From contig JAIOJF010000009.1 in NCBI GenBank assembly GCA_019911965.1, positions 1-64,000 of the forward strand: a DNA stretch of 64,000 nt, given 5' to 3'. The notes beneath the pieces were generated by a model, which did no database searches, was not told the origin of the DNA, and worked only from the letters and a program-made list of their open reading frames with translations. Both the position numbers and the translations under genes were made by a program. Every line of letters begins with the position of its first letter. Within the stretch, counting starts at the first letter, position 1. Positions 1 through 64,000 of the stretch are shown piece after piece. This DNA is from Paracoccaceae bacterium. Lineage in GTDB: Bacteria; Pseudomonadota; Alphaproteobacteria; Rhodobacterales; Rhodobacteraceae.

Positions 1-495
1 GGGTATTGCGGTTTCCAGAACCGGCGAGACGGCGCTCGCAGCATCGTCATCCGGTTCGTCCGACAGCACCAAGCCATCATCATCCGCCGGATCGCTGGCG
101 GACCAATCGGCCCCGGGTGCAATCATTTCAGGTTCGTCAACGGGTGCTGCGGCGGCGATCAGCGCATCCACCGGGGTTTCCTCGGGCGGTTCCGGGCCGA
201 GATCGGCCACGCCATCGCCCGGGGTTTCCAGGCTGAGGCTGGCGACATATTTCACGCCTTTTTCCCGCAGGATTTTCTGCACACCCTTGATTGTGATGCC
301 ATCGTCATGCAACAGGCGCTTGATGCCGCCCAGCAATTCCATGTCGACCGGGCGATAATACCGCCGCCCGCCGGCGCGTTTCACCGGCTTGATCTGGCTG
401 AACCGGCTTTCCCAGAACCGAAGCACATGCGCCGGGGTTTCCAGCCAGTCGGAAACCTCGCTGATGGTCCTGAATGCGTCGCGCGATTTCGCCAT
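1..495 (-). CDS. MerR family transcriptional regulator, C-terminus cut by window edge
   Basis: The frame is open from an ATG at 495 to the window edge (165 codons seen, no stop). The N-terminal half reads as a MerR-type winged helix (about residues 10-80): [19 protein letters not shown], then a GGRRYYRP wing and a helix ending [13 protein letters not shown]. The rest is acidic and Pro/Ala-rich low complexity. This type normally follows ihfA in the fabH-ihfA cluster of Rhodobacterales, as here, 17 bp after ihfA and on the same strand. No metal-binding cysteines are visible in the part seen. The target genes cannot be inferred. Confidence 0.9.
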
Positions 496-512
496 TCGGC
501 CCGGTTCCGTTG

Positions 513-815
513 CTATCGTTTGTTGCCTGCCGCCACGCGTTCCTTCATCAGATGCGAGGGGCGGAAGGTCAGCACGCGGCGGGGCGAGATCGGAACCTCT
601 TCGCCGGTTTTCGGATTGCGCCCGATGCGGGCGGACTTGTCGCGAACGCTGAAGGTTCCGAACGAGGAAATCTTGACGTTCTCGCCACCGGCCAGCGCGT
701 CGGACATGTGGCGCAATACCGATTCAACCAGTTCCGCTGAATCGTTGCGCGACAGGCCGACCTCGCGGAAGACGGCTTCGCTCAGATCCATTCGCGTCAA
801 GGTCTTTTCACTCAT
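513..815 (-). CDS. ihfA: Integration host factor subunit alpha
   Basis: A 100-residue protein of normal IHF-alpha length. It has the dimerisation helices at the N-terminus ([19 protein letters not shown]) and the DNA-binding beta arm, with [17 protein letters not shown] and the intercalating proline region. IHF is a heterodimer with IHF-beta that bends DNA at specific sites in transcription, replication and recombination. The partner gene is not in this window. It lies downstream of fabH on the same strand and upstream of the MerR gene, the usual group arrangement. Confidence 0.96.
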
Positions 816-916
816 CTGTCTTCCCCCCAGAAGTATCGGTTAACGATAGGGAGAAAGCGGATTAGGAGTCAATATCAACGGCTTGGAAACAGGCGTTATT
901 TCACGCCTTTGCCCCG

Positions 917-1894
917 CTACCAGCGCAAAACCACCGCACCCCAGGCCAATCCGCCGCCAATCGCCTCGGCCACCAGCAGGTCGCCTTGCCGGATCTGGCC
1001 ACGGGCGCGGCCGACCGACATCGCCAGAGGAATCGATGCCGCCGAAGTGTTGCCGTGGTCCTGCACGGTGACCACGACGCGGTCCATCGGGATATTCATG
1101 CGCTGCGCCGTGGCCTTGATGATCCTCAGATTGGCCTGGTGCGGCACCACCCAGTTCACATCCTGATCGCTGAGGCCGGCCTTGGCCAGTGCCGCCTCGG
1201 CGGTTTCCGCCAGTTTCTGCACCGCATGTTTGAAGATTTCCTTGCCTTCCATCCTGAGGACACCGGCGGTCTGGGTCGACGAGACCCCGCCATCGACGTA
1301 AAGAAGGTGGTTGAAACGGCCATCGGAATGCAGGTCGGTGGCCAGGATGCCGCGATCGAGCGGCGTACCCTCGCCGGTTTCCGCCTGCAGCGCCAGCGCC
1401 CCGGCGCCATCGCCGAACAGAACGCAGGTCGAACGGTCCTGCCAGTCCATGATGCGGCTGAAGGTTTCCGCACCGATCACGATCACCCGCCTGGCCTGGC
1501 CCGACAGGATCAGCGCATTGGCATTGGCCAGCGCATAGACAAACCCGGCGCAGACCGCCTGCACGTCGAAGGCAAAGCCATTGGTCATGCCGAGGGCTGC
1601 CTGCACCTTGGTGGCGGTGGACGGAAAGGTCTGGTCCGGCGTGGCGGTGGCCACCACGATGGCGTCGATACTGGAAGGTTCAAACCCGGCATCGGCAATG
1701 GCGGCCCTGGCGGCGGCAATGGCCAGATCCGAGGTCAACTGATCCTCGGCGGCGAAATGGCGGCGCTCGATGCCGGATCGCGCGCGAATCCATTCATCCG
1801 AGGTTTCCAGCGTGGCTTCGAATTCGCTGTTGGGAACAACCCGTTCTGGCAGGTAGTGGCCAACACCTTTGACGACTGCTCGGATGGTGGTCAT
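917..1894 (-). CDS. fabH: Beta-ketoacyl-[ACP] synthase III (FabH)
   Basis: FabH condenses acetyl-CoA with malonyl-ACP to start fatty-acid synthesis in the cytoplasm. The start at MTTIRAVVKG (1894) is chosen over an in-frame upstream ATG because family members begin there and plsX ends 1 nt before it. That gives 325 residues, the usual length. The thiolase-fold motifs are visible: the nucleophile Cys in FDVQAVCAGFVYAL, the His in WVVPHQANLRII and the Asn in QDHGNTSAASIP complete the Cys-His-Asn triad. The upstream neighbour plsX and downstream ihfA form one transcription unit. Confidence 0.97.
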   Translation of the reverse strand: MTTIRAVVKGVGHYLPERVVPNSEFEATLETSDEWIRARSGIERRHFAAEDQLTSDLAIAAARAAIADAGFEPSSIDAIVVATATPDQTFPSTATKVQAALGMTNGFAFDVQAVCAGFVYALANANALILSGQARRVIVIGAETFSRIMDWQDRSTCVLFGDGAGALALQAETGEGTPLDRGILATDLHSDGRFNHLLYVDGGVSSTQTAGVLRMEGKEIFKHAVQKLAETAEAALAKAGLSDQDVNWVVPHQANLRIIKATAQRMNIPMDRVVVTVQDHGNTSAASIPLAMSVGRARGQIRQGDLLVAEAIGGGLAWGAVVLRW

Positions 1895-1895
1895 G

Positions 1896-3020
1896 TCAGG
1901 ATTGTTCTTCGTTTGGATCGGGACTGGGTGCGGTACCGTCATGCGGTCGCGCATCTTCGCGGCTTGCGAGCGTGGATGCAACCCTTGCCGCCAGTTTTTC
2001 GCGGAAGCCCGAGCGGGCAAGCTGCACGGCAAGTCCGATGGCGGCGGCAACGCCTGTGGCATCCGCCCCGCCATGCGATTTCACCACCGTGCCGTTCAGC
2101 CCCAGAAACACCCCGCCATTGACCTGCCGCGGGTCGATCCGGCGTTGCAGGCGTTTCAGCGAGGTCAGCGCGAACAGCGCGCCGATCCGGGACAGGAAGG
2201 AATAGCGGAACGCCTCGCCCAGCAAGCGGCGTACGAACGAGGCCGTGCCTTCGGCGGTTTTCAGCGCCACATTGCCGGTAAAGCCATCGGTCACGATGAC
2301 GTCCACCCGGTCCGAGGGGATATCGTTGCCTTCGACAAAGCCGACGAAATCGAAGCGGTTGGCGGCGGCGGCGTTCTGCATCAACTCGAACGCCTCCTTC
2401 AGTTCGGCGCGGCCCTTATGCTCCTCTGTGCCGACATTCAAAAGGCCGATGCGCGGATGCGCCAGCGCCAGCCCGTTGCGCGCATAGGACGCGCCCATCA
2501 GCGCGTATTGCAACAGATCGGCAGGATCGGCGCGGACATCGGCCCCGACATCCAGCGCCACGTTGAACCCCTGTTTGTTCGAGGACGGCCACAGGATGGC
2601 GATGGCCGGGCGATTGACGCCGGGCAGCTTGCGCAGCCGCACCATCGACACCGCCATCAGCGCGCCGGTATTGCCGCAGGACACGGCCACCGAGGCATCG
2701 CCGTCGCGCACCGATTCGATGGCACCCCACATCGAGGTGTCCTTGCCGTTGCGCATTACGTGGCTGGGTTTTTCATCCATGCTGACGGCGCGGTCGGCAT
2801 GGCGGATATCGCAACGCCCCGCCAGCGCCTTGCGCTTGGCGATCAGGCGTTTCAGCACGTCACCGTCACCGTGAACGATGAAGCGGATATCGGGAGATAT
2901 GGCGGCGGAACGGTCCATGCCGGCGACCACCGCCGCCGGGCCACGATCGCCACCCATCGCGTCAACGGAAATGACGATACCGATGTCAGAAGCGGTGCTG
3001 CTGGACTGGTCGGCCGTCAT
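1896..3020 (-). CDS. plsX: Phosphate acyltransferase PlsX
   Basis: PlsX converts acyl-ACP plus phosphate to acyl-phosphate, the acyl donor for PlsY in phospholipid synthesis. It is a peripheral membrane enzyme. The 374-residue protein carries ISVDAMGGDRGP near the N-terminus, the family hallmark, followed by SCGNTGALMAVS and VTDGFTGNVALKT. It sits 23 bp after rpmF and 1 nt before fabH, linking ribosomal protein L32, phospholipid and fatty-acid initiation in one operon. The N-terminal dozen residues before ISVDAMGG are Ser/Thr-rich and could be trimmed if a later start is used. Confidence 0.97.
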   Translation of the reverse strand: MTADQSSSTASDIGIVISVDAMGGDRGPAAVVAGMDRSAAISPDIRFIVHGDGDVLKRLIAKRKALAGRCDIRHADRAVSMDEKPSHVMRNGKDTSMWGAIESVRDGDASVAVSCGNTGALMAVSMVRLRKLPGVNRPAIAILWPSSNKQGFNVALDVGADVRADPADLLQYALMGASYARNGLALAHPRIGLLNVGTEEHKGRAELKEAFELMQNAAAANRFDFVGFVEGNDIPSDRVDVIVTDGFTGNVALKTAEGTASFVRRLLGEAFRYSFLSRIGALFALTSLKRLQRRIDPRQVNGGVFLGLNGTVVKSHGGADATGVAAAIGLAVQLARSGFREKLAARVASTLASREDARPHDGTAPSPDPNEEQS

Positions 3021-3043
3021 GCGTCAACGCCTCCGGCAGGGGA

Positions 3044-3250
3044 TTACGCCGCGTCTTCGTCCAGATCGATTTCTTCGGCCTGGGCGATCACCTCGCGGTC
3101 GGCATAATGACCGCAGGAGGGGCAAACGTGATGCGGGCGCTTCAGTTCGCCGCAATTCGGGCATTCGTTCGGATTGCCGGCGACCAGAGCATCATGCGAA
3201 CGGCGCTGGTTGCGGCGGGACCGCGTGATTCTATTCTGGGGGACAGCCAT
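3044..3250 (-). CDS. rpmF: 50S ribosomal protein L32
   Basis: A 68-residue protein beginning [20 protein letters not shown], the signature of bacterial L32. It has a zinc-ribbon pattern CPNC...CPSC, so this is the zinc-binding form rather than the Cys-free paralogue. It is a structural component of the large ribosomal subunit. It stands at the head of the plsX-fabH-ihfA unit and downstream of a DUF177 (YceD) gene, the conserved bacterial yceD-rpmF arrangement. The tail is acidic ([10 protein letters not shown]). Confidence 0.97.
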
Positions 3251-3412
3251 GTCTCAACCTCGGTGCTGGCCGGGCATCTGACCCGGAAGTTTGCCCCTTG
3301 TCGCGAGCGCTGGTGCCATTGCACCACAACTCGCCGACGCAGGGTCGGAAAGGAAGCCGCGAAAATACTGGGAAAACCAGCTTGTGCAAGCCCTATTCGC
3401 CCGGCACGCCGC

Positions 3413-3973
3413 CTATTCCTTCATTTTGTCGCGTAAAGCGGCAAGTGACGCAAAGGGTTTCACGCTATCGTCGGCGATCGGGTCCGCGCCGGGCGGTGCA
3501 AAGCTGGCCTCGACCGGTTCCTGATCGGCAACGCGCGGGTAGTCCGGCACTTCCAGCGCCAGCGATTCCCGCATCACCTGGCCAAGATCAATATGCGATT
3601 CGAGCGGTTCGGATTCGTCGTCGCCGTCAAATTCGGTTTCCGGGGCAAGCGGTTCGTCACCCATATCGGCGCGAAACAGGCGGCGCACATCGGTGTCGAT
3701 CCTGGTGGTGACCGGTACACCGGTGGCGATGCAGGCCTGCACCAGGGTCGCGCCAAGTTGCGCCGTCAGAAGCCAGTCGCCCGCGCCCACGGCCACCAGA
3801 TTGCCCTGGAAGCGGAGCTTCTTCAGGGCCAGAAGGTCCAGTTCCGCGGCCAGGTCTGCCCGCACCGCCGCGTCCGGCACCAGATCGAAGGCGGTAGTGG
3901 CAGCGGGATCGAGATCGCGCACGCTCAGCCGCCCAAGGCCCGGGTTTGCCGGTTGCGGTTCCGGTTTTGGCAT
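3413..3973 (-). CDS. DUF177 (YceD-like) protein
   Basis: A 186-residue protein if started at MPKPEPQPANPGLG (3973). An in-frame ATG 63 nt upstream exists but adds an unconserved Ser/Arg-rich lead. The C-terminal half shows the DUF177 pattern: an acidic stretch EPLAPETEFDGDDESEPLESHIDLGQVMRESLALEVPDYP (in parts) and a terminal PFASLAALRDK, the usual ending next to rpmF. The family has been linked to large-subunit rRNA processing in plants and bacteria, but the exact role is unsettled. It reads into rpmF across a 162-bp gap in which I see no gene. Confidence 0.88.
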   Translation of the reverse strand: MPKPEPQPANPGLGRLSVRDLDPAATTAFDLVPDAAVRADLAAELDLLALKKLRFQGNLVAVGAGDWLLTAQLGATLVQACIATGVPVTTRIDTDVRRLFRADMGDEPLAPETEFDGDDESEPLESHIDLGQVMRESLALEVPDYPRVADQEPVEASFAPPGADPIADDSVKPFASLAALRDKMKE

Positions 3974-4085
3974 ATTCCTGCAACCCCTTGTCAGATTTCT
4001 GGCACTTTGGCCTCGACTTTCTTGCTTGTTTTGCACGAGTTAGGTAAGCGGACAAGTACAAGAAGCAGTGAGGCGCAAGGAAGTG

Positions 4086-4550
4086 ATGGCGAACGTGTTC
4101 CAGAGGCTGCGTCAGGGATTGGCCGTTTTGGCCCTTGCCGGCGTGATCGGCTGTGCGCCGACATTCTCCAACCACGGCTATGCCCCGACCGATGCCGAAC
4201 TGGACGCCATCGTCGTTGGCGTGGACAGCCGCGCCTCGGTTGAAGAGAGTATCGGGCGGCCCTCCAGCACTGGTGTGCTGAAGGATGGCGGCTGGTACTA
4301 CACGTCCAGCAGGGTCAAGCATTTCGCCTACCGCGAGGACGAGGTGATCGACCGTCAGCTTGTCGCCATCAGCTTTGATCGCCGTGGCATTGTCAGCAAT
4401 ATCGAACGCTTCACACTGGAAGACGGACGTGTCATCGCGCTCAATCGCCGGGTCACGGAAACCGGCATCAAGGGCGTTTCGTTCCTGCGTCAGATGCTGG
4501 GCAATATCGGTCGCATCAATCTGGAAGACACGCTGGAACGCGACCGCTAG
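4086..4550 (+). CDS. bamE: Outer membrane protein assembly factor BamE (SmpA/OmlA family) lipoprotein
   Basis: A 154-residue lipoprotein. The N-terminus LAVLALAGVIGC is a signal peptide with a lipobox-like Cys at about residue 22. The body has the BamE pattern: VDSRASVEESIGRPSSTGVL, then GGWYYTSSRV and IVSNIERFTLEDGRVI. BamE supports the BamA/BamD complex that inserts beta-barrels in the outer membrane. The ATG at 4086 is chosen because AAGGA lies 5 nt upstream. A GTG at 4068 in frame is the alternative. It is divergent from the DUF177-rpmF unit and convergent with msrB. Confidence 0.9.
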   Translation: MANVFQRLRQGLAVLALAGVIGCAPTFSNHGYAPTDAELDAIVVGVDSRASVEESIGRPSSTGVLKDGGWYYTSSRVKHFAYREDEVIDRQLVAISFDRRGIVSNIERFTLEDGRVIALNRRVTETGIKGVSFLRQMLGNIGRINLEDTLERDR

Positions 4551-4565
4551 GCCCCGTCGCAGCGG

Positions 4566-4961
4566 TTAGTCCTTCGGCTTGAAGTCCAGCGCCGCACCGT
4601 TGATGCAGTAGCGCAATCCGGTCGGCTGCGGGCCATCGTTGAACACATGCCCCAGATGCGCCTCGCAATCGGCGCAATACACTTCGGTTCGACGCATGAA
4701 CAGGCCGTTATCGGGACGCTCGGCAACCGGCGCACCCTCGGCGGGTTGCCAGAACGAGGGCCAGCCTGAACCGGAATCGAACTTGTGCCCGGCATCGAAC
4801 AGGTCCGCGCCGCAGCAGACGCAGGCAAACCGGCCCGGCGCTTTCGGGAAATTGTCGTTGGTAAAGGCGCGCTCCGTGGCCCCCTTGCGGGTGACCCGAT
4901 AGGCCAGATCGGACAATTCAGCCCGCCAGTCTGTGTCGCTTTTGCTTACCTTGGGCGGCAT
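4566..4961 (-). CDS. msrB: Peptide-methionine (R)-S-oxide reductase MsrB
   Basis: MsrB reduces methionine-R-sulfoxide in proteins. From MPPKVSKSD (4961, with GAGGT just upstream) it is 131 residues. Motifs: Zn ligands C47/C50 and C96/C99 (CVCC and CADC), the GSGWPSFWQP substrate loop, HLGHVF and the catalytic Cys119 in RYCING. The residue pair after the catalytic Cys is IN followed by Gly, where Ser is more usual, so the motif is slightly variant. No msrA is fused or adjacent. It is convergent with bamE and divergent from olsB. Confidence 0.95.
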   Translation of the reverse strand: MPPKVSKSDTDWRAELSDLAYRVTRKGATERAFTNDNFPKAPGRFACVCCGADLFDAGHKFDSGSGWPSFWQPAEGAPVAERPDNGLFMRRTEVYCADCEAHLGHVFNDGPQPTGLRYCINGAALDFKPKD

Positions 4962-5069
4962 TCTACACCTCGCTTTCAAAAAGGGCTGCGCTTATCGCGG
5001 CATATTCCGTTAACTGACAGATAGGATGGATTGCCGCGTATATAAAGCCCGGCGGATAGCGGATATGAC

Positions 5070-5807
5070 ATGCGGTTTGCACTGAGGAAAGGCCGGTACG
5101 CCGCGCGCTTCGCTGCCAGCGACACGGATATCATTGCCGCCCAGCGTCTGCGCCACAGTGCCTTTCGCGGCGGCGAGGGGATTGATGGCGACCGGTTCGA
5201 TGCCCGCTGCCGGCATGTGCTGATCGAGGAAACCCGCACCGGCCGGCTGGTGGCCTGCTTCCGGCTGCTGCACCTGGCTGGCGGGGCCGAGATCGACCAA
5301 TGCTATTCAGCGCAATATTACGGCCTGTCGCGGCTGGCCGCCTTCACCGGCCCGATGGTCGAGATGGGCCGCTTCTGCATTGCCCCGGATGTGCGCGACC
5401 CCGACGTGCTGCGGATCGCCTGGGGCGCGATGACGCGCTATGTCGATCAGCACGGGGTTGAATTGCTGTTCGGCTGCTCGTCGTTTCAAGGCACCGAGGC
5501 CGGGGCCTATCTGGACGCCTTTGCCCTGCTCAGCGAGCGGCACCTGGCCCCAAAGCGCTGGCTGCCCCGGGTGAAGGCGAAATCGGTGTTCCGCTTTGCC
5601 AAGGTGCTGCGCCTGCGCAAACCGGATTTGCGCCTTGCAATGAAGGGGATGCCGCCGCTTCTTCGCACCTATCTGGTGATGGGGGGCTGGGTGTCGGATC
5701 ATGCGGTGGTGGATCGCGATCTGAACACGCTGCATGTCTTTACCGGGCTGGAGATCAAGGCCATCCCGAAAACCCGTGCCAGATTGCTGCGGGCGGTTTC
5801 CTCATGA
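5070..5807 (+). CDS. olsB: Ornithine-acyl[ACP] N-acyltransferase OlsB
   Basis: OlsB transfers a 3-hydroxyacyl chain from ACP to the alpha-amino group of ornithine, giving lyso-ornithine lipid, a phosphorus-free membrane lipid. The 245-residue protein is a GNAT-type acyltransferase: AQRLRHSAFRG, RHVLIEE, LVACFRLL, VEMGRFCIAPDVRDPDVLRIAW and LFGCSSFQGT are the usual OlsB blocks. The O-acyltransferase OlsA that completes the lipid is not adjacent, as is common in Rhodobacterales where the two are often unlinked. The gene stands alone, divergent from msrB. Confidence 0.9.
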   Translation: MRFALRKGRYAARFAASDTDIIAAQRLRHSAFRGGEGIDGDRFDARCRHVLIEETRTGRLVACFRLLHLAGGAEIDQCYSAQYYGLSRLAAFTGPMVEMGRFCIAPDVRDPDVLRIAWGAMTRYVDQHGVELLFGCSSFQGTEAGAYLDAFALLSERHLAPKRWLPRVKAKSVFRFAKVLRLRKPDLRLAMKGMPPLLRTYLVMGGWVSDHAVVDRDLNTLHVFTGLEIKAIPKTRARLLRAVSS

Positions 5808-5956
5808 TTTGACAGGATGTTGTGGGGCAATCCTTGCAATCCACAAGAGTTTGCGAATGATCGCAATTTATATTGATTGCCCGATCAATAACCGCAATAT
5901 GCTGCAAGAACGCGCGGCAATCCATTGATCTTCAGGAGTTTTTCGGGTTACTCGAT

Positions 5957-6970
5957 TCAGCCGCCGGTATGGCTCATATGGCGGCTCATCTTGCCGCTGA
6001 CCGACGTGCGGGTGTAATCGAAATCATGGCCCTTGGGTTTCATCGCGATGGCGCGGTGGATTTCTGTGATCACAACATTGTCGTCGCCGGGATTGTCACG
6101 CACCGCACGGCGCAGATCATATTCGCCTTCCTGGCCCAGGCACTGGAACAACTGGCCGGTACAGGTCAGCCGCACCCGGTTGCAGCTTTCGCAGAAATTA
6201 TGCGTCATCGGGGTGATGAAGCCGATCTTCTGGCCGGTCTCGGCGATGCGGCGATAGCGGGCCGGCCCGCCGGTGGTCTCGGCCAGGTCGATCAGGGTGT
6301 AGCGGGTTGCCAGTTCGGTGGCGACATCCTTCAGCGACCAGTATTGATCCAGCCGGTCCTCGTTGCCGATATCGCCCATCGGCATCACCTCGATCATGGT
6401 CAGGTCCATGTCGCGCGCGGCGCAGAATTCGACCATGTCGAACAATTCGTCGTCGTTGCAGCCCTTCAGCGCCACCATGTTGATCTTGACGCGCAGTCCG
6501 GCCTCCTGCGCTGCATCAATGCCGTCCAGCACCTGTCCCAGACGGCCCCAGCGGGTGATCTCGGCAAACTTTGCGGTCTGCAGCGTATCCAGCGACACGT
6601 TGATCCGCCGCACGCCCGCCGCGGCCAGATCGGCGGCGTATTTGCGCAATTGCGAACCATTGGTGGTCAGCGTCAGCTCGTCCAGCGCGCCGCTTTCCAG
6701 ATGCCGCGACATCGCCTGGAAGAAGCCCATGATACCGCGCCGCACCAAGGGTTCGCCGCCGGTGATCCTGAGCTTGCGCACCCCTTGCGTGACGAAGGCC
6801 GAGCACAGGCGGTCCAGTTCCTCCAGCGTCAGCAATTCGCGCTTGGGCAGGAAGGTCATGTTTTCCGACATGCAATAGACACAGCGGAAATCGCAGCGGT
6901 CGGTGACCGAGACGCGCAGATAGGTGATTGCGCGCTGGAACGGGTCGATCAGGGCGGGTGCGTCGGACAT
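5957..6970 (-). CDS. moaA: GTP 3',8-cyclase MoaA (molybdenum cofactor synthesis)
   Basis: A radical-SAM enzyme that rearranges GTP to 3',8-cyclo-GTP, the first step of molybdopterin synthesis. The 337-residue protein has the SAM cluster C26-x3-C30-x2-C33 (CDFRCVYC), ITGGEPLVR, and a second Fe-S site near the C-terminus, [11 protein letters not shown] followed by a further Cys in LFQC. It ends in the Gly-Gly tail (SHTGG) required by MoaA. No other moa gene is adjacent, but a tungstate-binding TupA and a ModE-like gene lie at 51.5-52.9 kb. Confidence 0.97.
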
Positions 6971-7044
6971 GCTGCCTGTCTAGACCTGCGGCGCGGGCCT
7001 TGCAAGCCGTTGATCGGTGCCGCGAAGCCGCCTAATGTCGCGCC

Positions 7045-7608
7045 ATGATGACCGGTTTTTTCCTGCGGGCGATTGGCCCTGTGATGATGCTGTCCGTGGT
7101 GGCGGGCTGTGATGGCAAGCTGCCGCGATTCGGGCGCAAGCCGCCGCCAGCGCCGGTGATTGCAATCTGCGATCCGGCCAAGGCCGATTGCCCGGTGGTG
7201 CTGACCCCGGACGACGCCACGATCCGGCCACGCTACCGCGCCGGTACGCCTGCGGCGCGCCCTGGCGGTTTTGTCGCCGGGACCACGCCCGAAGCACTGG
7301 ATGCCAGCAGCGAGGATGAAAGGCAGGCGGCACTGGCCACCGGCAATACCGGCGGCGAGCGGCAACTGGGCCGCACCATCGCCTCGCTCGGGGCGGTGGG
7401 CGAGCAGGGGTTCTGGCTGAAAACCCCGATGGTTCTGGCGGAAACCGAGGGCCGGATCGTCTGGGCCGATAACGGCAACGCGGTGAATGTGACGCTGATC
7501 CCGAAACCGGGCGAGGCCACCGCCGGCAGCCAGATTTCGCTGGCGGCGATGCGGGCGCTCGGCATTCCGCTGACCGCGCTGCCGGAACTGATCGTCTTCG
7601 CGAAATAA
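7045..7608 (+). CDS. Conserved lipoprotein of unknown function
   Basis: A 187-residue protein with a short signal peptide and lipobox (MMLSVVAGC, Cys about 22), then a Pro-rich linker and a compact C-terminal part (VLAETEGRIVWADNGNAVNVTLIP...ALGIPLTALPELIVFAK). I recall similar Rhodobacterales proteins sometimes named D-galactarate dehydratase, but I see no feature of such an enzyme and would not use that name. It is divergent from moaA and convergent with the LysM/LytM gene. The ATG at 7048 is an alternative start. Confidence 0.7.
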   Translation: MMTGFFLRAIGPVMMLSVVAGCDGKLPRFGRKPPPAPVIAICDPAKADCPVVLTPDDATIRPRYRAGTPAARPGGFVAGTTPEALDASSEDERQAALATGNTGGERQLGRTIASLGAVGEQGFWLKTPMVLAETEGRIVWADNGNAVNVTLIPKPGEATAGSQISLAAMRALGIPLTALPELIVFAK

Positions 7609-7629
7609 GGCCGCGCCGGGTTGGCCGGC

Positions 7630-8745
7630 TTACAGGAACGGTGCCGGATCGACGCTTTCGGTGCCGCGACGGACCTCGAAATGCAAGTAAGACGGGCTGC
7701 CCGGTGCCACCACGCCCAGCGGCTGACCACGCTTGACCTTGGCCCCCTTGGCCAGTTTCACATCCGCGACATTGGAATAGACGGTGTAGATATTGTCGTC
7801 ATGGCGCACCAGCACGATGGTATTGGCCCCGACCGATTTCGAGATCAGCGCGATTTCACCATCCTCGGCGGCCTTCACGGCGGTGCCGGGCAGGGCACCG
7901 ATATCAATACCCTCATTGCCCCCGGCCTTGCCGGAATAGGGCTGGATGATGTCGCCCTGCACCGGCATCAGGAATTTGCGGTCGCCGCCGGTCGTGCGCT
8001 GATCGCCAAGCCCCGGCGAGGGCGGCAGCGGCGCGGCGGTCACGTCGCGCGGCAGGGGTTTGGCCGCACTTGGCGGCGGCGGCGTAGTACTGCCCTTGCC
8101 GGGCCTGGAATCATCCACGATATCCTCGCCCGTCGCCTCGACGATCGGGATCAGCAGAAGCTGGCCCTCGCGCACCGACAGATCGGTGCCAAGGCGGTTC
8201 CAGCGCGCCAGTGCGGTGACCGAGACATCGTAAAGCCGGGCAATGGAATAGGCGGTCTCGCCGCGCTCGACCCGGTGGCGGATCGGCTCCACACCCGGCG
8301 TGCCTGCGGGCGGCGGCGTGGCGGTGCGGCTGTCGGCGGTGTTGATCGCGTTATTGGCCAGCGTTTCGATATCAATGCCGCCCGTGCCGCCGGTGCCCGG
8401 CGCGATCTTGCGCGGCAGCGCCAGCAATTCGCCTTCGCGCAGTTCCGAAGCCGGGCTCAGACCGTTGTAATCCGCCAGTTCACGCGGCGTCAGCCCGATC
8501 CGCGTGGCTAGGTCGGCAACGGTATCGCCACGCCGGGCCAGCACGACCTGGTAATTCGGATAGGTGATGACGCCGCGGCCATCCGGTTCCGGTCTCGGCG
8601 CGGTGCGGGCAGCGTCGCGGTCACCGGCCAGGTTGAACCCGCTCGGCCCGCCGCCAAGGTCCAGCCCGCCGTCGCATCCCGCCAGAACCAGCGCCGACGC
8701 CACGATCAGCGCCCTGCCGGGAGTTACCTTCAACTGTGCGATCAT
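7630..8745 (-). CDS. NlpD-like lipoprotein with two LysM domains and a degenerate LytM (M23) domain
   Basis: A 371-residue protein from MIAQLKVTPGR (8745). The order is: lipobox (ALVLAGC), LysM 1 (VVLARRGDTVADLATRIGL), LysM 2 (HRVERGETAYSIARLYDV), a Pro-rich linker, and a C-terminal M23 domain. Residues that bind zinc in active M23 peptidases look replaced: the first His-x3-Asp is NEGID, and the final His-x-His is YLHFE. The protein is therefore probably not a hydrolase but an amidase activator, like E. coli NlpD. The preceding pcm and surE genes match the surE-pcm-nlpD order of gammaproteobacteria, supporting that name. Confidence 0.85.
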   Translation of the reverse strand: MIAQLKVTPGRALIVASALVLAGCDGGLDLGGGPSGFNLAGDRDAARTAPRPEPDGRGVITYPNYQVVLARRGDTVADLATRIGLTPRELADYNGLSPASELREGELLALPRKIAPGTGGTGGIDIETLANNAINTADSRTATPPPAGTPGVEPIRHRVERGETAYSIARLYDVSVTALARWNRLGTDLSVREGQLLLIPIVEATGEDIVDDSRPGKGSTTPPPPSAAKPLPRDVTAAPLPPSPGLGDQRTTGGDRKFLMPVQGDIIQPYSGKAGGNEGIDIGALPGTAVKAAEDGEIALISKSVGANTIVLVRHDDNIYTVYSNVADVKLAKGAKVKRGQPLGVVAPGSPSYLHFEVRRGTESVDPAPFL

Positions 8746-8797
8746 GCTCAAATCCTGTGCCTCAGCGTCACCAATGCCTGCGCGCAAGATACGCGTC

Positions 8798-9433
8798 TCA
8801 GGCCACACCTTCAACCAGCGGCACGAAGCGCACGTCGCAAAGTTCGGTATATTCCAGCCCGTCGGCGGTTTTCTGCACCTTTATCAGGCTCTGAACCGTG
8901 CCTTCCGCGCCGACCGGCAGCACCATGATGCCACCGACGCGCAATTGCGCCAGCAGGTTGGCCGGTGGATCCTCCGGTGCGGCGGTCAGCAGGATGCGAT
9001 CAAACGGTGCCTGATCCGGCAGCCCGAGCGATCCGTCGCCGGTAATCACGGTGATATTCACGAAGCCCATTCCATCCAGCACGCGGCGCGCCGTCAGGGC
9101 CAGTTCGCGGTGGCGTTCAACGGTATAGACCCGCCGCGCCAGGTGTCCCAGGATCGCAGCCTGATAGCCCGAGCCGGTGCCGATCTCCAGCACCTTGTCG
9201 CGCGGCTGCACGTCCAGCGCCTGCGTCATCAGCCCGACAATCGAGGGCTGGCTGATGGTCTGGCCACAGGGGATCGGCAGGGGGCGGTCCTCGTAGGCGC
9301 GCCCGGCGAACAGTCCCTGTACGAACAATCCGCGATCCACCTTTTCCATCGCTTCCAGAACCCGCGCATCCGTCACCCCGTGCGAGCGCAGCGAGAACAG
9401 AAACTGCATCTGGGTTTCGGCGTCCGGGCTCAT
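8798..9433 (-). CDS. pcm: Protein-L-isoaspartate O-methyltransferase
   Basis: This SAM-dependent enzyme methylates isoaspartyl residues so that damaged proteins can be repaired. The 211-residue protein has the family blocks [30 protein letters not shown] (SAM motif I), VYTVER and ITGDGSLG, and ends near LIKVQK. It overlaps surE by 4 nt (ATGA), so the two are translationally coupled, and it is followed after 52 bp by the NlpD-like gene. Confidence 0.96.
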
Positions 9434-10215
9434 GCAAACAGCTCCGCCACCCGTTCCAGCGCGTCATGCGCCGTCAGGTCCGCGCGCATCGGCGTGACCG
9501 AGACATAGCCTTCCAGATTGGCCCAGGCATCGGTGCCGGGCAGGGTGGGTTCATGCTGCGGACCGCCCTTGACCCACAGGAATTTCCGCCCCGACGGCGA
9601 GAAATGCGGCTCGACCCCGAAGGCGGTGTTGCGCCGGTAACCCTGGGCCACCACCTTGGCCCCGAGAACCTGCGCCGCCGCCACCGGCGGGAAGTTCAGG
9701 TTGTAAAACACCCCGTAATCCTGATCCTGCCAGATGCCGTTGTCGATCAGGTTGCGCAGGATCGGCAGGGCGTGCCGGCGCGCCGCCTCGAACGGGTCGT
9801 CCAGCGCGATCACGTCGGGGCCGAAAAACTGCGACAGCGCAACCGCCTTCATGCCATGCAGCGCCGCCTCCATCGCGCCGCCAACCGTGCCGGAGTAAAG
9901 CGCGTTCTCGGCGGCATTGTTGCCGCGATTGACGCCCGACAGAACCAGATCGGGCATCTTGCCATCCATCACGTCATGCAGCCCCGCCAGCACGCAATCG
10001 GCGGGCGAGCCTTCGGCGGCAAAGCGGCGCGGGCCAAGTTCGGCGATCATCATCGGCTTGGTGTAGGAAATGCAATGCCCGACGCCGGATTGCTCGAACG
10101 CCGGGGCCACGGTCCAGACCTCGCCTTTGGGGCCGGCCAGTTCGGTGGCGATCTCGTGCAGCGCGATCAGCCCCGGCGCGTTGATGCCGTCGTCATTGGT
10201 GATCAGAATGCGCAT
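9430..10215 (-). CDS. surE: 5'/3'-nucleotidase SurE
   Basis: SurE is a metal-dependent nucleotidase that dephosphorylates nucleoside monophosphates. From [15 protein letters not shown] (10215) it is 261 residues. The metal-binding Asp pair is in TNDDG, the Ser/Asn ligands are in [11 protein letters not shown] and [28 protein letters not shown] (in parts), and the C-terminus has [12 protein letters not shown]. An upstream in-frame ATG is less likely because conserved residues begin at MRILI. It is the first gene of the surE-pcm-nlpD-like unit. Confidence 0.96.
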
Positions 10216-10336
10216 GAATGGCCCCCCGGGCGGTTGGTGCAGCGTTGTGCTACCCGATTGCACCACCCGAGGGAAGGGGGGCGGCAAAGGCGCGCCCGGA
10301 CCTGTGGCGCGGTTCCGTCATGTCCTGCCCGCCGGA

Positions 10337-11248
10337 TCAGTGGCCAACCCGGTTCGGCGCGCTGCAGCCATGCCGCGCGCATTCCAGTTCCAGCGTCGAA
10401 TGATGGATGCCGAACTCCTCTGCCAGTACCTGCTTCATCCGGCGTTTCAACTGGTCCGCCTCGTCCCAGCGGCCCGGATCAATCTGGACATGGGCATCAA
10501 AGGCCGCCTGATGCTCCTGCATCTGCCACAGATGAACGTGGTGGATATCGGCAATGCCGTCGATGCCGCCTAGCCGCGCCAGCACATCCTCCAGCGGCAG
10601 GTCGGACGGCCCGGCCAGCATCAGGATGCGGATCGCCGGGCGGATTTCGACCAGCGATTGCCAAAGGATATAGGCCGCGATCATCAGCGTCAGCGCCGGA
10701 TCGACCCATCTGAGATCGTAGATCAGGATCAGGCTGCCCGCGATGATCACCCCGATGGAGGCCAGCGCATCCGCAAGATTGTGCAGAAACGCCGCCCGGA
10801 TGTTCAGCGAGGTCCGCGACATCGTATAGGTCAGCGCCGCCGTTGCTGCATCCACCGTCAGCGCCAGCCCGGCCAGCACCACCACGATCCAGCCGTCGAT
10901 CGGCTGCGGGTCCATCAGGCGGTTGACGCCCTCGACGATCAGATAGATGGCGATGGCGATCAGGCTGGTGTAATTGATCAGCGCCGCCACCACCTCGGCC
11001 CGCTTGTAGCCGAAGGTCATGTCCGCATCCGCCGGGCGCTGGCCGATCCGCCGCGCCGCCCAGGCGATGACCAGTGCCAGCGCGTCCGACAGGTTGTGAA
11101 TGGCATCGGCGATCAGCGCCAGACTGCCCGAGACCACGCCGCCGATGATCTGCGCCACCGTCAGGCCAAGATTGACGACTATCGCCAGCGCCAGACGGCG
11201 GCCGCCAAGATCGGCTGCGCCGTGGTGGTGATGATGGTGACCCGCCAA
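10337..11248 (-). CDS. Cation diffusion facilitator (CDF) metal exporter
   Basis: A 303-residue inner-membrane transporter with about six TM segments. It exports Zn or related divalent cations by proton antiport. The paired metal-site motifs are visible: DAIHNLSD in TM2 and HNLADALAS in TM5. The C-terminal cytoplasmic domain contains HVHLWQ and HSTLELE. The N-terminus is a natural run of six histidines (AGHHHHHHG), a likely metal-loading site. It lies between serS and surE on the same strand, 18 bp after serS. The metal cannot be assigned. ZitB/CzcD types are the nearest by motif. Confidence 0.92.
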   Translation of the reverse strand: MAGHHHHHHGAADLGGRRLALAIVVNLGLTVAQIIGGVVSGSLALIADAIHNLSDALALVIAWAARRIGQRPADADMTFGYKRAEVVAALINYTSLIAIAIYLIVEGVNRLMDPQPIDGWIVVVLAGLALTVDAATAALTYTMSRTSLNIRAAFLHNLADALASIGVIIAGSLILIYDLRWVDPALTLMIAAYILWQSLVEIRPAIRILMLAGPSDLPLEDVLARLGGIDGIADIHHVHLWQMQEHQAAFDAHVQIDPGRWDEADQLKRRMKQVLAEEFGIHHSTLELECARHGCSAPNRVGH

Positions 11249-11266
11249 TGGCCTAGCCCCGCGCCA

Positions 11267-12556
11267 TCAGACCAGCGCCCCATCCGGTGAAATCACGGTC
11301 TTGCCGCCGAGATAGGGATGCAGCGCGGGCGGGATCCAGACCGAGCCATCCGCCTGCTGGCCGTTTTCCAGCACCGCGATCAGGCAGCGCCCGACTGCCA
11401 GCCCCGAGCCGTTCAGCGTATGCACGAAATCCGGCTTTCCGTCGCCGCTGCGGAAGCGGGCATTCATCCGCCGCGCCTGGAAATCACCGCAGACCGAGCA
11501 GCTTGAAATCTCGCGGTAAGTGTTCTGCCCCGGCAGCCAGACCTCGATATCATGGGTGCGGCGCGCGCCGAAACCCATGTCGCCGGTGCAAAGCACGATG
11601 GTGCGATAGGGCAGCAGCAGCGCCTCAAGCAGTTTCTCGGCGCAGCGCGTCATGCGGTCCAGCTCGGCACGGCTGGTCTCGGGCGTGGTGATCGACACCA
11701 TCTCGACCTTCTCGAACTGGTGCTGGCGCAACATGCCGGACGTGTCCTTGCCGGCGCTGCCCGCCTCGGAGCGGAAGCACTGGGTATGGGCGGTCATGCG
11801 GCGGGGCAGGGTGGCCTCGTCCACGATTTCACCGGCCATCAGGTTGGTCAGCGTCACTTCCGATGTCGGGATCAGCCACCAGCCATTGGTGGTCTGGTAG
11901 CTGTCCTCGGCGAATTTCGGCAATTGGTTGGTGCCGTACATCGCCGCATCCTTGACCAGCACCGGCGTCCAGTGCTCGGTCAGTCCGTTCTCGGTGACAT
12001 GCGTGTCCAGCATGAACTGCGCCAATGCCCGGTGCAGGCGCACGATGGCGCCTTTCAGCACCACGAAGCGTGAACCCGACAGCTTCGCCGCCGCCTCGAA
12101 ATCCATGCCCGGACGCACGGCGGGAATGTCGAAATGCTCCAGCGGCTTGAAATCGAAACTGCGCGGCGTGCCCCAGCGGTGAATCTCGACATTGCCGGCC
12201 TCGTCCGCGCCATCGGGCACATCGTCATGCGGCAGGTTCGGCAGGCCCATCAGCAGATCGTTCAGCCGCTGGTCCTGTTCCTTGGCGGCGGCCTCCAGCC
12301 GGGCGATCTCGTCCTTCTTGTCGGCGACCAGCGCGCGCAGGCGCTCGAACTCGGCCTCGTCGCCCTTCGCCTTGGCCGCGCCGACCAGTTTGGTGGCGGC
12401 GTTGCGTTCGGCCAGGGCGGCTTCGGCGGCGGAGATATCTGCCCGGCGGGCAGCATCCAGCGCCAGGATATCCGACGAGACCGGCGCCAGCCCCCGGCGG
12501 GTGATGGCGGCGTCGAAACCGGCGGGGTTGTCGCGGATCTGGCGGATATCATGCAT
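11267..12556 (-). CDS. serS: Seryl-tRNA synthetase
   Basis: A class II aminoacyl-tRNA synthetase of 429 residues, the usual length. The N-terminal antiparallel coiled-coil arm (residues about 25-105; [40 protein letters not shown]) binds the tRNA-Ser long arm. The core has [29 protein letters not shown] (motif 2 region), [19 protein letters not shown] and the motif 3 block [20 protein letters not shown]. It is divergent from yajC across 237 bp in which no gene is apparent. Confidence 0.97.
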
Positions 12557-12793
12557 GGGATCACCTGTGCTCGGCAGCTTGTCTGGGCCGGGTTATGCAA
12601 CAAAGCGGCACCGGGATAAAGGGAGATGTCGGACCGCCCGGGCCATCACGCGGACGTGCCCGCAAAACGGTTGCAATCGGGCCGCGCGGCGCTTACCTCC
12701 ACGGCTTGCAAACCCCGGGTCGCGCCGCTAGGGTGCCGCGACTTTGAAACCGCCGGGTTCACCCCCGCGCCAAGCTTGAGGATTTCACCAGAC

Positions 12794-13117
12794 ATGTTCG
12801 TCTCACCCGCTTACGCGCAGACTGCCGGCGGCGGCATGGCCGGCATCGGCCAGTTCCTGCCGCTGATCCTGATTTTCGCCATCATGTACTTCCTGCTGAT
12901 CCGTCCGCAGCAGAAAAAGGCCAAGGAACACAAGAAGATGGTCGAAGCCCTTCGCCGGGGCGACACGGTGGTCACGCAAGGCGGGCTGATCGGCAAGGTC
13001 TCGAAGGTCAAGGAAGACAACGAGGTCGAGGTCGAGATCGCCACCGGCGTCAAGGTGCGGGTCGTGCAATCGACCATCGCCGCCGTGCTGACACGCACCG
13101 AACCCGTCAAGGAATAG
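12794..13117 (+). CDS. yajC: Preprotein translocase subunit YajC
   Basis: A 107-residue inner-membrane protein with one TM segment (FLPLILIFAIMYFLLIRP, about 20-38), followed by QQKKAKEHKKMVEALRRGDTVVTQGG, the family signature, and a small beta domain. YajC associates with SecDF of the Sec translocon. The start at MFVSPAYAQ is taken as in homologues. The frame stays open upstream to 12626, but that region is the serS promoter side. It is followed by secD after 30 bp. Confidence 0.96.
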   Translation: MFVSPAYAQTAGGGMAGIGQFLPLILIFAIMYFLLIRPQQKKAKEHKKMVEALRRGDTVVTQGGLIGKVSKVKEDNEVEVEIATGVKVRVVQSTIAAVLTRTEPVKE

Positions 13118-13147
13118 ACCGGCACTACCCTACAGGACCTGCCCGAC

Positions 13148-14812
13148 ATGCTTCAGTTTTCGCTGTGGAAAAAGACGTTCATCATCGGGCTGTGCCTGTT
13201 GGGCGTGGTGCTGGCCGCGCCAAACATCTTCTACGCCCGGGTGGAGTTGCATAACGACGCCGCCGCGCTGGTTGAAAAAGGCGCGCCGGTAACGCCGGAA
13301 TTGCAGGCGGCGGCGGATGGCTGGCCGGACTGGCTGCCCTCCGATCTGGTCAGCCTGGGCCTGGACCTTCGCGGCGGGGCGCATCTGCTGGCCGAGGTCC
13401 GGGTTGAAGAGGTTTACGAGGCGCGGCTGGATTCGATGTGGCCGGAAGTGCGCGATGTCCTGCGCGCCGAGCGCGACACCATCGGCACCATCCGCCGCCA
13501 GAACAGCCCGCCGGATGAATTGCGGGTCTCCATTTCCAATCCTGATCAGATCGCCCGCGCGGTCGAGGTTGTAAAGGATCTGGCCCGCCCGGTGGTCAGC
13601 CTGACCGGCATCGGTTCGACCGATATCGAGGTGCGCGGCGAAAACGGCGATATCGTCGTCACCCTGTCGGAGGCGGAAAAGATCGCCACCGACGAACATA
13701 CCGTCAAGCAATCGCTGGAGATCATCAATCGCCGCGTCAACGAGGTTGGCACCCGCGAGCCGACGATCCAGCGCCAGGGCGACCGTCGCATCCTGATCCA
13801 GGTGCCTGGCCTTGGCTCGGCCGAGGAACTGAAGGCGCTGATCGGCACCACCGCACAACTGACCTTCCATCCGGTTGTCCGCTCGACCAGCGACGCCAAC
13901 GCCAATCCCGGGCCTGGCAATATCCTTGTGCCCGATCTGGATGACAAGGATGTCTTCTACATTCTGGAAAAAAGCCCGGTCGTAACCGGCGAGGAACTGG
14001 TCGATGCCCAGCCGTCCTTTGATCAGAACGGCCGCCCAGCCGTCAGCTTCCGCTTCGATCCCTCCGGTGGGCGGAAATTCGGGCAATATACGGCGGAAAA
14101 TATCGGTTCACCCTTTGCCATCGTGCTGGATAACGAGGTGATTTCGGCCCCCGTGATCCAGAGCCATATTCCCGGCGGCTCGGGCATCATCACCGGCCGC
14201 TTCACGGTCGAGGAAAGCACCCATCTGGCGGTGCTGCTGAGGGCCGGCGCACTGCCGGCGGGCATGGATTTTCTGGAAGAACGCACCATCGGGCCGGAAC
14301 TGGGCCAGGACAGCATTGATGCCGGCAAGATCGCCACCGTAGTGGCTTTCGCCGCGGTGCTGATCTTCATGGTTGCCAGCTACGGCCTGTTCGGGATTTT
14401 CGCCAATGTCGCGCTGATCCTGAACGTGGCGCTGATCTTCGGGTTGCTGTCGGCCATCGGGGCCACGCTGACCCTGCCGGGCATTGCCGGTATCGTGCTG
14501 ACGATCGGCATGGCGGTGGATGCCAATGTGCTGGTGTTCGAGCGTATCCGCGAAGAGCTGAAAACCGCCAAAGGCCCGGCCCGCGCGATTGAACTTGGCT
14601 ATGAAAAGGCGATTTCGGCGATTGTCGATGCCAACGTCACCACGCTGATCGCGGCGGTGATCCTGTTCGCAATGGGTTCAGGCCCGGTGCGCGGCTTCGC
14701 GGTGACGCTGGGCTTTGGCATCATCACTTCGGTCTTTACCGCGATCTGGGTCACGCGGCTGCTGATTTCGATCTGGTTCGACTGGCGCCGCCCGCGTCAG
14801 ATCGAAGTGTAA
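13148..14812 (+). CDS. secD: Protein translocase subunit SecD
   Basis: The RND-type partner of SecYEG that uses the proton gradient to pull exported proteins. It has 554 residues: TM1 near the N-terminus, periplasmic P1 domain starting LGLDLRGGAHLLAEV, the P4/P1 ISAPVIQSHIPGGSGIITG block, and five C-terminal TM segments with GMAVDANVLVFERIREEL, the conserved TM4 motif containing the proton-relay Asp. It is followed after 11 bp by secF, and the two proteins form one complex. Confidence 0.97.
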   Translation: MLQFSLWKKTFIIGLCLLGVVLAAPNIFYARVELHNDAAALVEKGAPVTPELQAAADGWPDWLPSDLVSLGLDLRGGAHLLAEVRVEEVYEARLDSMWPEVRDVLRAERDTIGTIRRQNSPPDELRVSISNPDQIARAVEVVKDLARPVVSLTGIGSTDIEVRGENGDIVVTLSEAEKIATDEHTVKQSLEIINRRVNEVGTREPTIQRQGDRRILIQVPGLGSAEELKALIGTTAQLTFHPVVRSTSDANANPGPGNILVPDLDDKDVFYILEKSPVVTGEELVDAQPSFDQNGRPAVSFRFDPSGGRKFGQYTAENIGSPFAIVLDNEVISAPVIQSHIPGGSGIITGRFTVEESTHLAVLLRAGALPAGMDFLEERTIGPELGQDSIDAGKIATVVAFAAVLIFMVASYGLFGIFANVALILNVALIFGLLSAIGATLTLPGIAGIVLTIGMAVDANVLVFERIREELKTAKGPARAIELGYEKAISAIVDANVTTLIAAVILFAMGSGPVRGFAVTLGFGIITSVFTAIWVTRLLISIWFDWRRPRQIEV

Positions 14813-14823
14813 GGGGAAACGCA

Positions 14824-15798
14824 ATGCGCCTGAAACTGATACCTTCGGAAACCAGTATCGACTTTTTCCGCCATGCGAAGCTGTTCCTGGGCCTGTCCGG
14901 TCTGGGCGTATTGGCCTCGGTTCTGGCCTTTTTCGTCATCGGCCTGAATTTCGGCATCGACTTTCGCGGCGGTACCCTGATCCGCACCGAAAGCAGGCTG
15001 GCGGTGGATGTGGGGCAGTACCGCGACGTGCTGACGCCCCTGAAGCTGGGCGACGTTTCGATCTCGGAAGTGTTCGATCCGAATTTTCCCGCCGACAAGC
15101 ATGTCACGCAAATCCGCATTGAACAGCAGAGCGATTCCGAAGCGGTGACGGTGGAAACCATCGGTACGATCAAGGCGGCGCTCTACACGCTCGATCCCGA
15201 AATGAAGTTTCCTGCCATCGAAAGCGTCGGGCCGAAAGTGTCGGGCGAACTGATCTGGACCGCCATCCTGGCGGTGGTGCTGGCGATCACGGCGGTGCTG
15301 TTCTACATCTGGCTCAGGTTTGAATGGCAGTTTTCCGTCGGTGCGGTGCTGGCGCTGATCCATGACGTGATGCTGACCATCGGGGTGTTCTCGGTCTTTC
15401 AGATCAGGTTCGACCTGGCGATCATTGCCGCCATCCTGACCATTGTCGGCTATTCGCTGAACGATACCGTTGTGGTGTTCGACCGGGTGCGCGAGAATCT
15501 CAGGAAATACAGGACGACGCCCCTGAAGGAGGTGCTGAACCTGTCGATCAACGAAACGCTGTCGCGTACGCTGATGACTTCCGGCACCACGCTGATTGCC
15601 CTGATCGCGCTGTTCTTCCTGGGCGGCGACGTGATCCGCGGTTTCGTCTTCGCGATGATCTGGGGCATCGTGGTCGGTACCTATTCGTCGATCTTCATCG
15701 CCTCGACCTTCCTGCTGCGCCTCGGCGTCAAGCGCGACTGGAGCGCGAACGCCAATGGTGGCGGTGCCGGTACGCAATTCGCCGATATCGACGCATGA
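14824..15798 (+). CDS. secF: Protein translocase subunit SecF
   Basis: A 324-residue membrane protein paired with SecD. Visible blocks: TSIDFFRHAKLFLGLSG at TM1, GLNFGIDFRGGTLI (SecF P1 entry), VGPKVSGELIWTAI at TM2, and GYSLNDTVVVFDRVRENLR, the conserved TM4 motif with the Asp. It ends with ATGA, overlapping the next gene (TSUP permease) by 4 nt, so the permease is probably in the same transcript. Confidence 0.97.
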   Translation: MRLKLIPSETSIDFFRHAKLFLGLSGLGVLASVLAFFVIGLNFGIDFRGGTLIRTESRLAVDVGQYRDVLTPLKLGDVSISEVFDPNFPADKHVTQIRIEQQSDSEAVTVETIGTIKAALYTLDPEMKFPAIESVGPKVSGELIWTAILAVVLAITAVLFYIWLRFEWQFSVGAVLALIHDVMLTIGVFSVFQIRFDLAIIAAILTIVGYSLNDTVVVFDRVRENLRKYRTTPLKEVLNLSINETLSRTLMTSGTTLIALIALFFLGGDVIRGFVFAMIWGIVVGTYSSIFIASTFLLRLGVKRDWSANANGGGAGTQFADIDA

Positions 15799-16559
15799 GC
15801 CCAAGCCTCACCGCCGCCCTGGCCGAGGCCTGGGCGACGCAGGGCCTGTACCTTCTGGTTTTCGCGGTGATCCTGGCCGGGCTGGTGCGCGGCTTTGCCG
15901 GGTTCGGCACCGCCATGATCTACATGCCCATCGCCGGGACCGTGCTGCCACCGGTCTGGGCGCTGGCGGCGATGATGGTGTTCGACGCGCTGGGGCCGCT
16001 GCCCAACGTCCCCCGCGCCTGGCGCGACGGGCGGCCGCGCGAACTGGCGATGATGGTGGCCGGCGGGCTGCTGGCGCTGCCGTTCGGGGTTTGGGTCGTA
16101 TCCGTGGTCTCACCCGAGATGTTCCGCTGGTCGGTGGCAATCATCACGATTGGCCTGCTGGTGCTCCTGGTCAGTGGCTGGCGCTATCACGGCGCGCTCA
16201 GCCGGCCCTTGCTGGCGGCGGCGGGGGCGCTGGGCGGGTTTCTGGGTGGCTCCACCGGGCTGGCCGGACCGCCGGTGATCATGCTCTACATGTCCTCGCG
16301 CCAGGCGATCCAGGTGGTGCGGGCCAATATCCTGATGTTCCTGTTGTTCACCGATCTGGTGGCGCTGGCGCTGATGTGGGCGTTCGGGCTGCTGACGGCG
16401 GTGCCGGTCCTGCTGGGGCTGATCCTGTTCGTGCCCTATATGCTGGGCAATATTGCCGGGGCGGCGCTGTTTCGCCCCGAACGCGAACGCCTGTACCGCT
16501 GGCTGGCCTACCTCATCATCGCCGCGTCCGCCCTGTCCAACCTGCCGCTGTTCGACTGA
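15795..16559 (+). CDS. TSUP family (TauE/SafE) anion permease
   Basis: A 254-residue integral membrane protein with about eight TM helices, arranged as two TauE/SafE halves. Each half begins with the conserved pattern: GLVRGFAGFGTAMIYMP and GGFLGGSTGLAGPPVIMLYM. Family members move sulfite, sulfonates or small organic acids. The substrate here is unknown. Its start codon overlaps the secF stop (ATGA). No sulfur-metabolism gene is nearby, so context gives no clue. Confidence 0.88.
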   Translation: MSPSLTAALAEAWATQGLYLLVFAVILAGLVRGFAGFGTAMIYMPIAGTVLPPVWALAAMMVFDALGPLPNVPRAWRDGRPRELAMMVAGGLLALPFGVWVVSVVSPEMFRWSVAIITIGLLVLLVSGWRYHGALSRPLLAAAGALGGFLGGSTGLAGPPVIMLYMSSRQAIQVVRANILMFLLFTDLVALALMWAFGLLTAVPVLLGLILFVPYMLGNIAGAALFRPERERLYRWLAYLIIAASALSNLPLFD

Positions 16560-16588
16560 TACCCTGCCACCGCGAAAGGAGAAACCCC

Positions 16589-16942
16589 ATGCAGCTTGAC
16601 GAGATGAGATTCGATGGCCCGACCCCGGTCGACGGCTATGGCCCCGGATTCTTCCGCGTCGCAGGCGAGGTGTTCGACGGTGCGCAGGCATTGCTGCCGG
16701 GGCGGGTGCAGGGCTGGGCCGGGCTGGCGGATTTCGCGCCGTTTCTGGCGGCGGCGGATGTGATCGACGTGCTGCTGGTTGGCACCGGCGCGGATATCGC
16801 GGCGCTGCCCACGGATCAGCGCCGCGCGCTGGAAGCGGCGGGGATCGGGGTCGAGGTGATGGCAACGCCCTCGGCCTGCCGCACCTACAACGTGCTTCTG
16901 GCCGAGGGCCGTCGGGTCGCGGCGGCCTTGCTGCCGGTCTGA
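16589..16942 (+). CDS. Mth938-like domain protein
   Basis: A 117-residue protein preceded by a strong AAAGGAG site. It shows the Mth938/NDUFAF3 pattern: VDGYGPGFFRVAGE, VIDVLLVGTG and GIGVEVMATPSACRTYNVLLAEGRRVAAALLPV (in parts). The mitochondrial homologue NDUFAF3 is a respiratory complex I assembly factor. In alphaproteobacteria the gene usually follows secDF, as here. A bacterial role has not been firmly shown. Confidence 0.88.
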   Translation: MQLDEMRFDGPTPVDGYGPGFFRVAGEVFDGAQALLPGRVQGWAGLADFAPFLAAADVIDVLLVGTGADIAALPTDQRRALEAAGIGVEVMATPSACRTYNVLLAEGRRVAAALLPV

Positions 16943-16949
16943 GGCGCGG

Positions 16950-17831
16950 CTACAGGCCCTTCCAGCGCCGGTGCATCCAGAACCACTGGCCGGGATGCGC
17001 CAGCACGCGGGCTTCCAGCGAATCGTTCAGCGCCTGGGTCATGGTTTCAGGATCGGAATGGGGCACCGGGGCCTCCACCTCGACCTCGAAATCAACGCCG
17101 TTGGGCTGCCGGATACCATAGAACGGGAATAACAGCGCGTCGTATTTCAGCGCGAATTCTGCCGCCGAAGTCATCGTCAGCGCCGGTTTGCCAAGGAAGC
17201 GCAGCACCTTGCCTTCGCCCGCCGCCTGATCGTTCAGCAACAGGATCGCGCCGCCGTTCTTCAGATGCGTCAGCAACGCCTTGGTGCCGGCCATGCCGCG
17301 CGAATGGTTCGGCGCGGCGATCCGGTCCATGTTGTCGATGTAACGGCGGTTGGTGAAGGCGTTGCTCATTGGGCGGTAGATCGCCGCGATCGGATAACCT
17401 CGCAGACGCAAGAGCACGCGAAGGACCTGATAATTGCCGAAATGCCCCGAAACCAGGATCACCGGCCGCCCGGCCTCCAGCGCCTCCAGCAGGGCCGCCT
17501 TGCCCGCGCCTTGCATTTCAGCGCGGGCGGCATGGTCCAGAAAGTCCGGCACGCGGAAGCTTTCCAGCATCAGGCGGGTAGCGTTTTCACCGGTTTCGCG
17601 GCAGAGGCGGCGCTTGTCGGCCTCCTGCATGTCGGGCCAGACATGTTCGAGGTTGGCGCGTATACGCGAATTGGTGCCGAATGGCGGGCCGATCACCCGC
17701 GACATCAGCCAGCCGGCAAAGGACAGGCTGGCGCGATAGGGCAACAGGCCGAACAACCACATCAGCGCGCGGATCGGCAGGTCGATCAGGTAATTGACGA
17801 CACCGCCTTTTTCAAATTGTTGCCCTGCCAT
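16950..17831 (-). CDS. LpxL/HtrB-type lipid A acyltransferase family protein
   Basis: A 293-residue protein with one N-terminal membrane segment and the LABLAT acyltransferase fold. Family marks are SGHFGNYQ (about 129-135), IYRPMSN, LNDQAAGEG and the C-terminal GQWFWMHRRWK. Members add secondary acyl chains to lipid A at the inner membrane. The catalytic motif is His-x4-Asp/Glu, but here it reads His130-x4-Gln135, so the acidic residue is absent. Either activity is reduced or another acid substitutes. It ends the minus-strand unit that includes the EamA transporter and nitrile-hydratase-like genes. Confidence 0.85.
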   Translation of the reverse strand: MAGQQFEKGGVVNYLIDLPIRALMWLFGLLPYRASLSFAGWLMSRVIGPPFGTNSRIRANLEHVWPDMQEADKRRLCRETGENATRLMLESFRVPDFLDHAARAEMQGAGKAALLEALEAGRPVILVSGHFGNYQVLRVLLRLRGYPIAAIYRPMSNAFTNRRYIDNMDRIAAPNHSRGMAGTKALLTHLKNGGAILLLNDQAAGEGKVLRFLGKPALTMTSAAEFALKYDALLFPFYGIRQPNGVDFEVEVEAPVPHSDPETMTQALNDSLEARVLAHPGQWFWMHRRWKGL

Positions 17832-17836
17832 GCGCC

Positions 17837-18718
17837 TCAGCCGCTCCGTCTTGCCTGCCGGTATTCCCGGTGCCAGACATAAATGCCCGCCCCGATGATC
17901 ACAAGCGCACCGATCACCGCCCAGCGGTCCGGCAATTGATCAAAGAACAGCCAGGCCCAGAACGCCGCCAGCATCGGCCCGACATAGGCGAAGGGGGCGA
18001 CCGCGCCGGCCTCGGCCAGCATCAGCGCGCGGATCAGCGCCAATTGCCCGGCGCTGCCAATGATGCCCATTGCCAGCATGATGCCCCAATCGGCCGGGGT
18101 CGGCCAGGTCCAGTACCAGGGCACGATCAGGCTGGCCACCGCCGTGCCGATCAGCGCGGTATAGAGAAACGAGGTCCAGACGGATTCCTCGCGCCCCAGA
18201 AACCGGGTGGAGATGGCGTAACCGGCATAGCAGGTCGCCGCCAGCAGCGGCAGCAGCGCCACCGGCGAGAACACGTCCGAACCCGGGCGGATGATGATCA
18301 GCGCCCCGACAAGCCCGACCGAGACAGCGGCGATCCGGCGGATGCCAAGCTGCTCGCCCAGCACGAAATAGGCCGCCACCGTGATGATCAGCGGATTGAC
18401 CGACATCACCGCGCTGGTTTCCGCCAGCCCGAACAGCACGATGCCGAAAAAAAAGCTCATCGTCGCGCCGTAAAGGAAGGCCGAGCGCACCAGTTGCAGC
18501 CGGAAATACCGGGTCTTCAGCACCGAGCGCAGGCGCGGCGCCAAAAACACCACCGCCACCAGCGTCTGCGCCGTGTAACGCGCCCAGACCACCTGCAGCG
18601 TGTCAAAGCGATAGGACAGGCCCTTGGCGATGGCATCCATCACCGTAAACAGCGAGAACGCCGCGAGCGCAAACAGGATACCCCTGACGGACGGGCGCAG
18701 CCGGCTGAAGGCTTTCAT
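17837..18718 (-). CDS. EamA/DMT family transporter
   Basis: A 293-residue membrane protein with ten predicted TM helices in two EamA repeats (VWARYTAQTLVAVVFLAPRLR, then EESVWTSFLYTALIGTAVAS). Members export amino acids, amines or other metabolites. Its start overlaps the stop of the nitrile-hydratase-like alpha gene by 4 nt (ATGA), so it is probably co-translated and might move a substrate or product of that enzyme. That link is inference. The LpxL-type gene follows after 5 nt. Confidence 0.88.
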   Translation of the reverse strand: MKAFSRLRPSVRGILFALAAFSLFTVMDAIAKGLSYRFDTLQVVWARYTAQTLVAVVFLAPRLRSVLKTRYFRLQLVRSAFLYGATMSFFFGIVLFGLAETSAVMSVNPLIITVAAYFVLGEQLGIRRIAAVSVGLVGALIIIRPGSDVFSPVALLPLLAATCYAGYAISTRFLGREESVWTSFLYTALIGTAVASLIVPWYWTWPTPADWGIMLAMGIIGSAGQLALIRALMLAEAGAVAPFAYVGPMLAAFWAWLFFDQLPDRWAVIGALVIIGAGIYVWHREYRQARRSG

Positions 18719-19383
18719 TCCGGCGCGGTCGCCAGTGCCACGCCGATCATCGAATCGCGGCTGACCAGCTTTTCCAGCTCGGCCAGGCTCAAGCCCTCCG
18801 TTCCGGCGGGCCGGGCCGGGATCACGATATAGCGCATGTCGGCGGTGGAATCGTGGACCCGCACGGTCACGTCATCGGGCAGCACCAGGCCGAACTCGGC
18901 CAGCACCTTCCTCGGTGCCTTGACCACGCGCGAGCGGTAGGCGCGCTGCTTGTACCAATCCGGCGGCAGCCCCAGCAGGTTGCGCGGATAACACGAACAC
19001 AGCGTGCAGACGATGACGTTATGGACGCTGTCAGTGTTTTCCACCGCGATCAGTTGCAGGGCACCGATGTCAAAGCCCATCTCGCGCGTGGCGGTGGTGG
19101 CATCTTCCAGCAGGCGGGCGCGAAACGCCGTATCGCTCCAGGCGCGGGCCACCACTTTGGCACCGTCAGCGGGCGAGCGGTTGTCCATCTGGTCGATCTG
19201 GCGCATCACTTCAAGTTCCGTGGTGATACCCTTTTCGATCAGCAATTCGCGCACCGCGATTTCCATGTTCTGCCAATAGGTCAGCGGTTCGTCCTGATCC
19301 TGCCGGTAGGGATGGCCGGACGAGGACATGCCGGTATGGCTGTGCGGCGTGTCGTGATCGTGGTCGTGATGGTCGTGCGGCAT
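18715..19383 (-). CDS. Nitrile hydratase alpha subunit / thiocyanate hydrolase gamma-like, Co-type
   Basis: A 222-residue protein with the nitrile hydratase alpha fold. The metal claw is C126-T-L-C129-S-C131 (VCTLCSCYPR), the Thr form typical of cobalt enzymes. Two cysteines of this motif are normally oxidised to sulfinic and sulfenic acids. Other family blocks: KVVARAWSD, GFDIGALQLIAVENT and DMRYIVIPARPAGTEG. The N-terminus is histidine-rich (8 His in the first 24 residues), which suggests built-in metal capture. Upstream are two short genes matching the two halves of a beta subunit, so the enzyme would have three chains, as in thiocyanate hydrolase or ToyJKL. Motifs alone do not separate nitrile from thiocyanate as substrate. 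Confidence 0.88.
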   Translation of the reverse strand: MPHDHHDHDHDTPHSHTGMSSSGHPYRQDQDEPLTYWQNMEIAVRELLIEKGITTELEVMRQIDQMDNRSPADGAKVVARAWSDTAFRARLLEDATTATREMGFDIGALQLIAVENTDSVHNVIVCTLCSCYPRNLLGLPPDWYKQRAYRSRVVKAPRKVLAEFGLVLPDDVTVRVHDSTADMRYIVIPARPAGTEGLSLAELEKLVSRDSMIGVALATAPE

Positions 19384-19384
19384 G

Positions 19385-19654
19385 TCAATCCTCCGCCGGA
19401 ATCAGCCAATGCGCGAAAATCTCGGCATCCAGCGTGTCGTCGGGGTTTTCCGCTGCCTCGCCCCAGACCTCGCGCATGGTGAAGCGGACACGGTAGAGTT
19501 TCTCGCGATTGGCGGTCAGCCCGTAGGCCAGTTGTTCGGGCACGCCGAACGGCCCCAGAACACGCTCCACCTCGCCGGTCTTGCCGCGCAGATAGAAAGG
19601 CGTGCGGATGTGACCCGGCGGAAACATCTCCCTGACGCGCACGCGTTCAGTCAT
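19385..19654 (-). CDS. Nitrile hydratase beta subunit, C-terminal half (SH3-like domain)
   Basis: An 89-residue protein from an ATG at 19654 that overlaps the preceding gene by 8 nt. A GTG 9 nt upstream is an alternative. The sequence RVREMFPPGHIRTPFYLRG, then GVPEQLAYG, YRVRFTMREVWGE and DAEIFAHWL, matches the C-terminal SH3-like barrel of nitrile hydratase beta subunits, which packs against the alpha-subunit active site. In most nitrile hydratases this is the second half of one longer beta chain. Here it is a separate gene, as in thiocyanate hydrolase and ToyJKL. The alpha gene follows after 1 nt. Confidence 0.83.
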   Translation of the reverse strand: MTERVRVREMFPPGHIRTPFYLRGKTGEVERVLGPFGVPEQLAYGLTANREKLYRVRFTMREVWGEAAENPDDTLDAEIFAHWLIPAED

Positions 19655-20021
19655 CGCGGCCACCGGCGCAAGGGCTGGACAATTCGTTCAGCGCGCATTC
19701 GCCGTAGGTGGTGCCGCGCGCCTTTACCTCGGCCATCTTCCCGGCCAGTTCGCTCAGGGAATAGGCCCCGGCCTCGATCAGGTTCTGATTGACCGAATGC
19801 ACCCAGCGTTCGTAATAGCTCATCTTTTCGTAATAGTCCGGGCCGAGATCCTCGATCACCCGCCGCAGGCCATCGACGGTGAACAGGCCCTTGGTCGTGG
19901 CCAGCACCATCAGCGCATCGACGCGCTTTTCCCAAAGGGCGTAATCGTGTTCCTCAAGGCGGACCGGGCCGGCCTCGAGCCCGCCCATGTCATGCCAGCG
20001 TCTGCCGTCTGTATCGCTCAT
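19647..20021 (-). CDS. Nitrile hydratase beta subunit, N-terminal half (or P14K-like activator)
   Basis: A 124-residue protein from MSDTDGRRWHDMGG (20021). RWHDMGGLEAGPV, ALWEKRVDALMVL, DYYEKMSYYERWVHSVNQNLIEAG and SELAGKMAEVKAR (in parts) match the helical N-terminal half of nitrile hydratase beta chains. The same fold is used by the small activator proteins that deliver cobalt. Since the C-half lies next and no full beta chain is present, a split beta subunit is the simpler reading. It is first in a run of five minus-strand genes, 106 bp after the DUF938 gene. Part of that gap carries a 22-bp motif also seen at 59202. Confidence 0.8.
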   Translation of the reverse strand: MSDTDGRRWHDMGGLEAGPVRLEEHDYALWEKRVDALMVLATTKGLFTVDGLRRVIEDLGPDYYEKMSYYERWVHSVNQNLIEAGAYSLSELAGKMAEVKARGTTYGECALNELSSPCAGGRDD

Positions 20022-20103
20022 GTCGGCAAGCCTAGGCGGGTGCGGGGTGAAGGGCAATACGGGAACAACGCGCGGTCCGGATATGTGGCCGGTGCCGCTG
20101 TTT

Positions 20104-20125
20104 GGGTATTTGTACCAAAAAGAAG
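20104..20125. repeat. Copy 1 of a dispersed 22-bp intergenic motif
   Basis: The sequence TATTT-N3-CCAAAAAGAAG with a three-base lead matches 59202-59223 at 19 of 22 positions. Both copies lie between genes. Here it sits just downstream of the DUF938 stop codon, read from its reverse strand. The motif resembles short intergenic sequences I recall from other Rhodobacterales genomes, but its function is unknown to me. Confidence 0.5.
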
Positions 20126-20127
20126 CG

Positions 20128-20802
20128 TCAGGTTTTCGCGAAGACAACGATGCGGTTATTGGCCGGCATCACCATGAGGTCGCGCTGTACAAGCCCGGCG
20201 CGGGTGGCGAGGGCGGCGATTTCGTCCACGTCGCGCAGGCCCCAGGCGGGATTGTCGGCGCGCAGGCGGCGGTCGAACTCGGCATTGCCTTCGCCGGTAT
20301 GCTGGCCGCCTTCGCGGAACGGGCCGTAGAATACCAGCAATCCGCCCGGGGCCAGCACCTTGCCGGCGGCGGCGAGGATGCCTTCGGCCACCGCCCAGGG
20401 GGCGATATGGATCACGTTGGCGCTGAAGATCAGGTTGAGCGGCGCGATATCGGCCACATCACCGGCCCAGTCGGCGGCGGCATCGATGGCACGGGCCTTG
20501 CCGGTGCCGGTGCCTGCATGGGCGGTCCAGGCGTCGATCGAGCGGCGGTGATCGGCATCGGGGTCCGACGGCGTCCAGTTAAGGTTCGGGAAGTGCTGCG
20601 CGAAATCCTTGATATGCTGGCCGGTGCCCGAGCCGATTTCCAGCGCATTGCCGGTCCTGCCGTCCAGCAGCGCGGTCAGTCCGGCAAGGATCGGCGCGAT
20701 ATTGCGTTCATAGACGGCGAAGTGCATCCGCCCGTCATCCTCGGTGCGGACAGCACCGGGAAGGAAACGGGCGATATGGGTTGACGATGGCTCGACCGGC
20801 AT
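20128..20802 (-). CDS. DUF938 class I SAM-dependent methyltransferase-like protein
   Basis: A 224-residue protein of the DUF938 family (related to eukaryotic METTL26). SAM-fold marks: ALEIGSGTGQHIKDFA (motif I), a NLNWTPSDPD acid region, SANVIHIAPW and LAPGGLLVFYGPF. The substrate is unknown for the family. Its start codon overlaps the infC stop (TGATG), so the two may be cotranscribed. Confidence 0.9.
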   Translation of the reverse strand: MPVEPSSTHIARFLPGAVRTEDDGRMHFAVYERNIAPILAGLTALLDGRTGNALEIGSGTGQHIKDFAQHFPNLNWTPSDPDADHRRSIDAWTAHAGTGTGKARAIDAAADWAGDVADIAPLNLIFSANVIHIAPWAVAEGILAAAGKVLAPGGLLVFYGPFREGGQHTGEGNAEFDRRLRADNPAWGLRDVDEIAALATRAGLVQRDLMVMPANNRIVVFAKT

Positions 20803-21341
20803 CAGCGCGGGCCGATCATCATCACCATCTGGCGGCCTTCCAGTTTCGGCATGTTCTCGACCTTGCCGATTTCCTCAACATCATCCGCCACCCGGTGCAA
20901 CAGCGCCAGCCCCAGATTCTGGTGCGCCATCTCACGGCCACGGAACCTGAGCGTCACCTTCACCTTGTCGCCGTTTTCAAGGAATTTCACCACCGAGCGC
21001 ATCTTCACCTCGTAATCGTGGGTGTCGGTGTTCGGGCGGAACTTGATTTCCTTGATCTCGATCGTCTTCTGCTTCTTGCGGGCTTCGGATTCACGTTTCT
21101 GGGTTTCGTATTTGAACTTGCCGAAATCCATCACCTTGCACACCGGTGGCGTGGCATTGGGCGAGATTTCGACCAGGTCAAGCCCGGCTTCCAGGGCCAG
21201 TTTCATACCATGTTCGGGGGTGGTCAGGCCGACGTTTTCGCCGTCAGCGCCAATCAGGCGGATTTCGCTACTACGGATGCGTTCGTTGACGCGGGGTCCG
21301 GTGTCGCGCGTCGGAGGCGCGTTATGAGGTCTGCGGGCTAT
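20802..21341 (-). CDS. infC: Translation initiation factor IF-3, probable ATA start
   Basis: IF-3 binds the 30S subunit and checks start-codon pairing. The core is clear: [51 protein letters not shown] (in parts) and [10 protein letters not shown]. Homologues usually begin at the (I/M)ARRP block. Here that Ile is an ATA codon at 21341, with AAAGGA about 9 nt upstream, giving 179 residues. An in-frame ATG at 21380 would give 192 but has no obvious ribosome binding site. Rare start codons are typical of infC because IF-3 rejects them, so it limits its own synthesis. The start choice is inference. Confidence 0.9.
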
Positions 21342-21589
21342 TGCTTTCGAGTCCTTTGAGACGATTTTGGTTGCGCCCATCCATAGAGGCCACGCATTGG
21401 CTAATCAAGCCGTTTCTAAACCGGTCAGGGCGGCGATGCGGATATGCGGCAGGGCGAATGGTCCGCTGGCTGGCGGGCTGCGTATCGGTCATGCTGCCAT
21501 GCGGCATTCGGGGTGCTTCCCATATGCGGCGAGGCGCGGTATGTAACGCGGGGGAACAGGCCGGTGTGGCCGCCAACAGGAGAGAACTC

Positions 21590-22201
21590 ATGAACAAACT
21601 GCCCTGGCTCTTGGCCATCGTACTGGCCGTCGCTGCCTTGTATCTGCAAGGCGAGGTCGGCAAGGCAAAGGACGGCGCTGCCCGTATTGAGGCCGAACTG
21701 ACCACCGCGCGTGCTGCGGTTGAAAAAGCTGCCGCTGCGGCGGACGAGAAAGTGGACGCCGCGAAAGCCGAAGCCGAGGCCGCGCTGGCGGCGATGACGG
21801 CGGAACGTGACGCGGCACTGGCCGCCGCCGCTGCCGTCGATCAGGCCGGCGTGGATGCCAGGATTGCCGAAGCGAAGGCCGCCGCCGACGAGAAGGTGAA
21901 GAAAGCCGGTGCCGCCGTGCAGCGGGCGCTTGCCAGAACCAGCGAAGCCAAGGAAGAACTGAAGGCCGCCAACAAGCGGGCTGATGCGGCCGAGGCGGAT
22001 CTGAAGGACGCGACCAAGAAGGCTGAAACCGCGACGGCGAATGCCGAGGCCGCAATTGCCAAGGCCGAAGCGGCCGCAGCAGAGGCAAGCGCTGCCGTCG
22101 AAGCGGCCGGTGCACGGGCCGATGCCGCCGAAGCCGAAGCTGAAAAACTGCGCGCCGAACTGGCAGCCGCCAAGGCCGCCAGCGGTGGTGGCAACAACTG
22201 A
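21590..22201 (+). CDS. Membrane-anchored alanine-rich coiled-coil protein, function unknown
   Basis: A 203-residue protein preceded by AGGAGAG. A hydrophobic N-terminal helix (PWLLAIVLAVAALYL, about 4-18) is followed by about 170 residues of almost uninterrupted Ala/Glu/Lys heptads (for example AEAEAALAAMTAERDAALAA). This predicts one long helix or coiled coil facing the periplasm, or the cytoplasm if the N-terminus is in the opposite orientation. Composition is very skewed: Ala dominates and there is no Cys. It is divergent from infC and convergent with the DoxX gene. I do not recognise a family. Confidence 0.65.
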   Translation: MNKLPWLLAIVLAVAALYLQGEVGKAKDGAARIEAELTTARAAVEKAAAAADEKVDAAKAEAEAALAAMTAERDAALAAAAAVDQAGVDARIAEAKAAADEKVKKAGAAVQRALARTSEAKEELKAANKRADAAEADLKDATKKAETATANAEAAIAKAEAAAAEASAAVEAAGARADAAEAEAEKLRAELAAAKAASGGGNN

Positions 22202-22205
22202 TCCG

Positions 22206-22754
22206 TCAGCGCCTGAGCAGACGATCCAGAGAAAGCGGCCCGGCACCCAAAAGTGCCGGGATCGCGAGCAGCATCAGCCAGAACAGACGCTGATCCATGA
22301 TCACGGAATCGGGCACCCGGTCAAACCATGCGCCGAGCGTCTTGGCCTGCGCCAATGCGCCGTGGCCATAAAGGTCGGTCAGGGTCTGGACCACGACGAA
22401 GCCGATCATGCCGAAGGCCGCGACCCGCGTTGCGAGGCCCAGCACGATCAGCGCCGGCAGCAAGAATTCCGCCAAGGTGCCGGCGATCACCACCAATGTG
22501 TGAAACAGGCCGAGGGCGTCGGTATTGTATCCCGCCGCCTCCATCGCCTTGGGGAAAATCTGCGCGTAGGCCCCGAGGCTGGGCTGGAACACGCCGAACA
22601 GGCCGGGGCCGGTTTTCAGAGCGGCGGAGTGCCAGAAATAGGTCAGCAGCGTGGCGGCGAAGGTCAGCCGGGCCAGGCTTGGCAAGACCCAGGGGGCGAC
22701 GCTGTGGTCCGACCAGGCGAACAGCCGGTTGGCCAAGGTTATCAGTCGGGTCAT
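22206..22754 (-). CDS. DoxX family membrane protein of bufferin operon (BufD-like)
   Basis: A 182-residue membrane protein with four TM helices (SLARLTFAATLLTYFWHS, ALGLFHTLVVIAGTLAEF, LGLATRVAAFGMIGFVVVQ, and a C-terminal one). It matches the DoxX family member that usually closes operons of DUF2282 precursor, DUF692 enzyme and DUF2063 partner genes. Its start overlaps the preceding stop by 4 nt. The role in bufferin biology is not settled. Confidence 0.85.
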   Translation of the reverse strand: MTRLITLANRLFAWSDHSVAPWVLPSLARLTFAATLLTYFWHSAALKTGPGLFGVFQPSLGAYAQIFPKAMEAAGYNTDALGLFHTLVVIAGTLAEFLLPALIVLGLATRVAAFGMIGFVVVQTLTDLYGHGALAQAKTLGAWFDRVPDSVIMDQRLFWLMLLAIPALLGAGPLSLDRLLRR

Positions 22755-23500
22755 GGCATGTCCTCATTTATGGCAATGATGGCTTGTCCCTGCAGCAACA
22801 GCCCCAGCATCGCGGCGATATCGGCCTCGGCCAGGGTGGCGCAGGCATCTCCGAAACAGCCGCCTGATTGCAGCGTTTCGACAAAATCGGCTCCGCCCGG
22901 TGGCAGCAGATGCACCACTGGGTCAAAACCGGGGCGACTGATCAGCACGTCTTCCGGGCGCATGGCCGGTTTCGGGGCGTTCTCTTCGGTGTTGAAGCGC
23001 CAGATCGCCGCCAGCGGCCAATCGGAGCGGATCGCCGATAATGCGGGCGCAAGCATGAACCGCGCCGCCAACAGGCGCTCGGGCGGCAGGCCTTGCAATT
23101 GCTCAGGCGAAATCGGCGCGGCATCCGGCGCGTGATAGGCACGCCGCCGGGCCAGTTCCAGCCTTGCCACATCGGCCAGATAGCCCAGATGCTGCACCGG
23201 TTCGAACCCAGCCAGGAAACCCGGCATCGCCGCGCCGTAATGCATCATCAGCGGATTTTCCGGCGGATGCGCGCGCACATAAATCCCGCCGAGATGGCGG
23301 AAATTCTCCACCCCCAGCAATTTCCGGACCACCGGAAAGGCGGTTTCCAACGCCGCGATCAGCCCGGCCACGACGTTGTTGCGGTAAACATCGAACCGCG
23401 CGGCGGCCGGGCGTCCATCCGGGGCAATCAACCCTTCAGGAACGGCAAGCCTGGGGTCGAGCAAGGCACGGGCAAAATCTGGTTGGGGAACATGGCTCAT
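22751..23500 (-). CDS. DUF2063 partner protein of MNIO enzyme (BufC/HvfC-like)
   Basis: A 249-residue protein from [16 protein letters not shown] (23500). The N-terminal DUF2063 domain is clear: [29 protein letters not shown] and [19 protein letters not shown] (in parts), followed by [15 protein letters not shown]. Such partners bind the precursor peptide and the DUF692 enzyme, presenting the Cys residues for modification. It overlaps bufB and the DoxX gene by 4 nt each, so the three are translationally coupled. Confidence 0.88.
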
Positions 23501-24357
23501 GTCTGCGCCGTTTCCAGCAGGGCGGCGGCGCGGGCGGCCTCGGCCTTCAGCACCGGCCAGTCGGGCACATCGTTGTCCCATTCGATCAGCATCGGCAACG
23601 GCCCGCTCAGTGCCAGAACCGAGGCCGCCAGCGCCCAGACCGGATCGGCCACCAGCGCGGCGTGGCTGTCGATCAGCAGGGGTGCGCCGGTCTCGTCGGC
23701 CTGCACGTCATGCCCGCCCAGATGGATTTCGCCGACCGTCCCCAGCGGAAATGCCGCGAGGTATTCTGCGGCATCGGTTTGCTGATTGGTGGCCGAGACG
23801 AAGACATTGTTGATGTCCAGAAGCAGGCCGCAGCCGCTGCGGCGTGCGATCTCGGCCAGGAAATCGGCCTCCGGCCAGTCGCTTTCGGCGAAGGCGAGAT
23901 AGGTCGAGGGGTTTTCCAGAAGCATCCGGCGGCCAAGCGTGGTCTGCACCTGATCGACATGATCGACCACCCGCGCCAGCGTCGCCGCATTATAGGGCAG
24001 CGGCAGAAGGTCGTTCAGGAAGGCGCTGTCATGGCTGGACCAGGCCAGATGTTCCGAAAAGCTGGCCGGTTGCAGCCAGTCCAGCAAGTGTTTCAGGCGG
24101 CTCAGATGGTCGCGATCCAGCGGCCCTTCGCCGCCGATCGACAGGCCGACCCCGTGGACGGAAATCGGGAAGCGTTCGGCGAGATAGCGCAATTGCGCCA
24201 GCGGTCGCCCGCCGTCGCCCATGTAATTCTCGGCATGGATCTCGAACCATTCGACCGCTCCGGCATCTTCGCGGATCGCCTGGAAATGCTGCGGCTTGTA
24301 GCCGATGCCGGGACGGCAGGGCAGGTCGCCTGCCGGATTGTCGAGTGAATCGCGCAT
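23497..24357 (-). CDS. MNIO (DUF692) enzyme, bufferin-type peptide modification (BufB-like)
   Basis: A 286-residue TIM-barrel enzyme of the multinuclear non-haem iron oxidase family. The metal-binding blocks are intact: [61 protein letters not shown] and IDSHA. Characterised BufB enzymes oxidise cysteines of a DUF2282 precursor to thiooxazole groups, giving a copper-binding peptide. The start at [10 protein letters not shown] (24357) is used. An upstream in-frame start at 24447 would cross a hairpin (24383-24407) and is less likely. The precursor gene lies upstream, the partner gene overlaps downstream. Confidence 0.9.
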
Positions 24358-24382
24358 CCTGCCTCCGTATTTCAGGCCCGTT

Positions 24383-24407
24383 CCCCGCCGATCATCAATC
24401 GGCGGGG
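24383..24407 (-). promoter_or_regulatory. Perfect 10-bp hairpin between bufA and bufB
   Basis: CCCCGCCGAT and ATCGGCGGGG flank a 5-nt loop in the 67-bp gap between precursor and enzyme genes. There is no T-run after it on the minus strand, so it is not a simple intrinsic terminator. It may stabilise the 3' end of the short precursor message or reduce read-through, giving more peptide than enzyme. The structure is seen, the role is inferred. Confidence 0.7.
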
Positions 24408-24424
24408 CCGGAAATTCGGCGTGA

Positions 24425-24715
24425 TCAGGACGGGATATCGCGGTCAAGCTCGGTCAGCGAGCCCATGCGCCCGTCCGGCAATTCCATCGTCTCGCAGGTG
24501 CCGGCGTCGACCAGTTTCCAGGCATTGCCCTGATAATCGACACTGGAGGTGCCGGCACAGGTCGTTCCCGGCCCGGCGGCACAGTCGTTCTGGCCGGCCA
24601 GCGCGACCCCGAAGCACTTCTCGCCTTCGGCGGCATGGACCGGAGCGGTGGCATAGGCAGAAAGGGCGGCGGCAACGGCGCCAGCGGCGGCCAGGGTTTT
24701 CATGTTGGTGGACAT
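24425..24715 (-). CDS. Bufferin-type RiPP precursor peptide (DUF2282, BufA-like)
   Basis: A 96-residue precursor with a Sec-type signal ([18 protein letters not shown], cleavage near A28/A29). The core starts [17 protein letters not shown] and has four cysteines, C34, C45, C53 and C74, spaced as in BufA peptides, then [12 protein letters not shown] and ELPDGRMGS...LDRDIPS. In characterised bufferins, cysteines of this core are modified in the cytoplasm by BufB/BufC before export, and the product sequesters copper in the periplasm. GAGGAG lies about 10 nt before the [11 protein letters not shown], 4 codons on, is an alternative start. Confidence 0.9.
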
Positions 24716-24928
24716 GTGATCGGTTCTCCTCGTTGTGTTTCATGCCATGTGCTTGCTGCATCATGGCTGGCAACAGGAATAGCCGCTGGCATCCATCACA
24801 GGCCATTCACGACGGCGTGGTTCACCGCCGCGTGAGCCGGTGTCAGGGGTTTTGGGGCGCAAAGGCCGGGATTCCGGCCCCGCCCGGGCTTCCAGCGCTG
24901 GAATGTTTCAGCGCCGGAGGCAAATGTT

Positions 24929-26884
24929 TCAGGCGCGGCGTGCCAGATCGGGCGGTGTCGCCTCAATCGCAAGCGCGTTGACGATCTCGTCAAGGCTGGC
25001 GGTCGAGGTCTGCTTGTCGCCCAGCCGGCGCACCGAGACATTGCGTTCGCCAACCTCGCGCATGCCGCAGGCCAGGATCACCGGCACCTTGCCGACCGAA
25101 TGTTCGCGGACCTTGTAATTGATCTTCTCGTTGCGGATATCGGCCTCGGCGCGGATGCCGCGGGCCTTCAGGGCGGCCACGACGTCGCGCACGTAATCAT
25201 CGGCATCCGACACGATGGCCGCCACCACCACCTGACGCGGGGCCAGCCAGAACGGCAGCCTGCCGGCATGTTCCTCGATCAGGATGCCGATGAAGCGCTC
25301 GAAACTGCCCAGCGTGGCGCGATGCAGCATGACGGGGCGATGCTTGGCCCCGTCCTCGCCGATGTAATTCGCGTCGAGCCGTTCGGGCAGCACGAAATCC
25401 ACCTGATGCGTGCCGCATTGCCAGTCGCGCCCGATGGCATCGGTCAGCACGAATTCCAGTTTCGGGCCATAAAAGGCACCCTCGCCGGGGTTCAGCTCGA
25501 ACTCATAGCCGGTGGCGATGGTCGCGGATTTCAGCGCCGCTTCGGCCTTGTCCCATACCTCGTCGGACCCGGCGCGTTTGTCGGGGCGGTCCGAGAACTT
25601 GACCTTGAACTTCTCGAAGCCGAGGTCCCTGTAAACGCTGGCCAGGAAATCGATGTAGATCCGGGTTTCGCTTTCGATCTGATCTTCCGTGCAGAAGATA
25701 TGCGCATCGTCCTGGGTAAAGCCGCGCACCCGCATGATGCCGTGCAGCGCCCCCGAAGGTTCATAGCGGTTGCACGAGCCGAACTCGGCCATGCGAAGCG
25801 GCAGGTCGCGGTAGGATTTCAGGCCCTGATTGAAGATCTGCACATGGCAGGGGCAATTCATCGGCTTCAGCGCGTTGATCGCCTTTTCGCGGGCATGTTC
25901 CTCGTCCACTTCGACGATGAACATGTTTTCCTGGTACTTGTCCCAATGCCCCGAGGCGACCCAGAGCTTGCGGTCCACCACTTGCGGCGTATTTACCTCG
26001 ACATAGCCGCCTTCGGTCTGGCGGCGGCGCATGTAATCCTGAAGCGTGGTGTAGATGGTCCAGCCATTGGGGTGCCAGAACACCTGGCCGGGGGCTTCTT
26101 CCTGCATGTGGAACAGGTCCATCTCGCGGCCCAGCCGGCGGTGGTCGCGTTTCTCGGCCTCTTCCAGCATCGTCAGATGCGCTTTCAACTCGTCCTTGTT
26201 GCGGAAGGCAACGCCGTAGATGCGCTGCAGCATCGGGCGCGCGGAATCGCCGCGCCAATAGGCCCCGGCCACCTTCATCAGCTTGAACGCATCCGCCGGC
26301 ACCTGCCCGGTATGCACCAGATGCGGACCCCGGCAGAGGTCCTGCCAATGGCCGTGCCAATACATGCGGATCGCCTGATCCTCGGGGATCATGCCGACCA
26401 GTTCCACCTTGTAGGGCTCGTTATTGGCCTCGTAATGCTTCAGGGCGCGGTCGCGCTCCCAGATTTCGGTGGTGACGGGATCGCGGCGGTTGATGATCTC
26501 GCGCATCTTCTTTTCAATCTGGTCGAGGTCTTCCACCGAGAACGGCTCGGCCCGGTCGAAATCGTAGTAAAAGCCGTGCTCGATCACCGGCCCGATCGTG
26601 ACTTTCACATCCGGCCACAATTCCTGCACCGCGCGCGCCATGATATGGGCGGTGTCATGGCGGATCAGTTCCAGCGCCTGGGCTTCGTCCTTGATGGTGT
26701 GGATGGCGAAGGCAGCATCCGCGTTGATCGGCTGGCTGAGATCGGAATGCCGCCCGTCGATCGAGCAGGATATGGCGGCCTTGGCCAGCGATTTCGAGAT
26801 ATCGGCGGCCACTTCGGCACCGGTCACACCGGCGGGATAGCTGCGCTGATTGCCATCGGGAAGGGTCAGGGAAATATCGGCCAT
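24929..26884 (-). CDS. thrS: Threonyl-tRNA synthetase
   Basis: A class II aminoacyl-tRNA synthetase of 651 residues. The order is: TGS domain (1-60), editing domain with [17 protein letters not shown], catalytic core with [10 protein letters not shown] (zinc ligand Cys), [20 protein letters not shown], motif 3 region [18 protein letters not shown] (in parts), and C-terminal anticodon-binding domain ending [11 protein letters not shown]. It is divergent from the alpha/beta hydrolase gene across the largest intergenic gap of the window. Confidence 0.97.
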
Positions 26885-27424
26885 GTGCGGCGCTCCTCCA
26901 TCGGTCTGGCGCCTACGAAACGCCCGGTTGCGGTATCGCGGTGGGTTTCGGGGAAGGGCGGCGGATTGTCAAGCGGCAAGGTGGGGGTGGTGTTGGATTG
27001 GCGAGAGCGGGGGGTTGGGCTGGCGGTGTATTCACGCGCGATGGCGATTGGCTGATGGCCGGGCTGACTGACCGGATGTGGTACTTGCTGGCCGGTCGGC
27101 CGCAACTTGGTTCGTCAACTGACCAGTTGACCGACCGACCACCCGACTAGTCCACTAGTCGATTGGTCGAACCGTCGAACAGGTCACCAATCCTGTGGCC
27201 GACTGACCAAACCTCCGGCCAACCGACCGGTTCATCAACCGACCGATCACATGGCCAATCGTCCCACCCATAGAACCGTCATCTGGCCTGTCTCCAAGCT
27301 CGGTCGACGCAATCGCCATGCCGCCACCGCCTTGCTCAGGCCATCTACCCGCCCGGACCGGCACCCGGCCCTTGAGGCATGCCGGGCGTTGCGCCATAGT
27401 CCCGCGCAAAACCCGGAGCCTGCG
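26885..27424. other. 540-bp intergenic gap with a cluster of short inverted repeats
   Basis: This is the only gene-free stretch over 300 bp. The thrS-proximal half is G-rich and without visible genes. From 27090 to 27232 there are five small inverted repeats in about 145 bp: GGCCG/CGGCC, GTCAACT/AGTTGAC, GACTAGT/ACTAGTC, GATTGGT/ACCAATC and AACC/GGTT. The stretch is rich in GACC and GGTC tetranucleotides. Open frames here have no homology I recognise. A divergent promoter region for thrS and the hydrolase must lie within it, but I cannot place it with confidence. Confidence 0.7.
27090..27232. repeat. Array of five short inverted repeats
   Basis: The units are: 27090-27101 (5-bp arms, 2-nt spacer), 27114-27131 (7-bp arms, GACC spacer), 27145-27160 (7-bp arms, 2-nt spacer), 27161-27192 (7-bp arms, 18-nt spacer) and 27221-27232 (4-bp arms, GACC spacer). 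The second and third are perfect. The base composition differs from flanking genes. This is not CRISPR-like: the units differ and spacers are irregular. Confidence 0.65.
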
Positions 27425-28180
27425 ATGAATATTCAAACCCTGGAAACCCCGAGCGGACGGCGGATCGCCTATGAACACCTTGCCGGCGACGGCCCGGCCA
27501 TCGCGTTTCTCGGCGGGTTCAAATCCGACATGACCGGCACCAAGGCGATCTATCTTCGCGAATATGCCCGCGCGAAAGGCCGGGAATTCCTCAGGTTCGA
27601 TTATTCCGGCCACGGCCAGTCGTCGGAAGATTTCGAGGATGGCTGCATTGGCGACTGGGCGGAAGACGCCATCGCCGCGATCTCGGCCCTGACAAAGGGC
27701 AAGGTGATCCTGGTCGGCTCGTCCATGGGCGGCTGGATCGCGCTTCTGGTGGCGCGTGCGATGCCGGAGCGCATCGCCGGGCTGGTCGGCATCGCTTCCG
27801 CACCCGATTTCACCGAGGATTCCATGTGGGCCAGTTTCGATGCGTCCCAGCGCAAGGTTCTGGCCGAAAAGGGGCGGCTTGAACTGCCCTCGGAATATTC
27901 CCACGAGCCTTACGTGATCACCAACCGCCTGATCGAGGATGGCCGCAACCGGCTGGTCCTGCGTTCACCTTTGAGCCTGCCCTTCCCGGTACGCCTGTTG
28001 CAGGGCACGGCGGATGAGGATGTGGATGTCTCGGTCGCATTGCGCCTGCTCGATCACGCCACCGGCGACGATATCCGCCTGACGCTGGTGAAAGGTGCCG
28101 ACCATCGGTTTTCCGAACCGGCAAACCTGGCGCTGATCCGAAAGGCGATCCATTCGGTGACGATGGCAGCGAAAGGATAG
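27425..28180 (+). CDS. Alpha/beta hydrolase (ABHD10-like thioesterase family)
   Basis: A 251-residue protein. The fold marks are FLGGFKSDMTGTKA (oxyanion loop), RFDYSGHGQSS, the nucleophile elbow GSSMGGW with Ser near 99, and a late Asp and His (GTADEDVDV, KGADHRFSEP). The blocks resemble mitochondrial ABHD10, an acyl-protein thioesterase/esterase. Homologues are common in alphaproteobacteria. The substrate is unknown. The next gene, a second hydrolase of another subfamily, starts 3 nt after its stop. Confidence 0.85.
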   Translation: MNIQTLETPSGRRIAYEHLAGDGPAIAFLGGFKSDMTGTKAIYLREYARAKGREFLRFDYSGHGQSSEDFEDGCIGDWAEDAIAAISALTKGKVILVGSSMGGWIALLVARAMPERIAGLVGIASAPDFTEDSMWASFDASQRKVLAEKGRLELPSEYSHEPYVITNRLIEDGRNRLVLRSPLSLPFPVRLLQGTADEDVDVSVALRLLDHATGDDIRLTLVKGADHRFSEPANLALIRKAIHSVTMAAKG

Positions 28181-28183
28181 CCA

Positions 28184-29089
28184 ATGGCCGGTGCGCCGCA
28201 GGCCACGCCGACACGCTTCGATGCCGCCCGGATCGGCCCGGACCCCGAGGCTTACCTGGCCGCCGGCGAAGCCCGGTTCGCCGGTCTGCGACCGGGAACA
28301 GCGAAACAGATCGTCTGGGCCGGACAGGCAGGCAACAAGACCCCGCTCTCGCTGGTCTATGTTCACGGCTGGTCGGCCTCGCTGGAAGAGCTTCGCCCGG
28401 TGCCCGATCTCGTGGCCAGGGCCCTTGGGGCCAACCTGTTCCTGACACGGCTGAGCGGTCACGGGCTGGACGGCGCGGCGCTGGCAGCGGCTGGCCCGGA
28501 CGACTGGCTGGCCGATTCCGGCGAGGCGCTGGCGGTCGGGCAATGCCTGGGCGACAGGGTGATCCTGTTCGGCACCTCCACCGGTGCGGCCCTGGTGGCA
28601 TACCTTGCCGCGCATGCGGTTGCGGACATACCGCTGGCGGGCGCGGTGCTGGTCTCGCCGAATTTCCGCATCGCGGGGCGGTTTGGCGATCTGCTGACCT
28701 GTCCGGCCCTCAGTCTGATCGCGCCGCTTCTGGCCAAAAGGATCGAACATTACCCCGGCCACAACGACAGGCACGATTACTTCTGGACCCGCTCCTACCC
28801 GAGCAGCGCCGTGCTGCCGCTGGCACGCCTCGTGCAGCTTGTACGCCAGTGCGATTTCGCCGCCACCGGTGTTCCGGCGCTGTTCATCTACAACATGAAG
28901 GACAACGTGGTGCGCCATGATGAAACCGAACGGGTGATTGCCGCCTGGGGCGGGCCGGTTTCGGTGATGCAGCCGGATATCCCCGAGGATCAGATGCATG
29001 GCGTACATGTACTGGCGGGCGATATCCTCAGCCCGTCCCGCACCGCGCCTGTGGCCGAACGGATCATTGCCTGGGCGCGTGAATTGTAG
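28184..29089 (+). CDS. Alpha/beta hydrolase, substrate unknown
   Basis: A 301-residue protein with a clear hydrolase fold: VYVHGWSASLEEL (oxyanion hole), RLSGHGLDGAAL, the nucleophile in FGTSTGAALVAY, NMKDNVVRHD for the acid, and DQMHGVHV for the His. It is cotranscribed with the preceding hydrolase. Nothing near it suggests a pathway. It has no signal peptide, so a cytoplasmic carboxylesterase or thioesterase is the plain reading. Confidence 0.8.
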   Translation: MAGAPQATPTRFDAARIGPDPEAYLAAGEARFAGLRPGTAKQIVWAGQAGNKTPLSLVYVHGWSASLEELRPVPDLVARALGANLFLTRLSGHGLDGAALAAAGPDDWLADSGEALAVGQCLGDRVILFGTSTGAALVAYLAAHAVADIPLAGAVLVSPNFRIAGRFGDLLTCPALSLIAPLLAKRIEHYPGHNDRHDYFWTRSYPSSAVLPLARLVQLVRQCDFAATGVPALFIYNMKDNVVRHDETERVIAAWGGPVSVMQPDIPEDQMHGVHVLAGDILSPSRTAPVAERIIAWAREL

Positions 29090-29109
29090 CTGCTGCCGGG
29101 CCGCAGGCG

Positions 29110-29322
29110 CTACAGCATCACCCCGACAACCACCATCATCAGCCCCAGCGCCGATACGCCCATCGCCGCCATGTTCAGCGCCACCACCTTTTGCAGCCGC
29201 GCCTGCATGGCCTCGCCGCTCAGCCCGGCGCGCTTTGCCGATATGGCCAGCCAGATGCAATAGCCAAGCCCGCCAAGGCCTGCCAGCGCCACCACGCTGC
29301 CGATCGGGATGAGGATGTCCAT
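29110..29322 (-). CDS. Small two-helix membrane protein, unknown function
   Basis: A 70-residue protein from an ATG at 29322 with AGGAG about 9 nt upstream. Two hydrophobic helices (about 5-29 and 47-69) flank a short basic loop (SAKRAGLSGEAMQARLQK). The layout looks like small Rhodobacterales inner-membrane proteins annotated as hypothetical. A longer reading frame upstream in the same phase lacks coding character. It is convergent with the second hydrolase and divergent from gapR. Confidence 0.7.
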   Translation of the reverse strand: MDILIPIGSVVALAGLGGLGYCIWLAISAKRAGLSGEAMQARLQKVVALNMAAMGVSALGLMMVVVGVML

Positions 29323-29461
29323 GCGATACCGCTCCTGTCTGTTCGGCCCCGGCCTTAAAGAAATCCCCCCCGGCCTGCAAGCCGGGCCTTGAAGGGCGGC
29401 GCAGGCAGGGCTAGGAAAGGCCTCCCGCCGCCAGCCACCAAGCCTACAAAGGACAAGCCCA

Positions 29462-29719
29462 ATGGACGATTTTCCCAGCGATGCCACCACCCGAGTCGCC
29501 CGCGACGAATTGCGCGCCTTCGTCGAGCGCTTCGAGCGGCTGGAGGCGGAGAAGAAAGACATCGCCGACCAGCAGAAAGAGGTGATGGCCGAGGCCAAAT
29601 CACGCGGCTATGACACCCGCGTTCTGCGCAAGGTCGTGGCGCTCAGAAAGCGCGATCCGCAGGATCTGTCCGAGGAAGAGGCGATCCTTGAATTGTACAA
29701 GGAAGCGCTGGGCATGTGA
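29462..29719 (+). CDS. GapR-type DNA-binding protein (DUF2312)
   Basis: An 85-residue protein matching DUF2312 throughout: [41 protein letters not shown] and [12 protein letters not shown] (in parts). In Caulobacter GapR is a nucleoid protein that forms a clamp on overtwisted DNA ahead of replication and transcription, and it is essential or nearly so. Residues 20-50 are the predicted coiled coil, followed by the basic segment. A perfect 9-bp hairpin follows the gene. Confidence 0.93.
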
Positions 29720-29754
29720 GGCCCGGGATTACGTCGGACACGGCGAATGCCAAG

Positions 29755-29783
29755 AAACCCGGCACGGAGAACCAGCCGGGTTT
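29755..29783. terminator. Bidirectional hairpin terminator between gapR and the NYN gene
   Basis: AAACCCGGC (29755-29763) pairs perfectly with GCCGGGTTT (29775-29783) across an 11-nt loop. The A-run on one side and T-run on the other fit termination in both directions between two convergent genes. Confidence 0.75.
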
Positions 29784-29810
29784 CATGTTATCTGGCAAGG
29801 CCGAATTGGC

Positions 29811-30386
29811 TTATTCGTCGGCCATCTCGACATCGCTGCCGCGCGATGCCTGTTCGGGGCGCGGCGGTCTGCCGATCACGTCCTTCAGCTCGTCCAGTTC
29901 GATGAAATTGTCGGCCTGGCGGCGCAGTTCATCGGCGATCATCGGCGGCGACGAGCGGATCGTCGATACCACCGAAACCCGCACGCCCTGGCGTTGCAGC
30001 GATTCCACCAACGGGCGGTAATCGCCGTCGCCCGAGAAGATCACGATGTGATCGACCCTCGGTGCCAGTTCCATCGCATCGACCGTCAACTCGATGTCCA
30101 TGTTGCCCTTGACCTTGCGCCGGCCCATGGAATCCGTGAATTCCTTTGCCGGTTTGGTCACCATCGAAAAGCCGTTATAGTTCAGCCAGTCGACCAGCGG
30201 GCGGATCGGCGAGTAATCGTCGTTTTCCAGAAGCGCCGTGTAGTAGAAAGCACGTAACAGCTTGCCCCGGCGCATGAATTCAGACCGTAGCAGCTTGTAG
30301 TCGATGTCAAATCCCAGCGCCTTGGCGGCAGCATAGAGGTTTGAACCATCTATGAAGAGGGCGAGCCTCTCGTCGCGGTAGAACAT
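29811..30386 (-). CDS. NYN domain (LabA/DUF88) protein, putative ribonuclease
   Basis: A 191-residue protein from MFYRDERLALF (30386). The PIN-like NYN fold shows its acidic residues: LFIDGSNLYAAA, MDIELTVDAM, HIVIFSGDGDYRPLVE. The C-terminal tail is acidic and likely disordered. The family is thought to act on RNA, but the target is unknown. It is convergent with gapR and divergent from folK across a 115-bp AT-rich gap. Confidence 0.9.
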   Translation of the reverse strand: MFYRDERLALFIDGSNLYAAAKALGFDIDYKLLRSEFMRRGKLLRAFYYTALLENDDYSPIRPLVDWLNYNGFSMVTKPAKEFTDSMGRRKVKGNMDIELTVDAMELAPRVDHIVIFSGDGDYRPLVESLQRQGVRVSVVSTIRSSPPMIADELRRQADNFIELDELKDVIGRPPRPEQASRGSDVEMADE

Positions 30387-30501
30387 AATAGTTCCCTGTT
30401 CCAAATGCCAGTTTCATCAATGTCCGTGAGTGGTATGGATATTCTGATCATAGATGAAACATCATATTGCACCAAAATAACCGAAAGCGGGGCGTCTTCA
30501 A

Positions 30502-31092
30502 GTGGCATCAACTCAAAGTTCCGCGACGGATTTTCTGATTGCGCTGGGCGCGAACCTGCCGTCGAAACGCGGGGGTTTACGCGACACTTTCACGGTCGCG
30601 CTACAGTTGTTGGCAGGCGAATCGCTGGAGGTGCTGGCGATCAGCCGGCTGTATTCCACACCGGCGGTTCCGGCGGGGTCGGGGCCGGATTTCCTGAACG
30701 CGGCGGTGCTCGTGCGCAGCGATCTGCCGCCCGGCGAGGTGCTGGCGGCACTCCACCGCATCGAAACCGCGCTGGGCCGGACCCGTGATCGGCGCTGGGG
30801 CGCGCGGGTGATCGATCTTGATCTGCTGGCCGCCGGTGCAACCGTGCTGCCCGATGCCGCAACCGTCAGCCGCTGGATGGATCTCGCCCCCGGCGAACAG
30901 GCGGCAATGGTGCCGGACCGGCTGATCCTGCCGCATCCGCGCCTGCATCACCGCGCCTTCGTGCTGTTGCCGCTGGGCGATATCGCGCCGGACTGGCGGC
31001 ATCCGCTGACCGGCCGCACAGTGGCGGACATGCGCGATGGTCTTGACCCGGAGGCGCTGAAGGGCATCGCGGTGCTGGAGGATCAGGCCTAG
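30502..31092 (+). CDS. folK: 2-amino-4-hydroxy-6-hydroxymethyldihydropteridine pyrophosphokinase
   Basis: HPPK transfers pyrophosphate from ATP to 6-hydroxymethyl-dihydropterin in folate synthesis. The 196-residue protein starts at GTG (30502). Motifs: LIALGANLPS, SRLYSTPAV, DFLNAAVLV, and RWGARVIDLDLL, the family signature containing the metal-binding Asp pair, then LILPHPRLHHRAFVLLPL. The protein is slightly longer than E. coli FolK because of an insert before LPHPR. It is convergent with the EamA gene, 3 nt apart. Confidence 0.95.
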   Translation: MASTQSSATDFLIALGANLPSKRGGLRDTFTVALQLLAGESLEVLAISRLYSTPAVPAGSGPDFLNAAVLVRSDLPPGEVLAALHRIETALGRTRDRRWGARVIDLDLLAAGATVLPDAATVSRWMDLAPGEQAAMVPDRLILPHPRLHHRAFVLLPLGDIAPDWRHPLTGRTVADMRDGLDPEALKGIAVLEDQA

Positions 31093-31095
31093 GAT

Positions 31096-31995
31096 TTACT
31101 CCACCGCCGGGCGGATCGAATGCTCGCGCCACAGCACATAAAGCCCTGCCGCGATGGTGATGGCGATGCCGATGGCCGCCAGCCCGTTCGGCAGGTCGCG
31201 GAACACCAGCCAGCCGATGATCGTGGCAAACGGGATTTCCAGGTATTGCACAGGCGCCAGCGTCGCCGACGGCGCGAATCTGAGCGACCATGTCATCAGC
31301 AGATGTGCCACCGTGCCGATCACCCCGATGGCCGCCAGCAGCGTCACCTCGATTGCTCCCGGAAACACCAGCCCGCCACCCTCGATCCCGCTCAGCCACC
31401 CGGCCAGCACCACGACCGCCAGGATCGGCACCGCCATTGCTCCGCTTAACGCCTGCAACGTCAAAGGATCGGCCGATTTCGCCACCTGCCGTGTGACCAG
31501 CATGAACAGCGCGAACACCAGGGCCACCAGCAGGGGCAGCAGGGCCGGCCAGCCGACGGCCGCGAAATTCGGCTGGATCACCAGCAAGGTTCCGGCAAAG
31601 CCGACGCCGCAGGCCGCCAGCCGGTGCGGCCCGACCTCCTCGCCCAGCACGGTACGGCCCAGCAGCAGCATGATGAACGGCATCACGAAGGCAATCGCCA
31701 AGGCATCCGCCAGCGGCAGGTATCTGAGCGAGGCATACATCGCGCCGGAGCCGATGATATGCAGGATGGTGCGCAACAGGGTCAGCCACAGCACCCGCGC
31801 ACTGGCCGGGACATAACCGCCGATCCACCAGATCAGCGCCACCAGTAACACCGCCTGCACGCCGAACCGCACCAGTAGCATCTCAGCCAGCGGGATCGTG
31901 CCGCCCAGCACCTTGGCAATCGAATCGCCCAAAGGTGCCAGGATGCAGAACCCGATCATCAGAAGGATGCCGGTGAAAGGTCTGTCCTGAGCCAT
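31096..31995 (-). CDS. EamA/DMT family transporter
   Basis: A 299-residue membrane protein with ten TM helices in two EamA halves (GDSIAKVLGGTIPLAEMLLVRFG; LRFAPSATLAPVQYLEIPFATIIGWLVF, in parts). The start at MAQDRPFTG (31995) is taken from family length. The frame is open far upstream but that part is low-complexity. It is a putative metabolite exporter of unknown substrate, divergent from rpoZ. It is a distinct paralogue of the EamA gene at 17837-18718. Confidence 0.88.
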   Translation of the reverse strand: MAQDRPFTGILLMIGFCILAPLGDSIAKVLGGTIPLAEMLLVRFGVQAVLLVALIWWIGGYVPASARVLWLTLLRTILHIIGSGAMYASLRYLPLADALAIAFVMPFIMLLLGRTVLGEEVGPHRLAACGVGFAGTLLVIQPNFAAVGWPALLPLLVALVFALFMLVTRQVAKSADPLTLQALSGAMAVPILAVVVLAGWLSGIEGGGLVFPGAIEVTLLAAIGVIGTVAHLLMTWSLRFAPSATLAPVQYLEIPFATIIGWLVFRDLPNGLAAIGIAITIAAGLYVLWREHSIRPAVE

Positions 31996-32158
31996 CGCGC
32001 GACTATAAAAACCGCCCCGCGCGGGCGCAATGTCGCTGATCGGAGTTTCCAGCCCCCTTGCAGGCCTTGATGAAACGGGCAAAACCGCTTGTAATCTGCA
32101 CCGAAGCGCCATAAATAGCGGGTTCTTCCGCCCTGACCCTGAACAAGTGGAGCGCCCG

Positions 32159-32515
32159 ATGGCCCGTGTAACCGTTGAAGATTGTGTCGACAAGATTCCG
32201 AACCGCTTCGAACTGGTGATGCTGGCGTCGCACCGCGCCCGCGAACTGGCCGCCGGCACACCGCTTACGATCAGCCGCGACAATGACAAGAACCCGGTCG
32301 TGGCGCTGCGCGAGATTGCCGAGGAAACCCTGACGGCAGAGCAGTTGCGCGAAAGCTATATCGCCTCGAACCAGACCGAGATCGAGGTTGATGAACCGGA
32401 AGACGACCAGATGTCGCTGCTGATGGGTGCGGGCCGCGAAGACGACCGCCCCGAAGACGACATGTCCGAGGAAAACCTGCTGCGCGCCCTGATGGAAGCC
32501 CAGGAGCAGCGCTGA
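32159..32515 (+). CDS. rpoZ: DNA-directed RNA polymerase omega subunit
   Basis: A 118-residue protein starting [20 protein letters not shown], the invariant omega N-terminus, followed by [12 protein letters not shown] and [15 protein letters not shown]. Omega helps beta-prime fold and is part of the ppGpp binding site on RNA polymerase. It is followed by the ppGpp synthetase/hydrolase gene after 49 bp. The acidic C-terminal tail is longer than in E. coli, usual for alphaproteobacteria. Confidence 0.97.
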
Positions 32516-32521
32516 ACCAAG

Positions 32522-32539
32522 GCGCCGTCCCTACGGCGC
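32522..32539 (+). terminator. Hairpin between rpoZ and rsh
   Basis: GCGCCGT (32522-32528) and ACGGCGC (32533-32539) form a perfect 7-bp stem with a CCCT loop. No T-run follows, so it may only attenuate or protect the rpoZ message rather than end transcription fully. The rsh ribosome binding site (AAAGGAG) lies just after it. Confidence 0.5.
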
Positions 32540-32564
32540 GCTGCCGCCGAAAGGAGCGGGCCAT

Positions 32565-34688
32565 ATGATCGATGTCGAAGATCTGGTCGATCTGGTTCGC
32601 AGCTACAATCCGAATTCCAATGCGGGCCTGATCCGTGCCGCCTATGGCTACGGCAAGGCGATGCATGAAGGGCAGTTCCGGTCGTCCGGCGAGCCCTATT
32701 TCAGCCACCCGGTCGAGGTTGCCTGGATTCTGGGCGAACAGCGGATGGACGATGCCACCATCGTCACCGCACTTCTGCACGACACGATCGAAGACACCAA
32801 ATCGACCTATGGCGAGATCACCCGGCGCTTCGGCGACGAGGTGGCGCAACTGGTCGATGGCGTCACCAAGCTGACCAACCTGCAACTGGGATCGTCGGAA
32901 ACCAAGCAGGCAGAGAACTTCCGCAAGCTGTTGATGGCAATGTCCAAGGACCTCAGGGTCCTGCTGGTCAAGCTGGCCGACCGCCAGCACAACATGCGCA
33001 CGATCAAGCATCTGCCGCTGGAAAAACAGCAGCGCAAGGCGCGCGAGACGATGGAGATTTTCGCCCCGCTGGCCGGTCGCATGGGCATGCAGCATATGCG
33101 CGAGGAACTGGAAGATCTGGCCTTCCATGTGCTGAATGCCGAAGGCCGCTCGTCGATCATCCGCCGCTTTCTGACGCTGCGCAGCCAGACCGGCGACCTG
33201 ATCCCGAAAATCACCGACGATATCCGCCAGGTGCTGCAAAAGCACGGCATCGAGGCCGAGGTGGCGGGCCGCGAAAAGAAGCCCTATTCGATCTGGCGCA
33301 AGATGCAGGAGAAAAAGGAGGGCTTCTCGCGGCTGTCCGACATCTACGGCTTTCGCATCATCACCGCCGATATCGAGGATTGCTATCGCGTGCTGGGGGC
33401 GGTGCATCAGAACTGGGCGGCGGTGCCGGGGCGGTTCAAGGATTATATCAGCCAGCCGAAATCGAACGGCTACCGGTCGATCCACACCACCGTATCGGGC
33501 CGAGATGCCAAGCGCGTGGAAATCCAGATCCGCACCCGCCAGATGCATGAGGTGGCCGAGGCAGGCGTTGCCGCACATTGGTCCTACAAGGATGGCCAGC
33601 GGGCGGAAAACCCCTTTGCCGTCGATCCGTTCAAATGGCTGGCGGCCCTGACCGAGAGGTTTGAAAGCGCCGAGGATCACGACGATTTCCTTGAAAGCGT
33701 CAAGCTGGAGATGTTCTCGGACCAGGTGTTCTGCTTTTCACCCAAAGGCGAGGTGATCAAGCTGCCGCGCGGGGCCACGCCGATTGATTTTGCCTTTGCC
33801 ATCCATACCCGCATCGGCTCGGCCTGTGTCGGGGCCAAGGTCGACAATATCCGCGTGCCGCTCTGGACTCGGCTCAGGAATGGCCAGTCGGTCGAGATCA
33901 TCACCGCCGAGGGCCAGCGCCCGCAATCGACCTGGATGGATATCGCGGTGACCGGGCGAGCGAAATCGGCGATCCGCCGCTCGCTCAAGGCGGAACGGCG
34001 CGAAGGCTCGATGCGGCTCGGGCGGGAACTGGCGCGGGTGGCTTTCGAGCAGGTCGGCAAGACGGTGTCGGACAAGGCGCTGGAAACCGCCGCGCGGCTT
34101 CTGGGGCTGGGCGATGCCCGCGAATTGCTGGCAATGCTGGGCGATGCCGAACTGACCGGGCGGCAGGTGACCGAGGCGCTGTATCCTGAATTGCAGCACG
34201 ACCCCGAAGCGGAAACCATCGACCCCGACCGCGCGATGGTCGGCCTGTCGGTCGGGCAGGTCGGCGAGCCGGCGAAATGCTGCCAGCCGGTGCCCGGAGA
34301 ACGCATCGTCGGCATCACCTTTCGCGGCCGCGGCGTGCAGGTGCATTCGATTGATTGCGACACGCTGGTCGATTTCGACGATCAGCCGGACCGCTGGATC
34401 GACATGCACTGGAGCGACGGCAAACACGCCGCCGAACACGGCACCACGCTGGAGATCACGCTGGCCAACGATGCGGGCGTGCTGGGGCGTATCTGCACAT
34501 TGATCGGCGAGCAGAACGCCAATATCTCGGACATGCAGTTCACCGACAAAAAGCCGGATTACTACAAGATGCTCGTAGACATTCAGGTCCGGGATGTGGA
34601 GCATCTGCATAACGTGATGACCGCCGTCGAGGCGGATTCGGGCGTGGCACAGATCGCGCGGCACAGGAAGGCGCCGGCGCGGGACTGA
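32565..34688 (+). CDS. rsh: Bifunctional (p)ppGpp synthetase/hydrolase (RelA/SpoT homologue)
   Basis: A 707-residue stringent-response enzyme. The hydrolase HD domain is intact (H48, then HDTIEDT at 72-78). The synthetase domain has YGFRI and R290-F-K-D293, the RxKD form of bifunctional enzymes rather than the acidic form of RelA-only proteins, then PKSNGYRSIHTTV. TGS (VFCFSPKGEVIKLPRGATPIDFAFAIH, in parts) and C-terminal ACT (LGRICTLIGEQNANISDMQ) domains follow. As the only member seen, it would both make and break ppGpp. A DUF2062 gene follows. Confidence 0.95.
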   Translation: MIDVEDLVDLVRSYNPNSNAGLIRAAYGYGKAMHEGQFRSSGEPYFSHPVEVAWILGEQRMDDATIVTALLHDTIEDTKSTYGEITRRFGDEVAQLVDGVTKLTNLQLGSSETKQAENFRKLLMAMSKDLRVLLVKLADRQHNMRTIKHLPLEKQQRKARETMEIFAPLAGRMGMQHMREELEDLAFHVLNAEGRSSIIRRFLTLRSQTGDLIPKITDDIRQVLQKHGIEAEVAGREKKPYSIWRKMQEKKEGFSRLSDIYGFRIITADIEDCYRVLGAVHQNWAAVPGRFKDYISQPKSNGYRSIHTTVSGRDAKRVEIQIRTRQMHEVAEAGVAAHWSYKDGQRAENPFAVDPFKWLAALTERFESAEDHDDFLESVKLEMFSDQVFCFSPKGEVIKLPRGATPIDFAFAIHTRIGSACVGAKVDNIRVPLWTRLRNGQSVEIITAEGQRPQSTWMDIAVTGRAKSAIRRSLKAERREGSMRLGRELARVAFEQVGKTVSDKALETAARLLGLGDARELLAMLGDAELTGRQVTEALYPELQHDPEAETIDPDRAMVGLSVGQVGEPAKCCQPVPGERIVGITFRGRGVQVHSIDCDTLVDFDDQPDRWIDMHWSDGKHAAEHGTTLEITLANDAGVLGRICTLIGEQNANISDMQFTDKKPDYYKMLVDIQVRDVEHLHNVMTAVEADSGVAQIARHRKAPARD

Positions 34689-34743
34689 CCCTTTGGGAAA
34701 GAGAGGCGCCGGCGGACCCCAAACAGCCGCCGGCCACAGGCGG

Positions 34744-35400
34744 ATGATGTTCAAGCGGCGCAAAAAGCTGAGCTGGACGGAACTGATCGTCGAGGGGATC
34801 TATCCCAAGGCGGGCTGGCGGCGTGCCATCAGCTATGTGGCGCATCGCCTGCGCCGCCTGCCCGATACGCCTTCCAAGATCGCACGCGGCGTCGGGCTTG
34901 GGGTTTTCGTCAGTTTCACGCCGTTTTTCGGGCTGCATTTCTTCATCGCGACGCTGCTGGCGGTGATCTTTCGCGGCAATGTGCTGGCCTCCCTGCTGGC
35001 CACCTTCGTTGGCAATCCGCTGACCTTCCCGTTCATCGTGGCGGGCAACCTGACGCTCGGTCACCTGATCCTCGGGCGCGGGCCGGACCCGGCGCACCAC
35101 AAATCCTTCTTTCGCCTGTTCGGCGATGCAAGCTGGGATTTCTGGAGCAATTTCAAGGCGCTGTTCACCGATGACGTGGCCGATTGGACCTATCTCGGGG
35201 AATTCATGAGCGGCGTTTTCATGCCCTATCTGGTGGGTGGGCTGGTGCCGGGTGTGGTGCTGGGACTGCTGGCCTATTTCCTCAGCCGCCCGGTCATCGC
35301 CGCCTATCAGCATCGCCGCAAGGGCCGGCTGCTGGAGCGGTTCAAGGAACGTCGCGCGCGCGTGTCCAGAAAGGCTGACGAGGCGCGGGACAATCCCTAG
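34744..35400 (+). CDS. DUF2062 membrane protein
   Basis: A 218-residue protein from the first of two adjacent ATGs (34744). DUF2062 pattern: DTPSKIARGVGLGVFVSFTPFFGLHFFIATLLA and RGNVLASLLATFVGNPLTFPF (in parts), then three further hydrophobic segments and a highly basic tail (HRRKGRLLERFKERRARV). The family lacks a known function. It sits between rsh and pdxJ, as in other Rhodobacterales. Confidence 0.88.
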   Translation: MMFKRRKKLSWTELIVEGIYPKAGWRRAISYVAHRLRRLPDTPSKIARGVGLGVFVSFTPFFGLHFFIATLLAVIFRGNVLASLLATFVGNPLTFPFIVAGNLTLGHLILGRGPDPAHHKSFFRLFGDASWDFWSNFKALFTDDVADWTYLGEFMSGVFMPYLVGGLVPGVVLGLLAYFLSRPVIAAYQHRRKGRLLERFKERRARVSRKADEARDNP

Positions 35401-35442
35401 CCTGAGGCCGGGGCGAATCAGAACTTTCACGAAAGGTCCGAC

Positions 35443-36222
35443 ATGCAAACAGATACGGCTAAAACCGCAAGGCCGGGCGGGCTGCGCCTTGGCGTCAATA
35501 TCGACCATGTCGCCACCGTCAGGAACGCGCGCGGCAGCGCCTATCCCGATCCGGTGCGCGCCGCCCTGCTGGCCGAGGCAAGCGGTGCCGACGGCATCAC
35601 CGCGCATCTGCGCGAGGATCGCCGCCATATCGGGGATGGCGATATCGAACGGCTGATGGACAGTCTGACGGTGCCGCTCAATTTCGAAATGGCGGCGACG
35701 CCGGAAATGCAGGCCATCGCGCTACGCCATACGCCGCATGCGGTGTGCCTCGTGCCGGAAAAGCGCGAGGAGCGCACCACCGAGGGCGGGCTGGAAGTGG
35801 CGCGCGAGGAAAACCGCCTGGCGCATTTCATCGCACCTTTGCGCGAGGCCGGGTGCCGGGTGTCGATCTTCATCGCAGCGGATGCCCGCCAGATCGAGGC
35901 GGCGGCGCGGATCGGCGCGCCGGTGGTCGAACTGCATACCGGTGCCTATTGCGATTTCCATGCCGAGGGCCGCCTGGCAGAACGCGACGCGGAACTGGCG
36001 CGGCTGGCCGAGATGGCGGCTTTTGCGCATTCGCTGGGGCTGGAGGTTCACGCCGGTCACGGTTTGACCTATGATACCGTGCAACCCGTCGCCGCCTTTC
36101 CGCAGGTGATCGAGCTGAATATCGGTCATTTCCTGATCGGCGAGGCGATTTTCGTCGGGCTTGAAACGGCAATGGCCGAGATGCGGCGGCTGATGCTGGC
36201 GGCGCGGGCAGGCAAGGGTTAG
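35443..36222 (+). CDS. pdxJ: Pyridoxine 5'-phosphate synthase
   Basis: PdxJ condenses 1-deoxyxylulose 5-phosphate with 3-amino-2-oxopropyl phosphate in vitamin B6 synthesis. The 259-residue TIM barrel has [66 protein letters not shown] and the C-terminal [11 protein letters not shown] and [12 protein letters not shown]. It precedes the secreted-protein gene and acpS. Confidence 0.97.
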
Positions 36223-36267
36223 GTGCTAGTGGGCGGGCCGCGCCGGAACACCAAATGGGAGAAGGCG

Positions 36268-36732
36268 ATGAAGCGTTTTGTACAGATACTGGCGGCGGGG
36301 GCGGCGCTGCTGGCGGCGTCCGGGGCGGCGGCGGTAACCGTGGAGCAATGCGACTGGCGGGCCCGCGCCGATGCCATCGTCGAGCCCTGGGCCGATTACA
36401 GCCGCACGTTTTCCAACGGCAAGACAAGGCTGGCGCTGCTGGACGTGATCGAACCGGCGGCGGGTGCCCTGCATATTCTGGTGATGTCGCCACCCTATGA
36501 CGAAATGGGCGGGCGGCAATGCAAGGTGATCTCGGCCGCGTCCGGGATCGGCTTTTTCGGGGTGGAATTTACCGCGCTGGATGCCAGCTACAATCCGGCA
36601 ATCGGGTTGATGTTCATGGTTCCGGTGCAGGTCTATGACGGCAGCACCGGCATGGGGCGCGGGGCCTGGCTGAACTTCAACCTCAATCAGGCCACCGGCC
36701 AGATCGACGCCTGGCTGGTCGGCGGCGAATGA
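36268..36732 (+). CDS. Secreted protein of unknown function
   Basis: A 154-residue protein from [22 protein letters not shown], a Sec signal peptide likely cleaved before VTVEQC. The mature part has two cysteines (EQCDW, RQCKV), a hydrophobic mid part and [20 protein letters not shown] do not recognise a family. An in-frame start at 36223 would add 15 residues. It overlaps acpS by 4 nt (ATGA), so it is probably in the pdxJ-acpS transcript, an unusual insertion between these genes. Confidence 0.65.
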
Positions 36733-37136
36733 TCCTTGGTGTCGGCACCGATCTGGCCAATATCGAGCGGATCGAAAAGACGCTGGCGCGCTTCGGCGAC
36801 CGTTTCCGCAACCGGGTCTTCACCGAGACCGAACAGCGCAAGGCCGAGCGCCGCAAGGACGTTGCCGGCACCTATGCCAAGCGCTGGGCCGCGAAAGAGG
36901 CCTGTTCCAAGGCGCTGGGCACCGGCCTGCGGATGGGGATTTCCTGGAAGGACATGGCCGTCAGCAACCTGCGCACCGGCCAGCCCCGGATGCATGTCAC
37001 CGGCTGGGCCGCCGAACGCCTGGCGGCGATGACGCCGGACGGCATGGAGGCGCATATCCATGTCAGCCTGACCGACGATCACCCCTGGGCACAGGCCTTC
37101 GTGGTGATCGAGGCTTTGCCGAAGCTGAAGCCCTGA
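36729..37136 (+). CDS. acpS: Holo-[acyl-carrier-protein] synthase
   Basis: AcpS moves the phosphopantetheine arm of CoA onto acyl carrier protein. The 135-residue protein has [15 protein letters not shown] (metal-binding Asp), RVFTETEQR and [18 protein letters not shown], the family signatures, and [15 protein letters not shown] near the end. In many alphaproteobacteria lepB-rnc-era follow. Here the next gene is an unrelated one on the opposite strand, 49 bp away. Confidence 0.96.
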
Positions 37137-37185
37137 AGGGGGCCTTCTGCTGCGCAGGAATATGCCCGGAACAAAGTTGGATTAT

Positions 37186-38058
37186 TCAGGGCGAGATGAA
37201 CTGGACGCCCGGCATGCGTTCGATGGTGAACAGGTCTTCCTCGTAGAGATCGGTCAGCATGTCGGTATATTCGGTGGTCCAGCCGGGGGCGGAAACCTCC
37301 TGCGTCGGGTCGTCGATCTCGAACTTGTCGAGAAAGGCCGACAGGATGCGCCGGCGCTGCATTTCATTGGCCGGCGGATGGGTTTTCAGGTAGCTGGCCA
37401 TGCGCTCCAGCCCTTCCTGTTTCATGATCGCGCCAAGGTAATCGTCCAGCCCGATCATCGGCTTGTCGCCCTGGTGATCGGCGATTTCGCGGACCAGTTC
37501 GCGCCAGATGAAGGGGGTATCCTCGTTGCTCCAGACCTTCAGCGGCACGCCGGGCAGGGTGGCGTGGATATCCTCGACAATCGACGACCAGCGCAGGGTG
37601 GCCGGGTCCGCCTGCCCGATGAAAGCGGCGAAGCTGTCGGCATCGGATTTGGCGAAGGCGGCGGGCAGGAAGGTGGCCGGGTTGCGGATGGCAAGGCAGA
37701 ACTCGACCTCCTGATCGTGAAACAGCCCGTAGAGGGCGCGGCAGCGCTGGCCGGCATCCGGATAGAACCGCCCCTGATCGAGGATGCGCGGAATGCCGCA
37801 CAAAAAGGAATCGTTGGAGAAGATGATGCGCTGGGGGTTATCCTCGGTCAGGATCGAATCGAGCATCACCTCCTGCACATCCGCATTGGCCGGCTCGCCC
37901 TGCAGAACCGCCAGAGTTTCGCGGAAGATCGGGCGAAAACGGCCGGGATTGGCAACAATCACGCCCTGTTCGCCCAAGGATACACGATTGCGCATCAGAC
38001 AGGTGCGCAACTGCCCTTCGTCGGTGCAATGGGCGCCGATGTGATACACGATCTGCAT
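37186..38058 (-). CDS. Sulfotransferase-like protein with altered 5'-phosphosulfate loop
   Basis: A 290-residue protein of a kind seen in Rhodobacterales. The start YHIGAHCTDEGQLRTCL resembles the HIGxxKTGTTxLQ loop of bacterial sulfotransferases, but the Lys and Thr residues that bind PAPS are replaced. Later parts (CLAIRNPATFLPAAF, EDIHATLPGVPLKVWSNED) also match the 3'-phosphate-binding strand and its R-x-P. It may be a non-catalytic or divergent family member. It is convergent with acpS and divergent from the ABC permease. Confidence 0.6.
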   Translation of the reverse strand: MQIVYHIGAHCTDEGQLRTCLMRNRVSLGEQGVIVANPGRFRPIFRETLAVLQGEPANADVQEVMLDSILTEDNPQRIIFSNDSFLCGIPRILDQGRFYPDAGQRCRALYGLFHDQEVEFCLAIRNPATFLPAAFAKSDADSFAAFIGQADPATLRWSSIVEDIHATLPGVPLKVWSNEDTPFIWRELVREIADHQGDKPMIGLDDYLGAIMKQEGLERMASYLKTHPPANEMQRRRILSAFLDKFEIDDPTQEVSAPGWTTEYTDMLTDLYEEDLFTIERMPGVQFISP

Positions 38059-38251
38059 GATCCGTCAGGTCCTGCCGGTTCCCGTTTTCGTCCTTGCCCC
38101 GCTATCGAGTATAACGGATTTTCCGCCGAGGGGAACCGCTATCGGGACAGGGCTCCGCATTGCCGCAGTGGTTGATGCCGGCGCAAGGGACTGATAAGCG
38201 GCAGTTTCGGGGTCGATTGCGTGAAACAAGCCCCGGTCAGATGGGGCGCAG

Positions 38252-39913
38252 GTGGCAGAGCAGACCGAACATTCCGGCAAGGGGCGGCATTTGGCGGGGA
38301 TCGGCAGCGGCGTGTGGTCGCTGGGCGCGATGCTGATTGCCGCTGTCGTGCTGATGCCGATCCTGGCGGTGGTCTGGATCGCCTTCAACCCGGCGGAAAA
38401 TATCTGGCCGCATCTGATCGCCACCACCCTGCCGCGTTACTTCGCCAATACCTTGCTGTTGATGGCGGCGGTGGGCCTGCTGACGGCGATGGTCGGCACC
38501 GGTGCGGCCTGGCTGGTGGTTATGTACCGCTTCCCGTTTCATGGCGCGCTGCAATGGCTGCTGCTGCTGCCGCTGGCGATCCCGGCCTATATCGGCGCCT
38601 ATGCGCTGGTCGATCTGCTGGAATATGCCGGGCCGGTGCAGTCGGGCATGCGCAGCCTGTTCGGCTGGACCTCGGCACGCGATTACTATTTTCCGAATAT
38701 CCGCTCGCGCGGCTCGGCGGTGCTGGTGTTGTCGGCAGCACTTTACCCATATGTCTACCTCCTGGCGCGCACCGCCTTCCGCGAACAATCGGTGGGCGTG
38801 CTGGAAGTGTCGCGCGCGCTGGGCTGCGGGCCCTGGAAAAGTTTCTTCCGCGTTGGCCTGCCGCTGGCACGGCCCGCCATTGCCGCCGGGGTTGCCATCG
38901 TGATGATGGAAACCGCCAATGATTTCGGCACGGTCGAGTTCTTTGCCGTGCAAACCCTGACCACCGGCATTTTCACCGTCTGGCTGGAAAGCTCGAATGC
39001 AGGCGGTGCGGCACAGATCGCGATGGTGATCCTGGGTCTGGTGCTGCTGCTGGTCGCGGTCGAGAAATCCAGCCGAAGGCGCATCCGGTTCTTCCGCACC
39101 ACCAGCCGTCAGGCCCCGATTGAAGCGCGTCGTTTGCACGGGCTGGCAGCGGCGGCGGCGGTGGCGCTCTGCGTCATTCCATTTGCCTCCGGATTCCTTG
39201 GCCCCGCCCTGGTGATCGGGTTGCATGCCCTGGAAAATGCCGAGATCTGGGCCGATCCGGGCCTGGCGACGGCGCTGATCAACACGCTCTGGGTCGGTGG
39301 CATCGCAGCGGTGGCAACGGTGCTGGGCGGGGTGTTCCTGGTCTATGGCGTGCGGCTGAGCGGCAATCGCCTGCCGGGATACGTGTTGCCGGCAACCACC
39401 ATCGGCTATGCCGCGCCCGGCGCGGTGCTCGGGATCGGCCTGGTCATTCCGCTGGCGGCGATCGATCACCGGCTGGCGGACGCAATCGAGGGGCTGACCG
39501 GCTATGATCCGGGGCTGATGCTGACGGGATCGGCCTTCGCCATCATCCTGGCCTATTTCGTGCGTTTCTTCGCCATCGCGCAGGGTGCCGCGGATGCGGC
39601 GATGGGGCGGATTTCACCGTCGCTGCCGATGGCGGCACGCTCGCTCGGGCAAAGCCCGGCAGGCACGTTGCGGCGCGTGCATCTGCCGATCATCCGAGGC
39701 TCGGTCGCCACGGCGCTGCTGCTGGTCTTTGTTGATTCCGTCAAGGAACTACCGGCGACGCTGCTGCTCAGGCCGTTCAATTTCAACACGCTTGCCACGC
39801 GGGTTTACGATCAGGCCTCGCTGGAAAATCTCGGCGCGGCCTCACCGGCGGCGGTGATCGTGATGGCGGTCGGGCTGTGCGCGGTGCTGCTGCTGGCGCG
39901 CACGCAGCGCTGA
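38252..39913 (+). CDS. Fused ABC transporter permease, ferric-iron type (FbpB-like)
   Basis: A 553-residue inner-membrane protein with about 12 TM helices and two BPD_transp_1 halves. The coupling motifs of each half are EVSRALGCGPWKSFFRVGLP and AARSLGQSPAGTLRRVHLP. This fused layout is typical of Fe3+ importers (SfuB/FbpB). The start is GTG at 38252, inferred. No ATPase or binding-protein gene is adjacent, so the complex would have to be completed by genes elsewhere. It is convergent with the enoyl-CoA hydratase gene. Confidence 0.85.
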   Translation: MAEQTEHSGKGRHLAGIGSGVWSLGAMLIAAVVLMPILAVVWIAFNPAENIWPHLIATTLPRYFANTLLLMAAVGLLTAMVGTGAAWLVVMYRFPFHGALQWLLLLPLAIPAYIGAYALVDLLEYAGPVQSGMRSLFGWTSARDYYFPNIRSRGSAVLVLSAALYPYVYLLARTAFREQSVGVLEVSRALGCGPWKSFFRVGLPLARPAIAAGVAIVMMETANDFGTVEFFAVQTLTTGIFTVWLESSNAGGAAQIAMVILGLVLLLVAVEKSSRRRIRFFRTTSRQAPIEARRLHGLAAAAAVALCVIPFASGFLGPALVIGLHALENAEIWADPGLATALINTLWVGGIAAVATVLGGVFLVYGVRLSGNRLPGYVLPATTIGYAAPGAVLGIGLVIPLAAIDHRLADAIEGLTGYDPGLMLTGSAFAIILAYFVRFFAIAQGAADAAMGRISPSLPMAARSLGQSPAGTLRRVHLPIIRGSVATALLLVFVDSVKELPATLLLRPFNFNTLATRVYDQASLENLGAASPAAVIVMAVGLCAVLLLARTQR

Positions 39914-39927
39914 GCGCCGCAGACCGT

Positions 39928-40677
39928 TCAGAAATCCCTCACCAGTTCGGTTGTGAGCGGGTCCATGAAGCCCGCCACCGTCGCCTCGGTTTCCAGATCG
40001 AGCGCGGTCGCCAGATCGCTGGCGGCGGTGGCGGTCAGCACCCGCTTCATCGCCCGGACCGAACGCACCGGCAGATCGGCCAGACGCCGCGCCGCCGCGT
40101 TTGCCTCGGCCATCAGCAGATCGTCCGGCACCACCCGCCAGGCCAGACCCATATCGGCCAGATCGTGGGCCGAATGCCGCTCGCCCAGGAACAGCAATTC
40201 CCGCGCCTTGTTCAGCCCGACCAGCGCCGGCAGCAAGGATGTCACGCCGCCGGTCACGAAGAAATTCAGCGACACTTCGGGAAAGAAGCCCTTCGCGCTG
40301 TCGGCCCAGATCGGGAAATCGCAGTTGATCGCCCATTCAAACCCGCCGCCAACCGCCCAGCCGTTGATCGCGCCGACCACCGGGCGATCACCGAACATGA
40401 TGGCGCGGGTGACGGCTTGGATCGCCTCGGTCAGGCCGCGGGCCTCGGCCTCGTTTGCCGGTTCCACATGGTCCTGCCGGTCGTCACCGGCGCAAAAGGC
40501 GCGGCCTGCACCGGTGAAGACGATGGCGCGGGTTTCGGGATCGGCATGGGCTGCCTCGAACGCCTCGGCGGTTTCGCGGATCAGGGTGGTGTTCATCGCG
40601 TTCAGCCGCTCGGGGCGGTTCAGCGTGATGGTGCGCACGCCATTGTCCAGCACGCTCAGGACGGTTTCATATTGCAT
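39928..40677 (-). CDS. Enoyl-CoA hydratase/isomerase family protein
   Basis: A 249-residue crotonase-fold protein. The oxyanion-hole blocks are FTGAGRAFCAGDDRQDH and GAINGWAVGGGFEWAINCD. The second acidic position is FFPEVSLNFFVTGGVTSLLP. The Glu in GFEW fits a catalytic role, although the rest of the pocket differs from classical hydratases. It begins immediately after the stop codon of the CoA-ligase-like gene, so the pair is one unit. The acyl substrate is unknown. Confidence 0.88.
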   Translation of the reverse strand: MQYETVLSVLDNGVRTITLNRPERLNAMNTTLIRETAEAFEAAHADPETRAIVFTGAGRAFCAGDDRQDHVEPANEAEARGLTEAIQAVTRAIMFGDRPVVGAINGWAVGGGFEWAINCDFPIWADSAKGFFPEVSLNFFVTGGVTSLLPALVGLNKARELLFLGERHSAHDLADMGLAWRVVPDDLLMAEANAAARRLADLPVRSVRAMKRVLTATAASDLATALDLETEATVAGFMDPLTTELVRDF

Positions 40678-41970
40678 TCAGTAACTCCTGATGACACGGG
40701 CGGTCTTGCCTTCGGTAACGGACAGGCTGCCATGCGCCAGCAGCGTCACGCGGGCGGTTGCGCCCAGGTTCTTCTTCAGCGCCGCGGCAACCTTTGCGGC
40801 AAGGGCAGGGCTGGCAATCCGGCCTTCGGCCAGTTCGGCGGCCACCGGCAGCGCATCATAAGGCGGCGGGGCGTCCAGCGGAATACGGTAGTCGCCCGAC
40901 AAGTCGGGGATCGCCGCCAGCACGGCGGCCACCATCGTGGGAAACAGGTTCAGCCCGCGCACCACCACCATGTCGTCGGACCGCCCGACCACGCGAAAGC
41001 GAAAGCCGGTGCGCCCGCAGGTGCAGGGATCGGTTTCGTCAATCGCCAGGATATCGCCGGTGCGAAAGCGCACCAGCGGCTGGCAGTCACGCTCCAGATG
41101 CGTCAGCACCAGTTCGCCGCTGGCACCCGCCTCGATTGCCTGCAATGCGCCGGTCTCCGGGTCGATCAGTTCGGGATACAGGACATCGGCGGCCATGAAA
41201 TGCAGGCGCGTGTCATGCTCGCACTGGGCCGCGAAATTGCAGAACACGTCCGACACGCCGTAGTTGGAATTCCTCGGCTCCAGCCCCCATTGCTCGCGGA
41301 TGCGGGCGCGCAGGGCGGGATCGTCCAGCCCCGGCTCGCCGCCGAACAGCCCGAGGCGCAGGCCCAGATCGCGCGGGGCCATGTGCGGGAATTTCTCGGC
41401 CAGCACGCGGGCCAGCACCGCCGGATAGGACGGCGTGCAGGAAATCGCGGTCACGCCGATCTCGGCAATAGTGCGGATCAGCAATTCGGTATTGCCGACG
41501 CCGAACGGGATCACGGTTGCCCCGGTACGTTCCAGCCCCATGTGATCGGTCAGCCCGCCCATCCACATCTGGTAGTTCAGGCAATGCACCACGGTATCGC
41601 CGGGGCCAAGCCCGGCGGCGCGCTGGCAGCGCCCGGCAACGAATTCGGTGATCTCGCAATCGCGCGCCGACAGCGCCAGGTTCATCGCCTGCCCGGTGGT
41701 GCCCGAGGTGCGGTGCAGGCGCCGCACCTGATCGCGTGGATTTGCCAGGTAATCGCCGAACGGCGGATGGGCCGCCTGCGACAGGCGCAACCCGGCCTTG
41801 TCGCTGAACGGCAATTGGCCCAGATCCGCCAGATCCTCGGGCGGTTCCTGCCCGCCCCAGAGCGCGCGATAGAAGGCCGAGGTTGCGACATGCCGACGCT
41901 GGCGCGACCAGGCGTCGGCGCGATGCGCGGCAAGTTCGGATTGGCTCAGGTATTCGCCGGTGTCGTGCAT
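40678..41970 (-). CDS. PaaK-like acyl-CoA ligase (phenylacetate-CoA ligase family)
   Basis: A 430-residue adenylating enzyme from MHDTGEYLSQ (41970). Family marks: YLANPRDQVRRLHRTSGTTG (P-loop-like SGTTG), FGVGNTELL, EPRNSNYGVSD, RFRTGDILAIDETDPCTCGRTG (in parts) and VVVRGLNLFP, as in PaaK. It is likely to activate an aromatic or aliphatic carboxylic acid with CoA. The immediately following crotonase-like gene suggests a two-step route. No phenylacetate paa genes are nearby, so phenylacetate is only one option. Confidence 0.85.
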   Translation of the reverse strand: MHDTGEYLSQSELAAHRADAWSRQRRHVATSAFYRALWGGQEPPEDLADLGQLPFSDKAGLRLSQAAHPPFGDYLANPRDQVRRLHRTSGTTGQAMNLALSARDCEITEFVAGRCQRAAGLGPGDTVVHCLNYQMWMGGLTDHMGLERTGATVIPFGVGNTELLIRTIAEIGVTAISCTPSYPAVLARVLAEKFPHMAPRDLGLRLGLFGGEPGLDDPALRARIREQWGLEPRNSNYGVSDVFCNFAAQCEHDTRLHFMAADVLYPELIDPETGALQAIEAGASGELVLTHLERDCQPLVRFRTGDILAIDETDPCTCGRTGFRFRVVGRSDDMVVVRGLNLFPTMVAAVLAAIPDLSGDYRIPLDAPPPYDALPVAAELAEGRIASPALAAKVAAALKKNLGATARVTLLAHGSLSVTEGKTARVIRSY

Positions 41971-42125
41971 GATCTGGCTCGTGAAGTGCTCGGGCCGCGA
42001 AAGGCTCCGAAATGCGGCGGGTTTTGTCAACGCGTTTAGGGATTTACACCGCAATGCCGCGCCCCGGAATCGCAAAGAACTTGGCAGATGGCCGGGAATC
42101 GGTCTAGGATTTCAGACGGGGGGCA

Positions 42126-43343
42126 ATGGACATGACGATCAGAACCTCGACGCAGGGCGAAACCGATCTGCCGCGCTACTTCGCGGCAGTGTTCGATGTG
42201 GTCAGCCGCCTCAATCACGGACGCATAGATTTCCGCCTGCCGGACGGCCGGGTGTTCCGCGCCCAGGGGCGCGAGCCGGGCCGCGCGGTCGAGGTGGAGG
42301 TGCGCAATCCCGATTGCTTCGCCCGCCTGATCCGCGAGGGCGATCTGGGCTTTTCCGATGCCTATCTGGAAGGCTGGTGGAGCGTCTCTGACCTGCAGGA
42401 TTTCATGGACATATTGCTGGACCGCAACGAGGAAGTCTTTGCCGGTTTCCCCGGCATGGGCTTCGTGCGCATGTTCGAGCGCCTGCGCCACTGGATGAAT
42501 TCCAACACCCGCGAACAGGCCCGCAAGAATATCTCGTACCACTACGACCTCGGCAATGAATTCTATGCGAAATGGCTGGATGACAGCATGACCTATTCCT
42601 CGGCCATATTTGAAACCGGGCAGGAGGATCTGTCGAAGGCGCAACGCGCCAAGTACAAGTCAATGGTCGATCAGATGGGTGTGAAACCCGGCGATCACGT
42701 GCTGGAAATCGGCTGCGGCTGGGGCGGTTTTGCCGAATATGCCGCATCGGAACGGGGCCTGAAGGTGACCGGGCTGACGATCAGCCGCGAACAACACGAT
42801 TTCGCGGTGGAACGGATGCGCCGGGCCGGGCTTCAGGACAAGGTCGAGATCGTGCTGCGCGACTACCGCGACGAGACCGGAAAATACGACGGCATCGCCT
42901 CGATCGAGATGTTTGAAGCGGTGGGTGAAAAATACTGGCCAACCTATTTCGAAGCGGTGCGCGAGCGCCTGAAGCCAGGGGGGCGGGCAACCCTGCAGGT
43001 GATCACGATCAACGACCGCCGGTTCGAGAGCTATCGCAAGAGCGTCGATTTCATCCAGAAATATATCTTCCCCGGCGGCATGCTGCCCAGCCCGGCCGCG
43101 CTCAGCGAACAGATCGCCCGCGCCGGGCTGACGCGCATCGGCTCGATCGAGTTCGGCGAAAGCTATTCGCTGACGCTGCGCCGCTGGTTCGAGGTGTTCA
43201 ACGCGAAATGGGACGAGATCGCACCCTTGGGTTTTGACGATCGTTTCCGGCGGATGTGGAACTATTACCTGACCTCCTGCGCCGCCGCGTTCCGGTCCGG
43301 CAATTGCGACGTGACGCAAGTGACGATGGTGCGCCCGACGTGA
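42126..43343 (+). CDS. Cyclopropane-fatty-acyl-phospholipid synthase family methyltransferase
   Basis: A 405-residue SAM-dependent enzyme that adds a methylene bridge to unsaturated lipid chains, or a related methylation. Blocks: an N-terminal SCP-like part with GDLGFSDAYLEGWW, YHYDLGNEFYAKWLDDSMTYS, VLEIGCGWGGFAEYAA (SAM motif), GLTISREQHDFA, ASIEMFEAVGEKYW and the C-terminal YYLTSCAAAFRSGN. Family length is normal. Adjacent trgA starts inside its last codons (GTGA overlap). It is divergent from the CoA-ligase gene. Confidence 0.92.
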   Translation: MDMTIRTSTQGETDLPRYFAAVFDVVSRLNHGRIDFRLPDGRVFRAQGREPGRAVEVEVRNPDCFARLIREGDLGFSDAYLEGWWSVSDLQDFMDILLDRNEEVFAGFPGMGFVRMFERLRHWMNSNTREQARKNISYHYDLGNEFYAKWLDDSMTYSSAIFETGQEDLSKAQRAKYKSMVDQMGVKPGDHVLEIGCGWGGFAEYAASERGLKVTGLTISREQHDFAVERMRRAGLQDKVEIVLRDYRDETGKYDGIASIEMFEAVGEKYWPTYFEAVRERLKPGGRATLQVITINDRRFESYRKSVDFIQKYIFPGGMLPSPAALSEQIARAGLTRIGSIEFGESYSLTLRRWFEVFNAKWDEIAPLGFDDRFRRMWNYYLTSCAAAFRSGNCDVTQVTMVRPT

Positions 43344-43795
43344 GTACCACACAGATGCCGACAGCGGCCAAACTGGTGGCGGCGTTTGCCTTTGCCGGGG
43401 TCGGTTATGCCACGGCGCAAGCCTTTCAGCCGGCGGTTCCGGAAGGGATGCACGCCCCCTGGCTGCGGGAAATGTCGGCTTTCTTGGGCCTGATCGTCGG
43501 CTGGTTCGTAATGGGCCGCTCGGTTGGCGGCGGCATGTACCTGGCGGCCATGCGCGGCATCTACACCGCGACCTTGCTGTTGTTCTGGGCGCTGGTGGTG
43601 TTTTCCGGGCGCGAAATGGTGCTGCGCTCGCTTGACCGGCGGTTCGACACGGTGATGGAGGCGGTCACCGGCACGATCGGCATCGCCTATTGGTTCGTAC
43701 AACTGAGCCTGTTTCCCGCCTTCTGGCTGACATTGCTGGGCGGCGGCATCCTGGCCGGGATGGTCGCTGAGTTTGCCAACCGGCATTGGCGCTAA
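43340..43795 (+). CDS. trgA: TrgA family membrane protein
   Basis: A 151-residue protein with four hydrophobic segments and the TrgA-type beginning MPTAAKLVAAFAFAGVGYA. TrgA was named from a tellurite-resistance locus of Rhodobacter sphaeroides, but its activity is unknown. Two starts are possible: GTG at 43340, overlapping the preceding stop, and ATG at 43355, which matches the usual family start. No trgB or cysK lies next to it here. Confidence 0.75.
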   Translation: MSTTQMPTAAKLVAAFAFAGVGYATAQAFQPAVPEGMHAPWLREMSAFLGLIVGWFVMGRSVGGGMYLAAMRGIYTATLLLFWALVVFSGREMVLRSLDRRFDTVMEAVTGTIGIAYWFVQLSLFPAFWLTLLGGGILAGMVAEFANRHWR

Positions 43796-43796
43796 A

Positions 43797-43894
43797 GCGC
43801 AATCCGAAAAGTGTGAAACGGTTTTCGGCCAAATTGCGCGACAAAAAACAAACGCGATCCGAAAAGTGTGAAACGGTTTTCGGACCAGATTGCG
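43797..43894. repeat. Tandem pair of palindromic REP-like elements
   Basis: Two copies of a 27-bp core (43802-43828 and 43857-43883) are identical. Each folds as CCGAAAA / TTTTCGG around an 11-nt loop (GTGTGAAACGG). The first copy has a further outer arm pair GCGCAAT / ATTGCGC. Elements with the CCGAAAA...TTTTCGG core are common between alphaproteobacterial genes. This pair lies between trgA and mnmH and may terminate trgA transcription. Confidence 0.8.
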
Positions 43895-43987
43895 GGGCAA
43901 GCATTGACTCTTCACCGGGGCTGGCATCCCCACTCGGGGCAGGGTAACAAGGCACCGTTCGCACCTTCATTCCAACCGGAACGCCCG

Positions 43988-45034
43988 ATGCCGCAAAAGC
44001 TGACATCGCTGGCCGATTTGGCCGCGCTGCCGTTCGATCAGATCATCGACGTGCGATCCCCCGCCGAATACGCCGAGGATCACGTGCCGGGCGCGATCAG
44101 CCTGCCGGTCCTGTCCAATGCCGAACGCGCCGAGGTCGGCACCATCTATGTCCGCGAAGACCGCTTTCGCGCCCGCAAGATCGGCGCGGCCCTGCTGGCG
44201 AGGAATGCCGCGGCGCATCTGGAAGGCCCGCTGGCGGATCGCCCGGGCGGCTGGCGGCCGCTGGTCTATTGCTGGCGGGGCGGCCAGCGGTCGGGGGCGT
44301 TTGCCTCGATCCTGGCCCAGGTCGGCTGGCGGGCGGATGTGATCGAGGGCGGCTACAAATCCTATCGCAGGCTGGTGGCGCGGGCCTTGTATGATACGCC
44401 CATCGCCTCGCGCGTGATCCTGATCGCAGGCGGCACCGGCACCGCCAAGACGGCGCTGTTGGGGCATCTGGCGAAGGCAGGCGCACAGGTGCTGGACCTT
44501 GAGGGCCTGGCGGCGCATCGCGGCTCGGTCTTCGGCGCGGTAGCCTCGGGCCAGCCCAGCCAGAAGACATTCGAATCCCGCCTGGCACTGGCGCTGGCGG
44601 GGCTGGATGCTGCCCGCCCGCTATTCGTCGAGGCGGAAAGCAACAAGATCGGCCGCATCCTCATCCCGCCAGGCCTGTGGCAGGCGATGCTGGGTGCCGA
44701 CCATGTCGAGATCAGTGCCCCCCTGGCGGCGCGGGCGCATTACCTGGTGACCGCCTATGACGACCTGCTGGACGATCCCGACCGCCTGCAGGCCACCATC
44801 GCCAAACTGGTGCATTATCACGGCCACGAGCAGGCTCGTCTCTGGCAGGGAATGGCGCAGGCGGGCGAATTTCAGGCGCTGGCGGGCGAGCTGGTGGCGC
44901 GGCATTATGACAAACGCTATACCGGCAATCTGCGTCGGCAGGGCAATTTGCTGGCCGGGTTCGATCTGGCCGATCTCTCTGAGGTCTCTTTGGCTAGTGC
45001 GGCGGCAGATATCGCGCAGCGTTTCGGCGGTTAA
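43988..45034 (+). CDS. mnmH: tRNA 2-selenouridine synthase
   Basis: MnmH (SelU/YbbB) replaces sulfur by selenium in 2-thiouridine at the wobble position of some tRNAs, using selenophosphate. From MPQKLTSLADLAAL (43988) it is 348 residues. The N-terminal rhodanese domain has the catalytic Cys95 in YCWRGGQRSG. The C-terminal P-loop is GGTGTAKT (148-155), a variant with Ala where Gly is usual. A convergent selD gene 10 bp away supplies the selenophosphate. No selA or selB was seen here. Confidence 0.93.
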   Translation: MPQKLTSLADLAALPFDQIIDVRSPAEYAEDHVPGAISLPVLSNAERAEVGTIYVREDRFRARKIGAALLARNAAAHLEGPLADRPGGWRPLVYCWRGGQRSGAFASILAQVGWRADVIEGGYKSYRRLVARALYDTPIASRVILIAGGTGTAKTALLGHLAKAGAQVLDLEGLAAHRGSVFGAVASGQPSQKTFESRLALALAGLDAARPLFVEAESNKIGRILIPPGLWQAMLGADHVEISAPLAARAHYLVTAYDDLLDDPDRLQATIAKLVHYHGHEQARLWQGMAQAGEFQALAGELVARHYDKRYTGNLRRQGNLLAGFDLADLSEVSLASAAADIAQRFGG

Positions 45035-45043
45035 GAGTCCTGT

Positions 45044-47218
45044 TCAGACGCAGCGCAACCGGCCCGGCGCATCCGTAATCGCGCCGATCCGGGCCGCCGC
45101 AAATCCCTGATCCGCCAGCGCCGCCAGAACATCATCCGCCGCCTCAGCCGCCACCGCCGCCAGCAGGCCGCCGGCGGTTTGCGGATCGTGCAGCAGAATG
45201 CCCATCGCGCCCGAGGCCCCCTCGACCGGGGCCGCCTGCCGGTTCGCGGTGTGGATGGTTGACCGGATACCCGCATCGGCCAGCGCCAGCGCCCCGTCAT
45301 AGGCCGGGATTGCCGACAGATGCAGATCGGCCCCGGTGCCGGAGGCGCGGCAGATCGCCAGAAGATGCCCGGCCAGCCCGAAGCCGGTCACATCCGTCAT
45401 CGCATGGGCCTGGCGCAAAATCGCCGCCGCCTTGGCTTGCGGCCGGGCCATCACCGCCAGCAGCGCCGCCACGTCGCGCCCGTCGGCCTGACCGGCCATC
45501 TCGGCGGCCAGGATCGTGCCGCTGCCGATCGGGCGGGTCAGGATCAGCGCATCGCCGGGCTGTGCGCCTGCGATGGTGATCGCCGCGCCCTCCGCCAAGC
45601 CGGTCACGGTAAAGCCGATGGTGGTTTCCGCGCCCAGCGTCGAATGCCCGCCGACAATGGCGGCCCCGGCCTCGGCGAATACGTCCCCTGCCGCTTCCAG
45701 GATTTCCGCCATGACACGGGCTGCCAGCGCCGGGGACTGGCGCGGCAGGATGACGTTTATCAGCGCCGCCTGCGGTGCCGCCCCCATCGCCCAGATATCG
45801 CCGAGCGCATGGATGGCGGCGATACGGGCCAGAAGGCCGGTATCCTCGGTAAAGGCGCGCAGATGGTCGGTGGTGATCACCTGTTTCCTGCCGCCAATCG
45901 CCAGCACCGCCGCATCGTCGCCGGGGCCGGTCAGGATATCGGCGCGGCTTGCCTTCGGCAGCGCGGCCAGCGCCCCCGCCAGCGTTTCCGGCCCGATCTT
46001 CGAGCCACAACCACCGCAGAGCGGCGTCCGATCATCCGGCGCGTCAGGGTCCAGCGCACGGCGGTCCGGCAGCGCCGGGGCCTGCATCACCGGCAGGTGG
46101 CGGAAGCGATCCATGAAGCGCTGGTCGATCCGGTCCTTCCAGCGCCACAGGGCCGGACCGGACAGCGTCAGCCCGGCCTTTTCCGCCAATGCGCTGCGCC
46201 CGCCCAAGGATATCAGCTTCAGATAGCGCCGCTGCGGATGGAAGGCGCGCAATCTGCCGCCCGACAGCGCGGCGGCCAGATTGTGAAACAGCACCGGTGC
46301 GGCGCGAACCGCGAATACCCCGGCCTTGGGGCGCGGCGCATGGGCAAGATGGGCGCAATCGCCAGCGGCGAACAGGGTCGGGATACCTTCAACCTGAAGG
46401 CTGTCCTCCACCCGAACAAAGCCATCCTGCAGGGGCAAAGCGGCCTCGGCCAGCCAGCGATGCGGCCGCGCCCCTCCAGCGCCCAGGATGAACCGCGCCG
46501 CCACCCGGCGGCCATCGGCCAGCACAACGCCATCTTCAACGATACGTTCGACCGAAGCACCCGTCAGCACCGATATGCCCAGCCCCGAACAGGCCGCCCG
46601 CAACCTGCGCCGTGCCGTCGTTCCGGTGCCGGTCAGATCGTCTGCGGCCTCGATCAGCGTCACCGCCGCCTCGCTGCCTGCCTTGCGCAGCGCATGCGCC
46701 ATCGCCATCGCCAGTTCCACCCCGGCCACCCCGCCGCCGATCACCGCCACCGATCCCGTCTGCCGCCCGGCGGCGGCCTCGGCCAGGAATTGCCGCCAGC
46801 GGTCTGCATAGATATCGAGCGGTTTCGCCCCCAGCGCATATTCGCCAAAACCCGGAATATCCGGCATCTCGGCGGTAATCCCGACATCGAGCGAGGCGAC
46901 GTCATAGCCAACCGGCCCGCGCCCGGCCAACTGCACCTGCCGCGTGGTGGGATCAATGCCGGTGGCGCGATCCAGGATCAGCCGCGCACCGGCAAACCGA
47001 GCAAGGCGCACCAGGTCGATATCCAGGTCCTCGCGGCGATAATGCCCGGCGATATGGCCCGGTAACATGCCGGAATAGGGCGCGGTCGGGCCGGGATTGA
47101 TCAGCGTCAGCCTTGTGCCCGGCAGCGGCTGCATGCCCCATTTGCGCAAGACCAGCGCATGCGCATGGCCGCCGCCGATCAGGACAAGGTCCCGCGCAAG
47201 GGGAAGGGGCATCTGCAT
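45044..47218 (-). CDS. selD: Selenide, water dikinase fused to an N-terminal FAD-dependent oxidoreductase
   Basis: A 724-residue fusion (start MQMPLPLARDLVLIGG, 47218). Residues 1 to about 375 are a pyridine-nucleotide-disulfide oxidoreductase: LVLIGGGHAHALVL, VAVIGGGVAGVELAMA and LFAAGDCAHL. From about 395 it is SelD: GGCGSKIGPETL with the catalytic Cys-x-x-Lys, GPGDDAAVLA, ITTDHLRAF, LGDIWAMGA, IVGGHST and TDVTGFGLAGHL. SelD makes selenophosphate from selenide and ATP. The FAD part may supply or handle selenide. Such fusions are known in several bacteria. It is convergent with mnmH, its likely user. Confidence 0.94.
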   Translation of the reverse strand: MQMPLPLARDLVLIGGGHAHALVLRKWGMQPLPGTRLTLINPGPTAPYSGMLPGHIAGHYRREDLDIDLVRLARFAGARLILDRATGIDPTTRQVQLAGRGPVGYDVASLDVGITAEMPDIPGFGEYALGAKPLDIYADRWRQFLAEAAAGRQTGSVAVIGGGVAGVELAMAMAHALRKAGSEAAVTLIEAADDLTGTGTTARRRLRAACSGLGISVLTGASVERIVEDGVVLADGRRVAARFILGAGGARPHRWLAEAALPLQDGFVRVEDSLQVEGIPTLFAAGDCAHLAHAPRPKAGVFAVRAAPVLFHNLAAALSGGRLRAFHPQRRYLKLISLGGRSALAEKAGLTLSGPALWRWKDRIDQRFMDRFRHLPVMQAPALPDRRALDPDAPDDRTPLCGGCGSKIGPETLAGALAALPKASRADILTGPGDDAAVLAIGGRKQVITTDHLRAFTEDTGLLARIAAIHALGDIWAMGAAPQAALINVILPRQSPALAARVMAEILEAAGDVFAEAGAAIVGGHSTLGAETTIGFTVTGLAEGAAITIAGAQPGDALILTRPIGSGTILAAEMAGQADGRDVAALLAVMARPQAKAAAILRQAHAMTDVTGFGLAGHLLAICRASGTGADLHLSAIPAYDGALALADAGIRSTIHTANRQAAPVEGASGAMGILLHDPQTAGGLLAAVAAEAADDVLAALADQGFAAARIGAITDAPGRLRCV

Positions 47219-47318
47219 CGGCGGGCCTTTCGCGCATTCGCCCTGCCCATAGCGCATCCGTCCGCCCGCGCCAAGGCGGGGCAGATATCCCCCTCAGCAG
47301 CCGCGTCAGACAGCGGGA

Positions 47319-47654
47319 TCAGTTATAGGTGAATGTACCGATGGCACAGATATTGATGTTCTTCTTGATCAGCACATCGCCATCGTTGAACACCGCCTTG
47401 AAGTCGAATTTGCAATAGCCGGTGCCGTCATCGAAATTGACGTTGACCGAGCGGCCCGGCCCCAGCACATCCTGCCCAAGGATATCCTCCTGCCAGGTTT
47501 TCGCATCGCGGTGCGAGCCGTAGAACTCGACGATCGTGAAGGATGTGTTGTTGACGATCTTCACCCAGCGGTCCAGCGCGGCGGCGTTCTGGGCTGACAG
47601 GCCCAGCAGCAAAGCGGCGGACAAGGTGGCGGAAACAACTCGGCGATTGAACAT
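47319..47654 (-). CDS. Small secreted protein of unknown function
   Basis: A 111-residue protein with a signal peptide (SATLSAALLLGLSAQNAAA, cleaved before LDRWVK) and a mature beta-rich region: VKIVNNTSFTIVEFYGSHRDAKTW, GPGRSVNVNFDDGTGYCKFDFKAVF (in parts) and NINICAIG with two Cys. The beginning RWVKIVNNTSFTIV resembles a family of small Rhodobacterales periplasmic proteins. I do not know a function. It is convergent-free: selD ends the strand before it, 100 bp downstream of its stop on the same strand. Confidence 0.65.
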   Translation of the reverse strand: MFNRRVVSATLSAALLLGLSAQNAAALDRWVKIVNNTSFTIVEFYGSHRDAKTWQEDILGQDVLGPGRSVNVNFDDGTGYCKFDFKAVFNDGDVLIKKNINICAIGTFTYN

Positions 47655-47836
47655 GGTACTCTCTCCAGTCTGGCTCGGATGCGATGTGTCGGAAGCCGGA
47701 TTTGCTGTTGGGCAATGTCGGATCGGCAGGGCTTTGGGCGGATGGTTCGAGCTTACCAGCGGCCTTTTTCAAATGCAATCTGCGGCACAGGCGGGAAATC
47801 CTTGCCTGCCTTGCACAATGGCCGCGCCCCGGCGGA

Positions 47837-48721
47837 TCAGCCAAGGGCATCGGCAAGGATATCAAACACATAACGCAACCGGCGACTGCGGTGGATCTCG
47901 CGATGCGCCACCAGCCAGACCGGGAATGTGAAAGGCGCGTAATCGGGCAGGGCGCGGCGCGTGCCGGTATCCGGATCGCCCAGCCGGTCATCCAGGATGC
48001 CAAGGCCGAGACCGTGGCGCACCATCTCCCACATCGCCAGATAGCTGGAGCAATGCAACGCGATATTGGCCTCGCTCAGACCAAGGCCCAGCCCGTTCAG
48101 CGCCGCCAGGAACTCGCCCTGACCGGTTGGCGAGATGAGTTTGGCGCGGACCAGATCGGCGGGCGCAGCCAATGGGCCGATGCGGTCCAGATAGGCAGGC
48201 GAGCCGTAAAACCGCGCCCGGGCCTCGCGCAGGCGGCGGGCCACCAGATCAGGCTCGGTCGGGCGGAAATTGCGGATGGCGATATCGGCCTCGCGGCGCA
48301 TCAGGTCGGCGGCGGTGTTGTCGGCCAGAACCTCGATGGTGATACGCGGCTCCGCCTCGGCCAGCCGCTTCAGGATCGGCGGCAGCAACAGCCCGGCATA
48401 GGCGTCCGAGGCCGAGATCCGCACCACCCCTTCCATCGCGTCGCTCTGGCCAAAGGCGGCGAGCGACAATCGCGACGCCGCATCGCCCATCTCGCGCACA
48501 TGCGCCATCAACTCATGGCCCGCCGGGGTCAGTTGCAAACCGCGCCCGAACCGCTCGAACAGGACCACGCCCAGTTCCGCCTCAAGCGCCGCCACCTGGC
48601 GGCCCAGCGTCGGCTGCGCCAGTTTCAGGGCCCGCGCGGCAGCGGATAACGAGCCTTCCTCGGCGGTGACCAGGAAGGCCCGCGCCCGGTTCCAGTCGAA
48701 ATTCACGGTACGCCAATCCAT
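47837..48721 (-). CDS. LysR family transcriptional regulator
   Basis: A 294-residue regulator, counted from MDWRTVNFDWNRA (48721). An ATG 12 nt upstream is an alternative. The N-terminal winged helix is clear (AFLVTAEEGSLSAAARALKLAQPTLGRQVAALEAELGVVLFER, in parts). The effector-binding domain covers about residues 95-290. It is divergent from the DUF4386 gene at 48823, the likely target by the usual LysR layout, which is inference. No clear T-N11-A site was placed in the 100-bp gap. Confidence 0.9.
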   Translation of the reverse strand: MDWRTVNFDWNRARAFLVTAEEGSLSAAARALKLAQPTLGRQVAALEAELGVVLFERFGRGLQLTPAGHELMAHVREMGDAASRLSLAAFGQSDAMEGVVRISASDAYAGLLLPPILKRLAEAEPRITIEVLADNTAADLMRREADIAIRNFRPTEPDLVARRLREARARFYGSPAYLDRIGPLAAPADLVRAKLISPTGQGEFLAALNGLGLGLSEANIALHCSSYLAMWEMVRHGLGLGILDDRLGDPDTGTRRALPDYAPFTFPVWLVAHREIHRSRRLRYVFDILADALG

Positions 48722-48822
48722 GCGTTTATGCATATCAGATCGGCAGATCAGGTCAATTTTCTTTATGTCGCGGCTGCGCTATTTCACCGCCATCGCAAAT
48801 CGAACCCGCAAAGGAGACAACC

Positions 48823-49539
48823 ATGACCCTGTTCAGCGATCCGCAATCGCGCGGCTATGCCGCGATCACCGGTACGGCCTATCTCGGCATTGCGGTCTTC
48901 GGTGGCTTCGCCATCGCCTATGTGCCGTCGCAGATCATCGTGCCCGGCGATGCCGCCGCCACGCTGGCCAATATCATCGCGCGGCGCGGGCTTTATCTGT
49001 CGGGCATCGGGGCCGATGTTGTGGTCATGCTGCTGGAAGTGATGGCACTCAGCCTGCTTTACCACATGTTCCGCCCGGTCTCGGCCACCCTGTCATTTGC
49101 CGCCGCGATGGCGCGGCTTGGCATGGTGGCGGTGATGGCGGCGATGCTGTTCTTTCACGCCGGGGCACTGGCGCTGGCAGAGCCCGGCGCGACGCTCGGG
49201 CATTTCTCGGACGGCCAGCGCGCCGATCTGGCCGGATTGCTGTTGCAGATGCACAAAAGCGGCGTCTGGATCTGGCAGATGTTCTTTGCCCTGCACCTGA
49301 TCCTGCTGGGCTGGCTGGTGGCGGCCTCGGGTCGTTTCCCGCGGCTTCTGGGCATGGCGATGATGCTGGGCGCGGCAGGTTACGCGGTGGATTCGATCCA
49401 TGCCTTCGCCGTGCCGGATGCTGTGGCTTTCGGCTATCTGAAGATCGCCCTGCTGGTCATCGTGACCCTGGCCGAAATCGGCTTTGCCCTCTGGCTGCTG
49501 CTGGTCGGCCCGCGCCCGGCAGCGGCGCGGCCTGCCTGA
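48823..49539 (+). CDS. DUF4386-type membrane protein
   Basis: A 238-residue protein with six or seven TM helices (AITGTAYLGIAVFGGFAIAY, VVMLLEVMALSLLYHMF, FFALHLILLGWLVA, ALLVIVTLAEIGFALWLLL) and the DUF4386 marks MFFALHLILLGWL and GYAVDSIHAF. The function is unknown. It stands upstream of a NAD(P)-binding oxidoreductase gene on the same strand, 48 bp away, and is divergent from LysR, so the three probably form a regulated module. Confidence 0.8.
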   Translation: MTLFSDPQSRGYAAITGTAYLGIAVFGGFAIAYVPSQIIVPGDAAATLANIIARRGLYLSGIGADVVVMLLEVMALSLLYHMFRPVSATLSFAAAMARLGMVAVMAAMLFFHAGALALAEPGATLGHFSDGQRADLAGLLLQMHKSGVWIWQMFFALHLILLGWLVAASGRFPRLLGMAMMLGAAGYAVDSIHAFAVPDAVAFGYLKIALLVIVTLAEIGFALWLLLVGPRPAAARPA

Positions 49540-49587
49540 GCGCTGGCACCAAACCTCACACGGAACAAACACAAGGGAACCTAAGAC

Positions 49588-50298
49588 ATGAAACGCATCT
49601 GCATCATCGGAATTTCCGGCAAACTTGGCCAATACATGACCGAACATGCGCTCGCCGCGGGCTATCAGGTGGCCGGCGTCTGCCGCCCTGAAAGCGTGCA
49701 CAAGCTGGACCGCTTCGCCGGCCGGATCACGATCCATCCCGGCCGCACCAATGACCGCGCGGTGATCGAACAGGCGGTGCGCGGCTGTCAGGGCGTGCTG
49801 ACCGTGCTGGCCCCCTGGGGGGTTGACGATTACGCCTCGGGCACCGCCCGCGCGGTGATGGATTTCGCCGAACCGGAGGCGCGGCTGATCTTTTCCTGCG
49901 GCTGGCATATCTCGCGCGATGGCAAGGATCGCTATTCGTGGAAAATCCGGGCCATCGTGGCGCTGCTGGGGCCGGTCTTGCGGGCGCTGCGGCTGGTTGA
50001 TCTGAACGATCAGGTGGTGGCGACCGATGCGATTTTCGCGTCGGACACGAAATGGACCGTGGTGCGCGGCTCGGACCTTGAAGAAGGGCCAAGCCAGGGC
50101 CTGCCGGTCTGGGCGGAGCATGTCGGCGATCCTTTGCTGGCCTCGAACCTCACGCGGCGCATTGATTTCGCGCTGTTCATGGTGGCCGCCATTGCCGATG
50201 ACAGCCTGATCCGGCAGGCCCCGGCAATCGTGGGATGCGCCAGTGCGTCGGCACGCGCGCATCGCCACGAGGTCAGCCGATCCGCGCAGCCCGCCTGA
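49588..50298 (+). CDS. NAD(P)-binding atypical SDR-like oxidoreductase
   Basis: A 236-residue protein with a Rossmann start RICIIGISGKLGQYMTEHAL (glycine motif GISGKLG). The body matches NmrA/NAD(P)H-binding proteins: VLTVLAPWGVDDYASGTARAVMDFA, EARLIFSCGWHIS, WTVVRGSDLEEGPSQG (in parts). Catalytic Tyr-x3-Lys is not evident, so it may be a sensor or a reductase of the atypical SDR type. It follows the DUF4386 gene and ends in a hairpin shared with the convergent apbC. Confidence 0.75.
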   Translation: MKRICIIGISGKLGQYMTEHALAAGYQVAGVCRPESVHKLDRFAGRITIHPGRTNDRAVIEQAVRGCQGVLTVLAPWGVDDYASGTARAVMDFAEPEARLIFSCGWHISRDGKDRYSWKIRAIVALLGPVLRALRLVDLNDQVVATDAIFASDTKWTVVRGSDLEEGPSQGLPVWAEHVGDPLLASNLTRRIDFALFMVAAIADDSLIRQAPAIVGCASASARAHRHEVSRSAQPA

Positions 50299-50307
50299 GG
50301 CTGCGCG
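50283..50307. terminator. Bidirectional hairpin at the SDR/apbC convergence
   Basis: CGCGCAGCC (50283-50291) pairs with GGCTGCGCG (50299-50307), a perfect 9-bp stem. The 7-nt loop holds the stop codon of the upstream gene. It lies 9 bp from the end of convergent apbC. It has no strong U-run, so efficiency is uncertain. Confidence 0.6.
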
Positions 50308-50315
50308 ACTTCCGG

Positions 50316-51380
50316 TCAGGCAAAGCCGTCGCGGATCAGCCCTTGGGCGATTCTGCGGAAGGCGGCGGCCTGCTTGCTGTCGGGTGCGGCGGCCACCACC
50401 GGCGTGCCGGCATCGCTGGCCAGCCGGATATCCAGATCCAGCGGAATGTCGCCCAGGAACGGCAGGCCCAGCCGTTCGGCATCCGCCTTTGCGCCGCCGT
50501 GGCCGAAGATATGCTCCTCATGGCCGCAATTGCGGCAGATATGGGTGGACATGTTCTCGATCATGCCGATCACCTTCGTGCCGGTCTTCTGGAACATCGA
50601 ATGCGCCTTGCGGGCATCAATCAGTGCCACGTCCTGCGGGGTGGAGACCAGGATCGCGCCGTCCACCTCGGCCTTCTGGGCCAGCGTGATCTGCACATCG
50701 CCGGTGCCCGGCGGCAGGTCGATCAGAAGGATGTCCAGCTCGCCCCACTGCACCTGCTGCAACATCTGCTGCAAGGCCCCCATCAGCATCGGGCCGCGCC
50801 AGACCACCGCCTCGTCGCCCTCGATCATCAGGCCGATCGACATCATGGTGACGCCGTGGTTCTGCAACGGCACGATCATCTTGCCATCGGGAGAGGCAGG
50901 CTTGCCGCTGATCCCCAGCATCCGGGGCTGCGAGGGGCCGTAGATATCGGCATCCAGCAGCCCGACCTTCTTGCCCTCGGCCGCCAGCGCCACCGCCAGG
51001 TTGGCCGAGACCGTCGATTTGCCGACACCGCCCTTGCCCGATGCGATGGCGACGATATGTTTAACGCCCGCCACCTTCTGCTTGCCCTGCGGCGCGGCTT
51101 TCTTCGCGCCCAGATTGGGTGGCGCGGCGGGGGCGGAATGTGCGGTCAGAACCGCGCTGACACTGGCAATACCGGTCAGCGCCTGCACCTTGGCCACGGC
51201 CTGCTGACGCACCGGTTCCATTGCCTGCCCGCGTTCGGGCGCGACTTCCATCACGAACCGCACCGTGCCGCCGTCGATGTTCAGGGCACGCACGATATCC
51301 GCCGAAACGATGCCCTTGCCGCTTGCGGGATCAATGATCGTGTCCAGTGCCGCCAGCACCGCCTCGCGCGTCACGCTCAT
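50316..51380 (-). CDS. apbC: Mrp/NBP35 family Fe-S carrier ATPase
   Basis: A 354-residue P-loop ATPase that assembles and carries Fe-S clusters. The N-terminal DUF59-like part (VLAALDTIIDPASGKGI) precedes the deviant Walker A SGKGGVGKSTVSANLAVALA, then LLDADIYGPSQPRMLG and LLIDLPPGTGD. The CICRNCGH-like segment (THICRNCGHEEHIFGHGGA) contains the bridging Cys-x-x-Cys. The ATG at 51380 overlaps a possible 17-codon leader. It is downstream of tupA on the same strand, 165 bp away. Confidence 0.93.
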   Translation of the reverse strand: MSVTREAVLAALDTIIDPASGKGIVSADIVRALNIDGGTVRFVMEVAPERGQAMEPVRQQAVAKVQALTGIASVSAVLTAHSAPAAPPNLGAKKAAPQGKQKVAGVKHIVAIASGKGGVGKSTVSANLAVALAAEGKKVGLLDADIYGPSQPRMLGISGKPASPDGKMIVPLQNHGVTMMSIGLMIEGDEAVVWRGPMLMGALQQMLQQVQWGELDILLIDLPPGTGDVQITLAQKAEVDGAILVSTPQDVALIDARKAHSMFQKTGTKVIGMIENMSTHICRNCGHEEHIFGHGGAKADAERLGLPFLGDIPLDLDIRLASDAGTPVVAAAPDSKQAAAFRRIAQGLIRDGFA

Positions 51381-51430
51381 TGCCCTGCTCCGGGCCGGGT
51401 GGCGCGACTGGTGAAATCGGTTGTGTACAT
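51377..51430 (-). CDS. Possible 17-residue leader ORF overlapping apbC start
   Basis: An ATG at 51430 preceded by AAAGG about 7 nt upstream opens a 17-codon frame (MYTTDFTSRATRPGAGQ) whose stop overlaps the apbC start by 4 nt (ATGA). Such overlap would couple translation of apbC to the leader. No second line of evidence supports it, and it may be chance. Confidence 0.3.
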   Translation of the reverse strand: MYTTDFTSRATRPGAGQ

Positions 51431-51544
51431 GGTGTGCCCTTTCATGCCGCCGGCGGTCCGGCTGTTTCACTGCCGGACCTGTCAATCTGAATTTCGGCCA
51501 AGAGGCAAGGGCTGCCCCGCGACCGGTTGCGGGCGATCGGATCG

Positions 51545-52390
51545 CTACCGGCTGGCGTTGGGGAAGAACAATTGCTCGCCGCCCTGCCGGTACGAGGCAA
51601 TCAGCGCCTGCCCCTCAGCCGACAGCAGCCAGGCGATGAAGGCATCGGCCCCGGCCTTATTTACATGAGAAAAACGCTCAGGATTAACCGCGATCACACC
51701 ATATTGATTGAACATCGCCGGATCACCGGCAAACGCGATCACATGGTCCATCTTGTTGTCATAGGCCAGCCAGGTGGCGCGGTCGGTCAGGGCATAGCCG
51801 TTCATCTCGATAGCGGCGCGGATCGTCGCACCCATGCCGGCCCCGGTCTCGCGATACCAGGATTGCGACGAATCAACCGCCAGACCGGCGGTCTTCCACA
51901 GGGCGCGTTCCTTCTTGTGCGTGCCCGAATCATCGCCGCGCGACACGAAAGCCACGTTGCTGCCCGCCAGTGCCGCCAGTGCCGCGTTCAGATCGCCCGC
52001 TGCCGCCAGCCCCGCCGGATCGGACGCCGGGCCGATCAGCACGAAATCGTTATACATCAGGTCGAACCGCTCGACCCCGTAGCCCTCGGCAACGAATTTT
52101 TCCTCGGACGCCTTGGCGTGGACCAGCAGCACATCCGCATCGCCGTTCATCGCGTTGCGGATCGCCTGGCCGGTGCCAACCGCAACGACATCGACGCGAA
52201 GTCCGGCTGCCGCCTGAAAATGCGGCAGGATGTAATCGTAAAGCCCGGAATTCAGCGTCGAGGTGGTGGATTGCACCAGCACGCGGCCTTCCTCGGCCAA
52301 TGCTTGACTTGCCAGGGCCAATGCCATGAAAGTGCCGACCAGAAACTGGCTGAATTTGCGGCGCGACGGGTAGGTCAGGGCGGAAGTCAT
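51545..52390 (-). CDS. tupA: Tungstate ABC transporter substrate-binding protein TupA
   Basis: A 281-residue periplasmic protein with a signal peptide (FLVGTFMALALASQALA) and the TupA start VLVQSTTSTLNSGLYDYILPHF, which binds tungstate over molybdate. Further marks: VGTGQAIRNAMNGDADVLLVHAK, NDFVLIGP, FVSRGDDSGTHKKE and YALTDRATWL. Usually tupB and tupC (permease, ATPase) follow; here the next gene is apbC, so the rest of the importer must lie elsewhere. A ModE-type palindrome lies upstream and the ModE-like gene is divergent. Confidence 0.9.
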   Translation of the reverse strand: MTSALTYPSRRKFSQFLVGTFMALALASQALAEEGRVLVQSTTSTLNSGLYDYILPHFQAAAGLRVDVVAVGTGQAIRNAMNGDADVLLVHAKASEEKFVAEGYGVERFDLMYNDFVLIGPASDPAGLAAAGDLNAALAALAGSNVAFVSRGDDSGTHKKERALWKTAGLAVDSSQSWYRETGAGMGATIRAAIEMNGYALTDRATWLAYDNKMDHVIAFAGDPAMFNQYGVIAVNPERFSHVNKAGADAFIAWLLSAEGQALIASYRQGGEQLFFPNASR

Positions 52391-52425
52391 GGCAGGCCTT
52401 TTCGGGATCGTTCAGGGGGTTTGAA

Positions 52426-52451
52426 TCGTTATGTCCGATAAGGCATAACGA
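52426..52451. promoter_or_regulatory. ModE/TunR-type operator between tupA and the ModE-like gene
   Basis: TCGTTATG (52426-52433) and CATAACGA (52444-52451) are perfect inverted arms with a 10-nt spacer, in the 107-bp divergent gap. The arms match the TCGTTATG/CATAACGA half-sites of molybdate- and tungstate-responsive ModE/TunR regulators. The site lies 36 bp before the tupA start and 47 bp before the divergent start, so both genes could be controlled. Confidence 0.8.
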
Positions 52452-52497
52452 AATTCCACCGGACCGCAAGCCATAAAAACGCATTGGAATTGGGCCT

Positions 52498-52896
52498 ATG
52501 GGGCGCAGCAAGAACAAGCCGGACGATCAGCGCCAGGGCGTGCCGGGGCTGAAGGCCAAGGTGTCGCTTGGCGCGGATGTGATCGGCACCGGCAAGATCA
52601 GGCTGCTGGAACTGGTGGGCGAGACCGGCTCGATTTCCGGCGCGGCGCGGGACATGGGCATGGGCTATCGCCGCGCCTGGACGCTGCTGGAAAGCCTGCA
52701 ACGCTGCTTCGCCGCACCGCTTCTGGAAACCAGCCGCGGCGGCGGCAGCCAGGGCGGTGCCACGCTGACACCGCTCGGCCAGACGCTCGTAGAACGCCAC
52801 CGCGCATTCGAGGCCGGGCTGGAAGCTGCCGCAAAACCCTATCTGGACTGGCTGAACGAGGCCGGCGGGCAGGACAGCCCCGCCAAACCGGACTGA
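52498..52896 (+). CDS. ModE N-terminal-type winged-helix regulator
   Basis: A 132-residue protein carrying only the ModE DNA-binding domain: KVSLGADVIGTGKIRLLELVGETGSISGAARDMGMGYRRAWTLLE (in parts) and RGGGSQGGATLTPLGQTLVERH. The C-terminal molybdate-binding (MOP) domains of full ModE are absent, as in many alphaproteobacterial short versions. How such a protein senses the oxyanion is unclear. It is divergent from tupA with a matching operator between them. Confidence 0.88.
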   Translation: MGRSKNKPDDQRQGVPGLKAKVSLGADVIGTGKIRLLELVGETGSISGAARDMGMGYRRAWTLLESLQRCFAAPLLETSRGGGSQGGATLTPLGQTLVERHRAFEAGLEAAAKPYLDWLNEAGGQDSPAKPD

Positions 52897-53012
52897 CGCC
52901 GCAGAGGCAGCGGCCTTAATAACATCGCACCAACCCGCATCGTCGCCCTTGAAGCCGCCGCCCGGTTCCAAGATAGTCGCCCGAGGAAACGCCCAGGCAG
53001 CGGAGATCGCCG

Positions 53013-54266
53013 ATGAAAACCGTCACACCGCAACAGGCCGGCTTTGATGCAGACCGTCTGTCCCGCATCGACGCCTGGATGGGGCGCTATGTCACGGAAC
53101 GCAAATATCCCGGCTCGACGATCCTGATCGCCCGGCATGGCCGGATCGTGCATGCCGCCAGCACCGGCGCGCGCGATGTCGAGGCCGGCCTGCCGTTCCA
53201 GCGCGACACGCTGGTGCGTCTGTATTCGATGACCAAGCCGGTGGTCTCGGTGGCGCTGATGATGCTGGCGGAACGGGGCCTGTTTCACCTCGATGCGCCG
53301 GTGTCGGCTTTTCTGCCGGAATTCGGTGACATGCAGGCGCTGGTGCCGGGTGCCACCGCGATTGACCAGACCGAGGCCGCGCCATCGCCGACCCTGCACC
53401 AGTTGCTGACCCATACCAGCGGTCTGTCCTACGGCTTCAACCCCGGCCTGGTGCCCGAAGCGATGGAAGCCTCCGGCATCCAGTTCAGTCCCGACAAGGG
53501 CGTGCTGGCGGATATGGTAACCCGCGTCGCCGCCCTGCCGCTGGCCTTCCGCCCCGGCGCAAGCTGGGAATATTCCATCGGTATCGACATCATTGGCCGC
53601 GTGATCGAAGTGGTCTCGGGCCAGACGCTGGATCGCTTCCTGGCCGACGAGGTTTTCGCCCCGCTCGGCATGGGCGATACCGGATTTACTGTGCGCCCCG
53701 GCGATATCGACCGGTTCGCGGCACTTTACACGCCGCTGGAAGGCGACGCGATGGCGCTGAATGCGCGCGCCTCGGGCACCGAGACATTGCGCCGGATCGA
53801 CGGCGGCGCGGCCTCGCCCTGGACCCGCAGCACGCTGTTTTCCGGCGGCGGCGGGCTGACCGGCACGATCGACGATTACATGCGCTTCGCGGACATGCTG
53901 CGTCTGGGCGGCACGGTACAGGGCAAACCGGCGGGCCGCCGCCTGCTGTCGCCCAACACCATGCGCTTCATGATGCAGAACCACCTGCCGGGCGACATCG
54001 CCTCGATGGGGCCGTCCAGCTTTGCCGAACAGCCGATGGAGGGGATCGGCTTTGGCCTAGGCGGCGCGGTTCTGCTGCATCCTGGCCGGGCGCGCACGCC
54101 GGGACATGCGGGGGATTTCAGTTGGGGCGGCATGGCCTCGACCTTCTTCTGGGTCGATCCCGAAGCCGATCTGTCGGTCGTGTTCCTGACCCAGCTTGCG
54201 CCCTCATCCGCGTATCCGTCGCGCGCCGAACTGAAGGCGCTGGTGATGGCGGCGCTGATCGGCTGA
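53013..54266 (+). CDS. Serine hydrolase, beta-lactamase class C family
   Basis: A 417-residue protein with the Ser72-x-x-Lys75 motif (YSMTKPVVSVALMM), a YSI in place of the Tyr-x-Asn motif (WEYSIGIDIIGRVIE) and a C-terminal HAGDFSWGG in place of Lys-Thr-Gly, as in esterases of this fold (EstB type). It has no signal peptide, so it is probably a cytoplasmic esterase or peptidase rather than a beta-lactamase. The SDR gene follows after 40 bp. Confidence 0.88.
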   Translation: MKTVTPQQAGFDADRLSRIDAWMGRYVTERKYPGSTILIARHGRIVHAASTGARDVEAGLPFQRDTLVRLYSMTKPVVSVALMMLAERGLFHLDAPVSAFLPEFGDMQALVPGATAIDQTEAAPSPTLHQLLTHTSGLSYGFNPGLVPEAMEASGIQFSPDKGVLADMVTRVAALPLAFRPGASWEYSIGIDIIGRVIEVVSGQTLDRFLADEVFAPLGMGDTGFTVRPGDIDRFAALYTPLEGDAMALNARASGTETLRRIDGGAASPWTRSTLFSGGGGLTGTIDDYMRFADMLRLGGTVQGKPAGRRLLSPNTMRFMMQNHLPGDIASMGPSSFAEQPMEGIGFGLGGAVLLHPGRARTPGHAGDFSWGGMASTFFWVDPEADLSVVFLTQLAPSSAYPSRAELKALVMAALIG

Positions 54267-54306
54267 GCCGCATTTCGTGAAACGGACATTCTGAAAAGGA
54301 AAGACC

Positions 54307-55236
54307 ATGAGCATCAGATTTGACGAACGCGTCGCCATTGTAACTGGGGCCGGTGCGGGCCTTGGCCGAGCCCATGCGCTGGGTCTGGCGGCGCGCGGGG
54401 CAAGGGTGGTGGTGAACGATCCCGGCGTCGCCACCGACGGCACAGGGGCCTCGGGCTCGGTCGCGGAAAAGGTGGTGGCGGAAATCCGTGCGGCGGGCGG
54501 GCAGGCGATGGCGCACAGCGCCAATGTCACCGACATGGCGGCGGTGCAGGACATGGTGGATCAGGCCATCGGCGAATGGGGCCGGGTGGATATCCTTGTC
54601 AACAATGCGGGCATCCTGCGCGACAAGAGCTTTTCCAAGATGACGCTGGAGGATTTCCGCGCCGTGCTGGATGTGCATCTGATGGGCTCGGTCCACACCA
54701 CCAAGGCTTTGTGGGAACATTTCCGCGAACGGGAATATGGCCGCATCGTCTTCACCACCTCGTCGTCGGGCATGTTCGGCAATTTCGGCCAGGCCAATTA
54801 CGGTGCCGCCAAGACCGGCATGCTGGGGCTGATGAACGTGCTGCATCACGAAGGTGCCAAGTACAATATCCGCGTCAACATGCTGTCGCCGACCGCCGCG
54901 ACCAGGATGACCGAGGAATTGCTGCCGCCGGAAACCCTGCCGCTGCTGGCCCCGGACACCATCACGCCGGGCCTGCTGGTGCTGGTGTCCGAGGATGCGC
55001 CGTCGAAGATGATCATGGGGGCAGGCGCGGGATGCTTTGCCGAGATCAAGGTGCACGAGACCCTTGGCATCAGCCTTGCCGACGCCGATCTGACACCCGA
55101 AGGCGTGGCCGCCGCGATGGCACGGATACGCGACGCCAATGGCCAGGTGGAAATGCCCGGCGCGTTCGATCAGACCCGCAAATATGCCCAGATGGCGGCG
55201 CATAGGCGCGGGCAGGGCGGGCCCTGGAAGCCCTGA
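54307..55236 (+). CDS. SDR family dehydrogenase, MFE-2/hydroxyacyl-CoA dehydrogenase-like
   Basis: A 309-residue short-chain dehydrogenase. The cofactor motif is TGAGAGLGRAHAL. The active site has NNAGILRDKSFSKMTLEDF, SSSG and YGAAKTGMLGL (Tyr-x3-Lys). These blocks closely follow the dehydrogenase part of peroxisomal multifunctional enzyme 2, so a 3-hydroxyacyl-CoA substrate is likely. A hydratase domain is absent. It is preceded by the serine hydrolase and followed by the M20 peptidase gene. Confidence 0.88.
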   Translation: MSIRFDERVAIVTGAGAGLGRAHALGLAARGARVVVNDPGVATDGTGASGSVAEKVVAEIRAAGGQAMAHSANVTDMAAVQDMVDQAIGEWGRVDILVNNAGILRDKSFSKMTLEDFRAVLDVHLMGSVHTTKALWEHFREREYGRIVFTTSSSGMFGNFGQANYGAAKTGMLGLMNVLHHEGAKYNIRVNMLSPTAATRMTEELLPPETLPLLAPDTITPGLLVLVSEDAPSKMIMGAGAGCFAEIKVHETLGISLADADLTPEGVAAAMARIRDANGQVEMPGAFDQTRKYAQMAAHRRGQGGPWKP

Positions 55237-55294
55237 CGCACCGAACCGGCAGGCCGTTGCCAAGGCGACGGCTTTGCCGCTAACGTCCCGGACC

Positions 55295-56599
55295 ATGACA
55301 CAGCCGATGCAAGATCAACCCGCCGATCCCCTGTTTGCCGAGATCGACCGCCGCCGCGACGATCTGATCGCGCTGACGCAGGATCTGATCCGCATCCCCA
55401 CGCTGAACCCGCCGGGCCGCAAATACCGCGAGATTTGCGATTATCTGGATGCCAGGCTGGCGGCCTCCGGCTTTGCCACCGAACTGATCCGCGCCCACGG
55501 CAGCCCCGGCGACAGCGATCAATATCCGCGCTGGAACATCGTTGCCCGCCATCAGGGCGCTGGTAGCGGCGACTGCGTGCATTTCAACTCGCATCACGAC
55601 GTGGTCGAGGTCGGCAATGGCTGGACCTTCGATCCCTTCGGTGCGGAATTGCACGACGGGCGGATCTACGGGCGCGGCACCTGTGACATGAAGGGCGGGC
55701 TGGCCACCTCGATCATCGCGGCGGAAGCCTTCATCGCCTGCCATCCCGATTATCGCGGCGCGATCGAGATTTCCGCTACGGCGGACGAGGAATCCGGCGG
55801 CTTCGGCGGTGTCGCCTATCTGGCCGAAAAGGGCTATTTCAGCCCCGACAGGGTGCAGCATGTCATCATCCCGGAACCCTTGAACAAGGATCGCATCTGC
55901 CTTGGCCATCGCGGCGTCTGGTGGGCCGAGATCGAAACCAAGGGGCGGATCGCCCACGGCTCGATGCCGTTTCTGGGCGATTGCGCGGTCCGCCATATGG
56001 GCGCGGTGATTGCCGAGATGGAGGCCGCCCTGTTCCCCGCCCTGGCGCTGAAACGCACCGACATGCCGGTGGTGCCGGATGGCGCAAGGCAATCGACGCT
56101 GAACATCAATTCCATTCACGGCGGCGAGCCGGTGCAGGAGGTCAGCTATACCGGCCTGCCCAGCGCTTGCGTGCCGGATCGCTGCAGGATGGTGATCGAC
56201 CGGCGGTTCCTGCTGGAAGAAAAACTGCCCGAGGTGCGCGGCGAACTGATCGGCCTGCTGGAAGGGCTGAAGGCCAGCCGCGCCGATTTCGACTATGAAA
56301 TCAGGGACATGCACACGGTCATTCCGACCATGACCGACCGCGAGGCCCCCGTGGTGCAGACGGTTGCGCGCGCCATCAGCCAGGTTCTGGGCCGCGGGCC
56401 GGACTATGTGGTGTCGCCCGGCACCTACGATCAGAAACATATCGACCGGATCGGCCGGCTGAAGAACTGCATCGCCTACGGCCCGGGCATCCTCGACCTC
56501 GCGCACCAGCCCGACGAATGGGTCGGGGTGGACGACATGATGGACAGCGCGAAGGTGATGGCGCTGAGTATGCGCGAGTTGCTGGCAGGCGCGGAATAG
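55295..56599 (+). CDS. M20 family peptidase/deacylase (ArgE/DapE type)
   Basis: A 434-residue metal-dependent hydrolase from MTQPMQDQPADPL (55295). The zinc ligands are in FNSHHDVVEVG, GRGTCDMKGGLA and ATADEESGGFGG, and the dimerisation domain has GHRGVWWAEIETKGRIAHGS (in parts). Members cleave N-acyl amino acids or dipeptides. The subgroup is ArgE/DapE-like, not itself clearly either. A peptide-binding protein gene follows nearby, which may suggest peptide or acyl-amino-acid scavenging. Confidence 0.9.
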   Translation: MTQPMQDQPADPLFAEIDRRRDDLIALTQDLIRIPTLNPPGRKYREICDYLDARLAASGFATELIRAHGSPGDSDQYPRWNIVARHQGAGSGDCVHFNSHHDVVEVGNGWTFDPFGAELHDGRIYGRGTCDMKGGLATSIIAAEAFIACHPDYRGAIEISATADEESGGFGGVAYLAEKGYFSPDRVQHVIIPEPLNKDRICLGHRGVWWAEIETKGRIAHGSMPFLGDCAVRHMGAVIAEMEAALFPALALKRTDMPVVPDGARQSTLNINSIHGGEPVQEVSYTGLPSACVPDRCRMVIDRRFLLEEKLPEVRGELIGLLEGLKASRADFDYEIRDMHTVIPTMTDREAPVVQTVARAISQVLGRGPDYVVSPGTYDQKHIDRIGRLKNCIAYGPGILDLAHQPDEWVGVDDMMDSAKVMALSMRELLAGAE

Positions 56600-56614
56600 A
56601 TTTCACCGGGGCAG

Positions 56615-57142
56615 ATGTTGACCATGCAGGACCATGACGCCGTGAAAATGAACACGCACGATTCAAGCCTGCGAGAGCAGTATATCGAATACGGCTTCAT
56701 CTGGGGTATCTGCAAAGAGATGTGGCAGCGCGGGCAGGATATGGATGTACTGCGCAGTCACACGGATCGCAGCGGCTATGACATCTTGCTTGAAGCCGAT
56801 GGAATCGAACGCCATGTTCAGTTGAAATCCAGTTTTCTCGGCGCAAAAACCGCGACCCAGAAAATCAATGTCAAACTGGCTGAAAAACCGAATGGCTGCA
56901 TCATCTGGATATGGTTTGACCCGAAAACGTTGAAATTGACGCATTTCCTGTGGTTTGGAACCGAACCGGGACCTGTCAGAATAGAATTGGGTGAGCGCAT
57001 CGCCAGGCACAGCAAGGGAAATGCGCAAGGATTGAAGCTGGAACGCCAGGGTATCCGGGTACTCAACAAAGGGCAGTTCGAACGGGTTGAAGGCTTTGAT
57101 AATCTTGCCTGCCGCCTGTTCGGCCAGCCACCCCTCAGGTGA
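56615..57142 (+). CDS. Possible PD-(D/E)XK nuclease-fold protein, unknown function
   Basis: A 175-residue protein, the start being one of three ATGs (56615, 56624, 56648). Residues 54-71 read GYDILLEADGIERHVQLK, which fits a PD-(D/E)XK core with Asp56 and Gln69-x-Lys71, followed by a strand NGCIIWIWFDP. The frame looks less GC-rich than its neighbours by eye. The fold call is a guess from motif spacing. It sits between the M20 gene and the peptide-binding protein gene. Confidence 0.5.
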   Translation: MLTMQDHDAVKMNTHDSSLREQYIEYGFIWGICKEMWQRGQDMDVLRSHTDRSGYDILLEADGIERHVQLKSSFLGAKTATQKINVKLAEKPNGCIIWIWFDPKTLKLTHFLWFGTEPGPVRIELGERIARHSKGNAQGLKLERQGIRVLNKGQFERVEGFDNLACRLFGQPPLR

Positions 57143-57226
57143 CAAATCCTTGGCGTGGTCGGCGTGACCGCGTTAAGCTGGCACAAGTGAACTGGGCGAC
57201 TCAGCGCCGAAAACAGGAGGAAGACC

Positions 57227-58711
57227 ATGCAACACTGGCTTAGAACCACCATGCTGTCAGGCGCGATCGCGCTGGGCGCGGTCTTGTCGGCCCATGCAGC
57301 GCAGACCGACATCACCATCGGCATGCAGCTTGAGCCGCCAAACCTCGACCCGACCGGCGGCGCGGCGGCGGCGATTGACGAGATCGTCTATGCCAATATC
57401 TTCGAGGGCCTGACGCGCTATCAGGCAGATGGCTCGATCGCCCCGGCACTGGCGAAAAGCTGGGACATTTCCGCCGACGGGCTGGTCTATACCTTCCATC
57501 TGCAATCCGGCGTCAAGTTCCATGACGGCACCGACATGACTGCCGATGACGTGAAATTCTCGCTGGATCGCGCGCGCGCCGAAGACAGCACCAATGCGCA
57601 AAAGGCGCTGTTTGCCGGGATCGCCAGTGTCGACGTGGTTGACCCGATGACGGTGAAGATAACGCTCAGCCAGCCCAATGGCGGCTTCATCACCAATCTC
57701 GCCTGGGGCGATGCGGTGATCGTGGCGCCGGAAAGCATCGCCAATGCCGCCACCGCGCCGGTCGGCACCGGGCCGTTCAAATTCGGCGACTGGGTGCAGG
57801 GCGATCATATCGAGATCGTGAAGAACCCCGATTACTGGGGCAACCCGGTCAGGCTGGACCGCGCGACCTTCAAGTTCATCTCCGATCCCACCGCAGCCTT
57901 CGCCGCGATGATGGCCGGTGATATCGACGCCTTCCCGGGCTATCCCGCGCCGGAAACCCTGCCGCAATTCGAGGCCGATCCGCGCTTCACCGTTGTCGGC
58001 GGCAATACCGAGGGCGAGACTATCCTGTCGACCAACAACAAGATGCCGCCATTCGACAACGTGAAAGTGCGCGAGGCGCTGGCACATGCCATCAACCGCC
58101 AGGAAATCATCGACGGCGCGATGTTCGGCTATGGCAAACCGATCGGCACGCATTTCGCGCCGCATCACCCGGATTATGTCGATCTGACGGGGATGTCGAA
58201 TTACGATCCCGACATGGCCAAGAAACTGCTGGCCGAGGCCGGTTTTCCGGATGGCTTCAAGACCACGCTGAAACTGCCGCCGCCGTCCTATGCGCGGCGC
58301 GGTGGCGAGATCATCGCGGCACAGCTTCGCGCTGTCGGAATTGATGCCGAGATCAGCAACCTGGAATGGGCGCAATGGCTGGAACAGGTGTTCAAGGGCA
58401 AGGATTACGGCCTGACCATCGTCAGCCATACCGAGCCGATGGATATCGGTATCTATGCCCGGCCCGATTACTATTTCCAGTATGACAGCCCGGCCTTCCA
58501 GCAATTGATGAAGGATCTTGACGCCGCCACCGATCCGGCGAAACGCTCCGCGATCCTGAAGGAGGCGCAGACGATGATCGCCAAGGATTACGTCAACGGC
58601 TACCTGTTCCAGTTGGCGCGGACCTCGGTGATCAACTCCAAGATCATGGGAATGTGGGAAAACTCGCCGACCCAGGCCAACGATCTGACCGGCGTCTACT
58701 GGGCCGACTGA
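57227..58711 (+). CDS. ABC transporter substrate-binding protein, family 5 (peptide/nickel type)
   Basis: A 494-residue secreted protein with signal peptide (TTMLSGAIALGAVLSAHA) and the SBP family 5 blocks: ITIGMQLEPPNLDPT, EIVYANIFEGLTRYQADGSIAPALAKSW (in parts), VKFHDGTDMTADDVKFSLDRA, VGTGPFKFGDW and NPDYWG. Such proteins bind oligopeptides, dipeptides or nickel. No permease or ATPase gene adjoins it, since a terminator and a cupin gene follow. It is an orphan binding protein here. Confidence 0.92.
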   Translation: MQHWLRTTMLSGAIALGAVLSAHAAQTDITIGMQLEPPNLDPTGGAAAAIDEIVYANIFEGLTRYQADGSIAPALAKSWDISADGLVYTFHLQSGVKFHDGTDMTADDVKFSLDRARAEDSTNAQKALFAGIASVDVVDPMTVKITLSQPNGGFITNLAWGDAVIVAPESIANAATAPVGTGPFKFGDWVQGDHIEIVKNPDYWGNPVRLDRATFKFISDPTAAFAAMMAGDIDAFPGYPAPETLPQFEADPRFTVVGGNTEGETILSTNNKMPPFDNVKVREALAHAINRQEIIDGAMFGYGKPIGTHFAPHHPDYVDLTGMSNYDPDMAKKLLAEAGFPDGFKTTLKLPPPSYARRGGEIIAAQLRAVGIDAEISNLEWAQWLEQVFKGKDYGLTIVSHTEPMDIGIYARPDYYFQYDSPAFQQLMKDLDAATDPAKRSAILKEAQTMIAKDYVNGYLFQLARTSVINSKIMGMWENSPTQANDLTGVYWAD

Positions 58712-58731
58712 TCGCAACCGAAAGCAATGCA

Positions 58732-58757
58732 CAAGCCCCGGCGCTGTCCGGGGCTTG
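58732..58757 (+). terminator. Intrinsic-type hairpin after the peptide-binding protein gene
   Basis: CAAGCCCCGG (58732-58741) pairs perfectly with CCGGGGCTTG (58748-58757) around a 6-nt loop. The sequence after it (TCGCGTTT) gives only a weak U-run. It lies 21 bp after the stop codon and before the cupin gene's ribosome binding site. Confidence 0.7.
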
Positions 58758-58783
58758 TCGCGTTTGACACCAAGGGAGGCGCG

Positions 58784-59122
58784 ATGCCACGTTTTCTGAG
58801 ACTGACCCGCGAAGGTGCGGGTGAAACCGAACGCCCTGCACCGGAGCGGCTGATATCCGGTGATCCGGTCTTTACCACCTGGAATATCGAAGAACGCGAC
58901 GGGCTGTATTGCGGCATCTGGCAGGCGACGCCCGGCAAGGTGCGGCTGGTCTACGAGGAATGGGAGTTCTGCCATATCCTTGAGGGCCATTCGATCGTGA
59001 CGGAAGATGGCGGCGAACCCCGGCATCTGCGCCCGGGCGACAGCTTCATCCTGCGCCCCGGCTTCAAGGGTACTTGGGAAGTGGTGGAAACCACGCGCAA
59101 GGAATACGTGATCCGGCTGTAA
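58784..59122 (+). CDS. Small cupin domain protein
   Basis: A 112-residue single-domain cupin from MPRFLRLTREG (58784), with AAGGGAGG upstream. It matches the EutQ/Cupin_3 style: EEWEFCHILEGHSIVTEDGG and LRPGDSFILRPGFKGTWEVVE (in parts). The first metal motif is incomplete, so it may bind sugars or other small molecules without metal. It follows the peptide-binding protein gene after a terminator. Confidence 0.85.
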   Translation: MPRFLRLTREGAGETERPAPERLISGDPVFTTWNIEERDGLYCGIWQATPGKVRLVYEEWEFCHILEGHSIVTEDGGEPRHLRPGDSFILRPGFKGTWEVVETTRKEYVIRL

Positions 59123-59131
59123 TCCGGCAGA

Positions 59132-59176
59132 GCGCCTTCGGCGCAAGACCATGCCTCGCCCGTCGCCCTTCGGGCG
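59132..59176 (+). terminator. Two tandem GC hairpins after the cupin gene
   Basis: GCGCC-TTC-GGCGC (59132-59144) and CGCCC-TTC-GGGCG (59164-59176) are consecutive short stems with TTC loops, just after the cupin stop codon. They probably separate the cupin gene from the following operon. No long U-run follows. Confidence 0.5.
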
Positions 59177-59201
59177 GTGGGCTCAAAACTGCCTGCGGCG
59201 C

Positions 59202-59223
59202 GAGTATTTCTGCCAAAAAGAAG
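59202..59223. repeat. Copy 2 of a dispersed 22-bp intergenic motif
   Basis: Matches 20104-20125 at 19 of 22 positions (core TATTT-N3-CCAAAAAGAAG). It lies in the 196-bp gap before the four-gene operon. Confidence 0.5.
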
Positions 59224-59280
59224 AATTGGCCTGCAGCGGAAAAATCCGTTCCCACGGGTCTTCAAACCGGGGTAGACTGC

Positions 59281-59314
59281 CCCCAGATAATGTAAATCGA
59301 ATTTACTTGGGGGG
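59281..59314 (+). promoter_or_regulatory. Hairpin over the ribosome binding site of the four-gene operon
   Basis: CCCCA (59281-59285) pairs with TGGGG (59308-59312) and GTAAAT (59292-59297) with ATTTAC (59301-59306), the inner part being a palindrome with a CGA loop. The outer 3' arm is part of the purine-rich GGGGGGAAG that serves as ribosome binding site for the ATG at 59319. Folding would hide that site. It could equally be a palindromic operator. Confidence 0.6.
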
Positions 59315-59318
59315 AAGA

Positions 59319-60395
59319 ATGGCCGATTTCGGAGCACAGATCGAGAAATCGAAGAAGGATGTGGCGGCAGCGCAGAGCAAGATTGCCGAACTGACCAGCG
59401 CGATTGAAACCGCGCGCAGCAAGCTGGACAGTGGCGATGACATCCTGGTCAATATCGAAACCGCGACGCTGGACGATGTCCATGCCCATGCTGAGTTGAT
59501 GAATGCCAATATCGCCGAACTTATCATGGGGCTGGACGATGTGACCGCCGGGTTTTCCCGGGATTTCGACGAGATGCGCAACAAGACCGGCTGGGAAAGC
59601 TTCGTCGGCTTCTTCTCGCGCGCGCGCTCGGATGCCTTGCGCCAGGAACGCATGCGCACCGCCTCGATTGACGACAAGCTGCAGGACCTGATCGCCAAGT
59701 CCAATGTGATCGTGGCTTTGCTGGAAGGCCAGTTGAACATCCTGAACACCCATAAGGGCCGGGTGGAAACCAATCTGAGCGAAACGCTGGACGAGCGCGA
59801 GGCAGTGGTTGGCGCGTTGGAAGGGCTGAGGGCCGAGATCATGGCGCTCGATCCCAAGATCATCGAACTTGAAAACCGCATCGCGGTGGAACAGGACGCC
59901 GCCAAGCGCACCAAGCTGGAAAGCGAGCTGGCGGCGCTGAATTCGCGCTATAACGAGATGGTGCAGGACGAACAGGTCAAGCTGGCCAACAGCCAGACGC
60001 TGGAACGCTATATCGAGACCGGCAAGACCTGGGTGGATTCGCTGCAGAACCAGGCGGCAACGCAGATGGTGCTGATCAACAAGCTGCAGACCGACACCAA
60101 GCAGCGGGTGGTGCTGTATGATGCGCTGACCAAATCGCTGAAAACCGCGCAGCAGCAGGACGTGGCGCATCGCATCAACGAGATCGGGGTGGAGACCGAC
60201 AAGGAAGCCCAGACCGCGATGGCCGCCATCGGGTCGGCCACCAATACCCGCATGGCCGAGATGATGGAAAAGCACGAGGACCACATGGTATTCGCGCGAA
60301 AGGTTCTGGAGGAAAAGGCGAAATCCGACGAACGCTTCGCGCGGCGCTTCCAGAAGATCGTCGAAAAGCACGACAAGAACCTGTACGGGGCCTAA
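59319..60395 (+). CDS. Long coiled-coil protein, first gene of uncharacterised AAA+ operon
   Basis: A 358-residue protein, start MADFGAQIEKSKKD. It is helical almost throughout: heptad-rich parts at about 5-45, 130-215 (LEGLRAEIMALDPKIIELEN...KLESELAALNSRYNEMV) and 215-330. It has no signal or TM segment. Broad features recall toxic-anion-resistance (TelA) and PspA-like helical proteins, but I see no decisive motif and do not assign a family. It ends with TAA directly followed by the next gene's GTG. Confidence 0.7.
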   Translation: MADFGAQIEKSKKDVAAAQSKIAELTSAIETARSKLDSGDDILVNIETATLDDVHAHAELMNANIAELIMGLDDVTAGFSRDFDEMRNKTGWESFVGFFSRARSDALRQERMRTASIDDKLQDLIAKSNVIVALLEGQLNILNTHKGRVETNLSETLDEREAVVGALEGLRAEIMALDPKIIELENRIAVEQDAAKRTKLESELAALNSRYNEMVQDEQVKLANSQTLERYIETGKTWVDSLQNQAATQMVLINKLQTDTKQRVVLYDALTKSLKTAQQQDVAHRINEIGVETDKEAQTAMAAIGSATNTRMAEMMEKHEDHMVFARKVLEEKAKSDERFARRFQKIVEKHDKNLYGA

Positions 60396-61526
60396 GTGGT
60401 CAGCACCGCCCTAACCGACGATCACCTGGCGCTGGCCGACGCGCATGCCACGCGGCGCTATTTCGCCAAGTTCGACCGCATTCTCGGCCATCTGGACAAG
60501 GTGGCGGAACTGGCGGCGGCCTCCGACCGGCTGGGCGCGATCGAACTCGATGTGCTGCGGGCCTATCTGCAGGGCCTGTCGGGCACGTTCGAGGCGTTGT
60601 CGAACAAGTATCTGATGGCGGGGCGGGTCTCGGCCCTGTTGCCGCGATCCTTGAGCATTGATGTGACCGACAGCGGCTTTCCGGTCTATTCGGAATTGCT
60701 GCAGATGGCCAATGACGCGCATCAGGTGGATCAGCATCTGGGCAATCTGGCCCCGGCGGCGGATCTGAAAAAGGACATGGTGCGCCATATCCTGAACGAG
60801 CTTGAGGTGCCGTTGCAGTTGCAGTTCGCGCTGTCGCAGCGGCTGTATTACGAACGGCTGGCGAAGCGGAACCTGTTCTGGGCGCAGAACGATCCGGCGA
60901 TTGTCTGGCTCGGCACGGATGATGACGAGCGGCGGCGCTACGTGGTGCATTGGGCGGTCTATGACAGCCGGGTCAATATTCCCACGATCTATCTGATGTT
61001 GCTGGACGATACCGGCTCGACCGCGCTGCCGCGCGACGAAAAGCGCTGGCCGAGGGCGCAGAGCCATCTGATGGCGCAGTCGGTCTCGGCGCTGAAGCTG
61101 TTGACGATTGCGCAGGGCTTTGACCGGGATTTCGATCATCTGCACCCGAAATTGCTGCGCCGCATCCATCTGGGGCCGATGTACAGCCATGCCTTCACCC
61201 GCCAGACCGGGCCGCTGGCCGGTATTCTGGAAGACGCCAAAGGCGGTGCCGGTAACGACTGGGCGCTGGCATGGACGGTGGAAACCCTGCTGTCCGAGCG
61301 TGTCGAGACTGAACGGAAAGGCTTTTTCGGTTCGGTCGAGCGCGAGATTTTCCGGCTGAACCATTTTGGCCGTACCGAGGATGAAACCGGCGCGAGCGAG
61401 GTGCGCCGTTCCATCATCCTGCCGCAGCGCCCCTACCAGGTGCTGGAAGAACGCGATCCGCCGGGCTTCCGGGGGGTGCGGAAATATGTCGTCAGTCCTT
61501 CAGGTCAGATATTGAGCTACAAATGA
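60396..61526 (+). CDS. Uncharacterised 376-residue protein of AAA+ operon
   Basis: The start is GTG at 60396, directly after the preceding stop. The protein is soluble, with an N-terminal helical half (about 1-150; DRILGHLDKVAELAAASDRL, ELLQMANDAHQVDQHLG) and a second part containing RYVVHWAVYDSRVNIPTIYLMLLDD and RRIHLGPMYSHAFTRQTG. It has no motif I recognise. Its stop overlaps the lipoprotein start by 4 nt. It may bridge the coiled-coil protein and the ATPase. That is inference. Confidence 0.7.
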   Translation: MVSTALTDDHLALADAHATRRYFAKFDRILGHLDKVAELAAASDRLGAIELDVLRAYLQGLSGTFEALSNKYLMAGRVSALLPRSLSIDVTDSGFPVYSELLQMANDAHQVDQHLGNLAPAADLKKDMVRHILNELEVPLQLQFALSQRLYYERLAKRNLFWAQNDPAIVWLGTDDDERRRYVVHWAVYDSRVNIPTIYLMLLDDTGSTALPRDEKRWPRAQSHLMAQSVSALKLLTIAQGFDRDFDHLHPKLLRRIHLGPMYSHAFTRQTGPLAGILEDAKGGAGNDWALAWTVETLLSERVETERKGFFGSVEREIFRLNHFGRTEDETGASEVRRSIILPQRPYQVLEERDPPGFRGVRKYVVSPSGQILSYK

Positions 61527-61843
61527 AACACCTCCTGTTCCCCACATTCGCCGCCCTTGCACTGGCCGCCTGCACGCCGCAAGAGGTTGTCCCCTTCGAT
61601 GCCGCCAGTGCGGCGCTGCACGATGCTCACCCAAAGGGTAGTGCCGCCTCGGCGCTGGTGGCCGATCTGGCGGCGGATGGCTATGTGCCGGCCCGCGCCT
61701 TCCCGGATTCGCCGCAGCATTGCCTGAAACAGCAAAGCCCGGCCCCGCTGATCGGCGCGGTGTTCCGCACGGTCTGTTACGATCAGGACGATCAGGGCCG
61801 GATCACCCGCCTCAGCCTCTATCAGATCGCGGCCGGCCTATGA
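61523..61843 (+). CDS. Small lipoprotein of AAA+ operon
   Basis: A 106-residue protein with a signal peptide and lipobox (FAALALAAC, Cys about 16). The mature part has two Cys (SPQHCLKQQ, FRTVCYDQ) that could form a disulfide, and it ends RITRLSLYQIAAGL. It overlaps the genes on both sides by 4 nt, so it is translated with the ATPase. A lipoprotein in such an operon hints at an envelope role for the whole set. I do not recognise the family. Confidence 0.75.
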   Translation: MKHLLFPTFAALALAACTPQEVVPFDAASAALHDAHPKGSAASALVADLAADGYVPARAFPDSPQHCLKQQSPAPLIGAVFRTVCYDQDDQGRITRLSLYQIAAGL

Positions 61844-63786
61844 GCAATCCGCAGAACCTGATGGAACTGAAAGAGGACGCGATCCGCCTCCACTATGCCA
61901 GCGCGGCGGCGATGCTGGCGGGGTTCGATCACACGCCCCGGATTGCCCGTGCCAAGACAGCGGACGCGCCCGAGGACCGTTCGCCGGGTATTCCCGGGCG
62001 GCGCGGCCGGTTCCGCCAGACCACGCCGGGGCTGGTGACGCGATCCACCGCGCGGCCCGAAGGGGTGCATCTGGTCGACCGTGTGGAAGGGGCCGATGGC
62101 GACGATCCCTTGCCCTCGCCGATGCAGGCGACGGTTCTCAGGGCGCTTCGCCGCGCGCTGGCGGTGGCCCATACGATCAGCGATATGTACGAGGAACAGA
62201 CCGGCCTCGGTGACCTGAAGCGCGACAATCTGGCGGGAAGGCTGCCGCGCGAACGTTCGGCGGCATTTGCCGAGGGGCTGGCGGCCTCGTCGCTGATCTC
62301 GCTGTTCGTGTTCGCCTCGATGACGCGGTTCCTGATCACCGCCAGCGCGGCGGAGCCGGAACAGGGGATCGAGATCGGCGCGGTCGAGGAGATCCTGACC
62401 GACAACCGGATCGACGCGCTGCATGGCGCGCTTTGGGAACTGGATCAGGATATCGCCGCCTTCGCCGATACCGAGGCGCGGCTGGTCGGTGTGGTCGCCG
62501 CCTATTGCGACAAGCTGATGGAAAAGGTCGCGCTCCGGGCGCAATCGGCGCCACGGCTGGAGGCGTTCAACAGCGTTGCCTACCGCGTCGAGGCGGATGA
62601 TTTCACCATCGACGGCTTTACGCCGCAGACCCGCGCGCGATCAACCGTGCTGACCATGAGCTTCAAGACCCCGCATCAGGTGGTCGGCAACCATATCGCC
62701 AAATACCAGGCGATGAAGCTGTCCAAGATGCTGATGGCCTATGATTTCGAGCGCAAGCTGAACCCCTTTGCCGAGCTTGGCGGCTTCATCTTCACCTTCA
62801 TGGGCGACGGCAAGCCGGGCACCGGCAAGACCACGCTGATCCAGATGATGGCCGGGCTGATCAATGGCTATTGCACCAATGCCGGCTATCCGTTCCGTTA
62901 CCAGAATCTCAGCACCGAAAGCATCGACAGCTATCAGGGCAAATCGGCGCAGAATGCCAAGGCGTTCATCAACAATATCATTGATCCCGGCGTGATCGGC
63001 TTCGGCACGATCGACGATATTGATCAATTGGCCGGCAAGCGCGGGGATCGGCAATCGAGCGCCGGGCAATTGGAAATCACCGCCGTCTTGATGGAAAGTT
63101 TCGCCGGGGCCAATACGGTGGTGCGGGGCAATTGCACCTTCGGGATGTTCTCGAACTATCCCGAGAATGTCGATGACGCGCTGCGCCAGCGGGCGGGGGC
63201 GCGGTTTCTGGTGGACGGGCCGCAAACCACCGAGGATTACATCGACATCCTGCATCTGCTCTTGGGCAAGAACCACGCGATTCCGGTCGGCAACCATGAC
63301 CTTTACGCCGCGCAGGAGATCAAGAAGGCGGTCACCGCCTCGTTTGAAAGCCATTCCGTGCCGCACGAGGATGGCCTGAAAGCGGTGTTCGCCGAGGTCA
63401 ACCAGCGGATCGGCGGGCTGGACACGCTGGCGCGGCTGGGGGCCTATCTGAAGGCGATCCAGGACGCGGACGAGCGGTTCACGGGCCGCGCCATCAAGAA
63501 CATCACCGACGCGGTGAAGGTCCGCGCGCTGGATGTCGAATTGCCGGATGAATGGATGGAAGAGCCCGACCTGTTCCTGTTCAAGCCCTACGACGAAAAG
63601 CTGGGGATGATCCGCGAGATGACCAGGCCGATCACGGTCGAGATGCTGATCCAGGAAATCAACCGCTACGCCGACAGCGAGTTTCGCTATGCCGACAAGT
63701 CGGACGAAGCCGCAATCGCCAACGCGGTGCGCGACATGGGCCGGATGGAAGAGGCCAAGCGGCGGTATCTGGAGGGGAAGGGGTGA
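61840..63786 (+). CDS. AAA+ ATPase of uncharacterised operon
   Basis: A 648-residue protein. The N-terminal about 270 residues are Arg/Pro-rich then helical (including a hydrophobic stretch SLISLFVFASMTRFLITAS at about 150). The AAA+ module has Walker A GKPGTGKT (324-331), a Walker B-like VIGFGTIDDID (385-395), and a likely Arg finger in ALRQRAGARF (about 447-456), followed by a helical lid (GRAIKNITDAVKVRAL). This is a single ring-forming ATPase of no class I can name. It is the last gene of four with tight overlaps. Confidence 0.85.
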   Translation: MSNPQNLMELKEDAIRLHYASAAAMLAGFDHTPRIARAKTADAPEDRSPGIPGRRGRFRQTTPGLVTRSTARPEGVHLVDRVEGADGDDPLPSPMQATVLRALRRALAVAHTISDMYEEQTGLGDLKRDNLAGRLPRERSAAFAEGLAASSLISLFVFASMTRFLITASAAEPEQGIEIGAVEEILTDNRIDALHGALWELDQDIAAFADTEARLVGVVAAYCDKLMEKVALRAQSAPRLEAFNSVAYRVEADDFTIDGFTPQTRARSTVLTMSFKTPHQVVGNHIAKYQAMKLSKMLMAYDFERKLNPFAELGGFIFTFMGDGKPGTGKTTLIQMMAGLINGYCTNAGYPFRYQNLSTESIDSYQGKSAQNAKAFINNIIDPGVIGFGTIDDIDQLAGKRGDRQSSAGQLEITAVLMESFAGANTVVRGNCTFGMFSNYPENVDDALRQRAGARFLVDGPQTTEDYIDILHLLLGKNHAIPVGNHDLYAAQEIKKAVTASFESHSVPHEDGLKAVFAEVNQRIGGLDTLARLGAYLKAIQDADERFTGRAIKNITDAVKVRALDVELPDEWMEEPDLFLFKPYDEKLGMIREMTRPITVEMLIQEINRYADSEFRYADKSDEAAIANAVRDMGRMEEAKRRYLEGKG

Positions 63787-64000
63787 GGGTGCTGGTGATC
63801 TTGCCGCAATCCCGTCCCCCGCGCCGGGACCTCGACGCCGCAAGAGGCCCCGGAGCAGGTCCGGGGATGCGGCCCTCGCAACACCGGAGCGTTGCACGAT
63901 GACCCTCCGCACCCCCTCGCATTCCCGGCCCCCGCGCCGGGACCTCGCCACCGCCAGAGACCCCGGAGCGGGTCCGGGGATGCGGACCACCACCGGAACC
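63787..64000. other. 3'-terminal intergenic region with two repeats
   Basis: After the ATPase stop there is no supported gene to the window edge. The frames seen are short and Pro/Arg-rich shadows of a repeat. Two REP-like copies occupy most of it. Confidence 0.6.
63816..63985. repeat. Two direct copies of a 57-bp REP-like element
   Basis: Copies at 63816-63872 and 63929-63985 match at 52 of 57 positions. Each contains the palindrome CCCCGGA / TCCGGGG with a 5-nt spacer (63848-63866 and 63961-63979). Sequences of this palindrome type are frequent between alphaproteobacterial genes. Confidence 0.8.

Follow-up and report, generated by a model that had tools for sequence, protein, structure and literature searches.

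A conserved AAA ATPase/coiled-coil protein operon shared by Rhodobacterales and other orders, with an exchangeable gene slot and a possible ESCRT-III/Vps4-like way of working

The 64,000-nt stretch of Paracoccaceae DNA analysed here (the window) carries the first part of an operon encoding a coiled-coil protein (P1), a soluble protein (P2), an AAA ATPase (P4) and, further downstream, membrane proteins. This conserved AAA/coiled-coil gene group appears not to have been described previously, and the linkage of its core genes across orders supports the original prediction of an undescribed, co-inherited operon of this kind. Our preferred reading, which is tentative (probability about 0.38) and drawn from sequence comparison, is that P4 would handle a polymer of P1 at the inner membrane, resembling the ESCRT-III/Vps4 system in its working and not in its descent.

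ORF calls in the window placed four genes on the + strand at 59319-63786: P1 (59319-60395), P2 (60396-61526), P3 (61523-61843) and P4 (61840-63786). These coordinates and the junctions between the genes are as first claimed: the GTG start of P2 lies directly 3' of the TAA stop of P1, with 0 nt between them, and both the P2/P3 and the P3/P4 junctions are ATGA overlaps. The proposal of a four-gene unit holds for these genes and junctions, but neither for P4 as the end of the operon nor for the lipoprotein P3 as a member. On the same contig and strand the operon continues past the window end with P8 (64006-64338, an accessory protein with three TM segments), P5 (64335-65699, a core gene), P6 (65701-65976) and P7 (65984-66685), all given in the same numbering. 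P5 is a DUF6638 protein (PF20343, 722.9 bits vs a gathering score of 27) and P7 a DUF1523 protein (PF07509, 209.2 bits vs 23); P6 and P7 have two predicted TM segments each. Pfam assigns a function to neither DUF, and no mention of DUF6638 was found in the literature searched.

Among P1-P4, the AAA domain of P4 was the only recognised domain in Pfam, as had been noted; P1, P2 and P3 gave no match above the cut-offs. NCBIfam, PADLOC and PHROGs searches with P1-P4 returned coiled-coil, P-loop or AAA-domain matches and otherwise weak ones, which were taken as chance. PDB searches found no credible solved-structure relatives of P1, P2 or P5, and the 376-aa P2, a core protein, matched nothing in the PDB even at E 1. 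A phage origin was rejected, since a search of 50,697 phage records with P4 gave nothing at E 1e-5 or better. P3 (106 aa) contains a lipobox, LAAC (61562-61573, + strand); its LPAM_1 match is weak and below the Pfam cut-off. The lipoprotein had been proposed as a core member. It is instead a non-conserved accessory lying in a P2-P4 slot: tblastn (E up to 0.01) detected no P3 relative in 80 related loci, which rules it out as a core gene, and one distant relative occupies the same slot at another locus (L029).

The core of the operon is P1, P2, P4 and P5. A search of 398 genomes detected the P4 N-terminal region and DUF6638 in one and the same set of 26, and P1 in those 26 and in three more that carry a solitary paralogue. 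Around P4, P1 lies upstream in 78/80 loci, P2 upstream in 80/80 and P5 downstream in 77/80; the order P1-P2-P4-P5 is common to Rhodobacterales, rhizobia and Vibrio. The prediction that the genes stay together is borne out across orders for P1, P2 and P4, and fails for P3. The membrane proteins are also recurrent downstream (DUF1523 in 71 and P6 in 62 of the 80 loci), while the Vibrio and rhizobial copies gave no P6 or DUF1523 matches. Relatives of P4 occur in at least 584 stretches of a species-level genome collection, and presence is patchy, with the operon in 14 of 27 own-family genomes. P1 and P4 are about 70% identical or more between Rhodobacterales, Stappiaceae and Robiginitomaculaceae/Hyphomonadaceae, and a quick tree suggests that the operon may have been transferred between orders.

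P1 is a 358-aa all-helical coiled-coil protein. A single proline among its 358 residues and the absence of predicted TM segments are consistent with the long cytosolic helical rod first envisaged. Its best-conserved block lies within residues 266-291 (60114-60191, + strand). Near the C-terminus, residues 337-348 (60327-60362, + strand) form a MIM1-like motif, [DE]xxFxxRFxx[IV], under the motif definition of PMC12057046. That paper gives the strict leucine consensus as [DE]xxLxxRLxxL[KR], which P1 does not match, and also an MIT-binding variant, [DE][LIF]x{2,3}R[FYIL]xxL[LV], which is similar to the P1 motif. A relaxed pattern, [DE]xx[LIVMF]xxR[LIVMF]xx[LIVMF], loosened after the P1 sequence had been seen, was present in the last 40 residues of 84/84 near-full-length operon P1s and nowhere else in them; the controls matched in 2/90 background families and 0.9% of shuffled tails. 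In a conservation ranking of 347 windows, the MIM1-like ones come no higher than places 93-137.

Four solitary P1 paralogues were found, three in genomes where P4 and P5 were not detected and one at a locus without them. All four lack the relaxed pattern and the best-conserved block: in three aligned paralogues a 22-residue gap (270-291) stands in place of the block, and the fourth (L130), which gave the same outcome, lacks its SLKTA core. What is left of the MIM1-like motif in the solitary paralogues is degenerate rather than gone.

P4 is a 648-aa classical AAA ATPase with a conserved N-terminal region of its own of about 300 aa. It matches PF00004 (E 5e-12), as do 12/12 of its relatives. The predicted Walker A, GKPGTGKT at residues 324-331, is confirmed within GDGKPGTGKT (residues 322-331, 62803-62832, + strand), and GDGxPGTGKT is found in 88/88 relatives. 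The Walker B sequence is GFGTIDDID (residues 387-395, 62998-63024, + strand), with DD in 88/88 relatives. AAA proteins usually have a catalytic Glu at the Walker B position where P4 has Asp, and this exchange may make hydrolysis by P4 slow. Pfam searches (E up to 1) detected no MIT domain in 12 P4 relatives, a search that a diverged three-helix bundle could escape. A single-sequence PDB search with P4 gave weak matches to i-AAA protease, fidgetin-like, Vps4 and katanin structures (best E 5e-6, Vps4 0.004); with the P4 profile and a limit of E 0.001, the matches were ATPases of the i-AAA protease, proteasomal and VCP-like kinds, and Vps4 was absent. A TM scan marked one marginal hydrophobic stretch in P4, at residues 141-159.

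We propose that the operon products could form one machine on the cytoplasmic face of the inner membrane. P1 would be a helical hairpin, folded at the LDP turn that is conserved at Pro179, and would self-assemble or coat the membrane. The P4 ring would take hold of the C-terminal, MIM1-like amphipathic helix of P1 and, driven by ATP, extract P1 subunits in the way that Vps4 extracts those of ESCRT-III; P2 and P5 would serve as adaptors and P6/P7 as the membrane anchor of the complex. The likeness to ESCRT-III/Vps4 (CdvB/CdvC) lies in a classical AAA ATPase with a helical, proline-poor partner bearing a putative MIM1-like motif at its C-terminus. The operon differs in that P1 has no detectable Snf7/PspA homology, P4 has no detected MIT and carries Asp in place of the usual Walker B Glu, and P2 and P5 are extra partners. 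The analogy originally drawn gains one new point of evidence, the MIM1-like tail of P1, but none from an MIT domain of P4.

A doubtful alternative is that P4 is a chaperone-type AAA protein that assembles or disassembles a complex containing P2 and P5, with P1 as a scaffold and not a membrane polymer. The linkage of P2 and P5 is as tight as that of P1, and the large conserved N-terminal region of P4 could bind P1, P2 or P5. Moreover, the non-polar amphipathic segments of P1 are modest, so that its membrane binding is itself only conjectural. This explanation, however, would leave unaccounted for both the MIM1-like tail of P1 and its loss in P1 copies that lack the ATPase.

The comparison with PspA and PspF, also suggested at first, found no support. 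Eighteen P1 relatives gave no Pfam match (E up to 0.1) to Snf7, PspA (PF04012) or TelA (PF05816). In hhalign, P1 reached a probability of 5.5% with PspA, which leaves homology unsupported, and 0.7% with TelA, on which homology was rejected. The 12 P4 relatives contained no sigma54-activator (PspF) domain or HTH, their Pfam matches being PF00004 and weak, mostly P-loop-type ones. Like the PspA/Vipp1 phage-shock systems, among them the PspA-AAA neighbourhoods described in PMC11237479, the operon groups a coiled-coil protein and an AAA protein with small membrane proteins. It differs in that P1 does not match PspA and the presence of PspA is independent of the operon. PspA (E up to 0.001) was detected in 6/14 operon-positive and 3/13 operon-negative own-family genomes, and the idea of the operon as a PspA replacement was discarded. 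Among the loci scanned, a PspA gene adjoins the operon at one only (L054).

It has also to be asked whether the operon belongs to a TelA/tellurite-stress (Ter) network. TelA is encoded at another place in the genome studied and is present in each of the seven own-family operon-positive genomes of a 200-genome sample, and its locus likewise joins a helical cytosolic protein to envelope-type neighbours, which we read as SPFH-like and TerC-like. The SPFH-like protein carries a PWG motif, counted as a likeness to the operon. Against this, TelA lies at a separate locus with partners other than those of the operon, P1 has no profile similarity to it, and TelA was found in an operon-negative genome (G135) and not found in an operon-positive one (G123). 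We regard this explanation, already disfavoured, as very improbable.

Between P4 and P5 lies a cassette slot, whose content changes between unrelated genes from one species to the next. In the genome studied the slot begins at 63787-64000 (+ strand) and runs on past the window end; two copies of a 71-76-nt repeat lie in it (63800-63875 and 63918-63988). The junction exceeds 250 nt in 54/77 loci, vs 0/62 and 0/61 at the next two junctions. In 35 of these 54, the first forward ORF begins at -8 to +5 of the P4 stop; translational coupling of the slot is common. GC content, counted over the entire slot including non-coding bases, averages 6.5 points under that of the core and is more than 5 points lower in 35/54 slots, vs 0/77 for P2. 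Mechanical ORF calling gave 135 slot ORFs in 94 families, spurious ones among them. Pfam and PADLOC were run on 32 hand-picked sequences (27 larger P4-P5 ORFs, three P2-P4 ORFs, P3 and P8). Domains above Pfam cut-offs were Mrr (L078), AbiJ_NTD4 (L081), putAbiC (L037) and DUF2971 (L016); PADLOC matched type IV restriction and the candidate-defence models PDC-S02/PDC-S31, with one member each, possibly the same one.

These contents, the coupled and GC-poor slot, the patchy presence of the operon and its suggested transfer between orders would all suit an anti-phage (conflict) platform, in which P1, P2, P4 and P5 sense or signal and the slot supplies an exchangeable effector (a nuclease, an Abi-type or a small TM protein). 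We nevertheless consider this unlikely. The slot is 250 nt or less in 23/77 loci, most of the 27 P4-P5 ORFs scanned had no defence match, and P1 and P4 keep their high identity across the three lineages compared. In addition, PADLOC, run for the operon proteins on P1-P4, gave nothing strong: P1 matched at E 9e-4 or weaker, P4 through its AAA domain alone (TRIP13, E 2e-5), and P2 and P3 not at all. Under our preferred reading of P4 acting on a P1 polymer, the P4-P5 cassettes would be exchangeable accessories, expressed together with the machine and either adapting it or gaining from its expression, and the small TM proteins and lipoproteins of the P1-P2 and P2-P4 slots would be accessories of the same sort.

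A more far-reaching version, which we think improbable, is that bacteria evolved this counterpart of ESCRT-III/Vps4 independently: P1 would be a coiled-coil polymer unrelated to PspA, handled by an AAA ring of its own via a convergent MIM1-like tail, and the operon would be a modular platform with a P4-P5 slot open to genes acquired by horizontal transfer, bringing membrane remodelling and phage defence together. Of the six proteins that recur in the operon, P1, P2, P6 and P4 taken whole belong to no named family apart from the AAA domain; P5 and P7 are DUF proteins. The exchangeable slot is a compact natural experiment on the way in which a conserved operon with coupled translation takes in accessory and defence genes, and it also supplies a list of candidate slot genes. 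If the tail motif is how P4 acts on P1, the operon would represent a second, unrelated bacterial solution to AAA-driven handling of helical polymers.

Four same-strand genes, as the original prediction had it, were seen in the ORFs of the window: P1 (a coiled-coil protein, 59319-60395), P2 (a soluble protein, 60396-61526), P3 (a lipoprotein, 61523-61843) and P4 (an AAA ATPase, 61840-63786), all on the + strand, with a 0 nt junction at P1/P2 and ATGA at P2/P3 and P3/P4. AAA in P4 is the sole Pfam domain among them. The operon does not stop at four genes, as had been proposed, but continues past the window end on the same contig (numbered as the window) with P8 (3 TM segments, 64006-64338), P5 (DUF6638 at 722.9 bits, 64335-65699), P6 (2 TM segments, 65701-65976) and P7 (DUF1523 at 209.2 bits, 65984-66685). 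The ORFs 3' of P7 were read as genes of cobalamin type. A GC-rich repeat lies directly 3' of P4 in two copies (63800-63875 and 63918-63988, 89% identical); one more partial match only, of 30 nt, was found in the organism's own genome.

Eighty related loci, retained from at least 584 confirmed stretches, were compared by tblastn. P2 was matched in all 80, P1 in 78, P5 in 77, P7 in 71, P6 in 62 and P8 in one. The two loci lacking P1 comprise a contig end and a gap or masked stretch; among the three lacking P5, two are contig ends and the third is L050. This Roseovarius operon matches neither P5/DUF6638 nor P7/DUF1523, though its sequence runs on for 8 kb downstream. P3, whose lipobox-like LAAC (last residue 17) was read by the lipobox rule, matched none of the 80 loci and is therefore an accessory gene rather than a core member; a single distant relative (31% over 78 residues) occupies the same slot in L029.

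The neighbourhood check showed that the core is co-inherited. Among 398 genomes taken evenly from the phylum, DUF6638 was present in 26, the P4 N-terminal region in exactly these 26, and P1 in these plus three carrying a distant solitary paralogue. Within the organism's own family, the operon was found in 14 of 27 genomes. Vibrio vulnificus has P1-P2-P4-P5 in unchanged order, and the annotation of a V. parahaemolyticus record, in which tblastn detects P1 and P5, agrees with this. In a quick P4 tree (SH-aLRT support only), a 23-row set with support 100 unites Rhodobacterales including the window, Stappiaceae, Robiginitomaculaceae/Hyphomonadaceae and a Rhodospirillales MAG; this mixture of orders suggests that P4 moved between them by transfer.

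Genomes of one further family (f10), judged rhizobial by likeness to named plasmids, hold a diverged P1-P2-P4-P5, and P6 and DUF1523 had no match in the three regions read. A DUF2333 gene lies 3' of P5 in one rhizobial locus (L169) and 3' of a solitary P1 in another (L171), DUF1523 not being found there. Thymidine kinase and DUF2333 flank both the operon genes on Sinorhizobium meliloti pSymB and the solitary P1 paralogue on Rhizobium leguminosarum pSK03. Where rhizobia show no DUF1523, the DUF2333 protein may be a substitute membrane partner.

Gaps above 250 nt occurred between P4 and P5 in 54/77 loci, P1 and P2 in 28/78 and P2 and P4 in 5/80, and never between P5 and P6 (0/62) or P6 and P7 (0/61). 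P4-P5 is a cassette slot: 35/54 loci have their first forward ORF beginning within -8 to +5 of the P4 stop, in 45/54 the longest ORF of the slot is on the forward rather than the reverse strand, and several slot ORFs overlap P5 by 4 nt (e.g. L003, L010, L013, L014, L026, L034, L081). Slot GC is on average 6.5 points below the core (Mann-Whitney p about 1e-10), and 35/54 slots lie more than 5 points below it versus 0/77 for P2. In the window genome the slots are occupied by P3 and P8, neither GC-poor. In the P1-P2 slot (e.g. L009, L045, L064, L081) lie small TM proteins of many kinds, in most cases about 66-140 residues long and mostly dissimilar to one another. At one exact P4-P5 position, unrelated, often GC-poor genes were seen, some of phage-defence type (L003, L010, L014, L016, L034, L037, L078, L081 and others).

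A serious rival reading is that the operon core is a defence platform. When 27 larger P4-P5 slot ORFs were scanned with Pfam and PADLOC, placeable domains above the Pfam cut-off were Mrr (L078), AbiJ_NTD4 (L081), putAbiC (L037), DUF2971 (L016) and thioredoxin (L065), with DUF4145 (L034) and HATPase (L014) below it; PADLOC returned type IV restriction, PDC-S02 and PDC-S31, with one member each, possibly the same one. The P4-P5 slot of S. meliloti holds an annotated endonuclease-domain gene and an insertion element. Mrr, AbiJ_NTD4, putAbiC, DUF2971 and the PADLOC models may favour this rival. Most of the scanned ORFs had no match, and 23/77 loci have no sizeable insert.

The other reading, the ESCRT-III/Vps4 or PspA analogy of the original prediction, depends on P1 and P4. 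Of the 358 residues of P1, 31% are charged and a single one is proline; it has no TM segment. Profile comparison did not support PspA or TelA as its relatives, hhalign with the P1 profile giving probabilities of 5.5% and 0.7%, and a Pfam scan of 18 P1 relatives (E up to 0.1) brought up none of Snf7, PspA and TelA. PspA itself occurs in 6/14 operon-positive and 3/13 operon-negative genomes of the family, so its presence is independent of the operon. In Stappia sediminis (L054, 12673-13386) a PspA-like gene follows DUF1523 on its 3' side at a short distance, the sole case among the loci scanned. The organism's own genome has a separate TelA locus (L151) with genes read as TerC-like and SPFH-like.

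AAA proteins usually have a catalytic Glu where the P4 Walker B has Asp. Walker A reads GDGxPGTGKT in all 88 P4 relatives and Walker B reads GFGTxDDxD; this Asp is a fixed trait of the family. The nearest solved structures to the single P4 sequence were i-AAA protease, fidgetin-like, Vps4 and katanin, and those to its profile (E up to 0.001) i-AAA protease, proteasomal and VCP-like ATPases, Vps4 being absent from the latter; these classical AAA proteins appear closest by sequence, all as weak matches.

The MIT domain of Vps4 binds ESCRT-III at MIM1, a motif with the consensus [DE]xxLxxRLxxL[KR], and the USP8 MIT domain prefers [DE][LIF]x{2,3}R[FYIL]xxL[LV] (PMC12057046). A relaxed pattern, [DE]xx[LIVMF]xxR[LIVMF]xx[LIVMF], picked after the P1 sequence had been seen, falls in the C-terminal helix, within the last 40 residues, of 84/84 near-full-length P1s from operons and nowhere else in them; these are 8 others together with 76 locus copies, two of the 78 being omitted because contig ends cut them. 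As background, the pattern occurs in 2/90 further protein families from these loci and in 0.9% of tails after shuffling. D337, F340, R343 and F344 are identical in 15/15 diverse operon copies. The helix is a candidate contact with P4. Against this contact, no MIT domain was found in P4, and the motif region is only mid-ranked for conservation (93rd-137th of 347 windows). The ESCRT-like reading of the operon is a specific, testable inference, not a result.

All four solitary P1s found (L129, L130, L131, L171) lack the relaxed pattern. They also lack SLKTA, the core of the block that P1 conserves best; in the three that were aligned, a 22-residue gap covers this block. The tail of these three is degenerate, not gone: single residues are exchanged (D to N, R to K, or F to V/L), and position 347 is not aliphatic. 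Thymidine kinase adjoins the solitary P1 in rhizobial L171 and, by reading, in L129 and L131. P5 has a tail of its own: PWG, preceded by a poorly conserved linker, lies within the last 12 residues of 58/73 relatives. The protein read as SPFH-like at the TelA locus L151 carries AGPWGTR, resembling this tail.

In the literature searched, DUF6638 was not mentioned, DUF1523 mentions concerned, by title, unrelated subjects, and combined searches gave nothing on the operon, one match being, by title, on sigma54 transcription. PMC11237479 describes AAA ATPases in the gene neighbourhoods of PspA and Snf7, as well as the transfer of Vps4-like ATPases into bacteria, where the partner is an unrelated TPR/6TM protein; archaeal systems are the subject of PMC11188069 and PMC7240154, and MIM2 that of PMC11218997. 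The portions consulted of these four papers do not describe the gene set seen here. The operon is real and co-inherited, and apparently undescribed.
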